Positions 1 to 64,000 of a stretch of 64,000 nt of DNA are shown one piece after another. Source of the stretch: Bacteriovoracaceae bacterium. GTDB lineage: Bacteria > Bdellovibrionota > Bacteriovoracia > Bacteriovoracales > Bacteriovoracaceae. A model generated the notes under the pieces. It was given only the letters and a program-made list of their open reading frames with translations, searched no databases and had not been told where the DNA came from. The stretch is from the NCBI GenBank assembly GCA_018675575.1, contig JABGXW010000075.1:1-64000 (forward strand), written 5' to 3'. Positions within the stretch are counted from its first letter, which is position 1, and each line of letters starts with the position of its first letter. Position numbers and translations under genes: made by a program.

Positions 1-1
1 G

Positions 2-136
2 CAGAGCATTTCGAGCTTAGTGGAGATTGATCTCTGCATATTGTTGATCCCATTTGGCATACAACTCCACCATGATGAGAACAACATCCTCGACAGTCTG
101 CAAAAGCATCGACTGTTAAAAGTAGTAAAAGAGTAA
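2..136 (+). CDS. 3' end of an unidentified gene (partial)
   Basis: An open frame enters from the left edge and runs 44 codons to a TAA at 134-136. The peptide has a hydrophobic stretch (residues about 9-20) followed by a polar helix-like tail ending in LLKVVKE. No family can be recognised from so short a tail. It is read as coding only because the frame is open to the edge and is followed by a structured intergenic region. It could also be a chance open frame. Confidence 0.4.
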   Translation, partial: QSISSLVEIDLCILLIPFGIQLHHDENNILDSLQKHRLLKVVKE

Positions 137-159
137 GGATATTTATTTAGCACTCCCAT

Positions 160-193
160 GGTGATATATTATAATGGATTATTATATATCACC
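160..193. repeat. Near-perfect palindrome with 15-bp arms
   Basis: Arms at 160-174 and 179-193 pair at 14 of 15 positions around a TGGA loop. The stem begins with GGTGATATAT. No T-run follows on the plus strand, so it is not a standard intrinsic terminator. It lies 24 bases after the stop of the partial gene and could be a processing or transcription-end hairpin. Confidence 0.55.
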
Positions 194-214
194 CCAGGAG
201 TTACGAACATTGTA

Positions 215-298
215 TGTTCGGCGCCTAGCACCTCTTTCCCGGAATATTCACGATTTTTTACTGGCAACGAATTTAAGTAGGGGCCTAGACACCGAACA
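215..298. repeat. Imperfect inverted repeat bounding an 84-bp segment
   Basis: The sequence TGTTCGGCGCCTAGCACC at 215-232 recurs as an imperfect reverse complement at 280-298 (reverse reading TGTTCGGTGTCTAGGCCCC). The arms are GC-rich in AT-rich DNA. With the palindrome just upstream, nearly the whole 137-303 gap is structured. No gene is supported here; a 62-codon open frame starting at 174 is an artefact of this structure. Confidence 0.5.
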
Positions 299-303
299 TA
301 TTA

Positions 304-1230
304 TTATAATTTGTAAATTTTTCGATATTTTGGCAAAAGCACTTTTTGAGAATGTCTTTTAGATTCTTCAAGAAAATCCTGAACATTTACAAACCATAGA
401 TATTCCATATCTTTTTCATTCATATCGAGAAGAAAATTATCATGATGAATAGGGACTATTAGATCGACAGATTTTGGGATATTAATTATTTCATCATATA
501 AACTCTTAGACGATTTTCTATTGGCAATACCTTGAAATACGGCCTTAAGCTTCTTTCCTCTTATCATCTTTGTTACATTTTTAGTGGCCCTCGAAGATTG
601 ATGAATCAAAAAATCACCTTCAGGATGTGATATGTAAAAGCTGTAACTTCCTCCCATAACATAATCAGAAAGAGTTAGACTTCTTTTAAGGGGGGTTAAA
701 ATTTCTCCATCTCTAAATTTATAAATCCCAAATATTTTGCCATGCTTTGACTTAAGTACTCTTATGGAAAAATCACCTACCTGATACTTGCTATCATCAG
801 AGAATATTTGGGTATTCTCTTTTTTTATATTTAATGATAATGCGATATTAACTGTTGTGCGCGAACCATAAATTACTCCACCTACTTCTTTTTGAATGAT
901 GTGCATATCTAAAGCATGATCTGGATGGGTATGACCTATAAAAATAGCATCAAGCTTTTGGATGTTAAGTTTTTTTAACTCTCTATGAATCATTTTATTA
1001 TCAATTTTAAATTCATTGCCAGCTAAAATTTCAAAAATATTTGGTCTCGAAAAAACAGGATCAAAAAAAAGAGAAGTTTTACCGTCTGAAAGGTGAACTC
1101 CTGCAATTCCTGAGTATTGAAAACTTACTTCTGCAATTGCAGGGCTTGATATTAATAAAACGGCAATGATATATAGGAATGAAAGTTTAATCATAACTTT
1201 TTTATATGATAGATCATTCATGGAGTCCAT
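304..1230 (-). CDS. Exported MBL-fold metallo-hydrolase
   Basis: This is a 308-residue metallo-beta-lactamase-fold protein, probably periplasmic. A hydrophobic signal segment spans residues about 14-33 and ends in an AIA-type cleavage site. The metal motif HxHxDH is present as H100, H102, D104 and H105, and a further histidine pair (IHHDN) near residue 265 could complete the site. Such proteins are hydrolases of widely varying substrate, including UlaG/RomA-like members, so no substrate is assigned. The gene is divergent from the hemolysin-III gene 48 bases away. Residue 13 is an alternative ATG that would start right at the signal peptide; neither start has a strong ribosome binding site. 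Confidence 0.8.
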   Translation of the reverse strand: MDSMNDLSYKKVMIKLSFLYIIAVLLISSPAIAEVSFQYSGIAGVHLSDGKTSLFFDPVFSRPNIFEILAGNEFKIDNKMIHRELKKLNIQKLDAIFIGHTHPDHALDMHIIQKEVGGVIYGSRTTVNIALSLNIKKENTQIFSDDSKYQVGDFSIRVLKSKHGKIFGIYKFRDGEILTPLKRSLTLSDYVMGGSYSFYISHPEGDFLIHQSSRATKNVTKMIRGKKLKAVFQGIANRKSSKSLYDEIINIPKSVDLIVPIHHDNFLLDMNEKDMEYLWFVNVQDFLEESKRHSQKVLLPKYRKIYKL

Positions 1231-1278
1231 TGATATTATTAATATGACTAACTTTAATAAAAATACTATATTTAAATT

Positions 1279-1923
1279 ATGAAAGAAGTGAAGTTATTTC
1301 AATATTCAGAAAGTGAAGAAATTGCAAATGTCATAACGCATTTATTTGGAATATTCTTTGGCATTTTTGTATTATTTTCTTTGTTATTCTCTCTGCCAAA
1401 TAACTATTCAAATTTTGCAGTTGCTAGCTGTCTAATATATAGCTTATCATTAATTGCCCTTTATTCAGCATCCACTTCTTACCACTTTGTAAAATCAGAT
1501 CGCTTAAAAGTAAAGTTGAAAAAAGCAGACCATATTTGTATCTATTATGTTATTGCCGGAACTTATACACCTTTCTTACTCGTTTCGATTGGTGGTAACT
1601 TTGGGACTAGCTTTTTCTTGTTTATTTGGATACTCGCATTACTTGGAACATTCTTTAAACTAATTCACAGCAGGAAGTTTCAAAAACTATCTCTAATTAT
1701 GTATTTAGCAATGGGTTGGTTGGCCCTCACTATTTGGAATCCTCTTGTAAAATCTGTTTCAGAAGAAGGAGTTAAGCTCATTATTGTTGGCGGCCTTTTT
1801 TACACTTTTGGGGTGATATTTTATTCCATGAAAAAGATGCGTTATCATCACATGATTTGGCATTTATTTGTTCTATTTGGAAGTATTGCACATTATTTTG
1901 CTATCAAAACGATTGTATTTTGA
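1279..1923 (+). CDS. trhA: Hemolysin III (TrhA/PAQR) family membrane protein
   Basis: This 214-residue inner-membrane protein has about seven hydrophobic segments and the family landmarks: an N-terminal EEIANVITHLFG stretch with H21, an S-x3-H motif ending in H69, a DH pair at 84-85 followed by YYVIAGTYTPF, and C-terminal H195 and H205. These histidines and the aspartate form the presumed zinc site of PAQR-like proteins. The family is annotated as hemolysin III, but bacterial members are linked to membrane energetics and lipid homeostasis more than to proven haemolysis. Length matches the family. Confidence 0.92.
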   Translation: MKEVKLFQYSESEEIANVITHLFGIFFGIFVLFSLLFSLPNNYSNFAVASCLIYSLSLIALYSASTSYHFVKSDRLKVKLKKADHICIYYVIAGTYTPFLLVSIGGNFGTSFFLFIWILALLGTFFKLIHSRKFQKLSLIMYLAMGWLALTIWNPLVKSVSEEGVKLIIVGGLFYTFGVIFYSMKKMRYHHMIWHLFVLFGSIAHYFAIKTIVF

Positions 1924-1925
1924 CT

Positions 1926-1960
1926 CCCCCCCTTTTTTTTTGCGCGGCGCACAGTGTGCG
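1926..1960. other. C7-T9 homopolymer tract and short palindrome after trhA
   Basis: Straight after the trhA stop come seven C and nine T residues, then a GC-rich patch containing CGCACA-G-TGTGCG (1948-1960). The palindrome has only one central base, so it is more like a protein-binding site than an RNA hairpin. Its place upstream of the next gene fits an operator, but this is inference. Confidence 0.35.
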
Positions 1961-2059
1961 GATGTAAAACTATTGTAAAATGACAATAATATACTCTTCG
2001 CTTATCTACATTTTAGCTCAAAAAGTTTATAGTAACCCAACTTATTTCAAGGAATACCT

Positions 2060-3199
2060 ATGTCACTACCAAGCTTTAAAATGAGAAATATCACTATACC
2101 TACTCCGATTATTCAAGGTGGAATGGGAATTGGATATGCCAACTTTAAGCTTGCTGGAACCGTAGCTAATAACGGCGGGTTGGGTATCATTTCAAGTGCG
2201 GCCCTCGATAGGGTCGTTGGAAGTAGACTCGGTCGAAAGTTTAAGGCCCGCGAAGCTTGTGCTCAGGAAGTACAGGATGCCAAAGAGCTATGTAATGGAA
2301 AACCAATTGGTATAAACATTATGGTGGCCACTGTTAACCAATATGAAGACTCTGTTTTAGGTTCAATGGATGGTGGTGTCGATGTCATTATATCTGGTGC
2401 TGGACTACCAATTAAACTACCCGCAATTGCTGAAACACATCCGCGAAAAGATGAAGTAGCTCTAGTTCCAATCGTATCTTCAGCAAGAGCATTAAAAATT
2501 CTGATTAGAAAATGGGGTAAATATAATAGAGTTCCTGATGCAGTGGTAGTAGAGGGCCCATTGGCTGGAGGACATATTGGCTGGGCAAAAAAAGAAGAGG
2601 CTTTGCATGAGAAGAATAAGTTAGAAAACCTTGTCGCCGAAGTTGTTGAATTAGCTGACGAATATAATATTCCTGTCGTGGCAGCAGGTGGTATTCATGA
2701 ATATATTGATATTCAGAAATATTTAGATCTTGGCTGTGTGGCAGTTCAAATGGGTACTCGATTCCTGGCCACATTTGAGTCCGGAGCAACACAGCAATAC
2801 AAAGAGCAATTGATTTCTTGTAAAGAAGAAGACATTAAACTTGCTGATGGAATAGGCTCACCTTGTGGTCTTCTGTTTAGAGTTATAAAAACAGCCCCTT
2901 TTTATCAAGAGGCCATCAATAGACAAAGAGCACCAAGGTGCGACAAGGGATATGTACTTGTAAATAATGAATGTGATGCAAAGACATCTACAAATAGCTT
3001 CTGTATCTGCAATGGTCTTTTATCATCTTCTCTCGTAGTGACTCCCGAAAAAGAACTCTACACAGTAGGAGCTAGGGCAGGTGAACTCACAGAGATCATT
3101 TCTGTAGAGAAGTTAATGAAAGAACTTACAACACCTCCTGTTCAGGTGAATAAAATAAAAATAACTCAAAACTTATCATCCGATTCTTTGCCTATGTAA
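2060..3199 (+). CDS. Nitronate monooxygenase-like flavoprotein (NPD/FabK family)
   Basis: This is a 379-residue FMN-dependent TIM-barrel enzyme. The N-terminus reads PIIQGGMGIG followed by LGIISS, the usual phosphate-binding and substrate-loop start of the 2-nitropropane dioxygenase/FabK superfamily. The AGGHIGW motif supplies the catalytic His172, and VVAAGGI and QMGTRFLAT are the late FMN-phosphate motifs. Members oxidise nitronates or, as FabK, reduce enoyl-ACP; the sequence alone does not settle which. The C-terminal 90 residues carry several cysteines (ICNGLLSSS region), as in the longer NMO-like branch. An AAGGA site sits before the ATG. The next gene follows after 23 bases, suggesting an operon. 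Confidence 0.88.
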   Translation: MSLPSFKMRNITIPTPIIQGGMGIGYANFKLAGTVANNGGLGIISSAALDRVVGSRLGRKFKAREACAQEVQDAKELCNGKPIGINIMVATVNQYEDSVLGSMDGGVDVIISGAGLPIKLPAIAETHPRKDEVALVPIVSSARALKILIRKWGKYNRVPDAVVVEGPLAGGHIGWAKKEEALHEKNKLENLVAEVVELADEYNIPVVAAGGIHEYIDIQKYLDLGCVAVQMGTRFLATFESGATQQYKEQLISCKEEDIKLADGIGSPCGLLFRVIKTAPFYQEAINRQRAPRCDKGYVLVNNECDAKTSTNSFCICNGLLSSSLVVTPEKELYTVGARAGELTEIISVEKLMKELTTPPVQVNKIKITQNLSSDSLPM

Positions 3200-3222
3200 G
3201 AGGAGAAAAATTTAGAATCATA

Positions 3223-3627
3223 ATGAATTCTTTATTAAAAATCCTTTTTATATTTCTATTACTAACAGGTCTAGCAGCGATCTTTAAAAATCATTTTCAA
3301 ATTGAATTTGGGACAAGTGATTATTGGGAGAAACATGGATACTTCTTTTTAATTTTTATATCATTGTTTCCAAGACTGACATTATTATTTTCAAGCATCG
3401 TTTTTGGAGGAGTTCTTTGGTGGCTAAGCTTTTTCTTCGCACCACGCTTTCTCGTTGCTTACCTTGCTTCTGTTGCATACTGGGAGTCTAATCCAATTCT
3501 CGTGCTGATTGCTTGGTCAATTTGTCTAAGTGGAGAGTCAGGAGAAAAATATATTGTTTCTAAAAAAGTGAGAAATTATAAGCAGAGTGGAGAAACCTTT
3601 GAAGCCGAGTTTATTCGCAAGGATTAA
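3223..3627 (+). CDS. Small membrane protein of unknown function
   Basis: This 134-residue protein has hydrophobic segments at about 4-20, 40-60, 62-80 and 88-105, with a polar C-terminal tail (KKVRNYKQSGETFEAEF) probably in the cytoplasm. No family is recognised. It is 23 bases downstream of the nitronate-monooxygenase-like gene in the same direction, with GAGGAGAA upstream, so the two are likely co-transcribed. Function is unknown. Confidence 0.75.
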   Translation: MNSLLKILFIFLLLTGLAAIFKNHFQIEFGTSDYWEKHGYFFLIFISLFPRLTLLFSSIVFGGVLWWLSFFFAPRFLVAYLASVAYWESNPILVLIAWSICLSGESGEKYIVSKKVRNYKQSGETFEAEFIRKD

Positions 3628-3635
3628 TCTCTGTT

Positions 3636-4145
3636 TTACTTTAATTGATCAGCTTCAAATGTGCTGTGAGATTTCACTTCTAGACCTTCTAATTTATTGT
3701 AAAAAGATAATTTTAAAATAATACCTGTGTCTGGAAGAGGTACAAATGTTGGACATTGATTTTGTGTATAATCAGTGATGACTAATTCTTTCAATACTCC
3801 AGCAATAGATCTCTTATCTAATGATGCAATATATGTCGTGTTGTTACAAAAATCAGTTACAGACTTTTTTAATGGAAGTATTATTTCTAATACTTGAATC
3901 ATTTCAATGCAGTAAATTTCTGCCTTGCATTTTGGAAAGTAATTTAGCTTTAACGTAATCTCTTTATTCCCTGTTGAAATTTGAACTATTCCAGATGAAA
4001 TATTAAGCTCATTTAGCTCTGAATTTTGGTCTATATTCATGACGCCATTTAGACTTGCTGAAAATGAATTTGTATTTGGATGAAGACTTGTTGCTGAAAT
4101 CGAAAAGCTTATTAATAAAGCAGTTGTTATGATTAACTTTTTCAT
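3636..4145 (-). CDS. Secreted hypothetical protein
   Basis: The 169-residue product has a clear signal peptide (MKKLIITTALLISFSISATS) and no other membrane segment, so it is probably periplasmic. Cysteines near residues 73, 78, 99 and 131 could form two disulfides. No family is recognised. It converges on the small membrane protein with nine bases between the stops. Confidence 0.75.
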   Translation of the reverse strand: MKKLIITTALLISFSISATSLHPNTNSFSASLNGVMNIDQNSELNELNISSGIVQISTGNKEITLKLNYFPKCKAEIYCIEMIQVLEIILPLKKSVTDFCNNTTYIASLDKRSIAGVLKELVITDYTQNQCPTFVPLPDTGIILKLSFYNKLEGLEVKSHSTFEADQLK

Positions 4146-4345
4146 ATGTTCTTCCTATCTTTAGATTCAAGTGTCAATTACGAGAATATTATATTCAAAC
4201 TTACTCATAAGCACAAATAATCATCAGCGCCGTGATGCTATAAGCATAGCTTATGTACCGTGCCGAGTTACATAACCTTGGCGTTAACAAGTACACTTAA
4301 AAGTAATGATACGAGAGAATAGATGACATAAGCTGCAAAAGTTAG
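4146..4345. other. 200-base intergenic stretch with small hairpin
   Basis: Between two minus-strand genes. It contains a short hairpin (ATAAGC-ATA-GCTTAT) and an isolated GC-rich patch beginning CAGCGCCGTGATGC. It lies downstream of the ABC permease gene and upstream of the secreted protein, so it may hold an end signal and a promoter. Neither is clear enough to mark. Confidence 0.3.
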
Positions 4346-5905
4346 CTAATGAATTTTATTTAGCTTAATTCCATCAGAAAGAAGGCTAGACTCCATTAGA
4401 CCAATCATTTGATCAACAATTATTGCTAATAATGCAGCAGGAATGGCGCCAATAAGAATCAAGTTTGTGTTTACTGTTGCTACTCCTCGAAAGATAGGAT
4501 CTCCAAATCCTCCCGCTCCAATTAATGCTGCTAAGGTAGCTGTTCCTATAATAATAATGGCCGCGGTCCTTACACCTGCAAGAACTATTGGAAGCGCCAA
4601 TGGAATTTCAATCTTCAACAATATTTGTAAATTAGTTAGGCCAATACCTCTTGCAGCTTCTATGTAAAACTTTTCTACCGATAGGATACCGGAATATGTA
4701 TTTCTAATTAATGGTAGTAGGGAGTATAGAAATAATGTAACCATGGCAGGATAAAATCCTATTCCTAAGAGAGGAATTAGAAAACCAAGTAATGCTACGC
4801 TTGGAATTGTTTGTATAATGTTAATTACAGGGAAAACTATTTTTCCATATTGTTGATATCTTGTTAAGAGAATCCCAGATGGAAGAGAAATAAGACAACC
4901 AAGAAATAATGCCACTATTGAAATGGTAAGATGTTCCCATAATAATTTAAGAAGGTAAGTTCTTTTACTGTAAGCAAAAGACAAAAAACTCATGTTTTCT
5001 TTTGTTGCTAGAGGCTTTTCTTTGATAATCTCTTTTTTTATGAGGAAGTTATTTGCTACAGAATAAGGTTCTTGTTTTAGTCTATCGACGAGGTCGTTCA
5101 TTTCTACCATGTCTTTTTCGGAGATCATCCCTTCAAGTTGTTTAATTGCCTTTGTTAGCATTGGTTTTGTTTTTTTAGCAGATTGATTAAAGAGGAACGA
5201 GGCATAGTAGGGGGGAAAGAAACTCTTATTGTCTTTTAGTAATCTGAGGCTTGAAGACTTAATTCTTCCATCTGTAGAGTAGACTATTATCATATCTACT
5301 GCTTGATCATTAATCGCAGAATACATCAAACCTGCTTCCATAGAAATTATATTATCAGGCTTTAAATTAAAATTATAATGTCTTGAAAAGCGATTATGTC
5401 CATCTTTTCTCTCCATGAATTCGTAGGGAGCAGCATATTTAATACGTTCCATTCTTCCTGACAAGTCAGAAATCTGATGTTTAAATTTAAATCGATTATC
5501 GTTTTTTCTAACAGCTAAGGCATAAGTATTGTTAAATCCAAGAGGTTGTGACCATTCTATATTCCAGTTTTTCTTAAATCTTGTATTTACTATATTAAAT
5601 ACACTTAAAGGGTTACGCTCACCGTCCAATTTGAGAATCATTACATAACCAGTGCCAGTGTATTCTGGATAAGTATCAATATCACCATTAACTAATGCAT
5701 CAAAAGCTATTTTTGTGCCACCAAGTCCAAACTTTCTACTGACCTTTGCATTAAATTTTTTTTCAAGTAAAATTGAAAGTATTTCTCCTAAGAGGACAGA
5801 TTCTGTGAATTTTTTTGAGCCAATGACAATTGGTGCAGCGTAAATGTTTTTTAAACCTAAGGTTAAAATAACAAAGATAATTGGAATCAAACTATTCACA
5901 GTCAT
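4346..5905 (-). CDS. Fused glycine betaine/choline ABC transporter: binding protein plus permease
   Basis: This 519-residue protein joins two parts of an OpuC/ProXW-type osmoprotectant importer. Residues about 24-300 follow a signal segment and match an OpuAC-type substrate-binding domain (IVIGSKKFTESVLLGEIL at the start, then YPEYTGTGY). Residues about 320-510 form a BPD-type permease with several membrane helices and the EAA-like ARGIGLTNLQILLKIEIPLALP segment that contacts the ATPase. The order here is binding protein then permease, so the binding domain should face the periplasm. The ATPase gene overlaps by 14 bases upstream, showing coupling. The likely substrate is glycine betaine, choline or a related quaternary amine. 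Confidence 0.9.
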   Translation of the reverse strand: MTVNSLIPIIFVILTLGLKNIYAAPIVIGSKKFTESVLLGEILSILLEKKFNAKVSRKFGLGGTKIAFDALVNGDIDTYPEYTGTGYVMILKLDGERNPLSVFNIVNTRFKKNWNIEWSQPLGFNNTYALAVRKNDNRFKFKHQISDLSGRMERIKYAAPYEFMERKDGHNRFSRHYNFNLKPDNIISMEAGLMYSAINDQAVDMIIVYSTDGRIKSSSLRLLKDNKSFFPPYYASFLFNQSAKKTKPMLTKAIKQLEGMISEKDMVEMNDLVDRLKQEPYSVANNFLIKKEIIKEKPLATKENMSFLSFAYSKRTYLLKLLWEHLTISIVALFLGCLISLPSGILLTRYQQYGKIVFPVINIIQTIPSVALLGFLIPLLGIGFYPAMVTLFLYSLLPLIRNTYSGILSVEKFYIEAARGIGLTNLQILLKIEIPLALPIVLAGVRTAAIIIIGTATLAALIGAGGFGDPIFRGVATVNTNLILIGAIPAALLAIIVDQMIGLMESSLLSDGIKLNKIH

Positions 5906-6626
5906 TGCCTTTTATAAAGTCTTTAACAAAATCATTTACGGGTGAATTTATGAAATCAGATTTTGTTCCTGCTTGTACTATACTCCCGTTATCCATCAGG
6001 AGGACCTTGTCTCCCAACTTAAATGCTTCTGTAAGATCATGTGTCACAATTAAGATTGTTTTTCCAAGCTTTCTGTTGAGATTATAGAATTCGTCATGCA
6101 TTGAATCTTTTGTTAATGGATCTAAAGCACCAAAAGGCTCATCCATTAAGAGGACTGGAGGGTTCTCCATTAATGCTCGTGCAATTCCTACCCTTTGTTG
6201 TTGTCCGCCGCTTAACTCGGATGGGTATCTATGCGCAAACTCAGAATATGAGAGTCGAACTAAGTCTAATAGCTCTGAGACTCTCGACTTAATTTCGCGT
6301 TTTTCCCGCTTAAGAATTGTTGAAAGTATTGAAATATTTTCTTGAATAGTCATATGTGGAAAAAGACCAGCTTTTTGAATTACATATCCAATTTTTCTGC
6401 GAAGATCAACTGCATCGAGGTTTTGAGTCTCTTGATTATTTATTTTAATTGTACCGCTACTGGGCTCAATTAATTTATTTAGCATTTTTAAGGTCGTGGT
6501 CTTTCCACAGCCACTTGTTCCAATCAGGCAGCCAATTTGCCCAACATCTAGATTAAAACTAATATTGTCGACAGCTGGTGTATTTGAGTGAGGAAATATT
6601 TTTGTAAGATTTTTAACATCAATCAT
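5892..6626 (-). CDS. Osmoprotectant ABC transporter ATPase (OpuCA/ProV-like)
   Basis: A 244-residue ABC ATPase with Walker A (IGTSGCGKTT), a Q-loop, signature LSGGQQQR, Walker B (VLLMDEPFGALDP) and H-loop (VTHDL). It shows the PHMTIQENI stretch typical of the OpuCA/ProV branch but stops before the tandem CBS domains that sense osmotic state in OpuA and OpuCA. It is therefore a short form, and any osmotic gating must lie elsewhere. Its 3' end overlaps the permease gene by 14 bases, and its start is four bases past the carbonic anhydrase stop, making a three-gene operon. Confidence 0.92.
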   Translation of the reverse strand: MIDVKNLTKIFPHSNTPAVDNISFNLDVGQIGCLIGTSGCGKTTTLKMLNKLIEPSSGTIKINNQETQNLDAVDLRRKIGYVIQKAGLFPHMTIQENISILSTILKREKREIKSRVSELLDLVRLSYSEFAHRYPSELSGGQQQRVGIARALMENPPVLLMDEPFGALDPLTKDSMHDEFYNLNRKLGKTILIVTHDLTEAFKLGDKVLLMDNGSIVQAGTKSDFINSPVNDFVKDFIKGNDCE

Positions 6627-6630
6627 AATA

Positions 6631-7257
6631 TTATTTAATCCTATATATTTCTTCTATTCCATTTATTATTTTTTTATAATTAATTTTTAAATCTATTAAT
6701 TTTCCTGAGCTCATATCAAAAACCCAGCCATGTATATTAATATCCCATTTCTTAGAGGCTCTTTGGACAGCAGCAGTTTTGATAAGGTTAATACATTGCT
6801 CTTGAACATTAAGTTCAACTAATCTGTCATATCTCTTGGACTCATCTTCTATTTGACTTAGTGTAGTTTTGTGAAGACGGAAAACATCTCTAATATTTCT
6901 TAACCATGGATTAAGTATTCCGAGATCATCACTTTTCATGGCGGCCTTGATTCCTCCACACCCATAATGTCCACAGACAATAATATGCTTCACCTTTAAG
7001 TGATCAACGGCATAATTAATGACAGTCATGGCATTCAAGTCTATACTAATGACCATATTGGCCATGTTTCTGTGTACGAATGCTTCTCCAGGTTGTAGAC
7101 CCATCATTTCCTCTGCGGTCACTCTGCTATCAGAACAACCAATATAAAGTATTTCTGGATTTTGTCCTTTAGATATTTTGTCAAAAAACTGTTCGTCCTG
7201 ATCAAGTTTTGATGAAATCCATTTCTGGTTATTTTGGAAAATTTTAGAGATATTCAT
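6631..7257 (-). CDS. can: Beta-carbonic anhydrase
   Basis: This 208-residue cytoplasmic enzyme interconverts CO2 and bicarbonate. The beta-class zinc ligands are all visible: C41 within CSDSRV, H97 and C100 within CGHYGCGG, plus the D43-R45 dyad. Length is typical of bacterial beta enzymes. It is the first gene of a tight operon with the betaine-type ABC importer (four-base gap). That partnership is unusual and may tie bicarbonate or pH balance to osmotic stress, which is inference. Confidence 0.95.
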   Translation of the reverse strand: MNISKIFQNNQKWISSKLDQDEQFFDKISKGQNPEILYIGCSDSRVTAEEMMGLQPGEAFVHRNMANMVISIDLNAMTVINYAVDHLKVKHIIVCGHYGCGGIKAAMKSDDLGILNPWLRNIRDVFRLHKTTLSQIEDESKRYDRLVELNVQEQCINLIKTAAVQRASKKWDINIHGWVFDMSSGKLIDLKINYKKIINGIEEIYRIK

Positions 7258-7370
7258 ATCATGCCTTTTTGTTCTGGCTTATTTCGTGCTTAATTATTAC
7301 AATATATTATAAACTGTTTTGCCTATGCCGATAAGCTATATGTATAATTTTTTATATCCAGGTAATAAAT

Positions 7371-9251
7371 TTAACTTCTTCTCTGCTGACCAGTCAAGGC
7401 TTCATAAATCTTTTTATGCGTGAATGGTTTATAAATGTAGGCATCAACTATTTCTTTGATTAATTCTTCTTTTTCTTTGGAGTAACTTGCAGTAATACCA
7501 CCTGTAACAACAAAGTACCTTGTTTTACCAAATGGAAGTTTCTTCGCTTTTTGTATAAATTTATCACCAGACATTTTTGGCATAGTCATATCTGTACAAA
7601 TGTAATCATATTTCTGCTTTTTAACTAGGGCAAGAGCAGAATCTCCATCGTCAGCCCAGCTAACCTTAAGTCCCATATCTGAAAGGTAATTAACTAGTAG
7701 CTCTCTAACCCCTTTTTCATCATCTACCACTAGAGCTGACCCTGATAAAGAAAAGTCTTTTAAATCTTCTCTACTCTCTTTTGTGATAGATAAATTAGAT
7801 TCGGTCGTTTTATTAAGTGGAAAAAATAATGAGAAACTCGAGCCTATGTCAATTTCAGTATCAACCTTAATAAAACCATTCATTTCTTCCACAATTTTTT
7901 TTAAAATACTGAGACCAATACCAACACCTTTTCCTATTTCTTTTGTTGTGTAAAAAGAATCAAAAATATGAATTTCTACTTCCTGCGGAATTCCTACACC
8001 ATTGTCAGAAACGCATATGACAATATTACTATCAAGTTTTCTCGTTGTTATTTTGATAGTAGGAAAATTAAGATCCTCAACAGCGTCTTTTGCATTTGAT
8101 AGAAGAATCATTAACATTTGTTGAAACTTTCCAGAATTCCCTCGCACATGGTAATTCTGTTCGCTTAAATCTATCTCTAGATTAATACCCTGATTTTCAT
8201 ACATCATGCTAACTAATAGGATTGTTTTACGAATTAGTTCATGTAAATTAATAATTTCATCATTGCTAGGGTCTGTTCTTGAATAAGTCCTTAAGCTTTC
8301 AACGATACCCTCAATGCGGTCATGAGCAATTTCTTGTCTCAATATTATTTTTTTAATACTTTCTGTTAAAACACCACGATTTTCAAGTTTTAATTTTAGA
8401 TGTTTTAAATTTCCAATTGCGATTGTTAATGGATTTCTTATTTCATGACCAACCCCCGATGCAAGTTGTCCTATTGCTGCAAACTTTGCATTTATAATGG
8501 CCTTGTGTTTTTGGCCTATGATATCTTTTTCTTGTGATGTAATAAGATTACCAACTATAAGATTCATCTCATTCATAGTCGCCACCAGAAAGTCTAGTTC
8601 ATTTTTAGATTGGTGATCTAATTTATTCAGCTTTATGAGCTTTTTATATTCCTGTCCGACATTAGTATCTATCTTCTTTTTTAGTAACTCCTCATAGAAT
8701 CTTGTAATCTTTTTTAGATGTCGGACAACATGAAAATTAAATATAAACATGATTATAAATGAAACAAGAAATGTCTTAACTCCTTGAGTTGTAAAGAAAA
8801 AGATTAGTTTCTTTTGAAGTCTTTTTTCCATATATTGTTGAGTTGCATAGATTATTAGTTTTCCTAGAAAGACCCTTTTAATTCCGTTCCTGTAATATAA
8901 TTCGTATTTTCTTGAAACAATGCTTACCTGCTTAACACCCATTTCTTTTACATCTGAGATGATGTTACTATTTTCGTCTGTAATTACCGCACGCACAAAC
9001 GGTCGAATTTGTAGAAGGCCTTTCGCTTGAAAATTTACTCTTTCGTCATCAATTTCATATAAAGACTTTACCAGACCAGGGATTGATGTTTTTGAAATCT
9101 GTTCGAACGTTAATTCAAGGTCATTCAATTCTGAGTTATATTCAAGATAAAAAGATATACCTGTAAAAAAAGCAGTCGCAATAGAGCTCGTCATTAATAT
9201 TTTTATCAATAGCAACTTAGCTATTTTTTGATTTTTTATAATGCTGTTCAT
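7371..9251 (-). CDS. Membrane-bound hybrid histidine kinase with C-terminal receiver
   Basis: A 626-residue sensor kinase. Two membrane segments (about 12-34 and 150-174) flank a periplasmic sensor region of about 115 residues with no recognised fold. The H box is GVGHEIRNP with phospho-acceptor H269; the N box has N386; G boxes are DNGVGIP and GKGVGIGLS. A receiver domain follows from about 505, with acidic pair D510-D511, phospho-acceptor D554 (CTDMTMP) and a YKPF lysine. No Hpt or DNA-binding output domain is present. A stand-alone Hpt gene lies divergently 265 bases away and is the natural relay partner. Confidence 0.93.
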   Translation of the reverse strand: MNSIIKNQKIAKLLLIKILMTSSIATAFFTGISFYLEYNSELNDLELTFEQISKTSIPGLVKSLYEIDDERVNFQAKGLLQIRPFVRAVITDENSNIISDVKEMGVKQVSIVSRKYELYYRNGIKRVFLGKLIIYATQQYMEKRLQKKLIFFFTTQGVKTFLVSFIIMFIFNFHVVRHLKKITRFYEELLKKKIDTNVGQEYKKLIKLNKLDHQSKNELDFLVATMNEMNLIVGNLITSQEKDIIGQKHKAIINAKFAAIGQLASGVGHEIRNPLTIAIGNLKHLKLKLENRGVLTESIKKIILRQEIAHDRIEGIVESLRTYSRTDPSNDEIINLHELIRKTILLVSMMYENQGINLEIDLSEQNYHVRGNSGKFQQMLMILLSNAKDAVEDLNFPTIKITTRKLDSNIVICVSDNGVGIPQEVEIHIFDSFYTTKEIGKGVGIGLSILKKIVEEMNGFIKVDTEIDIGSSFSLFFPLNKTTESNLSITKESREDLKDFSLSGSALVVDDEKGVRELLVNYLSDMGLKVSWADDGDSALALVKKQKYDYICTDMTMPKMSGDKFIQKAKKLPFGKTRYFVVTGGITASYSKEKEELIKEIVDAYIYKPFTHKKIYEALTGQQRRS

Positions 9252-9516
9252 AAGAAAATTGCCTTTATTATTTCAGTAAAAAGAATTTAAAAATTTCTTC
9301 TCGGTTTTTTGGCTTGTATGGTTATGATAAATCCCAATGAAAAATAATAAATATAATCCGAACTAATTTTCTGCATTTATTATAATGTATCGTTTCTGGA
9401 ATCAAGTCAAGGGGAGGGTAGATGTGGAAGAAAAGTTGATTTTTGAACTGTGTTAATACGTACATTTACATTGCTAGTAATTTAAATATGTATTACAATA
9501 AACTTCAGGAGTTCAG
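9252..9516. other. Divergent control region of kinase and Hpt genes
   Basis: 265 AT-rich bases separate the two divergent phosphorelay genes. Apart from the candidate Hpt promoter near 9471-9499, the notable item is a purine-rich patch (AAGGGGAGGGTAG at about 9410). No gene or strong hairpin was seen. Confidence 0.4.
9471..9499 (+). promoter_or_regulatory. Candidate sigma70-type promoter for the Hpt gene
   Basis: TTGCTA (9471-9476) and TACAAT (9494-9499) are separated by exactly 17 bases. The predicted start of RNA lies close to the AGGAG at 9506-9510, so the leader would be very short. That closeness is the main doubt. Confidence 0.4.
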
Positions 9517-9876
9517 TTGACATCCCTTAATGATAAAAAAATATTTTCATCAAAACAATTGGATAGTATCGTCGAAATCGACTTAGAGCTGGCCAAAGAA
9601 ATAGTCAAAAATGTTTTGTCAAACTTTCCTAAACAAATTGAGAAATTAAACCATTCACTAAAAGATAAAGATTTCGATAATTTAAATTTTACAGGTCATT
9701 CTCTCAAGAATGACTCGGGAAATGTTGGAGGGGAAAAACTGCAATATTTATCTGAACAGCTTGAACAAAGCTCTAAAAATGATGACTATGATACTTGTTC
9801 TGTTCTGACCCAAAAAATTGAAATCGAAGTAATACGACTTGTCTCCGAATTGAAAAATTATATTTCAAAATTATAA
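9517..9876 (+). CDS. Single-domain Hpt phosphotransfer protein
   Basis: A 119-residue all-helical histidine phosphotransfer protein with the motif GHSLKNDSGNVG, in which H61 is the predicted phospho-acceptor and K64 and G69 are the usual neighbours. Such proteins carry phosphate from a hybrid kinase receiver to a response regulator. It is divergent from a hybrid kinase that lacks its own Hpt domain, which supports a relay. The start is TTG, chosen because AGGAG lies six bases upstream and no better ATG precedes the conserved region. No response regulator gene is nearby. Confidence 0.85.
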   Translation: MTSLNDKKIFSSKQLDSIVEIDLELAKEIVKNVLSNFPKQIEKLNHSLKDKDFDNLNFTGHSLKNDSGNVGGEKLQYLSEQLEQSSKNDDYDTCSVLTQKIEIEVIRLVSELKNYISKL

Positions 9877-10091
9877 TTATTAGTTCGAAAAATTTAGTCT
9901 CCATGTAGATGAGGTTATAAATTGAAGATCATAACTTCTAAACTGTTATCTGGTCAATTTTAATACCTATCTTGCTGATTAAAGATTCAAGAAACTCTTT
10001 TTTATATTTCGATATGAATAAATGTATAATAAATAAACGTCAACTTATGATATAATTGATATATTAATAACTATTAAATTAACCTGATAAT

Positions 10092-10778
10092 ATGAAAAAA
10101 GTTGCGATTGCTGTTTTTGTAAAAACACCAGAACTTACCCCATGTAAGACTAGGCTCGCTGTAGATCTGGGACAAGAAAATGCTCATGAATTTTATATCG
10201 AATCAATTAAAATTACTCAAAAGTTAATCCAACAAATAACTCATAAAAGTTTTTACATCGATCCATATTTTGCTGTTGCTGAGAGAGAAGGAATGGATTC
10301 CCCCCGATGGAATGCTTTCCATAGAGTATATCAAGGGGAAGGCAAGCTAGGAGATAGATTAGCCAATGTCTATGAAGAATTAATAATAAAATATGATACT
10401 GTCATTTTTTTAGGCGCTGATTGTCCACATATAAAAAGTGATGTACTTTATTCTGCTGTTGATCACTTTTTATCTCGACCGGAACAATTTGTTCTAGGCA
10501 AGTCTCTAGACGGGGGATTTTATATTTTTGGTGGATCATGCCGGCTATTTTCTGAGATTTGGACCTCTATTGAGTACAGTCAATCCGATACTGCTGAAAA
10601 ACTAGTAAACTCTTTGGGTAAAATTGGTAAGGTTAAATATCTCGAAGAAAGCTTCGATATTGACCTCTTAACGGACTTAGAGAAATATAAATTTATCAAC
10701 AAAAACAAATTAAATAAAACACAATTAAAATTTATTTCTTGGGTAAACAAAGAGTTTTTAAATAAAGAAAAAAACTAG
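10092..10778 (+). CDS. DUF2064 / TIGR04282 family glycosyltransferase-like protein
   Basis: This 228-residue protein matches the rSAM/selenodomain-associated transferase 1 group, a nucleotide-diphospho-sugar transferase fold. Landmarks are the N-terminal FVKTPELTPCKTRL (the usual PGxxKTRL loop), GKLGDRL, FLGADCPHI for the metal/nucleotide aspartate, and LGKSLDGGFYIFG. Substrate is unknown. It appears to be a single-gene unit, with AT-rich spacers of 215 bases before and 94 after in which I see no other gene. Confidence 0.85.
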   Translation: MKKVAIAVFVKTPELTPCKTRLAVDLGQENAHEFYIESIKITQKLIQQITHKSFYIDPYFAVAEREGMDSPRWNAFHRVYQGEGKLGDRLANVYEELIIKYDTVIFLGADCPHIKSDVLYSAVDHFLSRPEQFVLGKSLDGGFYIFGGSCRLFSEIWTSIEYSQSDTAEKLVNSLGKIGKVKYLEESFDIDLLTDLEKYKFINKNKLNKTQLKFISWVNKEFLNKEKN

Positions 10779-10872
10779 TTCCAAGTACAAGAGAGATGAT
10801 TAATAAAGCCTATGCTTGCATTAGCTATGTTCAACCAAAACCTTGTCTTTTATATCTATTTCGAGCTCATCT

Positions 10873-13209
10873 TTATTCGTTTATCTGCTTCTGAAACGTC
10901 AGCGGGTCTGTAGTAGGAAGTTTACAAACTCCTGATTTACAGACATAGGCAGTCACTTTATCGTTGAAAATAACTTTATCAGTCAACAAAGGTATTACTT
11001 CTCTATGTTCTTCTTGCTCTGTTCCTTGCTCCACAATTGATATTACTTTATTTGGAAGAAATGTTTTTCTAAGAATATGTGAAATTGCTGAAGACTGATA
11101 TTCTTTATTAGGTGGAACTAATATTATTATTTCTTTCGCAGTCTTTAGAAGAAAATCTAATGCTAATAATAATTCCGACAATTCCATTGGGTTTTTTGAT
11201 AAACTATTAGACATGTATTTAAAAAGGGACATCGCCGTCTTTCGATATTTATCATTTGTAGTAAATTTATTTAAACGCAAAAGGTTTAAGGCCGCAACAG
11301 AATTACCTGAAGGTTCTGCTCCGTCATATGCCGGTTTCTCGCGCGCTAATAGTTTTTCATGATCATGTGAGGTCATATAAAAACCACCGTTCTTTTTATC
11401 TTCAAAATACTTTTCTAGACTTTCATTCAGAGTAATAGATCTTCTCAGCCAGATAAGATCACTTGTTGCATGATATAAATCTAAATAGGCAGCAATTACA
11501 AATGCATAATCATCCAGATAGGCATTGAACTTAGCTTCTCCTCCGCTAAATGACCCTTTATATGTTCTATAGAGTCTTCCCTTATTTTGTAATTTGAGCC
11601 AAATGAACTCACCAGCTTTGATCGCTGTATTGATATACTTTTTGTTGTTTAATATAAACCCAACCTGTGCGAATGCCGAAATCATTAATCCATTCCAGGA
11701 GGTGAGTATTTTGTCATCTCTGATGGGGGGAGGTCTTCTGTTCCTCTCAAGATAGAGTTTTTCTTTAATACTAGCTCTTAACACAATTTGACTTACATTT
11801 GTAATTTTAGAATTTGAAACATTAAGAATAGAACGGCCATGTTCAAAATTACCTATTTCCTTAACATTATAATGTTGACTCATAAACTTTACTTCATCTG
11901 GCTTAAGAAATTCGTTTAATTCTTTAGGTGTCCAAGTATAATAATAACCTTCTTCCTGATGACCCTTGGGGCCGATACTATCGGCATCCATTGCAGAATA
12001 AAAAGCTCCAGCTGAAGAAGTCATATCTCGAATAATGTAATCTAAAATCTCTTCGGAAATTCTTTTAAAAAATGAATCTTTTGTTACTTGATAAGCTTCA
12101 ATATAAGCGACAGCTAAAAGAGCATTGTCATAAAGCATTTTCTCAAAATGTGGTACTAACCATTTCTTATCTGTAGAGTAGCGATGGAATCCACCTGCTA
12201 CATGGTCATACATTCCACCATTCGCCATCTTTTTTAAAGTCAGAGTGATCATGTGGGTTAATTTCTTGTCTCGTTGATTATTTGTCGAAGATGAAATCTG
12301 TCTTAGCAAGAATTTAATAGGAAGAGAGCTTGGGAATTTTGGGACCCTATTTAATCCTCCTTCTTTAAAGTCAAACATTTTTTTGTAATAATTAATTGCT
12401 GAATCTAAAATATTATTTGTAAGTTTATAGTTTGATGTCGCTCCATTTTGCTCTAGGTTTTTTGAGATGATATCAGTAAGTTTATCAGAAGATTCTTTTA
12501 CTTTAAGAGGGTAATCATTAAAAACTTTCTTCAAGCGTTTGAGCATAGTTAAAAAACCTGTTCGCGTTCCGCGATCACCATCTCTTGCTGGTAAATAAGT
12601 TGCTCCGTAAAAGGGTTTTTTGGTTTCTGATAGCCAGACTGACATTGGCCAACCTCCGCTGCCAGTCAGGGCCTGTACTGCTGACATATAGATAGCGTCT
12701 ACATCAGGTCTCTCTTCTCTATCAACTTTTATAGCGATGTAGTTTTCATTGAGGTATCTCGCTATTTCTATATCTTCAAAGGATTCCTCTTCCATCACAT
12801 GACACCAGTGACATGTGGAATAACCTATACTTAAAAATATCGGTCGCTTCAACTTCTTGGCCATTTCAAAAGCTTCTGTTCCCCAGGGATACCAATTAAC
12901 AGGATTGTGGGCATGCTGAAGGAGATAGGGACTTGTTTCTAGAAATAATCTATTTGTATAAGTCGCTTGGCCGTTTTTCAATCGGTGTTTAGTGCGAGGA
13001 ATGTAATATTTTTGAATTGAGTTATATTTATCCTTAAGCTTTGTTGCTAATGATGAATTGTATTTCTTGGCCCCTGGTTGTGACTTGTGTTGCAGTAAAT
13101 TTTTTGTGGTTGCCGCATTACTTTTAATTTGATTTCGACAGCCAATAGCGACAAAGAGAGTTAAAAGTAGCGAGAGATACGAGGTAAATTTAGAATTCAT
13201 TTTTTTCAT
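10873..13209 (-). CDS. DUF255 thioredoxin-fold/six-hairpin lipoprotein (YyaL/SSP411-like)
   Basis: A 778-residue protein. A signal peptide ends at a lipobox-like AIGC (C24), so it is probably a lipoprotein, unlike most cytoplasmic family members. The thioredoxin-like domain (about 85-260) has the family motif [12 protein letters not shown] with C133 and C136. The remainder is an (alpha/alpha)6 barrel similar to N-acylglucosamine 2-epimerase, with [11 protein letters not shown] and [13 protein letters not shown] motifs. The C-terminus has another CKSGVC pair. Family members are called thioredoxin domain-containing proteins, and their reaction is not established. It appears monocistronic. Confidence 0.9.
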
Positions 13210-13296
13210 ATGATATTATATTACCGGAAATAAAATATCCTTGAAAACCATTTAATATTTATTTCCTTGTCGATGCAGTAGAAGTAATCTTATAAA

Positions 13297-14955
13297 TTAA
13301 ACATGAGCTTCTGCAACATTTTGAGCATGAGATCTAATCTTTCTAATTGCCACCACCATATCTGAATATGTAAGAGAAGACAGGGGGTCTAATTTTCCTT
13401 TTGCAACTCTATCAAGATGCACTTTTCTAATTGCCTGTGCTTTAAGCCTAAGCTCTTCTGACTTCCTATGAACAACAGTGAGGTCTATTGAGTAGGTTGA
13501 TTTGATATTATTGGCAATATTGTCATAAAAATCCTTTACCTCATCATAAAATTTGAAAAAGTTTTCCTTTCCTTCTCCTGATAAGACATCAGAAAGAGCA
13601 GATCTTTCAGTGTATTTTGCCAGTCTATCGATGTAATCTGCGATAGATTCAAGTTCATCTGCTACTCTCATCAGGGACTGGGCCAATTGAGATTCTTCAG
13701 TGGTAAGGCTATTTTCAGAAAGTTTGATTAAGAATACTGTGATTTCTTTTTGAATATTATCAGTAATTTGTTCATAGTCATTAATTTTGATGAGTACATC
13801 AGAAGGGTGTTGTTCCGTTTTCTGATTTAATAAGTCACCAACCAAAAGATACATTCTATCAATAATATCTTTTAGTTTGTCAATTTGAGCTTCTGCCTGG
13901 GCAAATGCTGTTGCGGGAATAAGGTCTTTGGGGTCCCCGAGAACAACAAGGTGATGCTCTTCTTTTTGTCCTTGATCAGGAGTTATCTTAGTGACAAAAT
14001 TTGCTAACTTATAGAGGAAGGGCAGGAAGAGAAGAGTCGCTGTGACATTAAAAACAGTATGCCCGGAAGCTATATGCACTGCTATATTTGTAAAGTCGCC
14101 ATTGGCATTTGAAACTGCTGGGTCTCCTGGAATAAGCCAATCTATGAATTCTATATAAAATGGGAAGAAACAAAATATAATAAACACTCCAAGTAAGTTG
14201 AAGATAGCATGGGCCCTTGCAGCTCTTCTTGCTGTTATGTTAGCACCTACTGCAGCTAGTAAAGCAGTTATAGTAGTACCTATATTCTCACCAAGAACCA
14301 AGGCCGCTGCGGTATGAAATTGAATAACACCAGAGGTCGCCAAAGCAATTGTTATGCCTAACATTGCTGAAGAAGATTGAATAACCATTGTAAAAATACA
14401 CCCGACTGTAATACAGGCAGCATAAGATCCATAATTTTGTTCAGAAAAATAAGAAATAAGGTCTAAGAATTCGGGCATACTACGCAGGGGTTTAAATGCA
14501 CCTGACATGATTTTTAAGCCAAAGAAAATCATACCAGTGGCAAAAATTATTTTCCCTATCTGCCTAAGCTTATGGGATTTTGCAAATATAAAAGGAAAGC
14601 TACCTATAGCAATAAGTAGGAGTCCATATTTTCCAACTTGAATTGAAATAATCCAACCTGTGATAGTGGTCCCTATGTTGGCACCGAAAATAACTCCGAT
14701 AGCCTGAGTTAAATTCATCAAACCAGCATTTACAAATCCAACAACCATAACTGTTGTGACAGAAGAGGATTGAACAATCATTGTAACAATTATTCCAACT
14801 AGAACGGAGTACACTCTGTGCTTTGTAATCGTATTAATGGTTCTCTTAATGACATCCCCAGCTGCAGACTGCAAAGCTTCACTCATGGATTTCATGCCAA
14901 AGAAGAAAATCCCTAATCCGCCAAGCACTGTATAACTCATTTCAAATGGACTCAT
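13297..14955 (-). CDS. Na/Pi cotransporter family protein with PhoU-like domain
   Basis: A 552-residue inner-membrane protein with two inverted Na/Pi-cotransport repeats. Their QSSS signatures are visible in VQSSSVTTVMVVGF (about 62) and IQSSSAMLGITIA (about 193), each followed by a GANIGTT or GENIGTT element. Residues about 340-540 form a soluble helical PhoU-like domain. The NptA/YjbB group exports or imports phosphate with sodium. The protein is divergent from isocitrate dehydrogenase across 209 bases, where no further gene is seen. Confidence 0.92.
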   Translation of the reverse strand: MSPFEMSYTVLGGLGIFFFGMKSMSEALQSAAGDVIKRTINTITKHRVYSVLVGIIVTMIVQSSSVTTVMVVGFVNAGLMNLTQAIGVIFGANIGTTITGWIISIQVGKYGLLLIAIGSFPFIFAKSHKLRQIGKIIFATGMIFFGLKIMSGAFKPLRSMPEFLDLISYFSEQNYGSYAACITVGCIFTMVIQSSSAMLGITIALATSGVIQFHTAAALVLGENIGTTITALLAAVGANITARRAARAHAIFNLLGVFIIFCFFPFYIEFIDWLIPGDPAVSNANGDFTNIAVHIASGHTVFNVTATLLFLPFLYKLANFVTKITPDQGQKEEHHLVVLGDPKDLIPATAFAQAEAQIDKLKDIIDRMYLLVGDLLNQKTEQHPSDVLIKINDYEQITDNIQKEITVFLIKLSENSLTTEESQLAQSLMRVADELESIADYIDRLAKYTERSALSDVLSGEGKENFFKFYDEVKDFYDNIANNIKSTYSIDLTVVHRKSEELRLKAQAIRKVHLDRVAKGKLDPLSSLTYSDMVVAIRKIRSHAQNVAEAHV

Positions 14956-15164
14956 GCATATTTCCTTGGAAACATTAAATTGTTCTTACGGAAATATAAG
15001 AAATTATTTAATTCTTGGCCAGATTAGTTTACTCAAAATAAAGATTTATCTTAACGGATTTTGCAGATAGTCATTGCAACGCATTTCCCATTTATCTAAG
15101 AAGCTATTTAATATATTCTAATTTACTATTAATAGATGTTAATTTAGATGCAGCTGGAGCTACG

Positions 15165-17390
15165 ATGACAATAAAAAGAAAAATTATTTACACCAAAACT
15201 GATGAGGCGCCCGCTTTAGCAACATATTCATTTCTGCCTATTGTGCAAGGATTTACTGCCACAGCTGATATTGATGTTGAAACAAGAGATATATCGTTAG
15301 CTGCAAGAATCTTATGTCAATTTCCTGAAAACTTGTCTTCAGATCAGAAAGTTCCAGATACATTGGCTGAATTGGGTTTATTGGCCAAAAAGCCTGAAGC
15401 AAATATTATCAAGCTTCCAAATATTTCTGCGTCTATACCACAACTGAAAGAAGCTTTGAAAGAACTTCAGGATCATGGATACAAATTACCTGACTTCCCA
15501 GAGGAATTAAATTCTGAAAAAGATAAGAAGGTAAGAGCAAAATATTCGAAGGTTTTAGGATCAGCTGTTAATCCTGTCCTGCGTGAAGGAAATTCTGATA
15601 GAAGAGTTGCGGCGCCAGTAAAACAATATGCGAAAGATAACCCACACATTATGGGTGAATGGAAATCTGATTCTAGATCACACGTTGCGCATATGTCAGA
15701 AGGGGACTTTTACTCCAGTGAACAATCTGTTGTAATAGATTCGGCTACTGATGTAAAAATTGAGTTTATAGATATCAATGGTACTTCAAAACTACTAAAA
15801 GAACCCATTCCATTGCTTGCTGGCGAAGTAATTGATGGATCAAGAATGAGAGTTTCATCCTTAAGAAAATATTTAGAAAAAGAAATTCAAGCTGCAAAAT
15901 CTGAAGATTTACTCTTATCCTTGCACATGAAAGCTACAATGATGAAAGTATCTGACCCCATTATCTTCGGAGAAGCAGTTAAAGTCTATTACAAAGATGT
16001 CTTTGAAAAATATGTCTCTACTTTTGAAGAACTAGGTGTTGATTCTAGAAATGGCATTGGAGATGTTTACATTAAAATCCAATCATTACCAGCAGAATTG
16101 AAAACAGAGGTAGAAACTGCGCTGATGGCCTGTTATGACTCAAGACCGCAATTGGCCATGGTAAATTCAGATAAGGGAATAACTAATCTTCATGTTCCTT
16201 CAGATGTTATTATTGATGCATCTATGCCGGCAACAATTAGAACTTCAGGGCAAATGTGGGGCTTAGATGGTAAATTACATGATACAAAAGCATTAATTCC
16301 TGACAGATGCTACGCAGGAATTTACCAAGAAACGATTAATTTTTGTAAAGAATACGGGGCCTTTGACGTGAAGACGATGGGAAATGTTTCAAATGTTGGG
16401 CTAATGGCGCAAAAAGCTGAAGAGTATGGATCTCATGATAAAACTTTTTGGATTGAGGCTAAAGGATTAGTGAAAGTATCTGACTCAACTGGAAATGTTC
16501 TAATTGAACATGATGTAGAAGAAGGAGATATCTGGAGGATGTGTCAAACCAAGGATGAAGCGATTCGTGATTGGGTTAAACTTGGAATAAATCGAGCAAA
16601 ATCAACTGGAAACTCAGCTGTATTTTGGTTAGATGAAAATAGAGCACACGATAGAAGTCTGATCAATAAAGTAAATGTATATTTAGAAGATCACGATACA
16701 AGTGGATTAGATATTAAGATTCTTTCTCCTATTGAGGCAATAAAATTTACTCTGGAAAGGGTTAAAAATGGAACTGACACTATTTCAATAACTGGAAATG
16801 TATTAAGAGATTATCTAACTGACCTTTTTCCAATTCTTGAGCTGGGAACGAGTGCGAAAATGTTATCAATTGTTCCATTGCTCGCTGGAGGAGGATTGTT
16901 TGAAACTGGAGCGGGAGGGTCTGCTCCAAAGCATGTCCAACAATTTTCTGCAGAAAATCATTTGAGATGGGATTCTCTTGGTGAGTTCTTAGCTTTATCT
17001 GTATCTCTTGAAGACTTAGGAGAGAAGAACAAAAATTTGAAAGCCTTAATATTAGCTAAAGCATTAGATAGCGCTAATGATAAATTTTTGAAAACGAATA
17101 AGTCTCCATCTCGTAAAGTTGGAGAATTAGATAATCGAGGGAGCCATTTTTATTTGGCCATGTACTGGGCTGAAGCTCTTGCTAATCAATCTGAAAATGA
17201 AGAGTTGAAAAATAGATTTGCATTGATTTCACAAAAGCTCATCGAAAATGAGACGAAGATATTATCGGAATTAAATTCTGTTCAAGGGGCTCCTGTTGAT
17301 ATGGGCGGCTATTATGATCCATGTCGAGAGAAGTTGTCGGCAGCGATGAGACCAAGCCAGACATTTAATGATATTTTAAGGTCTATTTAA
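15165..17390 (+). CDS. icd: NADP-dependent isocitrate dehydrogenase, monomeric type
   Basis: The 741-residue length and sequence match the monomeric (type II) enzyme, not the common 45-kDa dimer. It catalyses oxidative decarboxylation of isocitrate to 2-oxoglutarate with NADP in the TCA cycle. Recognisable blocks are [20 protein letters not shown] at the N-terminus, [14 protein letters not shown] (substrate-binding serine and arginines), [20 protein letters not shown], and [10 protein letters not shown] near the C-terminus. The gene stands alone; the next gene converges on it 71 bases downstream. Confidence 0.96.
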
Positions 17391-17461
17391 TTAAGGAAGA
17401 TAGATGAATGCAGCGGGAGTGGACAACAGATCTATTTAAAAACCTGTTTTTTAAAGAAAGC

Positions 17462-17935
17462 TTAATCTAACCTAAAAACAATTCTTTTTTGAAACTGCAA
17501 AGGTCTTGTTGTTTCAAAAGTCCAATTTTTGGCAGTCTTGATAACGGATTGATCTAGCACAGTTGATTTACTAGATTGAAGTAGTATCACTTGGTTCACT
17601 TGACCTTGTGAATTTATTGATAGTTTTATTAAAACTTCACCTTCTATGCCTTTCCTAATTGCAATTAAGGGATAAGGAGGAGGAGAATAATTTTTTACAA
17701 TAGAATTAAATCGCCTTAATTTTTGATGCTTATTCTTTCGAACCTTCTGTTCTTTTTTACTTCGTTTAGAAATAGTTTTTAGGGGAGTCTTATTTAAGGG
17801 GCGTTCTCCCTTGACCAAAGTTACAGAAACCCTTGACTGACTCTTTTTACTCATGTCTCTTTCGACTGTCCAGGGTATAAATAACAATGAATGCATGGTC
17901 AGACTTATTAAAATGGCCTTTGGGCTAGAGAGCAT
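17462..17935 (-). CDS. TonB-family energy transducer
   Basis: A 157-residue protein with an N-terminal membrane anchor (about 6-24), a short basic linker (KTPLKTISKRSKKEQKVRK), and a C-terminal TonB domain beginning YSPPPYPLIAIRKGIEGEV and including VLDQSVIKTAKNWTF. TonB proteins carry proton-motive force from ExbBD to outer-membrane receptors. The linker is far shorter than in E. coli TonB and lacks long Pro repeats. No exbB, exbD or receptor gene is in the window, so this may be one of several TonB paralogs. Confidence 0.85.
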   Translation of the reverse strand: MLSSPKAILISLTMHSLLFIPWTVERDMSKKSQSRVSVTLVKGERPLNKTPLKTISKRSKKEQKVRKNKHQKLRRFNSIVKNYSPPPYPLIAIRKGIEGEVLIKLSINSQGQVNQVILLQSSKSTVLDQSVIKTAKNWTFETTRPLQFQKRIVFRLD

Positions 17936-18050
17936 AATTTACAATAACATTATTAACTTTATATTTTATTATTAAATTTTTGTTTATGTATTCTAAAATA
18001 GAATAATAAACTCATTAAACCCGTGGTATTCTCTATACGCAATTATACCC

Positions 18051-18075
18051 CTCAGTGGAACACTGAGTCTTTATT
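18051..18075 (+). terminator. Hairpin with T-rich tail in front of the SH3-protein promoter
   Basis: CTCAGTG (18051-18057) and CACTGAG (18061-18067) form a perfect seven-pair stem with a GAA loop, followed by TCTTTATT. It resembles an intrinsic terminator on the plus strand, but no plus-strand gene lies upstream. It could end a small RNA or insulate the next gene. Confidence 0.45.
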
Positions 18076-18091
18076 CATCATAACGCATAAC

Positions 18092-18120
18092 TTGTAACCT
18101 AATTCTTGTCACTTTATATA
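18092..18120 (+). promoter_or_regulatory. Candidate promoter of the SH3-domain gene
   Basis: TTGTAA (18092-18097) and TATATA (18115-18120) are 17 bases apart, about 60 bases before the ATG at 18182. An AAGGA ribosome site lies just before the start codon. Spacing and placement are good; the -35 is only partly consensus. Confidence 0.5.
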
Positions 18121-18181
18121 AAATAATGTTTCATAGAAGGGCGTTTTTTAAAGCATTTACAATATTTATAAGGATTAATTT

Positions 18182-18817
18182 ATGAAGACATTTTTTTTAT
18201 CAATTATCTTACTAATATCATTCTCTGCTTATGCAGATAAATCCTATGTCAAAGGTGTTCAAAGAGTAACCTTTAGATCTGGGCCCACAACAGATAGTAA
18301 GATTTTAAAAATGATGGATGCGGATAGCCCAGTGACTGTTTTAGAAGCGGGTGAGGAATGGGTTAAAGTAAAAGATAGCCAAGGTTTAGAAGGTTATATC
18401 TTGGGACAATTTCTCTCAACAGATGTTCCGAGCAGTCTTCTTTACAAGTGGATAAAAAGTAAATTTGAAAAATTAGAGATAAAACATTTAGAGTTGAAAG
18501 AAAAGAAAAAAGAGGCGATCTTAGCGCTAAAGTTAAAAGAAGATGAATTAAACAAATCGACTTCTGACTTAAAATCTACTCAATCATCTTATAAAAACTT
18601 AAAAGCAAGCTCGGAAGATTTTCTTAAGCTACAATCAAATCATAAAAAAATTAATGCTTTGTTAGATGATCAAAACTCAAAAGTCTTAGCTCTTGAATCT
18701 CAATTATCAAGACATTATATCTACTGGTTTCTCGCCGGAGGAGGAGTTTTGTTGTTAGGTTGGTTTCTCGGATTACAATCTAAGAAAAATAGACATAGCT
18801 CAAGCCTTATTTTTTAA
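18182..18817 (+). CDS. TIGR04211-type SH3 domain membrane protein
   Basis: This 211-residue protein has a signal peptide (1-18), a bacterial SH3 domain at about 20-85 (TFRSGPTTDSKILKMMDADSPVTVL, then GLEGYILGQFL), a coiled coil at about 95-175, and one C-terminal membrane helix (about 180-198) with a short basic tail. That layout is the TIGR04211 family, thought to sit in the inner membrane with the SH3 domain in the periplasm near peptidoglycan. Its stop codon directly abuts the ATG of the next gene, so the two are coupled. Confidence 0.85.
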   Translation: MKTFFLSIILLISFSAYADKSYVKGVQRVTFRSGPTTDSKILKMMDADSPVTVLEAGEEWVKVKDSQGLEGYILGQFLSTDVPSSLLYKWIKSKFEKLEIKHLELKEKKKEAILALKLKEDELNKSTSDLKSTQSSYKNLKASSEDFLKLQSNHKKINALLDDQNSKVLALESQLSRHYIYWFLAGGGVLLLGWFLGLQSKKNRHSSSLIF

Positions 18818-19699
18818 ATGATAAGAAATGAACAAAAACTGAACATTCTGGTAATTGGTGGAACTTCTTTCTTTGGAAAACAACTTGTAGAAGATCTGTT
18901 ACAAGAAGGACATGAGATTACCATTGCCTCACGGGGAAATCGGAGACCATTTACAAACGTAAAGTATGTAATAATAGACCGTGATGTTTCTAGTAGCTTA
19001 CAAACTTTAAAAGATTCGAGTTGGGATAGGGTGTATGATCAAATCTGTATGAATGAACGCCATGCTGAAATGATGATTAGCCTATTTAAAAATGTAGGCC
19101 ATTACATTCATATATCAACGGGATCGGTCTATGATGGCCATAGTACTGGTCATCTGGAAGATGAACTTGATATGGAGAACTATCCACTATATGAATTTGA
19201 TGAAGTAACATTAGGTCATGGTGCTGCATATGGAGAAAATAAAAGAAGAGCTGAGGCCATCTTCTTTCAAAAACTTCAATTCCCATTTACCGCGATTAGA
19301 TTTTGTATTGTTGTGGGAAAAGACGACACTTCAAAACGCCTTGATTATCATATTCAAAAGATTAAAAATACAGAAGAGATTTACTTTCCGAATCAAAACG
19401 CAAGAATGAGCTTTATCACCCAAGAGGACGCGTCATCTTTTTTAAGACTTGTAGGAGATAATAAAAACTATGGAGCTTATAACATAATGTCAGGAATCTT
19501 ATCTATAGGCGAGCTTGTAAATATTATAGAAGATAAAACTAATAAAACTTTAATCGAGGCCTTTGCTAAAAATAAAAATAACTCATCACCATATGGGATT
19601 GAAGACGATTGGTGTCTGAACATTGATAAAGCGATATCAATAGGATATAAACCAAACTCAAACTTTAAAAGGTATTTTCAGAATCTAATTCCTAGATAA
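18818..19699 (+). CDS. NAD-dependent epimerase/dehydratase (extended SDR)
   Basis: A 293-residue Rossmann-fold protein. The dinucleotide loop is GGTSFFG (residues 14-20), and the catalytic Y-x3-K appears as AYGENKRRAE in the middle of the protein. It resembles the atypical SDR group that acts on sugar nucleotides or modifies mRNA-binding relatives; no substrate can be named. It begins on the base after the upstream SH3 gene stop and ends overlapping the convergent TauE gene by eight bases. Co-transcription with a periplasmic SH3 protein may hint at an envelope role. Confidence 0.82.
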   Translation: MIRNEQKLNILVIGGTSFFGKQLVEDLLQEGHEITIASRGNRRPFTNVKYVIIDRDVSSSLQTLKDSSWDRVYDQICMNERHAEMMISLFKNVGHYIHISTGSVYDGHSTGHLEDELDMENYPLYEFDEVTLGHGAAYGENKRRAEAIFFQKLQFPFTAIRFCIVVGKDDTSKRLDYHIQKIKNTEEIYFPNQNARMSFITQEDASSFLRLVGDNKNYGAYNIMSGILSIGELVNIIEDKTNKTLIEAFAKNKNNSSPYGIEDDWCLNIDKAISIGYKPNSNFKRYFQNLIPR

Positions 19700-20489
19700 T
19701 ATTATAGATAGATTTTGTCAGAATAATTAATAAAAAATATTTAAATACAAACTTTAACTTCTCATGAGAAAGCCTGTGGGAGAGGTTCGCTCCAAACCTT
19801 GAGGAAAAAGTAGTGGCTAAGGAGATACTTGCAAATGCAGGAAGGTAGACATACCCAAGGGAATAATCTGGCAGGTCAGAAATATTCCATCCTGAAATAA
19901 TATATGCGATAGTTCCTATCAAGGAGATTGGAATTCCAATTGTTGACGATATAGCGACAGCATCTTGCATCTTCTTTCCTGTCCAGTTAAGCAATGGAAC
20001 TGAGAGTGTTCCTCCCCCTACTCCAAGTAATGCTGACTTTAAACCGATTATAAAACCCATGAACCAATAAATAGGCTTAGGAATATGTCTTTGTTCAGCG
20101 GGTAAGTTAAAACCTTTGAACATTTTGTAGGTAACGAGAAGAAGAAATAAGACAAAGAAAATTTGGAGCTGATGTGAAGTAAGAAATTTTACAACAAATC
20201 CGCCTGAAGAAGCGCCCAGGGTGATTCCTAAAGTAATGTTAAGGAAAACAGGCTTGTCTAAAGATGTTTTTTGTAAATGGGTATATGAAGAGTTTAAGGA
20301 AGTAATGATGATACAAGATAGTGATGTTGCTAAAACAGAATGCATCAAATAATCCTGTGGAAAATTAAAATATTTAAAACTAATTAAAAGAGAAGGAACC
20401 AATATTATACCTCCGCCTACACCAAAAAGACCTGCTAAAAAACCTGAGAATAATCCAATAAATAGAAATACAGTAAATATTAAGAGCAA
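19692..20489 (-). CDS. TauE/SafE (DUF81) family sulfite exporter-like permease
   Basis: A 265-residue inner-membrane protein with about eight hydrophobic segments. It has two family half-motifs: GFLAGLFGVGGGIILVPSLL (about 16-35) and IGLKSALLGVGGGTLSVPLL in the second half. The family moves anions such as sulfite or organosulfonates, but individual substrates are mostly unproven. The gene end overlaps the epimerase by eight bases. Confidence 0.9.
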   Translation of the reverse strand: MLLIFTVFLFIGLFSGFLAGLFGVGGGIILVPSLLISFKYFNFPQDYLMHSVLATSLSCIIITSLNSSYTHLQKTSLDKPVFLNITLGITLGASSGGFVVKFLTSHQLQIFFVLFLLLVTYKMFKGFNLPAEQRHIPKPIYWFMGFIIGLKSALLGVGGGTLSVPLLNWTGKKMQDAVAISSTIGIPISLIGTIAYIISGWNISDLPDYSLGYVYLPAFASISLATTFSSRFGANLSHRLSHEKLKFVFKYFLLIILTKSIYNII

Positions 20490-20562
20490 AGTTTTTCCCT
20501 GATATGAATTTTATCTTTTGATTGAGACTAAATAAAGATAGAATATCATCTGAGGAGCTGTT

Positions 20563-21090
20563 ATGACAACACGAACAGGACTAATGGTTATAGATGTCCA
20601 GACCTGCTATTTAGAAAAATACAAAGATCAAAAAATGGTGGAAGATTGTATTAACACAATTAACAGTTATACATCAACGGCCCACAAAAAAAATATACCA
20701 ATAATTTATATAGAGCATGAATTTAAAGGTTTTTTTACTCGATTGTTTATGCAGCTTTGCCAGGGAGGAATGGGAATTAACGGAAGTAAGAAATTTCCAA
20801 CTGATAATCGAATAAATATTCTTACTTACGATATGGCGCTTAAGTCTGAAGGAAACTCATTTTCTTCCTCTAAGGTTTTAAAGTGGATTAAAGATCATAA
20901 AATTAATGAACTTCTCATTTGTGGGCAAGACGGAGCTCATTGTGTTAACTCCACAGCGATAGGGGCACTTGAACTTAAACTAAAAACAGTATTGTTAGAA
21001 AATGCAATAATTTCTACAAATATGAATAAATGGTGTAAGAAAAAAGAAAGTCTGATTAACTCTGGAGCAGAATTTAAGCCTGACATATAG
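20563..21090 (+). CDS. Isochorismatase-family cysteine hydrolase
   Basis: A 175-residue hydrolase with the family triad D11 (VIDVQ), K94 and C127 (GQDGAHCVNSTA). The residue stretch before the nucleophile replaces the usual TxxCV with AHCV but keeps the cysteine. Members hydrolyse isochorismate, nicotinamide or other amides; the substrate is not evident here. The ATG has an ideal GAGGAG seven bases upstream. It is divergent from the TauE gene. Confidence 0.87.
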   Translation: MTTRTGLMVIDVQTCYLEKYKDQKMVEDCINTINSYTSTAHKKNIPIIYIEHEFKGFFTRLFMQLCQGGMGINGSKKFPTDNRINILTYDMALKSEGNSFSSSKVLKWIKDHKINELLICGQDGAHCVNSTAIGALELKLKTVLLENAIISTNMNKWCKKKESLINSGAEFKPDI

Positions 21091-21188
21091 CGGACCCAAA
21101 TACAATGTCTTTGTGTAATAATCTATCTTAAAATAGTATATAGAGTTAAAATGAACTATCAGTTTATATCTACTATTAGTGAGGATTA

Positions 21189-22778
21189 ATGAGAAAGCAA
21201 TTTTTTATAGCAAGTTCGATCATTATATTAATTATGATTGCAGGATATTTTATCTTACCTGAAATTTACATGCCTATACACATAACTTTAACAATCACCT
21301 TTAGTCTTATTTTGGTAATTGGATTTAAAGATGCCTTCCAGAAACGGCAAGCTGTAAAAAGAAACTTTCCGTTTATAGGAAACTTTAGGTATATGCTTGA
21401 AATGATAAGACCTGAAATACAACAATACTTTATTGAAACAAATACAGACGGAAAACCATTTAGTAGAGAAGAGAGATCAGTAGTTTATCAGAGATCCAAA
21501 GGAGTGTTAGATACAGTTCCGTTTGGTACTCAAGAAGACGTTTATAAAGCTGGTTATGAATGGGTTAATCATTCACTTTGTACAAAACATGTAAATCCTA
21601 AAACTTTAAGAGTGATTATAGGTGGTCCCGATTGTAAAAAACCATATAATGCTAGTATTCTTAATATCTCTGCCATGAGTTTTGGATCATTAAGTAAGAA
21701 TGCCATTTTATCTCTTAATGGTGGGGCAAAAGATGGCAACTTTGCTCATAACACCGGAGAAGGCTCAATATCTGATCATCATTTAAAAAATGGAGGTGAT
21801 CTAATATGGCAAATAGGGACTGGATATTTTGGTTGTAGGAATTTAGAGGGGAACTTTTGCCCAGATAAATTTTCTGAGAATTCTAAGCTCGAAGTTGTAA
21901 AAATGATTGAAATTAAGTTATCACAGGGAGCAAAACCTGGTCATGGAGGTATCCTCCCCGCAGAGAAAGTGACACCTGAGATTTCTAGAATAAGAAATGT
22001 TCCTATGGGAAAAGATGTAAAATCACCAGCAAACCATACTGAATTCTCAACACCGAAAGAACTTTTATTTTTTGTAAAGAAGATAAGAGATCTCTCTGAA
22101 GGTAAGCCGGTTGGTTTCAAGCTTTGTTTAGGGAAAAGAAGAGAGTTCATGAGCATTTGCAAGGCGATGTTAGAGACAGGAATTAAACCTGACTTTATTA
22201 CGGTTGACGGTGGGGAAGGTGGAACAGGTGCTGCTCCTGTTGAGTTCACAAATCATATTGGAAGTCCTGGAATTGATGCATTGACTTTTATACATAATTC
22301 TTTAAATGGGTTTGGACTAAGAAGAGATGTTAAAATTATTTGTACAGGAAAAATCTCATCAGGATATGGAATAATTAAAAGACTGGCATTAGGTGCCGAT
22401 TTAACCTATGCCGCTAGGTCTATGATGATGGCATTAGGTTGTATTCAAGCATTAAGATGTAATACTAATGATTGCCCTGTTGGTGTCGCTACTCAAAATC
22501 CTAATCTCATGGCAGGACTTGTTGAAGAAGACAAAAGAAAAAGGGTAAGAACTTTTCATGAGCATACTGTGGAATCGGCGGCAGAAATCTTGGGCGCAAT
22601 GGGTTTAGTGGAAACTTCAGAACTGAGGCCTTGGCATCTTATGGGGAGAGTTGGAGAAAGAAAAATTAAAAACTTTTATGAAATCTATCATTATGTAGAA
22701 GAAAATGATTTCTTGAACCAAGTCATTCCTGCTGAATTGAAGTATCACTTTGAAACTTCTAATGCAAATCATTTTTAA
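21189..22778 (+). CDS. Membrane-anchored FMN-binding glutamate synthase-like protein
   Basis: A 529-residue protein with two N-terminal membrane segments (about 5-24 and 28-46), then the FMN-binding domain of the glutamate synthase large subunit. Visible motifs are ISAMSFGSLSKNAILSLNGGA, HNTGEGSISDHH, KPGHGGILPAEKV, FITVDGGEGGTGAAP and CNTNDCPVGVATQNP. It lacks the glutaminase and C-terminal domains of GltB. Such stand-alone proteins are common in Proteobacteria, and their true substrate is uncertain. It follows the isochorismatase-like gene by about 100 bases. Confidence 0.9.
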   Translation: MRKQFFIASSIIILIMIAGYFILPEIYMPIHITLTITFSLILVIGFKDAFQKRQAVKRNFPFIGNFRYMLEMIRPEIQQYFIETNTDGKPFSREERSVVYQRSKGVLDTVPFGTQEDVYKAGYEWVNHSLCTKHVNPKTLRVIIGGPDCKKPYNASILNISAMSFGSLSKNAILSLNGGAKDGNFAHNTGEGSISDHHLKNGGDLIWQIGTGYFGCRNLEGNFCPDKFSENSKLEVVKMIEIKLSQGAKPGHGGILPAEKVTPEISRIRNVPMGKDVKSPANHTEFSTPKELLFFVKKIRDLSEGKPVGFKLCLGKRREFMSICKAMLETGIKPDFITVDGGEGGTGAAPVEFTNHIGSPGIDALTFIHNSLNGFGLRRDVKIICTGKISSGYGIIKRLALGADLTYAARSMMMALGCIQALRCNTNDCPVGVATQNPNLMAGLVEEDKRKRVRTFHEHTVESAAEILGAMGLVETSELRPWHLMGRVGERKIKNFYEIYHYVEENDFLNQVIPAELKYHFETSNANHF

Positions 22779-22840
22779 TGAAAAAGGAGCGTTAAAGAGT
22801 CTCAAGGGATTAGAGAAAAGAAGAAAAAAGCAATGACATT

Positions 22841-23353
22841 TTATGAGTCGGGATTTTGTCCACGATAAATAAGAAATATTCCATTATATTTTCTAAAATA
22901 AAATTGAAATTTAATCTCTTCATCGAATTGCTGATTATTTTGAGCGTCAGAACCAATAGCATCTATTTCAAAATCAGCTCGATAGTAAATCCCTTTTGAG
23001 TCAGAACGTTTTTCTACATTTATATCTTGAAAACTCAAGTCTAACTTTCCTATCATTTTATTGAGAAGAAATAAGTTCTGAGAAAGAATTTGTGTATTTG
23101 AAATATTAAATATAGATTTACGAATCTTAAGTTTAATTTGGACATCTCTTTGAAAATACTTTTCTATAATTAACTTAGTTTTAAAAATCTGCTTTAACGG
23201 AACAAGATTTTCTTTGAAACTTATGTCGTTTGCTAGAGATTCAACTTTCAGTTTTACGAGTGATTCATCTGTTTTTTGAGTACAGCTTTGACCGACTAAA
23301 AAAATGACTGACATGATTAAGTAATTAGAAATTTTAATAAGCTTTATATACAT
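22841..23353 (-). CDS. Putative lipoprotein of unknown function
   Basis: This 170-residue protein has an N-terminal hydrophobic segment ending in LVGQSC, a plausible lipobox with the cysteine at residue 24. The rest is soluble, with an FYFRKYNGIFLIYR stretch near the C-terminus. No family is recognised. Met14 is an alternative start that would give a shorter signal. It converges on the glutamate-synthase-like gene. Confidence 0.65.
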   Translation of the reverse strand: MYIKLIKISNYLIMSVIFLVGQSCTQKTDESLVKLKVESLANDISFKENLVPLKQIFKTKLIIEKYFQRDVQIKLKIRKSIFNISNTQILSQNLFLLNKMIGKLDLSFQDINVEKRSDSKGIYYRADFEIDAIGSDAQNNQQFDEEIKFQFYFRKYNGIFLIYRGQNPDS

Positions 23354-23680
23354 GTGACAATTATGTAGAAAATATGTGCTTGAGGTAAGACGCGTGACGC
23401 CAAGGTTGGACTTAAAAACCCATAAAAAACTACTCGAGCATTAGTTCTGCATGAAGACAAACTAATTGTAGGATATGGTGGTGAAATTGTTTCCTTCATT
23501 AATAAAAAAGTTTTTGATTATTAATATAAGTAAGAATTTATAAGAACGAACTTTTTAGTAATATAGCTAATTACAATGACTTATCTGACACACTGTCCGT
23601 AGGGGCAGAAAAAGCCACTTAAGTCTCTGTATAATCACTGCTACAATAATCTTACCCAATCAAATAACAAAGGATTGTTT
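23354..23680. other. 327-base gap with possible gene remnant
   Basis: No intact gene is seen. Between about 23420 and 23524 a short frame with protein-like composition (VLHEDKLIVGYGGEIVSF) runs to TAA at 23522-23524 but is closed upstream by a stop. It may be a decayed gene end. Otherwise the stretch should hold promoters for the two divergent genes beside it. Confidence 0.3.
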
Positions 23681-23923
23681 ATGTTGAGATATCTATTATT
23701 ACTTGCCCTTATTACTTCTAGTGCTTTTGCCACTGATGCAAGTTTTCAAACCGACGAAGATAGAACATTGCAAGCGATCAAAGCATCTCAAACCGTCCGC
23801 GCTGAGATTGTTAAAGATTCAAAGAAGAGAGAAGTAGCGAGCACCAATTCAAACATTATAGATGAAACTGGTGAACTCGATGCCTATCTTGCTAACGCTG
23901 AGTCAGAATTAGATCAAAATTAA
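23681..23923 (+). CDS. Small secreted protein
   Basis: An 80-residue product with a signal peptide (MLRYLLLLALITSSAFA) and an acidic, helix-prone mature part ending in LANAESELDQN. The ATG at 23681 is preferred because AAAGGA lies upstream; a TTG two codons earlier is possible. No family is recognised. A strong terminator follows directly, which supports it being a real transcription unit. Confidence 0.7.
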   Translation: MLRYLLLLALITSSAFATDASFQTDEDRTLQAIKASQTVRAEIVKDSKKREVASTNSNIIDETGELDAYLANAESELDQN

Positions 23924-23945
23924 TTTTCCTATAAATTAAAAAATA

Positions 23946-23974
23946 AAAGGCACTCATATTGAGTGCCTTTTTTT
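23946..23974. terminator. Strong bidirectional intrinsic terminator
   Basis: AAAGGCACTC (23946-23955) pairs perfectly with GAGTGCCTTT (23961-23970) around a five-base loop, followed by more T residues. The A-run on the other side makes it usable from both strands, so it separates the small secreted gene from the convergent cysteine-repeat gene. Confidence 0.9.
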
Positions 23975-23996
23975 ATGCTTAAGTTCTAATAGTCAA

Positions 23997-25064
23997 TTAC
24001 TTAATCATTCTTTGGAATGCATGTCTCTTACTCCAGTCTTGAAATTGACCGGCATTAACAAACTTACTTGGGTTTAAATGTAAACCAAACTCAACATCTA
24101 CTAAAGTATCAACAGGAAGTTTAAGTCCAAGCTGTCTTAAGTTAAGAACGAGAGAAGATTCATTAGCTGATTGAGTAAGTCTATAATCGTTAAGAGTCAA
24201 TGTTCTACTAAATAGTACTTGCCCAGATTTTTTAATAGTAAGATCGTATGTAAGTTCTTGCTCATAAGTAATTTTATCTAATGTTAAAACTAACTCATTT
24301 TTAAAGATGTCATCTGTTCTTAATTGTCCTTTTAAGGGAGCAAATAATTGTACAGCATTATAAAGATCAACATCATGTGTTTCTGTGATAGAAAGGTTAT
24401 CTCTTCCACCAAATCTATTTCGAGTAACTCTATCGGCAAGAAGTAATCCTGGAGTTGAAAGGTCTTGAAATTGGATATTTAAGTTGTCATTTAAAAGATC
24501 GGCCCTCACTTCAACGTTGACTCCTAGGAAATCAAAAGCAGCTTGAGAAAAGTTGAATGTCAATCTTGCATTAGTTCGTGCATCAACAACTGAGTAAGCT
24601 CTTCTTTCTTGTCTATATCTTGTTTCATATCGACAAACTCTTTCAGAGTAGGGAACTTGTCTACAAACTCTTCTGCCTGGCTCAGTTCTACATGTTCTTC
24701 TGCCTGGTTCTGTGTGACAAACTCTTCTTCCTGGACGATTTCTACAAATTTGTCTTCCGTCTGGTCTCGTTCTACAAACTCTTCTTCCCGGAACATTTCT
24801 ACATACTTGTCTCCCTGGACTAGTCTGACAAACTCTTCTACTTGGTTCTTGATGGCACTCTTGTCTATACCGAGTCTCAGTTCTGCAAACTCTTTCTTGA
24901 TAAGGAACTTGTACATATCTGTATTCTGTTCTTCTTGTTTCTGTTAAAAGGTCTAGAGACCTTTGTCCTCTTGTTCCATCAAAGTTGAATCTGCCTGAAT
25001 CAGAATTTGATCCAAACGCAAATGATGAAAATAGTAGGGCCAATAAAAGTAGGCTCGTTTTCAT
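23997..25064 (-). CDS. Secreted protein with ten-cysteine RVC repeat
   Basis: A 355-residue exported protein with signal peptide (1-18). Residues 48-154 hold an Arg/Cys repeat of the pattern EPGRRVCRT with ten cysteines at 60, 70, 79, 88, 97, 107, 116, 125, 134 and 144, spaced nine or ten residues apart. The block is bracketed by near copies (VPYQERVCRTETRYRQE and VPYSERVCRYETRYRQE). From about 160 the protein becomes a beta-rich domain without cysteines. No family is named with confidence. The even spacing suggests regular disulfides or a metal-thiolate ladder outside the cytoplasm. GGGAGAG precedes the ATG. Confidence 0.85.
   Translation of the reverse strand: MKTSLLLLALLFSSFAFGSNSDSGRFNFDGTRGQRSLDLLTETRRTEYRYVQVPYQERVCRTETRYRQECHQEPSRRVCQTSPGRQVCRNVPGRRVCRTRPDGRQICRNRPGRRVCHTEPGRRTCRTEPGRRVCRQVPYSERVCRYETRYRQERRAYSVVDARTNARLTFNFSQAAFDFLGVNVEVRADLLNDNLNIQFQDLSTPGLLLADRVTRNRFGGRDNLSITETHDVDLYNAVQLFAPLKGQLRTDDIFKNELVLTLDKITYEQELTYDLTIKKSGQVLFSRTLTLNDYRLTQSANESSLVLNLRQLGLKLPVDTLVDVEFGLHLNPSKFVNAGQFQDWSKRHAFQRMIK
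24603..24923 (-). repeat. Coding tandem repeat, units of 27-30 bp
   Basis: The DNA under residues 48-154 of the cysteine-repeat protein consists of successive 27- or 30-base units. The low complexity creates long open frames on both strands here, which are not genes. Confidence 0.85.
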
Positions 25065-25367
25065 TTTTCTCTCCCTTATAATTATTAAAAAAATATATAA
25101 ATTACATACTAATTACACCATGGTTGAAAGTATTTGTGCTCAGTGTCTAATCATGTAATATTTTCTTGTTTGTAAGAAAATGGTGTAAAATCGCATCAGA
25201 TTGACATTTTAAACCGTTTTATAAGTCCCAAAATGTCACTAGAGCAGAACTCAAAATAGAGGTACAAACCGAGGAGAACTTCACAAAACCAGTTACTTAT
25301 AGTATGTAAAATCTATCATTTAATAAAAGGTTTATGACTAAAATTAGTTGATCTGCTATAAATAAAT
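25065..25367. other. 303-base divergent intergenic region
   Basis: It separates the cysteine-repeat gene and the phospholipase D gene. A small hairpin (ATTTTCTT at 25160-25167 with AAGAAAAT at 25174-25181) is present. No gene or RNA is recognisable; it should hold two outward promoters. Confidence 0.4.
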
Positions 25368-26921
25368 ATGAAAAAAAGATCAATATTACTAAGCCTTTCA
25401 ATGGTCTCCATAATCTTTGTTTCAAATTTATACGCAAAGTCTTCAGAGTTTATTACTAATAAAAAAATAGGACCTTATCCCTACTATGCAGCCCATATTT
25501 CAAATGAGGATAAGGGTAAAGTTAATAGATTAAAGCTTCTAAATAGTGGTATTGCGGCATTTCAAGAAAGAATCGATATGGTTCGAAGAGCAAAAAAAGA
25601 AATTATTCTGGAATACTTTATTTATGAAAGAGACACTGCAGGAAAAGTACTTTTAAATGAATTAATTAAAAAGGCACAAGAAGGTGTTCGTGTTCGTATG
25701 CTTTTAGATAAATCTATTACAATAATTGAAGTAGATGAATATTATGGAAAATTTATTAAAGAGCATGGAATTGAGCTATCACATAATAATAGAGCAATAG
25801 ATCCTTCATCTGCACAGTTTAGAACACATAGGAAAATATTTGCAATTGATAGAAAAGAGGCCATTACTGGAGGGAGAAATATCGGTGATGACTATTTTGA
25901 CATGGACCCGGAATATAATTTCTATGATCGAGATGTTCACATTACAGGACCAATTGTTCAAGCTCTGTGGGACTCATTTGAGGGATTTTGGAATCACTCT
26001 CAAATATTACCATCTAAGGAACCTAAGCCTTCCCATAGATCACGGATGTTTCGTAATAGAAGATCGAGAGAAAGATATGTCAGTCTTCGATCACCACAGC
26101 ATGAAAGAAGACTTGCTGAGGCAAATGAATTTGTAAATAATATGGAAGGTGTCGACAGTATAGCAAAACGAGTTGAAGATACAGCTAGGCCTATTTTAAA
26201 TAATATAAAGTCTCATCTCTGTCCGAAAGTTACATATGTATCAGATACTCCTGGTGCAAATTTAAAAAGAAGAATTTTTAATGACTACCGAAAGAGATAT
26301 AAAATATTAAGAAAAGAAATTCATCGAAGGCTTCTCGATAAGAATGAAACTGGAGATGAAGTTATTCTTATCTCTCCTTATTTCATGTTAAATAATCAAT
26401 GGGAGAAAGATCTAAACTTCTTATTAGGAGAAAATAAGAAAGTTAAGCTTTATACAAACTCTTTGGGATCCACTGATGCTTTTTATGTAGCAGCAAACTT
26501 TTATAGAATTATTTTTGACTGGGAAAAAAAAGGTTTAGTTCCTATGATCCATGATTCGTCTTTTGGTGCTCTAACTCCCGTGTATGATGAATCTGTTGCT
26601 AAGGCCCGTTGGGGAATGCATTCAAAAACACAAATATACGATAATGATTCTGTTTATATTGGGACTTACAATATTGATAACAGATCAGACTTCTACAACG
26701 CAGAGATGGGAATATTTTGTGATGGTTCGAAATCTCTAGTAGATGAATTAAAAGAAAATCTTAATAAAAGACTTCAGAATGCTTATACAATCACTGGTGA
26801 GGGAACTGCTATAGACAAAGACGGAACACCTGCCGATGTTTTTGGTAATGCCAGTGAAGAAGAGCTTAGAAAAATGAAAATGATGAAGGTTCCAGGAAGA
26901 CTCTTTGAATTCTTAATGTAA
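25368..26921 (+). CDS. Exported phospholipase D family protein
   Basis: A 517-residue protein with signal peptide (1-23) and two HKD motifs: H154, K156, D161 (HRKIFAIDRKEAITGGRN) and H418, K420, D425 (HSKTQIYDNDSVYIGTYNID). The layout is like cardiolipin synthase C or exported PLD enzymes, with a long basic insert at about 220-285. It likely acts on phospholipid head groups in the periplasm or outside the cell. In a predatory bacterium it might attack prey membranes, but a housekeeping cardiolipin synthase role is equally possible. Confidence 0.9.
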   Translation: MKKRSILLSLSMVSIIFVSNLYAKSSEFITNKKIGPYPYYAAHISNEDKGKVNRLKLLNSGIAAFQERIDMVRRAKKEIILEYFIYERDTAGKVLLNELIKKAQEGVRVRMLLDKSITIIEVDEYYGKFIKEHGIELSHNNRAIDPSSAQFRTHRKIFAIDRKEAITGGRNIGDDYFDMDPEYNFYDRDVHITGPIVQALWDSFEGFWNHSQILPSKEPKPSHRSRMFRNRRSRERYVSLRSPQHERRLAEANEFVNNMEGVDSIAKRVEDTARPILNNIKSHLCPKVTYVSDTPGANLKRRIFNDYRKRYKILRKEIHRRLLDKNETGDEVILISPYFMLNNQWEKDLNFLLGENKKVKLYTNSLGSTDAFYVAANFYRIIFDWEKKGLVPMIHDSSFGALTPVYDESVAKARWGMHSKTQIYDNDSVYIGTYNIDNRSDFYNAEMGIFCDGSKSLVDELKENLNKRLQNAYTITGEGTAIDKDGTPADVFGNASEEELRKMKMMKVPGRLFEFLM

Positions 26922-26954
26922 AAGCGAGACGATCAGTCCCGCCTATATTACAAG

Positions 26955-27557
26955 CTAAAACTTGTAGATAGCACCAATCACAATACTCAATTGGCTTGCA
27001 TCCGAAACAATTCTATATTTAACTTCGGAGAAAAGATCAATTTTTTTTCTCCAGTCATAAATCCCCCCGGCCACAAGATCTAGGCCTAAGTTGGTTGATG
27101 TGGACTTAACTTTTACTGTAGAGGCAAGAACAGTTGTGTTTACAGATGATTTATAGAAATGCATGGAAACACCAGCACCGGTGTAAGGTGAGATTTTGTA
27201 TTTTGACATTCGTTTAAATGAGTATAGGCCATATGCACTTACTATGAAATCACTATAATCGGCATTAGCTGAGTTTGCTGACCAGTATTCTAGACTCGAC
27301 TTTAATTTGACTTTATATTTTGTGACACTACCAAGGGGAACATCAACACCAAAAGAAACCGTGGCGTCACCATCATTTGGACTAACAAATCCTAAGTGTC
27401 CACCGACACTATTAATTTTGATATCTTTGAAAAACTCTTTTGGAGTAATAGATTTTGTTTTTTCTTTTCGATTCTGATCAATTTTTTTCTCGTAACTAGA
27501 TTTTGAAAATGCATTATCCGTAAATAGTAAAAGTAAAGTTATAAGTATGAGCTTCAT
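26955..27557 (-). CDS. Outer-membrane beta-barrel-like protein
   Basis: A 200-residue protein with signal peptide (1-18). From about 50 on, alternating polar/hydrophobic strands are seen (GHLGFVSPN, SFGVDVPLG, YKISPYTGAGVSMHFY), and it ends with IVIGAIYKF, a C-terminal aromatic typical of barrels recognised by BamA. This resembles small OmpW/OmpA-like barrels, but no family is assigned. It converges on the PLD gene. Confidence 0.75.
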   Translation of the reverse strand: MKLILITLLLLFTDNAFSKSSYEKKIDQNRKEKTKSITPKEFFKDIKINSVGGHLGFVSPNDGDATVSFGVDVPLGSVTKYKVKLKSSLEYWSANSANADYSDFIVSAYGLYSFKRMSKYKISPYTGAGVSMHFYKSSVNTTVLASTVKVKSTSTNLGLDLVAGGIYDWRKKIDLFSEVKYRIVSDASQLSIVIGAIYKF

Positions 27558-27702
27558 GTGCCCTCCATATGTGTGTAGATGTCTCTAGATAAACTCTAGT
27601 AAACTAATTTCTTAAAGCAAAGCTCTTCTCATGCCGCGGCGCCTCATGACCAAGGCCTCCTTAAATTGCATGATTTCAATAAATATATCGGAGAGTATTA
27701 AA

Positions 27703-28362
27703 ATGAGTAAAAAAATTGCAGTTATTTTATCTGGTTGCGGGTATTTAGATGGATCAGAAATAAGAGAAGCAGTTCTCACTCTTACGGCCCTAGATACTTT
27801 AGAGGCCAAGGTGAGTATCTTTGCACCTAATCAAGATCAATTCCATGTTGTAAATCATATACTTGGGACAGAAAATCAAGAGAATAGAAATATTATTGAA
27901 GAGTCTGCAAGAATTGCCAGAGGAGATGTGACCAATCTAACTGAACTATCAGCCCAAGACTTTGATGGAATCATTTTTCCTGGAGGTTTTGGTGTGGCCA
28001 AAAACCTTTGTAATTGGGCATTTGAAGGATCTAACTGTCAGGTCGATTCTAATATTGAGAAATTAATAAAGAATTTCTATGAACTAAAGAAACCTATCGC
28101 TGCCATTTGCATCGCACCGGCGTTGATTGCCACTGTTCTTGGAAGTCAGAAAATTACTGTGACTATAGGAAATGATCAAATAACAGCGGATGAAATTATA
28201 AAGACAGGTGCATTTCATGAAAATAAAGAGGTCCATGAAATATGTATCGATAAGAAACATAAAATTATCTCAACTCCGGCCTATATGTATGGTGATGCAA
28301 AACTTCATAAAATTCAGGAAGGAATCTTTTCCTGTGTTAAAGCTATGCTTGAGCTGACTTAG
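27703..28362 (+). CDS. elbB: ElbB-like class I amidotransferase-fold protein
   Basis: The preferred start at 27703 gives 219 residues, the usual length, and has GGAGAG eight bases upstream. The open frame extends 24 codons further without support. The sequence MSKKIAVILSGCGYLDGSEIREA is the ElbB signature, followed by FPGGFGVAKNLCNWAFEG and the nucleophile-elbow-like AICIAPALIA. ElbB belongs to the DJ-1/PfpI superfamily and has glyoxalase activity in E. coli; its historical link to isoprenoid synthesis is indirect. It is a single-gene unit here. Confidence 0.93.
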   Translation: MSKKIAVILSGCGYLDGSEIREAVLTLTALDTLEAKVSIFAPNQDQFHVVNHILGTENQENRNIIEESARIARGDVTNLTELSAQDFDGIIFPGGFGVAKNLCNWAFEGSNCQVDSNIEKLIKNFYELKKPIAAICIAPALIATVLGSQKITVTIGNDQITADEIIKTGAFHENKEVHEICIDKKHKIISTPAYMYGDAKLHKIQEGIFSCVKAMLELT

Positions 28363-28549
28363 ATCCTAAATTGCGTCTTTTTTTTTCCTATATTCTTTGA
28401 GTATGGAACCCCAAATCGTTAAAAAATAGATAGATTCTCATAACTTAAGTGGGTAGGTTCTTTTTTACACACCTTGTTGTGTCGCATTGCTCTTTTGAGA
28501 TCTCTGTTCTAATGTCTAAATATTATAATAATTCTTGGGGAGAGGATTC

Positions 28550-29077
28550 ATGAAAAATTTATTATTTGTGTGTGCTATTTTATTTACTATTTCTTGTGGT
28601 AAAAGTAATGAAGTAACGGCCGAGGATCCAATCTTAAACCCAAATAATTGTATTCAGAGTTTAAACCATCGAGGTCAATATCGTCCATATGGTGCGAGAA
28701 CGACTGCAATTAGAGCAAATTGTATACCTCAGCAAAGAGGAGCAACCTCCTGGCAAATCAAAACGAAGTTTAAAAAGTTCCCAGCTAAAGTAAGAGTAAA
28801 GATTAATGGAGCTATTGTAGCTGATGAATGTTCTAGAAATAGGGCCTACCCAGGCAGAGTAACAAGAGCTCGAACTGGATCAGAGGCAACAATTTTTATC
28901 CCAAGTTTTCAAGCACCACTTAATGGTAGAGTTCAGGTTGAGCTTGTTAAGCTAGGTAAGAAATGTTTTTGGTGGTCTTCTTTTTACTATCAAGGAAATA
29001 CAAGATTTACTGTTGGTAATGTGTCGACTTCGAGACCTGCTGCAGTTGAAATCTTATTACCACAAGGCCGTTATTAA
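28550..29077 (+). CDS. Basic lipoprotein of unknown function
   Basis: Start ATG at 28550 follows GGGGAGAGGA and gives 175 residues. The signal peptide ends in FTISCGKS, a plausible lipobox with Cys16. The mature part is basic with several cysteines (NNCIQSL, RANCIP, DECSRN, KKCFWW) likely paired as disulfides, and predicted beta strands. No family is recognised. It precedes the phosphatase-like lipoprotein by 55 bases on the same strand, so the two may be co-transcribed. Confidence 0.75.
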   Translation: MKNLLFVCAILFTISCGKSNEVTAEDPILNPNNCIQSLNHRGQYRPYGARTTAIRANCIPQQRGATSWQIKTKFKKFPAKVRVKINGAIVADECSRNRAYPGRVTRARTGSEATIFIPSFQAPLNGRVQVELVKLGKKCFWWSSFYYQGNTRFTVGNVSTSRPAAVEILLPQGRY

Positions 29078-29132
29078 TTAAAAATTTATTCTAAATACTT
29101 TTGTTGAATGAATTCAATCCATTAAGAAAAAA

Positions 29133-30380
29133 ATGACTTTAATAAGGCTTCTATTTAAATATCTCATTTTCTTCGTATTATTACTTAATATATTAGGTTG
29201 TGATCAAGAGGATGCAAAAAACCCAGCCCATCCATTTACCATTTTAACTTGGCGATCTCAAGACACTTCACGAACTATGACTGTCAATTTTAAACTTGCT
29301 GCTAAAGCAAGTGAATCGACAATTTACTACGATGTGAAACCAGGTACTGAGTCTTTGGAATCCTATACAAATAAAAAATTGGCAACAAAACATGAGATCA
29401 AAAATCTCGCGGGATTACATTATTTTCAAGTAGAACTTGATAACTTGCAACCTGCTACTCTTTATTATTATGTCATAGCTGACATAAATGGGGTTAAATC
29501 TAAGGAAAGAAGATTTCGAACATTACCGGATGATAAAAGTAATATAAGTTTTATTACTGGAGGGGATATGGGAACCCAAGGTGCCTTTGTTCCTCTTCTA
29601 AAACTTGCAGGTAATACTTCTCCTGATTTCGCTTTAATTGGTGGGGATATTACATATGGTAATGGTGAAATTTCAGCTTGGCCTAAGTGGATTACTTGGC
29701 TTCAAGCTTGGCAGGAGAATATGGTGACAAAGGATGGCAGAGATATTCCGATTGTTGCTGCAATTGGAAACCACGAAACAAGTGGTCTTATTTCTAAAAA
29801 AGCTCCTTTTTATAAAAACATATTACGGCAACATGAAAAAACCTACTTTATTAGAAACTTTGGAAAAAACTTAAGATTATTTGTTTTGGATACGGGACAT
29901 ATTGCTCCACATTTCGGACTACAAAGAATATGGCTCAAAAAACAATTAAAGAAAGCTAAAAAACAAAAGATTCCCTATAAAATGGCCATTTATCATATAC
30001 CTTTATATCCAAGCCATAGAAAATATAATCTTGTGCAAGCCAAGATGGGAAGAATCTTCTGGAAATCTTTATTTGAAAAATATGAATTATTTACTGCATT
30101 TGAAAACCATGACCATACTATGAAAAGATCACATCTCCTTAAGGATGGTAAAGTCACTAACGATGGTTCAGGAGTTTTGTATCTAGGAGACGGCTGCTTT
30201 GGAAGGAATGCTAGGGATGTTGAGCAGCCTCGATGGTATTTAGCGAAGAGCGAGGCCGTTGAACATTTCTGGCATGTAAAGGTTGATTCCGGTGGTGTTT
30301 CTTATAAGGCCATAGATCTTAACGGTAGAGTGATCGATGAATATCGAAGAGATGCTCTAAAAATTATTAATTCTGATTAA
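29133..30380 (+). CDS. Purple acid phosphatase-like metallophosphoesterase lipoprotein
   Basis: A 415-residue protein with a lipobox ILGC (C23). Residues about 35-130 form a fibronectin-III-like domain as in purple acid phosphatases (LQPATLYYYVI). The metallophosphoesterase core follows, with D145 (GGDMG), D172 (GGDITYG), N213-H214 (GNHE), HIPLYPSHR, and an NHDH motif where GHxH is usual. It would hydrolyse phosphate esters at the cell surface or in the periplasm. Its 3' end overlaps the convergent PLA2-like gene by 14 bases. Confidence 0.9.
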   Translation: MTLIRLLFKYLIFFVLLLNILGCDQEDAKNPAHPFTILTWRSQDTSRTMTVNFKLAAKASESTIYYDVKPGTESLESYTNKKLATKHEIKNLAGLHYFQVELDNLQPATLYYYVIADINGVKSKERRFRTLPDDKSNISFITGGDMGTQGAFVPLLKLAGNTSPDFALIGGDITYGNGEISAWPKWITWLQAWQENMVTKDGRDIPIVAAIGNHETSGLISKKAPFYKNILRQHEKTYFIRNFGKNLRLFVLDTGHIAPHFGLQRIWLKKQLKKAKKQKIPYKMAIYHIPLYPSHRKYNLVQAKMGRIFWKSLFEKYELFTAFENHDHTMKRSHLLKDGKVTNDGSGVLYLGDGCFGRNARDVEQPRWYLAKSEAVEHFWHVKVDSGGVSYKAIDLNGRVIDEYRRDALKIINSD

Positions 30381-30861
30381 ATCTAAAATTAATAAAATCA
30401 TCTACTAAGATAGGGTTAATATCTACTTGTTGGTAAATAATAGAGAGGATATAATCTTGTTCTTGTGTAGAGAGTGGAGTGTACCTGTGTCTACTTTTTT
30501 GCCAGGCCCAGCCCCATCTGTACTTGCTTTTAAAAGGAAAGTAATGACCAGCACGAATTCCGCGATACATTAAGTTTCCTTGAAAGGGTCCAGCAACAGC
30601 TGTGACACATTCTTTTAAGGAAAGATCCGCTCGCTTTAAATCTTTCTTGTCTCCGGCAACCCAATAGGCCATATCATGCTTTATACAACAATTGGCCCAT
30701 AGCATTGGTTGATCCCTAGTTCCTTCGGGATATGAAGTACAAAGGTCTGTTTTGAAAGCTTTAAATTGAACATTTAATTGGTCTTCTGCGAAAAGATCAA
30801 AACTGTAAATTGATATGAGTAAAGTTCCGAATAATGAGAGTGAGAGAATTATATTTTTCAT
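30367..30861 (-). CDS. Secreted phospholipase A2-like protein
   Basis: A 164-residue exported protein (signal peptide to about residue 25). Residues 41-90 hold CTSYPEGT, then NCCIKHDMAYWVAG with C58, C59, H62 and D63, then LKECVTAV. The CC-x2-HD-x2-YW arrangement resembles the catalytic helix of secreted phospholipase A2, in which the His-Asp pair activates water. A calcium loop is not obvious, so catalysis is uncertain. Similar uncharacterised proteins occur in Proteobacteria. It may be a lipid-active or merely structurally related protein. Confidence 0.7.
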   Translation of the reverse strand: MKNIILSLSLFGTLLISIYSFDLFAEDQLNVQFKAFKTDLCTSYPEGTRDQPMLWANCCIKHDMAYWVAGDKKDLKRADLSLKECVTAVAGPFQGNLMYRGIRAGHYFPFKSKYRWGWAWQKSRHRYTPLSTQEQDYILSIIYQQVDINPILVDDFINFRFNQN

Positions 30862-30923
30862 TATAAAAAACTATCATTAATTAATATGTGATGGGAATTA
30901 AATAAAAAGCGTGGCCTTTAATG

Positions 30924-32306
30924 TTATAAAATGACAGGCATTTGCTTCATGTATTCTTTTATAATTGATGACTTATATTTATGCTTACCTTCAATAACAA
31001 TCCAGTCTCCCTCCATAATAACGCCGAGCAAATGACTTGAGTTTCCTGAAAAAATGAAAGTCGATAAAATGCTTTCTTTTGGTTTTCCGTAAAAGAGCGG
31101 GTGATTATTGTTAATAACTATACCAGTTAAAAAGTCATGCTCTTTAAATTGCCACTCCCCATCTACACCTAATGCAAAACGAGAATTTTTTAAAGAGCGA
31201 TGATATAAAAGATCACCACTATCATCGAGTTCAATTTTACAGAGCGGATTTCTCTCATGGTTATTTAACCTTTCTAAATAGTCGAGCCAACGCAATTCTT
31301 CGAGAGGGCTTAATCCTATATGGCTGTCTGAACCAATCGTCCAGCGACCAGACTTTTCATTATAATTTTTGAAGGGAAAAAGGCCATCACCTAAATTGGC
31401 CTCTGTAGTTGTGCATAAAACTATATTTGCATTAGTTTGAATAATCGCACTCATTTCTTCTTGGGATATATGAGTAGCATGAATAAGATTAAAGTATTCA
31501 TTCACATTGGTGTTATCTACAAGCCATTCGATGGGGGACTTCTTGAGAAATTGTTTGCATTCTTCGACCTCTTTAAGCTGTTCTGAAATATGAATATGAA
31601 ATGGAGTCTTAGGATTTAGGTTTGCACACGTTGCTTTAACATCATCGGGAGATACAGCTCTTAACGAGTGAATTCCCGCTGCTACTTTTACATTAGGATA
31701 TGACTTAGCATAACTTTTTACAAAATCTAAAAACTTAAAATACTCATTTGTATTTTTTAATAAAAATCTTTTCTGCCTTGAATGGGATTCTTCACAAAAT
31801 CCACTTCTTTGATAAAAGATAGGAACTAAGGTGAGATTAATTCGCGCCTTTTTAGCTGCATTCATGAGTCTAACACTCATCTCTGCAGGGTTGTTAAAAA
31901 CTTGCCCATTTGTATCGTGGTGTAAATAATGAAATTCAACAACATGGGTATAGCCATTCTTTAGCATTTCACAGTAGAGAAAAGTGGCTAAGGCCTCTAA
32001 TTGATCAGGGCTAATTTTTAAGGCAAGAGAGTACATTTTTTCTCTCCAAGTCCAAAAATTGTCTTGTAAACCTTCTGATGTGATATTTTCAGTTAGTCCT
32101 GCCATGGCATATTGAAAGGCATGTGAATGTGTATTTCTAAAACCTGGAATAAAGTATCCAGAAATATTTTCATCAATATTTTTACCTGGAGGAAGACTTG
32201 ATCGAACATCAGAGATTTTTCCATCATTAGTAACAATTGTATAACCAGGGGAAATCCATTTCCTATTTTTTAGGACTGCTTCGAATTTCCAAATCTTAGT
32301 TGTCAT
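30924..32306 (-). CDS. hutF: Formimidoylglutamate deiminase
   Basis: A 460-residue amidohydrolase that converts N-formimino-L-glutamate to N-formyl-L-glutamate and ammonia in the five-step histidine degradation route. The metal motif is GFRNTHSHAFQ (H60, H62), typical of HutF, followed by DNFWTWREKMY; a later GIHSLRAVS and the metal Asp in GSDSHIGLSPLEEL complete the site. The ATG overlaps the hutG stop in an ATGA arrangement, so hutG is translated first and the two are coupled. Confidence 0.94.
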   Translation of the reverse strand: MTTKIWKFEAVLKNRKWISPGYTIVTNDGKISDVRSSLPPGKNIDENISGYFIPGFRNTHSHAFQYAMAGLTENITSEGLQDNFWTWREKMYSLALKISPDQLEALATFLYCEMLKNGYTHVVEFHYLHHDTNGQVFNNPAEMSVRLMNAAKKARINLTLVPIFYQRSGFCEESHSRQKRFLLKNTNEYFKFLDFVKSYAKSYPNVKVAAGIHSLRAVSPDDVKATCANLNPKTPFHIHISEQLKEVEECKQFLKKSPIEWLVDNTNVNEYFNLIHATHISQEEMSAIIQTNANIVLCTTTEANLGDGLFPFKNYNEKSGRWTIGSDSHIGLSPLEELRWLDYLERLNNHERNPLCKIELDDSGDLLYHRSLKNSRFALGVDGEWQFKEHDFLTGIVINNNHPLFYGKPKESILSTFIFSGNSSHLLGVIMEGDWIVIEGKHKYKSSIIKEYMKQMPVIL

Positions 32307-33118
32307 GAACTTAACTTTCCCATTTCTTTACATAATTGTTCGAATAGTTCCTTTAGAACGGGGCGGATCATTGGCTTTATTTTATAAGAGTACTCATTCT
32401 TTTCGGTGTTCATATAAACATCTTGAGACATTTCCAATTGTAAGGCGTGAATTCCTTTAGAGGGTTGTCCAAAGTTTCTTGTAATTTGGCCACCTTTGAA
32501 AGGTTCATTATGCTTAACCGAATAGTCAGAAGCATTCAAGACGGCCATAGCAATGGAGATGATAGATTCGTGGGCTGAAGTTTTATCATTGTTGCCAAGA
32601 ATGAGATCTGGAAAGTCTTCTTTTTGAATACTTGGTACATTTCTTCCAATTGAATGACAGTCAAATAATAGAGCATGGGTAAATTGATTTTTTAATTCTA
32701 GAAGTAAGGAGTCAACTTGTTTATAGTAGGGTTTGTAATACAAATCAATTCTACGATTAATTTCACTTTGATCAGGCTCCATATTTTGATTATAGAGACT
32801 CTCTTGTTTGAATGATTTAAGTGGCACTAAAGAAGTTTGCGATCTCTTATCTGAATAAAGTTTTTCATTTTCTATATCTCTGTTTAAATCGATTACGTAG
32901 CGAGAATAAGGAGCTCGGATCATCACAATCCCCATTTCAGTACAAAAGTCATAGAGCTGATCCACAAACCAGTCGGTATCTTCTGGATGTTTTATATATT
33001 TTGGATTGAAGGCTGGAATAATCTCTTCAGGAAAATAAACTCCACTGTGTGGAACTGAAACCAGTAATGGTTTTGTGATTATTGCAGGTTTTTTAATGAT
33101 AAAAGCTTCTCTCTTCAT
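32303..33118 (-). CDS. hutG: N-formylglutamate amidohydrolase
   Basis: About 271 residues from the ATG at 33118; a GTG at 33160 would add 14 residues. It removes the formyl group from N-formylglutamate to give glutamate and formate, using the product of HutF. Motifs are LVSVPHSGVYFPEEI, APYSRYVIDLNRD, LFDCHSIGRNVPS and HALQLEMSQDVYM, with the zinc ligands among these histidines and the glutamate. It overlaps hutF by four bases. The earlier pathway genes hutH, hutU and hutI are not in the window. Confidence 0.93.
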   Translation of the reverse strand: MKREAFIIKKPAIITKPLLVSVPHSGVYFPEEIIPAFNPKYIKHPEDTDWFVDQLYDFCTEMGIVMIRAPYSRYVIDLNRDIENEKLYSDKRSQTSLVPLKSFKQESLYNQNMEPDQSEINRRIDLYYKPYYKQVDSLLLELKNQFTHALLFDCHSIGRNVPSIQKEDFPDLILGNNDKTSAHESIISIAMAVLNASDYSVKHNEPFKGGQITRNFGQPSKGIHALQLEMSQDVYMNTEKNEYSYKIKPMIRPVLKELFEQLCKEMGKLSS

Positions 33119-33305
33119 AAAAATACTATACAGCAATAAGGACAGACTGCCATTTTGCACCCTGATATAAATAAGTGATAATATATTATCAATGGAAATA
33201 GCATTAACAGGTGTTTCTGGTGTTGTGGGTTTTAGATCTTGTCATATCTCTTTTTACTCTATTATCATTGATGAAAATAAAATTAAGGTCCCCTATTTAT
33301 GATGA

Positions 33306-34727
33306 TTAGGGAATTAATTGAATTTCTAAAGACAACTGAAGCTCATTGTTCATGATAGATGTGGTTCTGAGTAAATGTCTTTTTTGATCAATCTGTTTCT
33401 GAGTAAAGTTCTTTCTTAAATCGACAGGTATAACTTTTGAACCAATAAGTTTATTGGGTTTATCGAATCCATTTTCTACTTCGATTTCATACTTTAAAAT
33501 GCCTTCACTAAAGATGAGCTCACTGATTAATACAGAGGTTCTAAAGTTCTCAAATTTGTAGCTGATATTATTTCTCAATGTGGTCGATCCAATAGTACGT
33601 ATTTTTCTACAATCATTGCCTGCTTTGTTGCAGTTGAATAACTGAACATTAATTCGAAATTCATTTTCAGTTCTATTTTCATCCTCTTCCTCTGAATTAA
33701 GAATATTATTAAGTTTTAAAAAAGTAGGAGTGATGACTAATTGAGCTGCTTCAATTCTAAATAATTCATAAGAGATTGTGCCCTTATTACTTAGTGGTAA
33801 ATTAAGAATATATTTTTCCATTAATTCTTGGGTTAACATATCGAAATCTACTCCCGGATAATATCCTACCTGTTCTTTAATCCAGCTCAAATGCCGAGAG
33901 ACGTTTGTATAATAGGACCTTTTACATCTCATGGAAGTATCAGTAACATTTACAGTAGAAGCTATTCCGATCTGTCTTTTTTTGTTACCTTTCATAATAA
34001 ATGCAGGACCTCCAGAATCTCCCGACCATGCACCCATTTCTAAACTCCAAATTTCATTTGGGTTCATGTCTCCACAATACTGATCATGTAATATCGTAAT
34101 CTCTTTAAAGTTTCTATTGCCGGTTACCTTGCCAGCGCCATCTTTCCCAAACCCTGAAATGATAACTTGATCATCTGCTTTAACATTTAAGTGCTCTAGT
34201 TCTGCGAGACTAATGAGAGGCACGATTGACGAAATATCAATTGGTGCTTTATTTTTTAATATAATTAAAGCGATATCCTCTTTTTCTTGTCCTCTAAAAC
34301 TTACTTTAAGATTATCTTCAAGACCTGCTGCGAGTCTTTCTTCTTTACGAAATTCAGCTTCTTTTATTCTTTCTTCAGCATATTTTGCATAGGCTGAATT
34401 TATAATAACTTTATGAACAGGTACTCTTATCGTTGCATTTAGCTCATCCACAGCTATTGAATTCGATAGAATTATTCCAGTCACCTCTGCATCATTAACA
34501 CAATGAGCAGCAGTTAATGCAATATATGGATGAATAATCGTGCTTGAACAAATCGAGTTTTTTGTTCTTAAAAAGGCAACATTTTTGAATCGGTTCTGGG
34601 CATCATGTTTTCCATCAATAATCTTCGATATGATAACATTTTTTACTTTCCCAGATATTTCTTTTCCGCGGTGATCAACACATGAAACAAGAGTCAAAAG
34701 CAGAAATATAGTAAAATAATTGGCCAA
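33306..34727 (-). CDS. Trypsin-like serine protease (S1 family), lipoprotein
   Basis: The start is taken as TTG at 34727 because GAGGAG lies upstream and it opens directly into a signal peptide; this gives 473 residues. The lipobox LVSC (C16) suggests membrane attachment. The chymotrypsin-fold triad is complete: His in TAAHC, Asp in DIALIIL, Ser in GDSGGP. A non-protease domain of about 180 residues rich in beta strands follows. It probably cleaves proteins outside the cytoplasm, perhaps prey proteins, which is inference. Confidence 0.9.
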   Translation of the reverse strand: MANYFTIFLLLTLVSCVDHRGKEISGKVKNVIISKIIDGKHDAQNRFKNVAFLRTKNSICSSTIIHPYIALTAAHCVNDAEVTGIILSNSIAVDELNATIRVPVHKVIINSAYAKYAEERIKEAEFRKEERLAAGLEDNLKVSFRGQEKEDIALIILKNKAPIDISSIVPLISLAELEHLNVKADDQVIISGFGKDGAGKVTGNRNFKEITILHDQYCGDMNPNEIWSLEMGAWSGDSGGPAFIMKGNKKRQIGIASTVNVTDTSMRCKRSYYTNVSRHLSWIKEQVGYYPGVDFDMLTQELMEKYILNLPLSNKGTISYELFRIEAAQLVITPTFLKLNNILNSEEEDENRTENEFRINVQLFNCNKAGNDCRKIRTIGSTTLRNNISYKFENFRTSVLISELIFSEGILKYEIEVENGFDKPNKLIGSKVIPVDLRKNFTQKQIDQKRHLLRTTSIMNNELQLSLEIQLIP

Positions 34728-34824
34728 TGAACACTCCTCTAGTTGATAGTTGATTAATATCGACAACATACCTCACCTTTTGACGCGGCGCCACCATAGA
34801 TGTAAAAGTTCTAGGTCTGGCTGA

Positions 34825-34851
34825 TTGACTTACGCAAAACTTACGTATAAT
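34825..34851 (+). promoter_or_regulatory. uvrA promoter with overlapping direct repeat
   Basis: TTGACT (34825-34830) and the consensus TATAAT (34846-34851) are 15 bases apart (16 if the -35 is shifted by one). They lie about 42 bases before the uvrA ATG. Two exact ACTTACG copies at 34828-34834 and 34839-34845, one helical turn apart, fill the spacer and look like an operator. Confidence 0.65.
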
Positions 34852-34892
34852 CTCCACTAGTTAATTGAATGTGCCAATCTAGGAAGACCTTC

Positions 34893-37805
34893 ATGACCCA
34901 AAAAAAGGCTAAAACAATAGTTAAAGAACTTTCGAGTATCCAAATTCTTGGAGCGCGAGAACATAATTTAAAAAATATTGATATTAATATTCCAAAGAAG
35001 AAACTAGTCGTCATTACGGGGGTATCTGGTTCTGGAAAATCATCTTTAGCGTTTGATACTCTCTATGCAGAGGGGCAGAGAAGGTATGTCGAATCTTTAT
35101 CATCCTATGCCAGACAATTCCTTGGGCAAATGGAAAAACCAAAATTTGATTCTATAAAAGGTCTTTCTCCCACTATTGCTATTGAACAAAAATCATCTTC
35201 AAAAAATCCACGTTCTACAGTGGGAACAATTACTGAGGTTTATGACTATTTACGCGTATTATTCGCGAGGGTTGGAACACAATTTTGTCATATCTGTGGA
35301 GAAGAGGTAGGCAGGGGGGATGCTGAAACTATGGTGGAGCAAATTCTTGATATTCCAGAAGCAACAAAAGTTATGATCATGTCTCCTGTGATTATTAATA
35401 GAAAAGGTGAATACAGAGAATTATTAGATCAGTTACGAGGGGAAGGATTTGCTCGAATTCGAATTGATGGAGTTATTCATGAGTTAGCAGACATTCAAGC
35501 TTTGGCAAAAAATAAGAAACATAATTTAGATATCATTGTTGATAGATTAAAAATTAAGTGTGGAGCAATATTTAAAAAAAGACTGAGAGACTCTGTAGAA
35601 ACAGCTCTTAAGCATGGAAATGGAGAATTAATTGTTTATATAGACGGAAGAGAAGATCTTAAGATGAGCGAAGAAAGAACTTGTTGTGATTATGCTTTTC
35701 CTGAGCTCATTCCCCAGCTTTTCTCATTTAATTCTCCACACGGAATGTGTGAAGATTGTCATGGCATAGGTTCTGTAACCTCTATTGATCTCGATAAGAT
35801 AATCCCCGATCCTTCGATTCCTATAAATATGGGGGGAGTGAAACCTTGGGATAATTACTTTGATGATAAAGGACGTAAAAGAGAAGTGACTTGGGGCCTT
35901 ATAAGACTTAATGGGATTGAAAAAAAATGGGGAATTGATTTAAAATCTCCATGGAATAAGATTCCCACGAAAATTCAAAAACGTTTGCTCTATGGCACCA
36001 CAGAAAAAAAATATCAACTTAAATTAAAATGGGAAGGAGAAAATGGGCAATCGACCTGGAATGTTGATTATGAGGGGTTGATCCCTAGGTTGATGCGATT
36101 GCATATGAAATCTAAGGGGGATGGTAAAAGATCATGGGTGACAAAATACACTTCTGTTCTTCCCTGTAAAAGTTGTAACGGATCAAGATTAAAAGAAGAA
36201 ATTACGACTATCAAGGTCAATGGAAAATCGATTCAGGATGTGACAGCTCTAAGTATTGTAGACTCATACGATTTTTTTAAAAGATTAAAACTTACTGGAA
36301 ATAAAAAGATAATTGCAAATGAATTATTAAAAGAAATATGTAGTCGTTTGGGATTTCTCGTTAATGTTGGTCTGAGCTATTTATCTATGGATAGATCAGG
36401 ACCTACTCTTTCTGGAGGAGAAGCTCAGCGTATACGATTAGCTTCTCAAATTGGATCTGAATTAACGGGTGTGCTCTATATTTTAGATGAACCTTCTATT
36501 GGATTACATCAAAGCGACAATATAAAATTAATTAATACTCTTTGCCACCTTAGAGATATTGGAAACTCATTACTTGTTGTTGAGCATGATCAAGAAACCA
36601 TGGAAGCTGCTGACTGGATTTTAGATGTTGGGCCTGGGGCAGGTCGATTAGGTGGGCAAATCATTGCAGAAGGAACACCTACACAATTGAAAAAAAATAA
36701 GCATTCTATAACGGGTAAGTTTTTATCTGGAAAAGAGTTGATTCATGTCCCTGATTCAAGAAGGGTCCCAAGCAAAGATAAAAAGAATGATTGGATTTCT
36801 ATTCAAGGAGCATGTGCGAATAATCTCCAAAATGTAACGGCAGAAATACCTCATGGAATATTTACATGTATTAGTGGCGTTTCAGGAGCAGGGAAATCAT
36901 CTCTTATAAACCAAATTTTATTTCCAGCATTAAATAAAGTTTTAAATAATTCTGATGCTGAAGTTGGAGAGCATAAATCAATAGAGGGATTAGAAAATAT
37001 TGATAAAGTAATTAATATTGATCAGAGGCCAATTGGTAAGACCCCTCGATCTAACCCCGCAACATATACAAAGGTTTTTGATCATATTAGAGATTACTTT
37101 GCTCTTTTACCTGACTCAAAAATGCTTGGCTATAAGAAGGGGCGTTTTTCTTTTAATGTGAAAGGGGGACGCTGTGAACATTGTCAGGGGGATGGGTATA
37201 TAACAGTAGAAATGCACTTTCTTGCTGATGTTATGGTTCCTTGTGAAGTATGTAAAACAAAACGTTTTAACGAAGGAACATTGAAAGTTCTCTACAAAGG
37301 ACATTCTATTGCAGATGTCTTAGACCTATCTGTTGTTCAGGCGAGGGAGCTATTTGAGAAACATCCGAAAATATCTAAAATTCTAGATACCTTGATTGAG
37401 GTTGGACTTACATATATAAAACTAGGTCAACCCGCCACCACTTTGTCTGGTGGAGAGGCCCAACGAATTAAACTCGCTAAAGAATTAGCGAAACGTGATA
37501 CTGGTAGCACTCTCTATATTTTAGATGAACCAACTACAGGACTACATTTTCAAGATATTCGAAAACTATTGCAAGTTCTCCAAAAACTTACAGACGCAGG
37601 AAATACTGTGCTTGTAATCGAACATAACTTGGATGTAATTAAATCTGCAGATTATGTTATCGATATGGGTCCTGAAGGGGGAGCGAGAGGTGGGAAAATC
37701 GTTGCTAAAGGCACACCTGAACAAGTTGCTAAAGTGAGAAGAAGTCCTACAGGAATCTTTTTGAAGTCTATATTTAAGATAAATAACAAGACCCGAATTT
37801 TCTAA
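34893..37805 (+). CDS. uvrA: Excinuclease ABC subunit A
   Basis: A 970-residue nucleotide-excision-repair damage sensor that dimerises and loads UvrB. Start ATG at 34893 has AGGAAG seven bases upstream; an in-frame ATG eight codons earlier is less likely. The first Walker A is GVSGSGKSS (43-51) and the second GVSGAGKSS; both halves show LSGGEAQRI signatures and ILDEP Walker B motifs. Zinc-module cysteines are seen at CHICG (132-135), CEDC, CKSC and CEHC/CEVC. Length is typical. The gene is divergent from the protease. Confidence 0.97.
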   Translation: MTQKKAKTIVKELSSIQILGAREHNLKNIDINIPKKKLVVITGVSGSGKSSLAFDTLYAEGQRRYVESLSSYARQFLGQMEKPKFDSIKGLSPTIAIEQKSSSKNPRSTVGTITEVYDYLRVLFARVGTQFCHICGEEVGRGDAETMVEQILDIPEATKVMIMSPVIINRKGEYRELLDQLRGEGFARIRIDGVIHELADIQALAKNKKHNLDIIVDRLKIKCGAIFKKRLRDSVETALKHGNGELIVYIDGREDLKMSEERTCCDYAFPELIPQLFSFNSPHGMCEDCHGIGSVTSIDLDKIIPDPSIPINMGGVKPWDNYFDDKGRKREVTWGLIRLNGIEKKWGIDLKSPWNKIPTKIQKRLLYGTTEKKYQLKLKWEGENGQSTWNVDYEGLIPRLMRLHMKSKGDGKRSWVTKYTSVLPCKSCNGSRLKEEITTIKVNGKSIQDVTALSIVDSYDFFKRLKLTGNKKIIANELLKEICSRLGFLVNVGLSYLSMDRSGPTLSGGEAQRIRLASQIGSELTGVLYILDEPSIGLHQSDNIKLINTLCHLRDIGNSLLVVEHDQETMEAADWILDVGPGAGRLGGQIIAEGTPTQLKKNKHSITGKFLSGKELIHVPDSRRVPSKDKKNDWISIQGACANNLQNVTAEIPHGIFTCISGVSGAGKSSLINQILFPALNKVLNNSDAEVGEHKSIEGLENIDKVINIDQRPIGKTPRSNPATYTKVFDHIRDYFALLPDSKMLGYKKGRFSFNVKGGRCEHCQGDGYITVEMHFLADVMVPCEVCKTKRFNEGTLKVLYKGHSIADVLDLSVVQARELFEKHPKISKILDTLIEVGLTYIKLGQPATTLSGGEAQRIKLAKELAKRDTGSTLYILDEPTTGLHFQDIRKLLQVLQKLTDAGNTVLVIEHNLDVIKSADYVIDMGPEGGARGGKIVAKGTPEQVAKVRRSPTGIFLKSIFKINNKTRIF

Positions 37806-37880
37806 AAAACTAACGATAACAAGATTAAGATATTCAATAAAGATCTTTTAAAAACATAAAATGGTTTAGAATTGAAAAAA

Positions 37881-38234
37881 TTAAAATGAATAATTAATAC
37901 CAACTGAAGCAACAGCTTCATTAGATTCTAATGAATACTCAAAAACTGGTTTAATAGAAATATTATCAATGTTTGAACTGATATTTAATAATTTTGTTGA
38001 GAATTTCTTCTGTACAACTTGTGAAATTGTTCCGCTTATATGTACTAACGATTTTTTAGATAAACCTGTTGTTTTTTGAACTTTTTTAGAAACAATTTTA
38101 AGTTGGTGTTGTACTGTCTCATAAGAAGCTAGACCTCTTAATATGTACATTGTAGGATCTTTGGCAAAGGCCTTCGGAGCAGAGATGGCCATGATGATTG
38201 ATGCAAATAAGAATGTACTTAAAAGATTTTTCAT
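37881..38234 (-). CDS. Small exported protein of unknown function
   Basis: A 117-residue product with signal peptide ending in AFA (about residue 24). The mature part has a helical, lysine-rich first half and a beta-like end (PVFEYSLESN, VASVGINYSF). The final aromatic resembles a last outer-membrane strand, but it is too short for a full barrel. No family is recognised. Confidence 0.65.
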   Translation of the reverse strand: MKNLLSTFLFASIIMAISAPKAFAKDPTMYILRGLASYETVQHQLKIVSKKVQKTTGLSKKSLVHISGTISQVVQKKFSTKLLNISSNIDNISIKPVFEYSLESNEAVASVGINYSF

Positions 38235-38480
38235 ATTCTGATCCTTAGCAATATAATACCAGATAAAGCACCCATTGGTTCAGTTTTTTGTCAATATATC
38301 TTGTAATATTAAAATGTTATAAAGATTAGTAATGAATTACATTGTTAATAATTGCCTCAATAAAGTGCCATTATGAATATAACTTACCAATATTATGTAA
38401 CTAAAAGCTATCTATTTACAGTATTGAAGTTTTGATGAGAATATTAGTAATTAAGAATAATAATAAGGAAAAGGATATCT

Positions 38481-39014
38481 ATGTTCTCTAAAATAACCAT
38501 ACTTTTTTGTCTAGTGTCTTTCTCTCTTAACCTTCAAGCTTCAGAGCTCGAAATTTTTCATGATAAGACATCCTTAATGAAGTTTAAATCAGAAGACTGG
38601 AAAAATGAAAAATTAAGTTCGACAGTAAAAGGAAAATTTATCTCTCAACCTCTCTTTAACATTCATCGTAGAATGCAAGCCACCTATGAAGGTTTTTCAT
38701 TACAGGAGGTTTTAGATATCGCATTTGGTGATAAGGATTGGAGAAAAATAAAAAAAATCAGGTTCTTTGCAAAGGATGGAGTTGTTAAAGAAGCAAAAGT
38801 TAAAGAAATGATTGCAGGTTTTAAAAAGCATAAGGGTATTATTGCAATTAGAAATAAAGGAAAAGAAGATTTGGATTTATTTGTTAAAGGGATTAATACA
38901 ATTTATCCAGGGCCATTTTATTTAGTATGGTCGGGTTTCTCTAAAGAAGATTATTCTGGTGGAGCATTCAAATGGCCTTACCATCTTAGTAAAATTATAT
39001 TGATTTCAAAATAA
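38481..39014 (+). CDS. Periplasmic protein, possibly molybdopterin-oxidoreductase-like fold
   Basis: A 177-residue protein with signal peptide (1-20) and no cysteine cluster. The C-terminal part (YPGPFYLVWSG, then FKWPYHLSKIILI) resembles cofactor-free relatives of molybdopterin-binding domains found next to cytochromes, in which the phrase WPYQ-x-V/I-I recurs. This likeness is from memory and weak. AAGGAAAAGG precedes the ATG. Function is unknown. Confidence 0.65.
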   Translation: MFSKITILFCLVSFSLNLQASELEIFHDKTSLMKFKSEDWKNEKLSSTVKGKFISQPLFNIHRRMQATYEGFSLQEVLDIAFGDKDWRKIKKIRFFAKDGVVKEAKVKEMIAGFKKHKGIIAIRNKGKEDLDLFVKGINTIYPGPFYLVWSGFSKEDYSGGAFKWPYHLSKIILISK

Positions 39015-39055
39015 ATGAGAGGGACAAGATTATAGCTAAATATATATTTCTCATA

Positions 39056-40006
39056 TTAACCATCTAGATTGCTTTTTTTCTTTTTAAGCTCTGCTAATTT
39101 TCTTTTTAATTCTAGCTCTTCTTTTTCAATATCTAATAATTTAGAATTAATTTGAGAATGTTTCTTTTCTTCAGCCTCTTGCATCTTGATTAGTCTTGCT
39201 TTTGCTAGCCTTGCCTTCTCTACTAAATTTGTTTTTATTTCCTCTAATCTGCTGATTTCATATTCTTGTTCATCAATATCTTTTTCAAAGTCATTCTCTG
39301 ATAATTGTTGACTCTCATTTTCTATTAAAAGAATTATTTCCTTTGCTTGTACAATGTCTTGATTCCATTTTTTAACATTTAATTGAAGTTCAATTACCTT
39401 CTCCTTATTTCTTTCTAGCTTTTGAACTTTTTCTCTTACTCCAGATATAATTGCTTGTCGCTCACTTATTTTTTTTTCAAAAGACTTTATTTCACTTTCT
39501 CTCTCTTCAAGAGATTTCTGGGTACCTGAAGTCGACTTTTTAACAAGTAGTTTACCCATTACTTTTTTGGCATTTTGATGGTGAAAAATTCTTTGATCAG
39601 AGACCACATATCTAAATTCAGCAATTCTTAGAACATCTCCATCAGATACAGGTATTTTTTGAAAAGGGTCATATTCGTCTGAATTAATAATAAGATTTTC
39701 TTCTGGATTATTACTGAGTGCATAAAGCTTGTTTGAATTATACGAAAAAACTCCATAAGTTTCATCGTATGATTCGAAAGGACCAAACTCAGTTTTGTCT
39801 TCAATAGGACCATTAACTTTATTTGTATAATCGTAACAGTAATACCCTATTGTGCTTTCTTCAGTACGATGATCGGTTTCCTTATAGTTTTGAGATTTGT
39901 CAAAGACTTCCATCCTTACTGGAAGGGTGTCGCTTTGATCTGTTTGATTTCCGTCTTTATCATAAAGACCTTTTTCCATTTCTTTTATAAGATTTCTTTT
40001 TACCAT
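39056..40006 (-). CDS. Coiled-coil protein with possible FHA-like domain
   Basis: A 316-residue cytoplasmic-looking protein with no signal peptide. Residues about 60-150 have a strand pattern ending in VSDGDVLRIAEFRYVV, reminiscent of the late strands of an FHA phosphothreonine-binding domain. Residues about 165-316 form a long charged coiled coil (LEERESEIKSFEKKISERQ to the C-terminus). No firm family is assigned. It lies downstream of another coiled-coil gene on the same strand. Confidence 0.7.
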   Translation of the reverse strand: MVKRNLIKEMEKGLYDKDGNQTDQSDTLPVRMEVFDKSQNYKETDHRTEESTIGYYCYDYTNKVNGPIEDKTEFGPFESYDETYGVFSYNSNKLYALSNNPEENLIINSDEYDPFQKIPVSDGDVLRIAEFRYVVSDQRIFHHQNAKKVMGKLLVKKSTSGTQKSLEERESEIKSFEKKISERQAIISGVREKVQKLERNKEKVIELQLNVKKWNQDIVQAKEIILLIENESQQLSENDFEKDIDEQEYEISRLEEIKTNLVEKARLAKARLIKMQEAEEKKHSQINSKLLDIEKEELELKRKLAELKKKKSNLDG

Positions 40007-40056
40007 ATGGGTAATATAATACGTTAAAACAAAGAGTTATAATAGAAGGGTATAGG

Positions 40057-40083
40057 AACTGCCATGTAAAACACATGGCAGTT
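40057..40083. terminator. Perfect 11-bp hairpin between two coiled-coil genes
   Basis: AACTGCCATGT (40057-40067) and ACATGGCAGTT (40073-40083) pair fully around a five-base loop. There is no clear U-run on either strand. It sits 20 bases after the stop of the upstream minus-strand gene and may be an end or processing signal. Confidence 0.5.
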
Positions 40084-40103
40084 AAGTCAACTATTTAACT
40101 AAA

Positions 40104-41045
40104 CTATGGAGTAACTGGAGTTGTTGGTGAACAAACTATATTATGCGCCTCTGCTAAAGCTCGTTTTGCAGCTTTAGAAGTATCATATGGAAGTCTGCTC
40201 CTCACGGAGTCTAGATCACATTGGGCCTCTTGCAGGCGGCTGGCCATTATAGATAGATGAGAATATACCCGCGCATCCGAGTCGACCTTTTGGCATTTCT
40301 TGAATCTTCTCTCTGCTCTTGTCAGTTTCATTGAGATTTCCGCCCTTACATCTTCTTGTGAGTCCAGTCTATTTCCAATAGATCTTTGTACATCTCTCAT
40401 TGAATCAAGGGAAGGTTCTAATTGTCTATGATCAGCTAAGTTACTATCTGCTTGAGTTAATCTATTTCTTAAACTGATTATTCTACCTGGGATAGTTCTA
40501 CTTTCTTCTTCCATGCTTGCGTTATTTTGAAGAGCTTGAGAAATTTTCTTTTCAGCTTTCGTGATACCTTTTTTAGCACCTTTAATTTTTCTTTTCAATG
40601 TTCCCCTTCTAAAAAATCCAGCATCAGGAAGTTCTGCTTCGTATTTAACAATATCTGCTTGAAGATTTATTATCTCTGTTCTCTTTGCTGATATTAAATT
40701 TGTATTGGCAATAATAACACCAGGAATAGATTGAAGTCTCCTCTCTGAATAATTAATATCATTGTTGATATTTCTAACTAAAGATTCAAGTTTTCTTTCT
40801 TCTTCTACTCTTTGTCTAATTTTAGATGATTGAATAGAAAGCTCTCTTGCAAGTGGAGCAATAACTTCATCTTGAAAATTAGCTAAATTATTAGAAAATC
40901 CAATAACATCAGCTTGATAAGGCGTACAGACTCTAAATTCATCTTGGTTAGCGTTGTTATGATGGTCTTGTGCCATTGTTTGAGCTGGACCTAATGTCAT
41001 AATTGTTGCCAAAGCGGCCAATGCCAGCTTGTTTTTACTCGTCAT
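40104..41045 (-). CDS. Exported coiled-coil protein
   Basis: A 313-residue periplasmic protein with a signal peptide (cleavage near TMAQ, residue 26). Most of the mature chain is helical with heptad-like repeats (RQRVEEERKLESLVRNINND and many similar). Four cysteines (FRVCTPY, KKCQKV, AQCDLD, IVCSPT) may form two disulfides. It ends in a Thr/Pro tail. No family is recognised. GGAGA lies before the ATG. Confidence 0.75.
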   Translation of the reverse strand: MTSKNKLALAALATIMTLGPAQTMAQDHHNNANQDEFRVCTPYQADVIGFSNNLANFQDEVIAPLARELSIQSSKIRQRVEEERKLESLVRNINNDINYSERRLQSIPGVIIANTNLISAKRTEIINLQADIVKYEAELPDAGFFRRGTLKRKIKGAKKGITKAEKKISQALQNNASMEEESRTIPGRIISLRNRLTQADSNLADHRQLEPSLDSMRDVQRSIGNRLDSQEDVRAEISMKLTRAERRFKKCQKVDSDARVYSHLSIMASRLQEAQCDLDSVRSRLPYDTSKAAKRALAEAHNIVCSPTTPVTP

Positions 41046-41278
41046 AAAATTCTCCGTGTTGTGGGTATTTTTACTAATCTTTTAAATATACGTATTAGGT
41101 TTTTAGCACAGGATGCGCTGCGCGTCTTTATTTCTGTAAATACTATCTATAGGTATTTCATCGAAATTTCAGGATGTTATTCACTATAATGAGTTAGGTA
41201 ATGGAATAATCTCGTGCTATGTTCTCGTTTTATACCATTTAAGTAAAGTCATTGAAATCCTTATAGGAAGGGAGCGAA

Positions 41279-42358
41279 TTGGAAGATAAAGATAGTCCAA
41301 ATTTAAACAAAAGTCCTGACGAAACTTCGGAAGTTGAGCTTGCTCAATTTGAAGATGCAAACGAATTAAGTCCAATAGGACCTTTTGATACTCCAGAGGA
41401 AAATTCTTTTCAAATGGAAACGACAAATCCTATAAATTATGAGGGAACCAATCCTTCCATTTCTGCAGAGTTGATTGATAGTTCTTTAATAACTGAAGAA
41501 AAAGTTTCACATAAAGAAAAATTCGAAGCGACTCTAAAAGACATTCAGACACTTTTAACAAAGATCATTTTATCTCCTTTTGTTTTGATGCGACTTGTGT
41601 GTTTGTTAACTGGCGCATTTGTTATCTTACTGACGATATTTTTTACTCTTTACGTAGTAGACTTTTTCGGATCGCTGCCCGACATAGAGTCAAAATCGTT
41701 TAAAGATATAAAACTTGATGCTGTATTAAAGGTTCATAAAAATTTTAGAAATGAACGCACTAGAAAAAAATACTTCTGGGTTCCGTTACACAAGATTAAT
41801 AGAGAATTAATCTATGCTGTAATTATGTCAGAGGACTCAACTTTCTTAGAGCATAATGGGGTCAACTTCAATGCTATGATCGATAGTTTGGCCACAAATA
41901 TAAGAAAAAGAGAATATCAAAGAGGGGCAAGCACGATCACTCAACAGGTGGTTAAAAATGTTTATATTAATCAAGACAAAACTATATCTAGAAAACTAAA
42001 AGAAATTCTTATCGCTAGGGACCTAGAGTCAAAGTTCTCTAAAAATGAAATCCTTGAAATCTATTTAAATATCGCTGAGTTTGGCCCAGAGCTTTATGGT
42101 GTTGGTATGAGTGGCTTCCATTTCTTTAGAAGATCGACAAAAAATATAACTGCTGACCAGGGGGCTTACCTTGCTTTAATGCTTCCTTCCCCAAGAAGAA
42201 ACTATTTCTCTATTCATGATAATCACTATATTTCGAAAAAGAACTCTAGAAAAATGAATAGAATTTTAAGGGATATGAGGTACCTCGAGTACTTAAGTCC
42301 TAAACAATATAATGAAAGAAGAAAGTTTTCCTTCATTAAGGAATTGTTTAAAGAATAA
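41279..42358 (+). CDS. Monofunctional peptidoglycan glycosyltransferase (GT51), long N-terminus
   Basis: A 359-residue MtgA-like enzyme that polymerises lipid II. The TTG start is supported by GGAAGGGAG upstream. Residues 1-95 are an acidic, probably cytoplasmic extension absent from E. coli MtgA; a membrane anchor spans about 100-127. GT51 motifs follow: SEDSTFLEHNG with catalytic E185, QRGASTITQQVVKN, and KNEILEIYLNIAEFG. No transpeptidase domain is present. It is divergent from the coiled-coil exported protein. Confidence 0.9.
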   Translation: MEDKDSPNLNKSPDETSEVELAQFEDANELSPIGPFDTPEENSFQMETTNPINYEGTNPSISAELIDSSLITEEKVSHKEKFEATLKDIQTLLTKIILSPFVLMRLVCLLTGAFVILLTIFFTLYVVDFFGSLPDIESKSFKDIKLDAVLKVHKNFRNERTRKKYFWVPLHKINRELIYAVIMSEDSTFLEHNGVNFNAMIDSLATNIRKREYQRGASTITQQVVKNVYINQDKTISRKLKEILIARDLESKFSKNEILEIYLNIAEFGPELYGVGMSGFHFFRRSTKNITADQGAYLALMLPSPRRNYFSIHDNHYISKKNSRKMNRILRDMRYLEYLSPKQYNERRKFSFIKELFKE

Positions 42359-42491
42359 ACCTACTCAAATATTTTCTAACACCTTTTATATAGTTAAAAT
42401 GACTTAGCGTTTGCGTGCCGCGCAAGGCCTTTCTTATTAGTAAAAGTACTGAAAATTAGATAGAAATACTTAAAATCTACTAAGGGAACAT

Positions 42492-44450
42492 ATGAAAGTG
42501 CTCGTACTCAGCTTATTACTTATAATCTGCTCTATCCAAAATTCTTATGCTATTAGTCCATCCGAAAGAGGAGAGCGATGTTTTTACTCACTTGCCAAAA
42601 TAAGACCAAGTGCTAGTGCAACTTTTAAAATTACACCAGCTCAGCTTTCAACCGCTGAAGATGCCTTTAAAATATGCTTATCTGAATACTTACAAATTAA
42701 AACTATTTCTCCTGTAGGAGATGAGCATTTAGCTGTAGAGTTCTTTGAAACAGTTTTTAAAGGTTTAAATTTTCCTTTTAAAATCTATGATGTTCCCTCT
42801 ACAGTTAGAGCTAATTCAACACGAGTTAATATCTTAGCAACCCTACCTGTCAGCAAGAGGCTTAATAATGATAATTATAGATATGATTGGACAACTCGAT
42901 CAGACATAAAGTCAATAATTCTCAACAATCATATGGATGTGGTTAATGCTATTCCTGAGCAATGGGAACAGGAAGGCCTTGTATTCTCTGGTAGAATAGC
43001 TCCTAGTTTAAATTTTCCAAATGAAGACTTCATTTGGGGGCGAGGTGCTCTTGATATGAAAGGAGTGGCGATTGTACAACTCCTGTCCATGGTCTTGATA
43101 GATAGACTCCAAGTCCCTATAAAAAAAGATATACATTTTTTGGCGATAAGTGATGAAGAAGAGGGAGCAAGTGGTGCAAGAGGGACCTTAGCTGAAATGA
43201 CTGCTGGAAAGAAGCTACACGCTCTCTCAAATGCTACTGTTATGTTAGGTGAAAGTGGAGGAATGATTGAAGGACTTGAATTAAAAGATAATCAGGAAGC
43301 GGGACAACTTTATAAAAGCGACAAAAGCATCAGTCTTATTGGCGTTGAAGAAAAGGGAACAGCATGGATGAAGTTTAAAGAAGAATCTTTTATCAATTTA
43401 TTACATGGCCTTAATAAATTAAGAGTCCTAGATATTAAAAAGAAAATTAAAAAAATAAAGAAATATAGATTACTTCAAAACAAAAACTGTAGATTGGTAA
43501 ATGCTAAAACTCCTAATAGTAAAGTAAATGTTGTTGCATCAAAAATAATTTTTAAACTTCATTGCTCTGCTAACATCAACTTAACCGATCAACTTTTCAT
43601 TGCTTTTACGGACGGATTTAAAGAAGTTGAATTTAAGTCCACTAGAATAAACGAACAATTATATAATATAACTCTTTCCACAAAGAGTTCATCACATGGA
43701 TCAATTGGGCTAAGTCAATCAGTCTTAGATGTTTTCACTGCTGGTTTACATCGAATTCGAGTAATTGATTTGACAAATAGAGGCAGTAAACCGAAATTCT
43801 ATAAAACACAATCTACCGAAACGATTGACTTATTTTTAGATAAAATGGGAGAACTTATTCCTAAGCTTCGATTTTTCAATCGCTTCACATGGATTAAACC
43901 CCTTAAAAGAATGATCTTAAAAATGGTTTCAAATGAATTTGGAATTGATGGACTTTTTAGAACTAAATGTGAATTTACAGCATTTCATTACAGGTCCTCA
44001 AATGCTTCGGCCTTAGTTGATTGTCGATTACTTCATACTGCAAAAAAAGGTCGCTCTGCTAAACATTTTATTACAGAAATTAAAAAACATATAAAGAATC
44101 CAAAGCTAGTTATTGAAACAATGTCATTGGCAAATGTAACCACTAGTTCAACAAAAACAGAAGCTTATAAAATTATCGAAAAGTCTCTAATAGACAAAGA
44201 TGAAAATGCTACCATAATTCCTTACATGTTTCCTGCAGGATCTGATCTAAGATACTTTAGAAATCCTGAGCTTTTAGGTATAAAGAACCTATCAGCTATT
44301 CCAAGTTATGGTGTGTTCCCAGTGAAGCTCAATTTTGAATTATTAAAAACCATGCACGGTTCAAATGAAAGGTTTCCTGTTAGACAAATCAAACCTGCAG
44401 TTGAAAAATACTTTGAAATATTGAAAAACTTGAGTATTGCTAAGAAATAG
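42492..44450 (+). CDS. Exported M20-family metallopeptidase
   Basis: A 652-residue zinc peptidase with signal peptide (1-20). Metal-site motifs are NNHMDVV (H147), GRGALDMKG (D188) and SDEEEGASGA (E222/E223), with a late AGSDLRYFRN near the C-terminus for the final histidine-equivalent region. It is larger than standard M20 enzymes (about 450), like PM20D1-type carboxypeptidases, with an insert at about 255-390. It may trim peptides in the periplasm. The last 11 bases overlap the convergent exonuclease gene. Confidence 0.88.
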   Translation: MKVLVLSLLLIICSIQNSYAISPSERGERCFYSLAKIRPSASATFKITPAQLSTAEDAFKICLSEYLQIKTISPVGDEHLAVEFFETVFKGLNFPFKIYDVPSTVRANSTRVNILATLPVSKRLNNDNYRYDWTTRSDIKSIILNNHMDVVNAIPEQWEQEGLVFSGRIAPSLNFPNEDFIWGRGALDMKGVAIVQLLSMVLIDRLQVPIKKDIHFLAISDEEEGASGARGTLAEMTAGKKLHALSNATVMLGESGGMIEGLELKDNQEAGQLYKSDKSISLIGVEEKGTAWMKFKEESFINLLHGLNKLRVLDIKKKIKKIKKYRLLQNKNCRLVNAKTPNSKVNVVASKIIFKLHCSANINLTDQLFIAFTDGFKEVEFKSTRINEQLYNITLSTKSSSHGSIGLSQSVLDVFTAGLHRIRVIDLTNRGSKPKFYKTQSTETIDLFLDKMGELIPKLRFFNRFTWIKPLKRMILKMVSNEFGIDGLFRTKCEFTAFHYRSSNASALVDCRLLHTAKKGRSAKHFITEIKKHIKNPKLVIETMSLANVTTSSTKTEAYKIIEKSLIDKDENATIIPYMFPAGSDLRYFRNPELLGIKNLSAIPSYGVFPVKLNFELLKTMHGSNERFPVRQIKPAVEKYFEILKNLSIAKK

Positions 44451-45027
44451 ATTTAAGTTTTATGTAAACTTCGCGTGATAACCAAGCATCTGTTGCTGCA
44501 TAATTTAATTGTTGTTCAGTAAGAGATTCCTTTTCCCAATTCGTCAGTTTATTCTTCTTCGATAGCTTTTTATCAAAGAGAATAGCCGCTAGAGAACGGA
44601 GTCCTAATTTTTTGATCCCTAATTTTTTTGCGAGGTCCGCAATCTCAACAAAACCTCGTGCTTCATAAGGTGCCAACTTTTTCAGACCTTTAATATCATC
44701 ATGAATGGCAACTCCGGTTTTAATAATTTTCTCGTCTTCAAGTAATGCCCTAACTTCTTTTATTAATGGAATTTTATTAAGCCTAAAGAGAAAGGCTTCT
44801 GTATTCGTTGAAAGTTGTAACAGGCAAACCGGATATGATTCACCTTTTTTAAAAGCGGGTCTTGTTTCTGTATCAAAACCTAAAATTGGTTCTGCCTCTA
44901 ACACTCTTATCGCTTCGGCACATTGGTCCTCATGCGTGATGAGAGTTACTTTCCCTTGAAATGAGATAAGAGGAAGGTCATTTATCTCCTCATTAGATAT
45001 TGTTAATTTAACCATAGTGTAAGACAA
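44440..45027 (-). CDS. DEDDy 3'-5' exonuclease (RNase D-like)
   Basis: A 195-residue stand-alone exonuclease domain. Motif I is LGFDTETRP (D and E metal ligands), motif II lies in GVAIHDDIKGL, and motif III is LNYAATDAWLSREVY with the Y-x3-D of the DEDDy class. It lacks the HRDC domains of RNase D and resembles small bacterial relatives of the WRN exonuclease. The substrate, RNA or DNA, is not known. Met5 is an alternative start. Confidence 0.88.
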   Translation of the reverse strand: MSYTMVKLTISNEEINDLPLISFQGKVTLITHEDQCAEAIRVLEAEPILGFDTETRPAFKKGESYPVCLLQLSTNTEAFLFRLNKIPLIKEVRALLEDEKIIKTGVAIHDDIKGLKKLAPYEARGFVEIADLAKKLGIKKLGLRSLAAILFDKKLSKKNKLTNWEKESLTEQQLNYAATDAWLSREVYIKLKSIS

Positions 45028-45152
45028 TAGAGCTATAGAAGGTGTTTGGAAAGTTAATTATCTAATGACTTATAATTGTGGTCATACTTTTGCCAAGAAG
45101 CAGTGATTCTCATACAATAATAGTAGGTCATTCCCCAGAAACTAAGGTTTAA

Positions 45153-46052
45153 ATGGAATTTTCTAAGCATCATAATTATAGAAATCCCCAGTATTTAAAT
45201 TGGCTTCGTAAACAAAATTGTCTTGTTTTGAATACTTCTGCAGAGTGTGCTCATCACGTTAGATTGAAAACCAACGGGGGAAAAGGATTAAAACCTTCTG
45301 ATTATTTCTGTATTCCATTAACTCATGAGTACCATACAATTGGTGTTTATGCTTTACACCAAATAGGAGAAGATTCTTTTTTTAAACAGTTTAAACTAAA
45401 AGTAGAAGTTCATTTCATTTTCCAATTAAGAAAGTATTTGAAGGAAATCTATAACTTTACCTCTAAATCTACTTGCACCGATCTAACTCTGGTCATTTCA
45501 GATTTAGTGGCAGAGATTGAAATGCGAAGACCGGCCTCTGATATTTTTAAAAAAGTGAAGATAAAGAAGAAAAAAAATAATGATTTAATAAAGTTACCTA
45601 AGCAATCAGAAAGTGAATATTATCAAAAAGCTCAAGAGTACCGACGACAAAAAAGTAAAGAAATGAGGGATGCTATCAAAGTATCTAAATATTCAAATTC
45701 ATTTAAACAAAAGAGACCAGTAGGAAGTCCTACAAAACAACAAAACGCCATTAACCGAGAGTACTATGAGAAAGCTAAAAAATTAAAAAAGGAGCAAACA
45801 AGAACACTTAAAGCAGTATTACTTGAAGAAGAAAAAAATATAAAACTTAAAACTAAATCTAATAAACTATCAACTAAGCAGAAAGATATTAATAAAGAAT
45901 TTTATGAAAACTCTAAAGAATTAAAACGTAAGCATGACAAAGAAAACCGCGACAAAAATAAAATTAAAGCATCAGGAATCAGAAAAGAATTATACAGACG
46001 TGTTAAGGAAAGACAGAAGGAATATAAAGAAAGCAATCTAGAATCACCTTAG
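45153..46052 (+). CDS. HNH-like (DUF968-type) protein with lysine-rich repeat tail
   Basis: A 299-residue protein. Residues about 10-100 resemble the DUF968 HNH-like nuclease fold: C23, then C32 in ECAHHVRLK, a GGKGLKPSDYFCIPL stretch, HEYH (58-61) and H69 in LHQIGED. The histidines could form a beta-beta-alpha metal site. From about 130 the chain is strongly basic and holds four imperfect copies of a segment starting E-[YFL]-Y (155, 203, 249, 279). The tail would favour nucleic-acid binding. It has no signal peptide. The nuclease call rests on motif resemblance. Confidence 0.7.
   Translation: MEFSKHHNYRNPQYLNWLRKQNCLVLNTSAECAHHVRLKTNGGKGLKPSDYFCIPLTHEYHTIGVYALHQIGEDSFFKQFKLKVEVHFIFQLRKYLKEIYNFTSKSTCTDLTLVISDLVAEIEMRRPASDIFKKVKIKKKKNNDLIKLPKQSESEYYQKAQEYRRQKSKEMRDAIKVSKYSNSFKQKRPVGSPTKQQNAINREYYEKAKKLKKEQTRTLKAVLLEEEKNIKLKTKSNKLSTKQKDINKEFYENSKELKRKHDKENRDKNKIKASGIRKELYRRVKERQKEYKESNLESP
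45615..46034 (+). repeat. Four diverged coding repeats in the HNH-like protein
   Basis: Copies begin at residues 155, 203, 249 and 279, each about 22 residues long with a [YF]Y-x-[KN] start and dense Lys/Arg/Glu. Spacing is 48, 46 and 30 residues. Linkers between the first three carry basic stretches with KQ and S. Confidence 0.6.
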
Positions 46053-46522
46053 TTTTGACACTTTCTAATGCTACTTAATAAGCTCGGGTCAAATTGTTGA
46101 ATCATAGGTCTGATTTGCTCCACAATACTTTTATCTTGCCTTAAGACTTGTACTAAACGACAGAGAGATTTGTTTGATTGGCCAGAGTCTTCAATGATTT
46201 TATATCCAGTAATGTCGTATTTCGTATCATAAAAGATCTTCCAGAGTAATTCTCTATATTCTAAGGTTACATTTTGACCTGAAAGGTTTGTAAGTTTTTC
46301 CCCTAGCTTTTCATCGTGCACGGAAAACTGCCAGGTCAAAGAATCTCCCGAACCAAGGTCAAGAGTTCCCTCATAAGTCTTGGGCAAGAACCCTTTCTTT
46401 GATAATTTAACTAACTTTCCAGACCTTTGACCGGTGGAGTAGCTATATTGCAGTGTGGCACCTGCGACCCCACAGATTATGAGTATGATAAGTATAGTCC
46501 AAGCAAAAATTTTTTTCTTCAT
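46049..46522 (-). CDS. Membrane-anchored conserved hypothetical protein
   Basis: A 157-residue protein with one N-terminal membrane helix (about 6-26), then YSTGQRSGKLVKLSKKGFLPKTYEGTL and WQFSVHD, a pattern shared by a widespread family sometimes misnamed 6-phosphogluconate dehydrogenase. No enzymatic motif is present, so that name should not be used. Here the protein also has a C-terminal helical tail with two cysteines. It overlaps the HNH-like gene by four bases at their 3' ends. Confidence 0.7.
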   Translation of the reverse strand: MKKKIFAWTILIILIICGVAGATLQYSYSTGQRSGKLVKLSKKGFLPKTYEGTLDLGSGDSLTWQFSVHDEKLGEKLTNLSGQNVTLEYRELLWKIFYDTKYDITGYKIIEDSGQSNKSLCRLVQVLRQDKSIVEQIRPMIQQFDPSLLSSIRKCQN

Positions 46523-46622
46523 TTAAGAATTTTATATGGATCGTTTAAATTGATCAATGATTCTTTTTGTCATAATTACTTATGCAGAGTATTGTAACTA
46601 ATATTAAAATAAGGAAATACTT

Positions 46623-46958
46623 ATGACTTATGAATTCTACAAAGTGTTACATATTGTATCTTTAATCTGTATGACTGGCTGTCTAGGAATAAACTTTTTC
46701 TCAGGAACCCCGAGGAAATGGGCCAGAATTGGAAGCATGATAGCTAGCTTTTTGCTTATGGTCGCAGGAATGGGCTTGTTGGCAAAGACAAAGCTTGGAT
46801 GGCCAACTTGGGTTATCGCAAAAATGGCTATTTGGATTCTGGTAGCGATCTCAGCTCCTATAATGGCAAAAAGAATTAACGATAAGAAAGAGTTTGCATT
46901 CTCGGGAGTTCTTGTTTTGCTCTCAATTGCGATCATATTAGCAGTAATCAAACCTTAG
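46623..46958 (+). CDS. Small four-helix membrane protein
   Basis: A 111-residue protein with four predicted membrane helices (about 7-26, 33-53, 63-82, 90-109) and an N-terminal YKVLHIVSL with a membrane-embedded histidine. The pattern is like small CopD/SirB-related proteins, but no function is assigned. The methyltransferase gene starts eight bases after its stop, implying one transcript. Confidence 0.75.
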   Translation: MTYEFYKVLHIVSLICMTGCLGINFFSGTPRKWARIGSMIASFLLMVAGMGLLAKTKLGWPTWVIAKMAIWILVAISAPIMAKRINDKKEFAFSGVLVLLSIAIILAVIKP

Positions 46959-46965
46959 AAAATAA

Positions 46966-47751
46966 ATGTCTTCTAAAGAATTAAAAAAATGGGGACCTCA
47001 TAGACATATTAATGGGGACTCAACAGATCCTGAAAACTTTAAAAAGGTTATGGATACAGATAAGGCAAAACTTATTTTTGCAGACCCGCCCTATTGTCTT
47101 TTAACTAGGCGAAATAAAAAAACAGGAGCACTTAGAGATGCTAAAAAAGCAAAAATAAATCATGAGGCAGTTACTAGATATCCAAATGTTAAGGCCTATC
47201 GAGAATTTACTGAAAAATGGATGTCTGCTGCCATTAAATTTTTAGATTCTAATGGAACCTTTGCAATTTGGACAAATTTTTTAGGTAAAAAACCAATTCT
47301 AGAAACTGCGGAAAACCTAGGACTTTTTTTTCATAGTGAGTTTATCTGGGGAAAACTTACTAAAGAAACTTCTGGAAACGAAACGAATGTACGAGTTTAT
47401 GAAGTCGCCTTATTGTTTAAAAATAAGCCTTATGAATCTGAAATCATTTTACCAGATTCTGCTTATATCCCTAAATCTGTTATTACCCATTACGATGAAG
47501 AGGGCGAAACAGGAAATTTCAATAATCATCCAAATCATAAACCCTTTAGTAGTTTGGAGCCTATCATAAGAACATATTCTGATGTGGGAGACAGAATACT
47601 AGATCCGTTTACCGGTTCGGGATCGACGCCTGCGGCATCAATAAAATTAGAACGCGTTGTCTCTGGTATTGAGTTAAGAGAAGAATGGGCCAAAATTTCT
47701 CAAGATCGACTTTTTAAACTTTCTTCACAAACAATGGTTAAGTCAGAGTGA
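46966..47751 (+). CDS. Orphan DNA methyltransferase (beta-class, adenine- or cytosine-N4-type)
   Basis: A 261-residue S-adenosylmethionine-dependent enzyme. Motif IV is ADPPYC (D40-Y43) and motif I is DPFTGSGST (213-221), so the order is that of the beta class like CcrM and many type II enzymes. The target-recognition region lies between. DPPY suggests N6-adenine or N4-cytosine methylation; the site cannot be read from sequence. No restriction gene adjoins it, so it may be regulatory. Its end overlaps the convergent isomerase-like gene by 52 bases. Confidence 0.9.
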   Translation: MSSKELKKWGPHRHINGDSTDPENFKKVMDTDKAKLIFADPPYCLLTRRNKKTGALRDAKKAKINHEAVTRYPNVKAYREFTEKWMSAAIKFLDSNGTFAIWTNFLGKKPILETAENLGLFFHSEFIWGKLTKETSGNETNVRVYEVALLFKNKPYESEIILPDSAYIPKSVITHYDEEGETGNFNNHPNHKPFSSLEPIIRTYSDVGDRILDPFTGSGSTPAASIKLERVVSGIELREEWAKISQDRLFKLSSQTMVKSE

Positions 47752-48323
47752 TCAAGTAAAAGAGTTGCTGGACACTTAAAACCATTGAGTAACTTACTGA
47801 GTATTTGTTTTTTATTTTCACCCACAACAATCAATAAAATAGCTTTGGTTCGAAGAAATTTTGTTGCTCCATAAGTGATACCCTTTGTATTATCTGGAAG
47901 ATCTAAATCTTTTTTGGTTTGGCCAGTAAGGTTAACTTCACCATACTCAAAATTATCTGGTAAATGGGGTTCATGAAAAGCAATATGTCCGTTTGGTCCA
48001 AGGCCAAGTATTGAAAGATCTGCTTGGTGAGGTTGGTGGAGGCTCGGAATGATAATATTCTTATAATATCCCTTTAATATCTCAGCAAAAAACTTATTAA
48101 ATTTTCCTTTTTCTGCACCATCTAAAATATCATCTACTTGAATAAGCTTTTTATTCTCCAGCCAGCTTGGGCGTAACTTTTCGAATAAAAGGTAAAGTTG
48201 TACTGGAGTTTTTCCAGCTGGTATGTAGAGTGATGTGGCCCCGAATTCTGCAATCTTTTCTTCAGTCCATTGATACGCAAAATCAGCAATGGAATTTTCA
48301 TCTTTTAAATAGATTATATTCAT
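47700..48323 (-). CDS. Glucosamine-6-phosphate isomerase/6-phosphogluconolactonase family protein
   Basis: A 207-residue sugar-phosphate enzyme of the NagB/RpiA/Pgl superfamily. LYIPAGKTPVQLY is the phosphate loop, and GLGPNGHIAFHEP is closer to NagB (GHIAFNEP) than to 6-phosphogluconolactonase (GHTASLFP). It is about 50 residues shorter than E. coli NagB. It may deaminate an amino-sugar phosphate. The divergent neighbour, 30 bases away, is a PIG-L deacetylase, another amino-sugar enzyme. Confidence 0.82.
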   Translation of the reverse strand: MNIIYLKDENSIADFAYQWTEEKIAEFGATSLYIPAGKTPVQLYLLFEKLRPSWLENKKLIQVDDILDGAEKGKFNKFFAEILKGYYKNIIIPSLHQPHQADLSILGLGPNGHIAFHEPHLPDNFEYGEVNLTGQTKKDLDLPDNTKGITYGATKFLRTKAILLIVVGENKKQILSKLLNGFKCPATLLLDHSDLTIVCEESLKSRS

Positions 48324-48353
48324 AATTATACTATAATATGGTTAGGAGAACTT

Positions 48354-49028
48354 ATGTCAAAAAAAACTCTAATCGTCACTGCTCATCCTGATGATGAATC
48401 TATTTTTTTCTGCGGACTCATCCAAAGCAGAAATAGTGATGACTTTAGGGTTGTCTGTGTTACAGATGGTAACGCCGATGGTCATGGAAAAATCAGATCA
48501 AAGCAATTTACAGCAGCAATGAAGGCCTTAGATGTCGACGACTTTAAAATGTTATCTTATCCAGATATTTATGAACAAAGACTAAATCATAAAGAGTTAT
48601 GTGAGGATTTATGCCAATTTACAGACATAAAAGAGATTTATACTCACGGTATTTTGGGTGAGTATGGACACCCACATCATCAGGATGTTAGCTATGCTGT
48701 TCATAGATGTTTTGACAAGAAACTTCCTATTTGGAGTGTTGCTTATAATTGCTATCCAGACAAAGAATTTAAATTAACCGATACTCAGTATCATTTAAAA
48801 ACCCAGATTCTATCAAATATCTATCTCGCTGAAACTAGACGCTTTGTAAACTTCATTCAGTCTTATTGGTATGAAGGCTTTGCTAAGGTTGATTTTGAAG
48901 AAGTGGAATCTCTTTATGAATATTTTACGATTGCTAAAAAACCTGATCTGTCTAAATTAAAAAAATTCAGATGGTATTGGGCCTATCTTGAGTTTAATGG
49001 GGGCCAGGTTGCCCCAAGGCCATTTTAA
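48354..49028 (+). CDS. PIG-L family deacetylase
   Basis: A 224-residue zinc-dependent deacetylase of the LmbE group. The metal motif AHPDDE (H11, D13, D14) opens the protein, and GEYGHPHHQDVSYAV provides the later histidine. Members remove acetyl groups from N-acetylglucosamine-containing molecules such as GlcNAc-PI, mycothiol or bacillithiol precursors, or chitobiose. The ATG has AGGAGA upstream. It ends one base before the cyclophilin stop on the other strand. Confidence 0.88.
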   Translation: MSKKTLIVTAHPDDESIFFCGLIQSRNSDDFRVVCVTDGNADGHGKIRSKQFTAAMKALDVDDFKMLSYPDIYEQRLNHKELCEDLCQFTDIKEIYTHGILGEYGHPHHQDVSYAVHRCFDKKLPIWSVAYNCYPDKEFKLTDTQYHLKTQILSNIYLAETRRFVNFIQSYWYEGFAKVDFEEVESLYEYFTIAKKPDLSKLKKFRWYWAYLEFNGGQVAPRPF

Positions 49029-49619
49029 CTATTTTACAATAGAAATATTTTTAATGACAATCGGTTTTATTGGAAAATTAGCATGACCTGATTTTCTGGT
49101 TGTTTTCGCTAATTTAATTTTATTAACCACTGGCATTCCTTTGGTTACACGACCAAAGACGGCATACCCAAAGCCTCTAGGGTTTTTACTCGTATGATTT
49201 AAATTGGCATTGTCATTTACATTAATAAAAAATTGAGATGTCGCTGAATGAATTTCTCCTGTTCTTGCCATGGCTATGGTTCCAACTTCATTTGATAGAC
49301 CATTATCCGCTTCATTTTTAATTTTATCCATAGTGGTTTTTCGTTCTAGCTCTTTGGTGAATCCGCCACCTTGAATCATAAAAGATTTAATGACTCTATG
49401 GAAGATAGTTCCTTTATAAAAACCAGACTTAATATAGCTTAAAAAGTTTTTCACAGAGACTGGCGCTTTCTTATTATTAAGTTCTAAGATAATATTACCA
49501 TAAGATGTTTCCATTTTTACTGTAACTTTTTCTCCATACAAAGGAGGAGTTTTAGCTTCAGCTAATGTTGATAATTGCATACAGATAAAAATGGTACTTA
49601 AAATAGATAAAAGTTTCAT
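49029..49619 (-). CDS. Periplasmic cyclophilin-type peptidyl-prolyl isomerase
   Basis: Start ATG at 49619 is chosen because AAGGAG lies just upstream and a clear signal peptide follows (to AEA, about residue 22); the open frame is longer. The 196-residue product catalyses cis-trans isomerisation of prolyl bonds. Cyclophilin motifs are FHRVIKSFMIQGG, TIAMART, SATSQFFINVNDNANLNH and GYAVFGRVTKGM. It resembles PpiA and probably assists folding of exported proteins. Confidence 0.92.
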   Translation of the reverse strand: MKLLSILSTIFICMQLSTLAEAKTPPLYGEKVTVKMETSYGNIILELNNKKAPVSVKNFLSYIKSGFYKGTIFHRVIKSFMIQGGGFTKELERKTTMDKIKNEADNGLSNEVGTIAMARTGEIHSATSQFFINVNDNANLNHTSKNPRGFGYAVFGRVTKGMPVVNKIKLAKTTRKSGHANFPIKPIVIKNISIVK

Positions 49620-49717
49620 ACTTACTCCTTCCATGATGTAAAAACACGATAATATTTTCTCGTTTTTTAAGAGTCTTGTAAAGATTGATGAGACTGAAAG
49701 AATCAATTTATTAGACT

Positions 49718-50719
49718 TTATTGGTCAATTGAAGCTTTTAGACTAAATAAACCAGTTTTTCCTTTAAAAATTATTGATGGAATAGGACTTTCACCGTCTT
49801 TTATACCTGGCATGGCATATAACTCTCTGAGTTTAATTTTTCTAGATTTTAAACAAATTTTTGAATCTTTAGCTGTGACTTTGACCGCCATAAACTTAGA
49901 ATCTTCTGCATTTAAATAGATATCAATATTTTGCTTGATTCCTTCATGCACTTGATTAAGCTTCTTGAACCATGATGAAGGTAAAAAGAAAATTGGCTTA
50001 ATTTTTTTCTTCACAAAAGCACTCATCTCCTTCTTTTTTTCATCAGTATTTATATCTTCAAAATAGATCATTGTTTTATTTTTAATTTCTAAAGTTTCTA
50101 GGATATCGTCACCCATAGGCTCATCGATTCTATAAACTAACTTCTTGTCATTTTTAGTAAATAATTGGACGTAGAATTTTCCTTTTGCGGTTCCGAACTT
50201 AATTTTTTTCAATTGATTAACGACATCCCATATATCATTGGAGAGTGTTGTATTTGCAATTTCCAAAAATCCTTGTAGACTTGTTTTTAAGTCATTGTAA
50301 CCAATCTCAAACTCACCAATCTCTGCTATATATCTCATAACCATAACAGTTAATGCTATATTATCGGAAATTAAGTATTTCTGTCTGACGGCCAGCATAG
50401 AATTGAAAATTCCACGTGCAAGGAGAATTAGCTTGTCTTGAGGAATATCTAAGTTTGAAAAGGCTTGTGAAATATCGTCACGTTGTCTGTCGTCGTCAGT
50501 GAGAATATCGATTTGAGGGTCATTGAGATCATCTGAAGTAGGATCAGAATCATCATCTCTCGTTACATCATTTGTCGTTTGCCTGGTTTCTGAAGTAGTT
50601 GATATCGTATTTGAAGATATATCTTCAAAATTTGATTCTAAGCCATTAGAGCAGGAAGTTCCAAATGTTAAGGTAATAAGACATGTTAAAATTAATGTTA
50701 GGAGTTTTTCTTTCATCAT
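49718..50719 (-). CDS. Acidic lipoprotein of unknown function
   Basis: A 333-residue protein with a signal peptide ending in FGTSCSNG (lipobox cysteine at residue 23). Residues about 30-85 are a low-complexity acidic/Thr-rich linker (DDDSDPTSDDLNDPQ). The rest is a soluble globular region with alternating helices and strands and no recognised motif. The second ATG at 50716 is equally possible as a start. Its stop is about 100 bases from the cyclophilin start codon on the same strand. Confidence 0.72.
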   Translation of the reverse strand: MMKEKLLTLILTCLITLTFGTSCSNGLESNFEDISSNTISTTSETRQTTNDVTRDDDSDPTSDDLNDPQIDILTDDDRQRDDISQAFSNLDIPQDKLILLARGIFNSMLAVRQKYLISDNIALTVMVMRYIAEIGEFEIGYNDLKTSLQGFLEIANTTLSNDIWDVVNQLKKIKFGTAKGKFYVQLFTKNDKKLVYRIDEPMGDDILETLEIKNKTMIYFEDINTDEKKKEMSAFVKKKIKPIFFLPSSWFKKLNQVHEGIKQNIDIYLNAEDSKFMAVKVTAKDSKICLKSRKIKLRELYAMPGIKDGESPIPSIIFKGKTGLFSLKASIDQ

Positions 50720-50821
50720 GAAGCAGTTAAACCACAGAAATAAATTCAGGTAAAGAGTGCTTGTAAAACTTCCATGGAGTATTAGAATAAAATGATAAAT
50801 ACCGAAGTTAAGGACTCTTTA

Positions 50822-51280
50822 ATGGAAGAAAGAAATTATTGGAGAAAATGTAGCACTTGTAAGAGCAAGATAGCGTTTGGCTCAATCTATCAAAAATGTA
50901 ATGTTTCAACCTGTCGAAAAAATATCTATTGTTCTGTCGATTGTTGGGATGTTCATAATCCTGTTATGAATCATAAGTCGTCTTGGGCAGAAGAAGAACG
51001 CGCTCCAAATAAAGGAGAAGAACTTGCTAGGCGAGAACCTCAAAGAAGAATCGTACCTTCAAAACCTTCTGGTATGAAAACCATTCCAACTGGAGACTAT
51101 GCTCTCGATATTTTAATTGTGGCAAGTAAACTGAAGGCCTATATAAAGGCAAAGCATGACATGAATACCTCTGGAAATGTCATGGAAGCCTTATCTGGTA
51201 TTGTGAGATTAGAGGCTGATAAGGCCTGTGAGAAGGCCAGAGCAGATGGCAGGAAAACTTTAATGGCCAGAGACTTTTAA
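50822..51280 (+). CDS. Zinc-finger protein fused to a bacterial histone fold
   Basis: The start at 50822 (152 residues) has AAGGA seven bases upstream; ATG 50792 would add ten residues with poor spacing. Residues 10-51 hold eight ordered potential zinc ligands, C10, C13, C26, C31, C37, C41, H45 and H51, a cross-brace like MYND, HIT or ZZ fingers. After a basic linker, residues about 92-152 match a histone fold: LDILIVASKLKAYIKAKHD (alpha 1), an alpha 2 helix to EKARADG, then GRKTLMARDF, the RKT...RD end also seen in archaeal and Bdellovibrio histones. Helix 3 is cut short. The likely role is DNA-associated, with the finger binding DNA or protein. Confidence 0.8.
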   Translation: MEERNYWRKCSTCKSKIAFGSIYQKCNVSTCRKNIYCSVDCWDVHNPVMNHKSSWAEEERAPNKGEELARREPQRRIVPSKPSGMKTIPTGDYALDILIVASKLKAYIKAKHDMNTSGNVMEALSGIVRLEADKACEKARADGRKTLMARDF

Positions 51281-51283
51281 TTG

Positions 51284-51310
51284 AAAGGCCATCCTAATAG
51301 GATGGCCTTT
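51284..51310. terminator. Bidirectional terminator-like hairpin
   Basis: AAAGGCCATCC (51284-51294) and GGATGGCCTTT (51300-51310) form a perfect 11-pair stem with a five-base loop right after the histone-fold gene stop. Its A and T ends serve both strands. It separates two convergent genes. Confidence 0.8.
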
Positions 51311-51339
51311 AAGCTGGTTAAGGCTGGCAGATCTTAAAA

Positions 51340-51618
51340 TTATCTTCTAGCATTTTTATTTCTAGCATTTTTAATTCTTTGGTCCTTTTTAATTTTTTGG
51401 TGCTTATTTCTAGCATCTTTAATTCTGTCATCATTACTGTCGTCTGAACGACCTTCATTAGTTAAAGCTGGTCGATCTGATTTGACTTCGGGGAGTTTAA
51501 ATTCTTTATCAAATGAAGTACTGGTTTTCTTTGTATCAACTAATTTGTCGCTGTTTGTGTCAGCATTTGCGCTGAAAGTCATAAAAGCTAATGATGCTAA
51601 TAGGATGATGTTTTTCAT
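51340..51618 (-). CDS. Small exported protein with basic repeat tail
   Basis: A 92-residue product with signal peptide (to about ANA, residue 19). The mature part ends in near-repeats DRIKDARNKHQ and QRIKNARNKNARR, making the tail very basic. AGGAG sits before the ATG. No family is recognised. It is divergent from the ECF sigma operon, which also encodes a basic exported protein. Confidence 0.7.
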   Translation of the reverse strand: MKNIILLASLAFMTFSANADTNSDKLVDTKKTSTSFDKEFKLPEVKSDRPALTNEGRSDDSNDDRIKDARNKHQKIKKDQRIKNARNKNARR

Positions 51619-51669
51619 AGGTTACTCCTCTCTCTCTTGTTGGTGCCAAATGGCTGGTTATATGTCCTA

Positions 51670-51704
51670 CGAGGGGGTTGGCGAGGGGGTTGGAAAAAAG
51701 TTCC
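51670..51704. promoter_or_regulatory. 12-bp G-rich tandem repeat and GGAA-TTCC element upstream of the sigma operon
   Basis: CGAGGGGGTTGG occurs twice in exact tandem (51670-51681, 51682-51693). GGAAAAAAGTTCC (51692-51704) follows and has inverted GGAA/TTCC ends; GGAA-type -35 boxes are common in ECF promoters. The element lies about 50 bases before the sigma gene ATG and 52 bases upstream of the divergent small gene. Confidence 0.5.
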
Positions 51705-51752
51705 GTAAAAAATAATATTTCTCTTAAGTAATTGTTTTCATTACAATGAGAT

Positions 51753-52406
51753 ATGTCGATTAAAACTAAAACGAAACTTCTAGCGTTAAAACTCGTAGGA
51801 ATAGGGAATGTAAGTGATTTTGAGCTTATGCAGCTTATAACTAACGGTAATCGTGGAGCTTTTGAAATGATGTACAACACGTATAAAAGACCGATTTATA
51901 ATTTTCTCCTTAACCTTATGAAAGGTGATGAGAAAACTGCTGAGGATCTTTTACAGGATACATTTCTAAAGGCCTTTCATCGTGCAAACCAGTTTAAAGA
52001 AGATGGTAAATTAACGGCTTGGCTTTGGGCCATAGCTAGAAATAATGCTTTTGACACATTCAAAAAGAAAGATGCATTAAATTTTATCACCACACTTACT
52101 AATGAAGATGGTGAAGTTATTGGACCCGAAAACTTAAGTATAGAGATGACTGATGCTGAAAAGATTTTAATAAAGAAGTTAGAAAGAGATGAAGTTCATC
52201 ATTGTATTGATAAATTGAAAGACAAACCAAAAGAAGTTGTGATGTTACAAATGTTTTCAGATCTTAGTTATGAAGAAATTTCAGAGAGTGTTGAAGCGAG
52301 CGTTAGTAGTATAAAGTCTCTGTTAAATAGAGCACGTAAATCTTTATTTGCCTGCTTAAAAGGAATAAAAGAGAAACAAGAAAACGAAAAAGGAGGGTCA
52401 AAATGA
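51753..52406 (+). CDS. ECF-type RNA polymerase sigma factor
   Basis: A 217-residue group 4 sigma factor. Region 2 is visible at about 25-95 (GAFEMMYNTYKRPIYNFL, AEDLLQDTFLKAF, LTAWLWAIARNNAFDTFKK), and region 4 at about 145-200 (KPKEVVMLQMFSDLSYEEISESVEASVSSIKSLLNRARKSL). Region 3 is missing, as expected. The next gene overlaps its stop (ATGA), and four genes in a row are coupled, so it likely controls its own operon and an envelope response. Confidence 0.93.
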   Translation: MSIKTKTKLLALKLVGIGNVSDFELMQLITNGNRGAFEMMYNTYKRPIYNFLLNLMKGDEKTAEDLLQDTFLKAFHRANQFKEDGKLTAWLWAIARNNAFDTFKKKDALNFITTLTNEDGEVIGPENLSIEMTDAEKILIKKLERDEVHHCIDKLKDKPKEVVMLQMFSDLSYEEISESVEASVSSIKSLLNRARKSLFACLKGIKEKQENEKGGSK

Positions 52407-52744
52407 AAAAGTTATATTTCAAAGAATTGGCCAAGAAAATTGAAGTCGATGTGCCTAAAGAGCTCGATCATCGAATACTTTCGGCAATACCTTATGAAGA
52501 AGAAGAAAACTTTTTTAAAATAGGCTTTTCTTTTGCTTTAGCTGCTTCATTGGCCTTTATCATTTATATGAATTTTGGAATTAAAAAGACTCGATTAGAA
52601 GAAAACTCATATGCCATCTCAGAAATGATGGAAAATAAAGATATGTATGAACAAATGGAATTATTAGGACAAATTGAAGATCTAGAGCTAAGTGATGCGG
52701 ATTGGAAGATCTTGCTCGAACAAGAGGAAGAAACGGATGTTTAA
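52403..52744 (+). CDS. Putative anti-sigma factor, single-pass membrane protein
   Basis: A 113-residue protein whose N-terminal 40 residues (FKELAKKIEVDVPKELDHRI) would be cytoplasmic, with one membrane helix at about 43-62 and an acidic outer part. Size, topology and ATGA overlap with the ECF sigma gene make an anti-sigma role likely. No zinc-binding HxxxCxxC motif is seen, so it is not a ZAS-type anti-sigma. The call is from position and topology more than sequence. Confidence 0.7.
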   Translation: MKKLYFKELAKKIEVDVPKELDHRILSAIPYEEEENFFKIGFSFALAASLAFIIYMNFGIKKTRLEENSYAISEMMENKDMYEQMELLGQIEDLELSDADWKILLEQEEETDV

Positions 52745-52925
52745 AAAAATACTGTACGGAGTATTTATAGTGACCTCATTACTTGCATCAGAAGCTATAG
52801 ACGAAGAAATAATTAAAGACTTAGAATTTTTTACAGATATGGAAATGGTCGAAGAAGAATTTGTTGAATTATCAAAAGAAATTGATAGCAAGTTATTAAC
52901 AGCAGAAATGGAGACAGAGCAATGA
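52737..52925 (+). CDS. Small acidic exported or membrane protein
   Basis: A 62-residue product from ATG 52737, which has GAGGAAG upstream and overlaps the previous stop by eight bases. A hydrophobic start (1-17) is followed by a strongly acidic segment with many Glu and Asp. It overlaps the next gene by four bases. No family is recognised. Its charge is opposite to that of the basic DUF3106 protein encoded next, so the two could interact. Confidence 0.7.
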   Translation: MFKKILYGVFIVTSLLASEAIDEEIIKDLEFFTDMEMVEEEFVELSKEIDSKLLTAEMETEQ

Positions 52926-53515
52926 AAGCAATAATATTGGTGACATCTATCTTATTCTCTCTAAATATATTAGCACAAGATCAAGTGAGTGAGGCTGTGA
53001 AGTCCAAGCCGCTAACTGACAAGTATAAATCTGCTAGAGAGAAATTTAACAAGCTTTCACCAGAGGATAAATACATATTGAGAGAACGCTATAGAAAGTA
53101 TTTAAAGCTTCCACCAGCGGCTAAAGAGATATTGCAAAAAAGACACATTGAGTGGAAAAAACTATCACCAGAAAATAAAAAGAGACTTAAAAGACAATAT
53201 AAGCAATTTAAAGACATGGATAAAGTAAAAAGAGAAAGACTTCTCGAACGTTTAAAGAAGTTCCAAAAGATGAGTCCTGAAGAAAGAGAAAAAAGACTTG
53301 ATAAGCTTAAAGCATTAAAAAGGGCGGCGCATAAGGGTAAGAGAGATTCTATAGAAAGGAAGTTACGTTTTTTAGACATTATTAAAGGGCGTAGGGATCC
53401 AAGAAAAATTCGAAAAAGGGCAAGAATGAGAAGGGATCGCAACAATAATACAACAGGTGATACTAATGTAGATCCATATACTCCTCCTCCAGGAGGTAGC
53501 TCCCCTTTCCCTTAA
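52922..53515 (+). CDS. DUF3106-like basic periplasmic protein
   Basis: A 197-residue protein with signal peptide (1-19) and repeated helical units of the DUF3106 type: LSPEDKYILRERYRKYLKLP, LSPENKKRLKRQYKQFKDM, MSPEEREKRLDKLKALKR. The Arg/Lys content is very high to about residue 170, followed by a Pro/Gly tail. DUF3106 proteins often lie beside ECF sigma genes, and their role is not established. The ATGA overlap with the previous gene makes it the fourth member of the sigma operon. Its stop overlaps the ABC-F gene by four bases. Confidence 0.85.
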   Translation: MKAIILVTSILFSLNILAQDQVSEAVKSKPLTDKYKSAREKFNKLSPEDKYILRERYRKYLKLPPAAKEILQKRHIEWKKLSPENKKRLKRQYKQFKDMDKVKRERLLERLKKFQKMSPEEREKRLDKLKALKRAAHKGKRDSIERKLRFLDIIKGRRDPRKIRKRARMRRDRNNNTTGDTNVDPYTPPPGGSSPFP

Positions 53516-55422
53516 GCTCTTGCTTTTAATGCTTCTAATTCCTCATAGTAGGATAAAAGTTGATCTTCAGCCTTATGCTTGTCCATATCAATACCTCTGA
53601 TTGTTTTTACTTGCTCTTTATTTGAATTAGAATAATCAATATTGGAAAGTTCATTTTCGAGACCTTCAATAATCTTCTCTAGGCTTGTTATAAGACTTGG
53701 AAGTTTTTTTAATTGCTTTTTCTCATTATACGAGAGCTTTAGCTGTGAGCAACTTGTGCTAACATTTAGATCAACAGCATTATTATTTTTAGTACTTTCT
53801 TCTTCATTTTCTGTTAACAATCTTTCATAAGAGCTAGCTTCTAAAAATGCTTCAGCCTGTTCATATCCCGCCTCGAAGCCTTCTAATGTTTGATTCTTAA
53901 GCAGCCAAATTTTATTAGTCACATTAGATAGGAATGAGCGATCATGGCTTATTAAGATTAACGACCCTTTAAATTCCGTTAATGTCTTTTCTAAAATCTG
54001 TAAAGTTTCTAAGTCTAGATCATTCGTAGGTTCATCAAAAACCCATAAGTCGGCTTTATTAAGAAGGTTCTTTGCTAATTGAAGACGATTCTTTTCACCA
54101 CCGGAGAAAGTATTGATAGGCCTATGGAGTTGATCTTTCTTAAAAAGAAAGGATTCGAAATAAGCAGCAATATGTCTCGTTCGACCATCCGGAAGAGAAA
54201 GTTGATCATTTCCTTCTCCAAGAAATTGCGCAGGAGTAAGATCACCGTCAAGTTCTTTTCTCATTTGAGAGAAGTAATAGATTTTCAAGTCATCTGCCCG
54301 TTTTAGTAGACCTTCTGTTGGATATTCTTCACCAATGATAAGCTTAACTAAAGTCGTTTTACCCACTCCATTGATGCCCATTAATCCAATTTTATCGCCT
54401 TTGTTTAATGCAAGAGTAATATTTTTGAAAATTGATTTGTCATCATAGGAAAAAGATATATTTTGACAATTTACAAGACATTTAGTTTTTCGACCAGAGT
54501 TTGCAATGTGAAGACTTAATTCTTTTCTTGCTCGAGACTTTAAAGTCGTAATCGTACTTTTTAAATCTAAATAATTTTCAACACGCTTTTTTGATCTTGT
54601 TCCTCTTGCCTTGATTCCTTGACGCATCCAAGCTGTTTCTCGTGTAAGAGAGTTTTTAAGTTTCGAAATAAGTTTTCTATTTGCTTCTTCTTGATTTTCT
54701 AAGTGGACTAAGTAGTCTAGATAATTTCCCTTGAAGGAAACAATTGTGCCTAAAGCAATATGAAATATTTGATTAGTAACAGAACTTAAAAGATGTCTAT
54801 CATGGGAAATTAAGATGAAAGCAGCTTTTTCAGATTTCAGTCTTTCTTCGAATAGTTTGATAGTCTCTAAATCTAAATGGTTTGTAGGTTCGTCCCAAAG
54901 AATTAAAGAGGACTTAGCAGAAAATCCTAAACTAAGAAGTATTTTTTTCTGTTCTCCTCCACTTAGGTCTGAAAGCTTTGTATCAAGGTCGGTTAGGCCA
55001 AAGTATTTTAAATAAGATTCATAGCCTGCTATTAAATCCCAAACTCCTAGGTCTTGAAAAAGGTCGACGTCACCAGATTTTTGAATTCTATCGAACTCAG
55101 GATAAAATCTAAAAAAATAGTTTTGAATAGTGTATTCCTGCTTGTTTCCATCAATGTCTTCTAGTGGAAGCTCTTGAGGGATGTAGAAACAATTATACTT
55201 AATATTGTCTTCACCTTTTGACTTATCAAATTGAAAGGCTGGTGTGCTCGGATCCGGTTCGATTTCACCTGCTAAGATCTTTAAAAGAGATGATTTACCT
55301 TGACCGTTAAGACCTAAAAGACCAATCTTAGCATCTGAATGAATAGTAAAAGTGGCATTCTTAAAAATTTCTTTAGTGCCAAATGTTAACTGAATGTTTT
55401 TTAAGGTGCATAGTATACTCAT
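53512..55422 (-). CDS. uup: ABC-F family ATPase (Uup-like)
   Basis: A 636-residue soluble protein with two ABC domains and no membrane segments. Walker A motifs are GLNGQGKSS and GINGVGKTT; signatures are LSGGEQKK and FSGGEKNR; Walker B motifs are LWDEPTNHLD and VFDEPTNDLD. A linker with basic helices lies between, and a C-terminal coiled coil is present as in Uup. ABC-F proteins act on ribosomes, or for Uup also on branched DNA. Its ATG shares one base with the rapA stop (TAATG). Confidence 0.93.
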   Translation of the reverse strand: MSILCTLKNIQLTFGTKEIFKNATFTIHSDAKIGLLGLNGQGKSSLLKILAGEIEPDPSTPAFQFDKSKGEDNIKYNCFYIPQELPLEDIDGNKQEYTIQNYFFRFYPEFDRIQKSGDVDLFQDLGVWDLIAGYESYLKYFGLTDLDTKLSDLSGGEQKKILLSLGFSAKSSLILWDEPTNHLDLETIKLFEERLKSEKAAFILISHDRHLLSSVTNQIFHIALGTIVSFKGNYLDYLVHLENQEEANRKLISKLKNSLTRETAWMRQGIKARGTRSKKRVENYLDLKSTITTLKSRARKELSLHIANSGRKTKCLVNCQNISFSYDDKSIFKNITLALNKGDKIGLMGINGVGKTTLVKLIIGEEYPTEGLLKRADDLKIYYFSQMRKELDGDLTPAQFLGEGNDQLSLPDGRTRHIAAYFESFLFKKDQLHRPINTFSGGEKNRLQLAKNLLNKADLWVFDEPTNDLDLETLQILEKTLTEFKGSLILISHDRSFLSNVTNKIWLLKNQTLEGFEAGYEQAEAFLEASSYERLLTENEEESTKNNNAVDLNVSTSCSQLKLSYNEKKQLKKLPSLITSLEKIIEGLENELSNIDYSNSNKEQVKTIRGIDMDKHKAEDQLLSYYEELEALKARA

Positions 55423-58187
55423 TAGTAGATAAACCTAAAAGAATCTAAGTGTGATTCACTTAGATTTAAATGGTGATAGAGTTCTGATTCTATTCTTTTG
55501 ATATTTTCAATTTCCTCATCACTTATTTGTTTGTTTTTCTTTTGAAGTTCTAATAGTCTTGAGACTTGTTGTAAGTAGACTTTTTTAATATCTGCTTTGG
55601 ACTGTTCCAGTATCGCGATACTCTTTTCTCGTGCAATCTCATGTGCTTTCTTAATTAAGTTCTTTAGTTCAGGCTTTGAAAATCGAGCAACTTTTAATCT
55701 GATTGCTTTGTCTGCATCAATTAACTTAGAATCCAGCATTTCCTTATTCCACTTGTCAGAAAAGTTATTACCCTCAGGGCTTAGCAAGACTCTGATATGT
55801 GTAGGGGGAAGAAACTTATCTAGCTCTAAATATTTTGGTGCTACAGAGCCTAAAAGAAAAAAGAGCTCCAAGAATACTTTTGGTGATTTGTTCTCGTTTC
55901 TCGTCGCAATTGTCGCATTTCCATATTCTTGGCCTAAAATCATCTCGATAATTCCTACAACCATAGGGTGATCAAAAGTCATAAATATTAGATCTTCTCG
56001 ATCTTGAGCCTTATCTCGATTAAATGTGTAGGAAAAGCCTTCTTCCGGAAGGTAAGGGAAGTGAGGAACAAACATATTATGTGATGGCTTGATAAATTGG
56101 GTATCGCCATCAAGGTCTTCACAATCAACTCCAAACTGATCATATACTCTATCCAAAAATTCTCTTAGTTTTGGAGATTCATCAATCTCTTGTATTTGTT
56201 TTTTTATCTGTTTAGCCTTTTTCGAATTAAAAGAATTGATTTCAATTAAAATATCTCTACCATTTTCCAGTTCGACCTCAAAATCTTGATACTCTACTTT
56301 GGACTTTTTTATAAAGTTATTTAGTTTGGAATGATCATTTTGGAGAAAATCTTGGCAGTCTTCCAATGCCGAAGAAAATGCGGATTTATTTGCAGCAAGT
56401 ATTTTCATTGCTCCCTTGGATGTTTTTTCAAATCCATTAATTGCCTGATGATACCAGCGGAAATATATTTCTTCAAAAGAATTCTTTATGTAAGGAACAT
56501 GTATCGTGATGTCTTGTGTCTGCCCTATTCTATCAAGTCTACCAATTCTTTGTTCTAATAAATCAGGATTTTTAGGAAGGTCAAGTAGAATTAGGTCATG
56601 TGCAAATTCAAAGTTTCTTCCTTCTGAGCCAATTTCAGTACAAAGTAAAATATTAGCACCTTCTGGCTCATGGAAATAGGCAGCCTGTCTATCTCTTGCT
56701 ATAAGTGAAAGGTCAGAATGAAAGAGTGCTGGCTTATTACCAACTGTTGTTTCTTTCAAATCTTTATCTAACTTTAAGATGAGCTTTTTTGAACGACAAA
56801 TGAGTAGAGTTTTTTTGTTTCGATTAGAGTTTAGATAATTGCTAAGCCAAAGTAACTTCATCTTATATAAAGCTTGAGTTAGAAAATCATCTTCACCTTC
56901 ATTAAAATATTTATTTTCATCCTCATGAGACAGCTCATATGATTTGAGAATTCTTTTTGGAAAGAAGTCATAAACTTGAGTCATCACTTTCCTAGTGTTT
57001 CTGAAATAGATTCTACCTGTTCCATGACGATCTAATAATTCAGGAATAATACTAGTTTTATCATCTTTACTAATATTTAATTTATCTAAATAATCTATAT
57101 CATGATCATTAAGGTGAACTTCAGCGCGAACTTTTTTAGCTATTTCTGCCATTTCTCGATAATGGATTGACTCTTTTTGATATGCTGCGAAATCGTGGAA
57201 TCTGTTGGGGTCTAATAATTTTAATCTAGAGAAATGCCCTTGCATTCCAAACATCTCAGGAGTAGCGGTTAAGAGAAGAAGTCCAGGGATCTTTTTACTT
57301 AGCTCTTCTACTTTTTGATATTGAACACCAGGTCCTTGCTCTGTATATTCTAGAGAATGGGCTTCATCAACTACTAACATATCCCATTCTGATTCTGTCA
57401 TCAATTTGGAGGCGATATCTGAACCGCATAATAACTGTATGGATGTTATGACTAAATTGCTTTGATCAAAAGGATTTATTTCTGGTTCCAAATTTGTTTG
57501 TTCATTTATTACCGTGAATGACAAGTTATACTTTATCAACATTTCAACAAACCATTGATGACATAAAGTATTTGGTAACACGATTAAGACTCTTTCTATC
57601 TTGTTGGTAATAATGAGACGATGAAGAATTAATCCCGCTTCTATTGTTTTTCCTAAACCTACTTCGTCAGAAAGAAGAACTCGAGGATATTGTAGTTTTA
57701 TGACTTCATTTACCAAATAAAGTTGATGGTCAATTAGAGAGACACGGCCACCCATTAATCCTTTTACAGGTAGAGATGCTAGCCAACGCTTTATTTTAAC
57801 CGTTTGGTATCTTAAATTGAAAAAGCTTTGAGAGTCAGAAGTACCATTTAATATTTTCTCAAGGGGAGTATGAAAATTGATAGAATCAAGCAAGTCGCAT
57901 TCAATTATCTCTTCTCCTTCTTTATTTCCTAAATAAGCTAAAATTCCTGTACTGCTCTCAATGACTTTTGAAACGATGAACTTTTGTTCTTGGTTTGAGG
58001 TGACTTCATCTCCCTCTTCAAACTTTACTCTTTTTAAAGGAGCTGTTCTTCTTCCATATCTTCTAGATTCTTCAGTTGCAGGAAAAGAAACGACTAATGT
58101 TTTGTCTTCAATTTTTTCAATGATTCCAAGGCCCAATTCCGGTTCGGCTTCACTCATGTATCTTTGACCAACAATGACTTTTGACAT
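55422..58187 (-). CDS. rapA: RapA-like SNF2/Swi2 ATPase
   Basis: A 921-residue protein that in E. coli recycles stalled RNA polymerase. An N-terminal Tudor-like region (about 1-110) precedes the Walker A DEVGLGKT (174-181) and DEAH (274-277) motifs. Lobe two has LLCTEIGSEGRNF and the late QRIGRLDRIGQ motif. A long helical C-terminal part completes the family layout; E. coli RapA is about 968 residues. It is translationally linked to the ABC-F gene downstream. Confidence 0.92.
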   Translation of the reverse strand: MSKVIVGQRYMSEAEPELGLGIIEKIEDKTLVVSFPATEESRRYGRRTAPLKRVKFEEGDEVTSNQEQKFIVSKVIESSTGILAYLGNKEGEEIIECDLLDSINFHTPLEKILNGTSDSQSFFNLRYQTVKIKRWLASLPVKGLMGGRVSLIDHQLYLVNEVIKLQYPRVLLSDEVGLGKTIEAGLILHRLIITNKIERVLIVLPNTLCHQWFVEMLIKYNLSFTVINEQTNLEPEINPFDQSNLVITSIQLLCGSDIASKLMTESEWDMLVVDEAHSLEYTEQGPGVQYQKVEELSKKIPGLLLLTATPEMFGMQGHFSRLKLLDPNRFHDFAAYQKESIHYREMAEIAKKVRAEVHLNDHDIDYLDKLNISKDDKTSIIPELLDRHGTGRIYFRNTRKVMTQVYDFFPKRILKSYELSHEDENKYFNEGEDDFLTQALYKMKLLWLSNYLNSNRNKKTLLICRSKKLILKLDKDLKETTVGNKPALFHSDLSLIARDRQAAYFHEPEGANILLCTEIGSEGRNFEFAHDLILLDLPKNPDLLEQRIGRLDRIGQTQDITIHVPYIKNSFEEIYFRWYHQAINGFEKTSKGAMKILAANKSAFSSALEDCQDFLQNDHSKLNNFIKKSKVEYQDFEVELENGRDILIEINSFNSKKAKQIKKQIQEIDESPKLREFLDRVYDQFGVDCEDLDGDTQFIKPSHNMFVPHFPYLPEEGFSYTFNRDKAQDREDLIFMTFDHPMVVGIIEMILGQEYGNATIATRNENKSPKVFLELFFLLGSVAPKYLELDKFLPPTHIRVLLSPEGNNFSDKWNKEMLDSKLIDADKAIRLKVARFSKPELKNLIKKAHEIAREKSIAILEQSKADIKKVYLQQVSRLLELQKKNKQISDEEIENIKRIESELYHHLNLSESHLDSFRFIY

Positions 58188-58301
58188 CTTATCTCAGTAT
58201 TTTAACATTTATATTGATTCTAGAAGTATAGTCATAACAGGAAAATCGATCGGTTAAAAGTCTTTTTTGACGGGGTGCAATCCTTTGGATAATGTAGACC
58301 C

Positions 58302-59099
58302 ATGAAGATGACTATGGCCGACTACCTTAAAAAAAAAGAAGATTTTCATTCCTCTATTGCAGCAGAAGAAAATTGTCATAGGATGCTCTGCTGTCACTGT
58401 TTAAGACCTACAAAGTCATGCTTTTGCCAAACCATTAAGCCTTTTGAGACTAATGCAGATATTCGTATTTTGATGCATCCCATGGAGGCCAAGGAACACG
58501 TAGGAACAGGAAGACTCACAAATATTTGTTTATCAAACTCTAAAATTCATGTAGGAATAAAGTTTGATCAAGATAAAGAAGTTCAAAAGTTAATAACTAA
58601 TTCTGAACTCAATTGTATGATTTTATACCCTGGTGATGACTCTCATAATATTACTCAAAACCCTTTGAAAGAAAATTTACAAACAAAGAAACTTGTTATT
58701 TTTGTCATTGATGCTACCTGGCCACATGCCAAATTAATGATGAGAGAAAATAAGCAATTTCACATGCTGCCTAGAATTAGTTTTAATCCCCCAGGGATCT
58801 CAAAATTTTCGATCAAGCATCAGCCCTCTAAACTTTGTCTTTGTACTATCGAGTCTCTCTATCATTTAATTGTCGGTTTAGAGTTGCATGGGCATGAAGA
58901 TTTAGCAGGAAAATATGAAGAATTGATGACTACGTTAGAGAAACTGGTTAATTACCAAATAGAATGCTCAAAAAACCAGGAACTTTCTAGCTATCGAGCA
59001 AAAGGTAGCTACAAATCACCCGAAGATCGTGTTGTAAGTAAGAAGTGGAAATCGAGGGCGATTTGTTTTGATCGAAAAAACTACCATAAACTCTTGTAA
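58302..59099 (+). CDS. DTW-domain tRNA-uridine aminocarboxypropyltransferase
   Basis: A 265-residue enzyme of the TapT/TuaA family, which adds the aminocarboxypropyl group of S-adenosylmethionine to tRNA uridine (acp3U). The DTW motif appears as DATWPHAK (137-144). Cysteines C30, C31, C33, C40 and C42 form a cluster typical of the family zinc site. The following helicase starts 20 bases later on the same strand. It is divergent from rapA. Confidence 0.88.
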   Translation: MKMTMADYLKKKEDFHSSIAAEENCHRMLCCHCLRPTKSCFCQTIKPFETNADIRILMHPMEAKEHVGTGRLTNICLSNSKIHVGIKFDQDKEVQKLITNSELNCMILYPGDDSHNITQNPLKENLQTKKLVIFVIDATWPHAKLMMRENKQFHMLPRISFNPPGISKFSIKHQPSKLCLCTIESLYHLIVGLELHGHEDLAGKYEELMTTLEKLVNYQIECSKNQELSSYRAKGSYKSPEDRVVSKKWKSRAICFDRKNYHKLL

Positions 59100-59119
59100 T
59101 AATTAATAATCTTGACAAA

Positions 59120-60427
59120 GTGCATCTCAAATTAGAATCTCGGCACATGAATGAAAAGCGTCATGCCGTTGTAAAATTTGATCAAATGGATCTTGAAGAA
59201 TCAATCTTGAAGGCCTTAGGTGAAATTGGTTATGAAATACCAACCCCTATTCAAAGCGCTGTCATTCCTGAGTTATTACAAGGGAAAGACCTTTTAGGAA
59301 TTGCTAAAACAGGCACAGGAAAAACTGCTGCATTTGGACTTCCTATATTAAATTATTTGGCAAAAATAGAAGTTAAAAAAAGAGGTGGACGACCTAGAGT
59401 TCTGGTTCTTGCTCCAACTAGAGAGCTGGCGTCTCAAATACACGATAGCTTTAAATCCTACGGGAAATTTATGAAGTTAAAAACCTCGGTTATTTTTGGA
59501 GGAGTAAGTGCTAAATCTCAAGTTCGGTCAGTAGAAAAAGGTGTTGATATATGTGTTGCAACACCAGGAAGATTACTTGATTTAATGTCTCATGGGCAAG
59601 TAGTTCTCGATCAAGTTGAAATCTTTGTTTTAGATGAAGCTGATAGAATGTTAGATATGGGCTTTTTTAATGATGTTGAAAAAATTATTACAGAACTACC
59701 TAAAGACAGGCAGACTTTGCTTTTTTCAGCAACTATGCCAAACGATATTGAGTCATTGTCAAACTCTATACTTATCGACCCCGCTAAAGTTGAGGTGACT
59801 CCAGAATCTACTCCTGTAGAAAAAATTAAACAAATAATCTATATGGTTGATAGAATAAATAAACCTCACCTTTTGAATTACCTTGTAAAAAAATATCGAA
59901 TAAAACAAGCTCTTGTTTTTGTAAAAACAAAAAGAGGTGCTGATCGATTAGTAAAAATTTTTAGCCGCTACAATCTTGAAGCGATGGCAATTCATGGAAA
60001 TAAATCTCAAGGAGCGAGGGGACGTGCCTTAAAGGATTTTAAGCTTGGGAAGTTAAGATTTCTAATTGCCACAGACATTGCATCTCGAGGAATTGATGTG
60101 AAGGGACTTTCTCATATTATTAATTATAATCTTCCTTTAGAAGCTGAGGCTTATGTTCACAGGATAGGAAGAACTGGAAGAGCAGATGAACTTGGTACGG
60201 CGATTTCATTCTGTGACGAACTTGAGAAGTCTTATCTTAAGGCCATAGAAAAATGTATTAAAATGAAAATTAAAGAAGTCAAAAATCATCCATTTCCCCC
60301 CGGTTATAAACAAGATGGTCAAAGTATAAATGAAATAAAAATATCGAAGAAGAGAAAAATAAGCAATCAAGCCAGTAGGAAAACACGAAGTAGAAATAAA
60401 AAAAATAATACAAGGAAAAAGTCATGA
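59120..60427 (+). CDS. DEAD-box RNA helicase (RhlE-like)
   Basis: A 435-residue RNA helicase. Motifs are AKTGTGKTA (62-70), PTRELASQ, TPGRLLDL, DEAD (172-175), SAT, FVKTKRGADRL, TDIASRGIDVKGL and HRIGRTGR, followed by a basic tail rich in Lys and Arg as in RhlE. The GTG at 59120 and the ATG at 59147 are both possible starts; neither has a strong ribosome site. It overlaps the YciH gene by four bases. The cluster with a tRNA modifier and an initiation factor suggests a role in ribosome biogenesis or translation. Confidence 0.93.
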   Translation: MHLKLESRHMNEKRHAVVKFDQMDLEESILKALGEIGYEIPTPIQSAVIPELLQGKDLLGIAKTGTGKTAAFGLPILNYLAKIEVKKRGGRPRVLVLAPTRELASQIHDSFKSYGKFMKLKTSVIFGGVSAKSQVRSVEKGVDICVATPGRLLDLMSHGQVVLDQVEIFVLDEADRMLDMGFFNDVEKIITELPKDRQTLLFSATMPNDIESLSNSILIDPAKVEVTPESTPVEKIKQIIYMVDRINKPHLLNYLVKKYRIKQALVFVKTKRGADRLVKIFSRYNLEAMAIHGNKSQGARGRALKDFKLGKLRFLIATDIASRGIDVKGLSHIINYNLPLEAEAYVHRIGRTGRADELGTAISFCDELEKSYLKAIEKCIKMKIKEVKNHPFPPGYKQDGQSINEIKISKKRKISNQASRKTRSRNKKNNTRKKS

Positions 60428-60756
60428 CCAAGGGACGTATTTTATATAGTAGTGATGGATCAGGAAAAAACCTTGTTAAAGATCAACAAGAAAAGGAAGT
60501 TTTTGAAGAGATTATTCCCGAGCAGATCTGTCTTAAGTTTAGAATAGAGAAAAAAGGACGAGGCGGTAAAGATGTCACAGTCATCTATAATCTTCCATAC
60601 AATCCTCCCTATTTCAAAAAACTTCTCAAAGAATTAAAAAAATTTGTTGGAGGGGGAGGTGCCCAAAAAGAAGAATGTTTGGAACTACAGGGTGATCATC
60701 GAGCACAGCTCAAAATATATCTAGAAATAAAAGGATTTAAGACAAAAGGGGCTTAG
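60424..60756 (+). CDS. yciH: SUI1/YciH family translation factor
   Basis: A 110-residue protein related to eukaryotic eIF1. The core starts at about 40 with RIEKKGRGGKDVTVIYNLP, then LLKELKKFVGGGGAQKEECLELQGDH and a final LEIKGFKTKGA, all typical of bacterial YciH. In bacteria it affects start-codon selection fidelity. The ATG overlaps the helicase stop (ATGA). Its stop codon is immediately adjacent to the stop of the convergent flavin oxidoreductase. Confidence 0.93.
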   Translation: MTKGRILYSSDGSGKNLVKDQQEKEVFEEIIPEQICLKFRIEKKGRGGKDVTVIYNLPYNPPYFKKLLKELKKFVGGGGAQKEECLELQGDHRAQLKIYLEIKGFKTKGA

Positions 60757-61986
60757 TTAAGACTTTCCCCTGACCCTTCTAAGAGATTGCATACCCGTAT
60801 CAAGTGCAGTATTGAATATTGCCAAATATACAGAAGCATTGGCACATGGCTTTTTATTTTCTCCCATTCTATTTATTTGCATTGTGTACCAAATAATTTC
60901 TAGTGGAAATATGGTATCTATAATTTTAATACCGCTTGATAATGGTTTAACCTCACTTACTACATCTTCACCAGATAGTAATTGATTAGAAAAATTTGGA
61001 TTTATACATAGTGGCCTTGCTAGTCCAATGATGTCTAATTCTCTTTTTTTAAGGGACTCTTCCATAAATTCTCTAGTTCTGAATCCTCCTGTAACCATAA
61101 TGGGACAGGCGATCTTTGCTTTAATTTCTTTGGCGTATTCAATGAAATATGCTTCTCTTTTTATAGTGCTTTCTTTGATTGGACTTCCTGTCATAGCAGG
61201 CTTCTCATATGAGCCACCAGAAATTTCAATTAAATCTATTCCAAGATCAGATAATGTTTTTGCCACATGAATAGCTTCCTCATGGTCAAATCCTCCTTTA
61301 CTAAAGTCAGCTGAATTCATTTTGATACCAATAGGGTATTTAGGGCCAACTTCATGTCTGATGGCCTTATAGATCTCTCTTACAAAACGTAGTCTATTTT
61401 CTGCAGAGCCGCCCCACTCGTCAGTCCTTTGATTGTGATGCTTTGACAAAAACTGACTAATTAAATAGCCATGGGCCCCATGTATTTGAACTCCATGAAA
61501 TCCCGTTTCTTTGCAAATCTTTGCGGCATAAGCAAATCTACCTATAATATCTAAAATTTCTTCATGTGCTAATTCTCGTGGTTGGTTAAACATTGCGTCG
61601 AGAGGTGATTTTAATGGAATAGATGAAGGGGCCACTGGAACTTTAGTTAAAAACTTAGGAGTTTGCTTACCGGGATGATTTAATTGAATCCACAGCTGAC
61701 TCTCTGTTCCTTCGCAACTGCATGCCCATGATTTTAATTCTTTGTGATTATTACAACCTTTTTCTATTACGACATTATTAGCTTCACCTCTATATTGTGA
61801 ATCAACCATTACATTGCCAGAAATCAATAAACCTGTTCCTCCTTGCGCCCATTGAGAGTAGGCGTTAAAAAACTTAAGACCAGGTATGTGGTCTTTTGAC
61901 GCCATATTTTCACTCATTGCAGATTTACCTAATCTATTGGGTAGTATTGTTCCACATGGTAATAAAAGTTTTTTTGCTAATTCCAT
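60757..61986 (-). CDS. NADH:flavin oxidoreductase (old yellow enzyme family)
   Basis: The ATG at 61986 is preferred because GGAGG lies five bases upstream, giving 409 residues. This TIM-barrel FMN enzyme has PNRLGKSAMSENMA at the start, QLNHPGKQTP, the GVQIHGAHGYLISQFLS active-site stretch with His pair, EWGGSAENRLRF and PIMVTGGFRTREF. Members reduce activated C=C bonds or nitro groups; the natural substrate is unknown. It is divergent from the BaiN-like gene across 30 bases. Confidence 0.92.
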   Translation of the reverse strand: MELAKKLLLPCGTILPNRLGKSAMSENMASKDHIPGLKFFNAYSQWAQGGTGLLISGNVMVDSQYRGEANNVVIEKGCNNHKELKSWACSCEGTESQLWIQLNHPGKQTPKFLTKVPVAPSSIPLKSPLDAMFNQPRELAHEEILDIIGRFAYAAKICKETGFHGVQIHGAHGYLISQFLSKHHNQRTDEWGGSAENRLRFVREIYKAIRHEVGPKYPIGIKMNSADFSKGGFDHEEAIHVAKTLSDLGIDLIEISGGSYEKPAMTGSPIKESTIKREAYFIEYAKEIKAKIACPIMVTGGFRTREFMEESLKKRELDIIGLARPLCINPNFSNQLLSGEDVVSEVKPLSSGIKIIDTIFPLEIIWYTMQINRMGENKKPCANASVYLAIFNTALDTGMQSLRRVRGKS

Positions 61987-62016
61987 TACTGCCTCCAACA
62001 AGTTAAAATTGTATCA

Positions 62017-63249
62017 ATGAAAATAAAAGAAACAAAAGAATTAATTCAAATAGAAAAAGTAATTATTATAGGAGCGGGAACTTCTGGATATTTTTTAACC
62101 TTTGAGCTACTAAAAAAAGGTATTGCAGTAGACCTATATGAACTAACTGGTGGGGCATTAAAAAAATTTTTAATTGCGGGGAAAGGTGGGCTTAATCTGA
62201 CGCACTCTGATAATAAACCACAATTTGTTTCAAAATTTGGAAAAAATAAAAGATATTTTGAAACATTAATTTCTCACTTCTCAAATGATGATTTACGCAA
62301 ATGGTTTGCAGAACTAGGAATTGAAACTTATATTGGCTCAAGTAAAAGAGTTTTTCCTAAAGATAAAACGGCTGGCGAGATTCTAAGAATTTGGATTGAT
62401 AAATGTCATACCTATGAGAATTTTAATTTTCACCCAAAATATAGGTTAATTGATTTTAATAATGGTCTTATTGTAAAAAAAGATAAAGGAGAAGTATTAA
62501 ATTTGGGGTCAGAGAATATCGTTATGGCACTTGGAGGAGCAAGCTATAAAAATACAGGCTCTAATGGAGATTGGGTTAAAATAATAAACAAAATGAATAT
62601 CAAATTAAGAGAGTTTTCACCCGTGAATTGTGGATTCGAAGTTGATTGGAAAGAAGGTTTTGTTGAGAAAGTTTCACATCAACCTTTGAAAAACATTCTT
62701 ATTAAATGTGAAGAGATACAATTTCGAGGAGAAATACTTCTTACTAGTTATGGTGTTGAAGGATCTGGGATCTATGCACTTAGTAGACAAATTAATAATA
62801 TCATATTGGAAAATAATTATTGCCAACTTGAGGTAGATTTAAAACCAGATATAAATTTAGAAGATATTAAATTAAAACTAGCAAGGCATAGAAATAAAAG
62901 CTCATTTACAAATTTCTTAAGAAAGACTCTTAATTTAGACCTCGCTACCATGGAGTTGCTAAAATCTACTTCAACAAAAACACAATTCAATGATGTCGAT
63001 AAATTGGCCCTTTTAATAAAAGCTTGTCCAATTCGTTTAGAAAGAGCCAGACCGATTGATGAGGCGATATCTACTGCAGGGGGAATCTTATTTGAAGAAG
63101 TAAATATCGATTTAAGTTTAAAAAAATATCCAGGCATTTATATAATGGGTGAGATGCTGGATTGGGATGCTCAGACTGGAGGTTATTTATTTCAAGGGTG
63201 CTTTTCAATGGCATCGTGGATAGCCTCTCAATTTACATTGAAGAAGTGA
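62017..63249 (+). CDS. BaiN/HI0933-like FAD-dependent oxidoreductase
   Basis: A 410-residue flavoprotein with the N-terminal Rossmann motif IIIGAGTSGYFLTFELL and an acidic end of strand two (VDLYE). The GKGGLNLTHSD segment is the HI0933/TIGR03862 family hallmark, and GEMLDWDAQTGGYLFQGCFSMA is the second FAD motif near the C-terminus. Members include BaiN, but most are of unknown reaction. It faces the flavin oxidoreductase gene divergently, so two flavoenzymes share one promoter region. Confidence 0.9.
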   Translation: MKIKETKELIQIEKVIIIGAGTSGYFLTFELLKKGIAVDLYELTGGALKKFLIAGKGGLNLTHSDNKPQFVSKFGKNKRYFETLISHFSNDDLRKWFAELGIETYIGSSKRVFPKDKTAGEILRIWIDKCHTYENFNFHPKYRLIDFNNGLIVKKDKGEVLNLGSENIVMALGGASYKNTGSNGDWVKIINKMNIKLREFSPVNCGFEVDWKEGFVEKVSHQPLKNILIKCEEIQFRGEILLTSYGVEGSGIYALSRQINNIILENNYCQLEVDLKPDINLEDIKLKLARHRNKSSFTNFLRKTLNLDLATMELLKSTSTKTQFNDVDKLALLIKACPIRLERARPIDEAISTAGGILFEEVNIDLSLKKYPGIYIMGEMLDWDAQTGGYLFQGCFSMASWIASQFTLKK

Positions 63250-63353
63250 ATCTAGAACTTATAAAAATAAGAAACTCTGACTGACCTTCTTCTAGCAGCC
63301 AGTCTTAAAAATATATTAGTTTTATTATTGATAAATTTACAAACATCTTATAA

Positions 63354-64000
63354 TTATATAAGACTAATCTCGATTTGCTTGAATCGCCCTTCTCCGATAG
63401 AAGTGGTTTTTACTTCAGGGTCTTTATCTAAATGTTGATGAACAATTCTTCGATCAGAAGGATTCATCGCTTTTAAGTTACTTGATTTTCCAGAGTTAAT
63501 AACTTGTTTTTTGATTTTATCTACAAGACTGAGCAAGTTTTTTTCATTTTTCTTAGAATAATTGTAGCATTTAACCGAATACATTAAGCCCGGTTGGATC
63601 TCGATTTTTTGGGCGAGATATTTACGAACTAGATGTTCTATTGATTCTAATAACTCTGAGTTATTGTTAAGTAATAATTTTTCATCTTTGCCACTGAAAT
63701 TAATTCTTAAATATGGTTGTTTAAATGAAACCCTAACTTCAGCTTTGATCTGCATCATCATAAGAAGCTTAGTTATATATGGAGTCAGAAGTCTTTTATA
63801 GATCGGTTTAAGGAAGAATCTATATTTTACACTCCTTGAACCAAAAAAGAGAAACTTTTTTGAACCTTTTTCTAAAATTTCAAAATTGAGTAGATAGTCA
63901 GTAGACTGATCAAAATGTTTTAAGGCAATTTGTCTTGCATCGGACTCATTATTAGAACTTATAATAAAGTTTCGTCTATCGATTTTAGGGCCCTGATATC
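63354..64000 (-). CDS. khpB: KhpB/Jag RNA-binding protein, 3' part (start beyond the window)
   Basis: The frame is open from the right edge to the stop at 63354, giving at least 215 residues; the ATG at 63761 is internal. Domains seen are the end of a Jag-N domain (FEILEKGSKKFLFFGS), a KH domain (about AEVRVSFKQP to AQKIEI) and an R3H domain at the C-terminus with R-x3-H in DRRIVHQH. KhpB binds RNA, often with KhpA, and affects cell division or envelope growth. The GxxG loop of the KH domain looks degenerate. yidC is expected just upstream, outside the window. Confidence 0.88.
   Translation of the reverse strand, partial: YQGPKIDRRNFIISSNNESDARQIALKHFDQSTDYLLNFEILEKGSKKFLFFGSRSVKYRFFLKPIYKRLLTPYITKLLMMMQIKAEVRVSFKQPYLRINFSGKDEKLLLNNNSELLESIEHLVRKYLAQKIEIQPGLMYSVKCYNYSKKNEKNLLSLVDKIKKQVINSGKSSNLKAMNPSDRRIVHQHLDKDPEVKTTSIGEGRFKQIEISLI

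What the first reader, a model, noticed from the sequence alone, without database searches (positions are those of the whole stretch)
50822..51280. Zinc finger fused to a bacterial histone fold
One 152-residue gene joins an eight-ligand zinc module (C10, C13, C26, C31, C37, C41, H45, H51) to a histone-fold segment ending GRKTLMARDF with a shortened third helix. Histones are rare in bacteria but known in Bdellovibrio. Zinc-finger-bearing prokaryotic histones have been noted in surveys, yet I know of no functional description. It could be a nucleoid or partner-recruiting protein. It has its own terminator and no obvious operon partner.
Basis: partly seen in the sequence, partly recalled or inferred. 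Interest (0 to 1): 0.82.

Follow-up and report, generated by a model that had tools for sequence, protein, structure and literature searches.

The report
Zinc-finger (ZZ) histone of predatory bacteria
This gene encodes a small bacterial histone with a two-zinc finger module on its front end; it belongs to a class named in 2024 but never tested, and relatives that lack either the zinc part or the histone part show that the two halves can exist separately.

Summary
Window 50822-51280 (+) encodes 152 residues: an N-terminal eight-ligand zinc module (C10 C13 C26 C31 C37 C41 H45 H51), a flexible linker, and a C-terminal bacterial histone fold with a truncated third helix. The histone part matches the solved Bdellovibrio histone HBb by sequence (E 7e-10; profile 5e-16) and predicted structure (Foldseek probability 1.0). 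Nine of HBb's ten main DNA-contact residues and its RD clamp are present. All eight zinc ligands are invariant in 78 homologous modules, and a deep-alignment model of the module (pLDDT 93) is closest in shape, weakly, to eukaryotic ZZ domains. This is a "ZZ histone", a class described by Schwab et al. 2024 and never tested, so it is a new member of a known kind. Best model: a dimeric DNA-bending histone that carries two tethered zinc "readers" which recruit or sense an unknown partner on DNA.

The parts
50822..51280 (+). CDS of the zinc-finger (ZZ) histone, 152 aa plus stop
50761..50788 (+). weak sigma-70-like promoter match TTGTAA-16-TAGAAT (9 of 12; number found in the region is near chance)
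50810..50814 (+). AAGGA ribosome-binding site, 7 nt before ATG
   Evidence: read directly
50840..50995 (+). zinc module, residues 7-58; ligand spacing C-x2-C-x12-C-x4-C-x5-C-x3-C-x3-H-x5-H; probable sites C10/C13/C37/C41 and C26/C31/H45/H51 (site assignment inferred from the cross-brace folds)
50996..51103 (+). flexible linker, residues 59-94 (pLDDT below 50 for 72-95)
51044..51055 (+). conserved linker motif RRIV (residues 75-78; family form RRI(I/L)V), kept in zinc-less orthologs
51104..51277 (+). alpha3-truncated bacterial-dimer-type histone fold, residues 95-152, with DNA-contact residues and RD clamp R144/D151
51284..51310 (+). 12-bp hairpin, terminator-like (also reads on the - strand toward the convergent gene)

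Best explanation
It is a ZZ histone. The C-terminal histone fold dimerises and binds DNA without sequence specificity in the manner of HBb, bending it (inferred from conserved contact residues). The N-terminal two-zinc module, tethered by about 35 flexible residues, is displayed in two copies per dimer and acts as a reader that binds a partner, most likely a peptide or protein surface, so that the protein brings that partner to DNA or senses it there. It is probably a specialised, low-abundance nucleoid adaptor, not the bulk packaging histone: the genome has a second, stand-alone histone, and the Bdellovibrio counterpart is reported as weakly expressed. Shown: both domains, their conservation and their separability in evolution. 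Inferred: DNA bending, zinc occupancy, dimer, recruitment. Unknown: the partner.
For: Histone identity by sequence and fold. HBb's DNA-contact residues (N22 R57 S9 T53 T8 S24 K10 K12 K52 K16; PMC11317129) map at +93 to N115 R150 S102 T146 A101 S117 K103 K105 K145 K109: nine of ten identical; RD clamp R144/D151 and D142 kept; most are invariant across 22 homologs. The zinc module is the best conserved region (mean column identity 0.82, histone 0.78, linker 0.46), so it is under its own constraint. It is modelled confidently (pLDDT 93, pTM 0.78), and the nearest solved folds are ZZ domains, including p62, BIG, PRT1, KCMF1 and HERC2, most solved with bound peptides. The module exists without a histone in at least 24 genomes, and the histone exists without the module at the same locus, as expected of a separable reader plus DNA anchor. 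A second histone-like gene lies in the same genome (L097). Low expression of the B. bacteriovorus ZZ histone: PMC11390915.
Against: Schwab et al. [quoted passage not shown] The fold match to ZZ is weak (best E 0.065, TM 0.45-0.58), and no Pfam ZZ model appears among the hits listed at E up to 10; MYND, FLZ, HIT and VATC treble-clef families match weakly instead. No partner gene is conserved across the phylum. No expression, zinc or DNA-binding data exist for this protein.
Confidence: 0.55

Rival explanations
1. The zinc module is a second DNA/RNA-binding element, so that the dimer has two kinds of DNA contact (bridging or tighter clamping) and recruits nothing.
For: The conserved flank and first knuckle are basic (W-R/K-K-C..C-K-K), 10 K+R against 7 D+E in residues 1-60. 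15 of 24 stand-alone zinc proteins end in a basic tail with ILRR/ILRK or a close form.
Against: Nearest folds are peptide-binding ZZ domains. Nine of 24 stand-alone forms have no basic tail (69-97 aa). The module carries a conserved acidic A-E-E segment.
Confidence: 0.27
2. It is a bulk nucleoid-packaging histone in which the zinc module only stabilises or spaces the protein.
For: HBb-like histone part. Zinc-less orthologs at the same locus show that the histone part can do without the module.
Against: The module is the most conserved part. The counterpart in B. bacteriovorus is scarce (PMC11390915) and cannot readily replace HBb (PMC10627809). A second histone is present here (L097). The module survives alone.
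Confidence: 0.12
3. The protein works in NAD/nucleotide metabolism or its regulation with the NUDIX/nucleotidyltransferase encoded next to it in several genera; the histone fold is used to dimerise or to target that enzyme to DNA.
For: Overlapping or nearly overlapping same-strand neighbour (gap -56 to +24 nt) in 20 loci of several genera, zinc-less forms included; Pfam NUDIX 2e-19 plus CTP_transf_like 9e-9.
Against: Not adjacent in the window, in its two genus mates, or in other families, so the link is a local operon.
Confidence: 0.06

Closest known systems
ZZ histones (Schwab et al. 2024, PMC11390915; example D0LYE7 of Haliangium ochraceum)
   Same: N-terminal two-zinc module, linker, bacterial-dimer-type alpha3 histone at the C-terminus; first four ligands have the same numbering (C10 C13 C26 C31 in their profile); Bdellovibrionota member.
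   Different: Four residues shorter between ligands 4 and 5 (x5 here, x9 in most other families). Ligands 5 and 6 are C-x3-C in all 88 modules with a parsed spacing; the paper prints C51/C53 and C41/C43, which does not fit that spacing.
HBb / Bd0055 of Bdellovibrio bacteriovorus (bacterial dimer histone; PDB 8cmp, 8fvx, 9ezz, 9f0e)
   Same: About 48% identity over the fold, same truncated alpha3, RD clamp, nine of ten DNA-contact residues.
   Different: HBb has no zinc module or linker; HBb is abundant.
Bd3044 of B. bacteriovorus
   Same: By elimination the ZZ histone of that species: one of its two histones, longer and scarce (PMC10627809). A single-contig genome of 3,782,950 bp (G132; the size I recall for strain HD100) has one full-length match at 2.955 Mb plus one other histone match.
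   Different: 186-codon open frame and the x9 form of the zinc module (L084).
Eukaryotic ZZ domains (p62, BIG, PRT1, HERC2, KCMF1)
   Same: Nearest solved folds to the modelled module; cross-brace two-zinc arrangement.
   Different: TM about 0.5, E above 0.06, 12-22% identity; ligand spacing differs; pocket residues not conserved according to Schwab et al.
MYND / HIT treble-clef zinc fingers
   Same: Y/F-C-S-x2-C (C-x3-C) followed by H; weak Pfam matches (MYND best 0.0019 of 78 members; HIT 0.44).
   Different: The window protein is far below the curated MYND threshold (8.5 against 22.7 bits); fold search ranks ZZ above MYND.

Membership tests
ZZ histone (alpha3 histone subclass) | N-terminal zinc module with C4 and C2H2 sites | tested here: met
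   Eight ligands invariant in 78 modules; model pLDDT 93. Zinc binding itself not testable.
ZZ histone (alpha3 histone subclass) | C-terminal bacterial-dimer-like histone with truncated alpha3 | tested here: met
   HBb is the top hit by sequence and fold; helices 96-112, 118-141, 149-151
ZZ histone (alpha3 histone subclass) | zinc module is of ZZ fold | tested here: inconclusive
   Foldseek ranks 1-20 are ZZ domains but E is 0.065 or worse; no Pfam ZZ match listed
Bacterial dimer histone (HBb type) | DNA-contact residues and RD clamp | tested here: met
   nine of ten contacts and R144/D151/D142 conserved
Bacterial dimer histone (HBb type) | dimer in solution that bends DNA | not testable with these tools
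   no multimer prediction, no experiment
Pfam zf-ZZ (PF00569) | match to the family profile | tested here: not met
   absent from the hits listed at E up to 10 for 22 full-length proteins and 78 modules (HMMER filters hide many weak matches, and one search shows only the first 25 of 33 families)
Pfam zf-MYND (PF01753) | match above the curated threshold | tested here: not met
   window protein E 2.8, 8.5 bits against cutoff 22.7; best member E 0.0019

The most novel reading that the evidence does not exclude
The zinc module is an independent, undescribed bacterial reader domain that can be carried to DNA either by a fused histone or by a short basic tail, with repeated loss or gain of each half; a simple bacterial parallel to modular chromatin readers.
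Probability: 0.3. Interest if true: 0.72.

Novelty: new member of a known kind. Interest (0 to 1): 0.5.

Why it matters
Bacterial histones are newly established, and almost all work concerns bare histone folds. ZZ histones are a bacterial class fused to a reader-like module and have no tested function. The natural series found here (full-length, zinc-less at the same locus, zinc-only) gives ready-made constructs for asking what the module does, and shows that a survey based on histone folds alone misses the stand-alone zinc proteins.

Tried and rejected
Chance resemblance: rejected by conservation in 59 of 129 family genomes. Phage or plasmid origin: no match in phage or plasmid records; in viral contigs only two bare histone folds, not examined further. 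Conserved neighbourhood for the window gene: none shared, even with its genus mates. Zinc-only genes as artefacts of frameshift: no histone-like frame in the 2-6 kb fetched around any of 24; one other locus (L183, G194) does look frameshifted. Profile search of the zinc module against PDB sequences gave only chance-level matches, mostly cytochrome c3. NCBIfam gave nothing. The linker motif regex was strict (43 of 76 zinc-bearing, 7 of 7 zinc-less, 1.8% in shuffled linkers); several 'misses', the window included, carry a close variant (RRIVP, RRIVS). Trees rest on about 60 columns and are weakly resolved.

Full report
What is there. Window 50822-51280 (+) encodes a 152-residue protein. The start is supported by AAGGA at 50810-50814 and by the starts of homologs. 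The gene stands alone between a divergent gene (49718-50719, no Pfam family) and a convergent small ORF (51340-51618), with a strong hairpin directly after its stop (51284-51310, z -5.2). The window lies in a 3.7 Mb draft genome; its nearest named relatives are Halobacteriovorax and Bacteriovoracaceae MAGs.

Histone part. Residues 95-152 match the crystal structures of HBb/Bd0055 at E 6.7e-10 with the single sequence and 5e-16 with the family profile, followed by the Leptospira histone HLp and archaeal HTkC. The predicted model finds the same entries by fold (9f0e, TM to target 0.80, probability 1.0). With the +93 offset, the DNA-contact residues named for HBb (PMC11317129) are identical in nine of ten positions; only T8 is replaced (A101). 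The RD clamp (R144, D151) and D142 are kept. Most of these are invariant in 22 homologs. DNA binding and bending by a dimer are therefore likely but not shown.

Zinc module. Ligands C10 C13 C26 C31 C37 C41 H45 H51 are invariant in 78 modules from across the phylum. The spacing is 2-12-4-n-3-3-5, with n = 5 in the window's clade (33 loci) and 9 elsewhere (54 loci); one locus deviates. The model of the full chain was poor there, but the deep alignment of the module gave pLDDT 93 and pTM 0.78. Foldseek then ranked ZZ domains first (p62, BIG, HERC2, PRT1, KCMF1), then MYND proteins, none of them significant by E-value. Pfam gave weak matches to MYND, FLZ, HIT and VATC treble-clef models and listed no ZZ match. 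I conclude that it is a ZZ/MYND-like cross-brace with its own sequence signature, roughly W-[RK]-x-C-x2-C-K...C-x-V-S-x-C...[FY]-C-x3-C-[WF]-x2-H-x5-H.

Known class. Schwab et al. 2024 (PMC11390915) define ZZ histones in just these terms and report low expression in B. bacteriovorus and no conserved peptide pocket. Hocher et al. 2023 report that the second B. bacteriovorus histone, Bd3044, is longer, less abundant and cannot readily compensate for HBb (PMC10627809); it is by elimination the ZZ histone. A review (PMC11318664) says deletion of both genes is lethal, but the passages on Bd3044 found in the primary paper do not describe its deletion. Searches of the held literature found no functional study of a ZZ histone. 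So this protein is a new member of a known, untested kind.

What the relatives add. (a) Zinc-less orthologs: in genera g3, g15 and g17, proteins of 81-104 residues (L092, L093, L095, L096, L154, L155; L094 has a longer open frame) keep the RRI(I/L)V linker motif and the histone. Those of g3 and g17 lie between the same neighbours as full-length genes of other genera (a conserved antisense gene before, the nucleotidyltransferase after or nearby), and those of g15 share the gene after. On a weakly resolved tree they fall inside the zinc-bearing set as two changes. This points to loss of the module in place. (b) Zinc-only proteins: 24 loci in families f2, f3, f12, f14, f20, f24, f25 and f26 encode the module in 69-161-residue ORFs with no histone-like frame nearby. 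Fifteen have a basic tail ending in a form of ILRR/ILRK; nine, including a six-genome clade in f14, end soon after the module. Genomes with the module have a single copy, with one exception, so zinc-only forms replace rather than accompany ZZ histones. Seven changes between alone and fused are needed on the weak tree. In all, 174 of 369 phylum genomes have the module. (c) Operon: in several genera the gene overlaps or nearly touches a same-strand gene with a nucleotidyltransferase domain, in some with an N-terminal NUDIX domain. The window gene is not so placed.

Mechanism. The reading that best fits is a DNA-anchored adaptor: the histone dimer holds DNA, and two tethered zinc modules read a partner. 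The module's own constraint (0.82 mean column identity against 0.78 for the histone and 0.46 for the linker), its life without the histone, and its fold class support a reader. The basic first knuckle and the basic tails of stand-alone forms keep the nucleic-acid-binding rival open.

Limits. No dimer prediction, no ligand docking, no expression data for this organism; phylogenies rest on about 60 columns; members outside Bdellovibrionota were not compared.

Noticed in passing
L097:1450-1710 (G000 contig 93): The same genome has a second, stand-alone histone-like gene (86-aa frame, ...LLVGSKTKEALKD...GRKTVRGTDF), probably a face-to-face type; assignment to that type not tested.
   Followed up: partly
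G093:C127:1709-2098 and many other family genomes: Histone doublets: two histone folds in one open frame of about 140 aa are common in Bacteriovoracaceae, often beside a ZZ histone in the same genome. Hocher et al. mention doublets as a size class.
   Followed up: no
L166-L171 (family f14): A clade of six genomes encodes only the zinc module, in ORFs of 72-97 aa with almost nothing else; the smallest natural form of the domain.
   Followed up: partly
PMC11390915, Fig. 4 legend: The printed ligand positions C51/C53 do not fit the C-x3-C spacing seen in the modules here (C51/C55 expected); possibly a numbering slip. D0LYE7 itself was not available.
   Followed up: partly
L158, L159 (IMG/VR contigs): Two viral contigs of about 44 kb encode an HBb-like histone fold; the match does not include the zinc module.
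   Followed up: no
window 51753-53515: ECF sigma factor (Sigma70_r2/r4) overlapping a 113-aa possible anti-sigma protein, followed by small and Lys/Arg-rich secreted-looking proteins: a likely sigma/anti-sigma operon next door.
   Followed up: no
L183 (G194) and G034:C7:4409: Two homologs appear disrupted: in L183 the zinc part and the histone part are in different open frames, and G034 has an internal TAA; assembly error or decay not distinguished.
   Followed up: no
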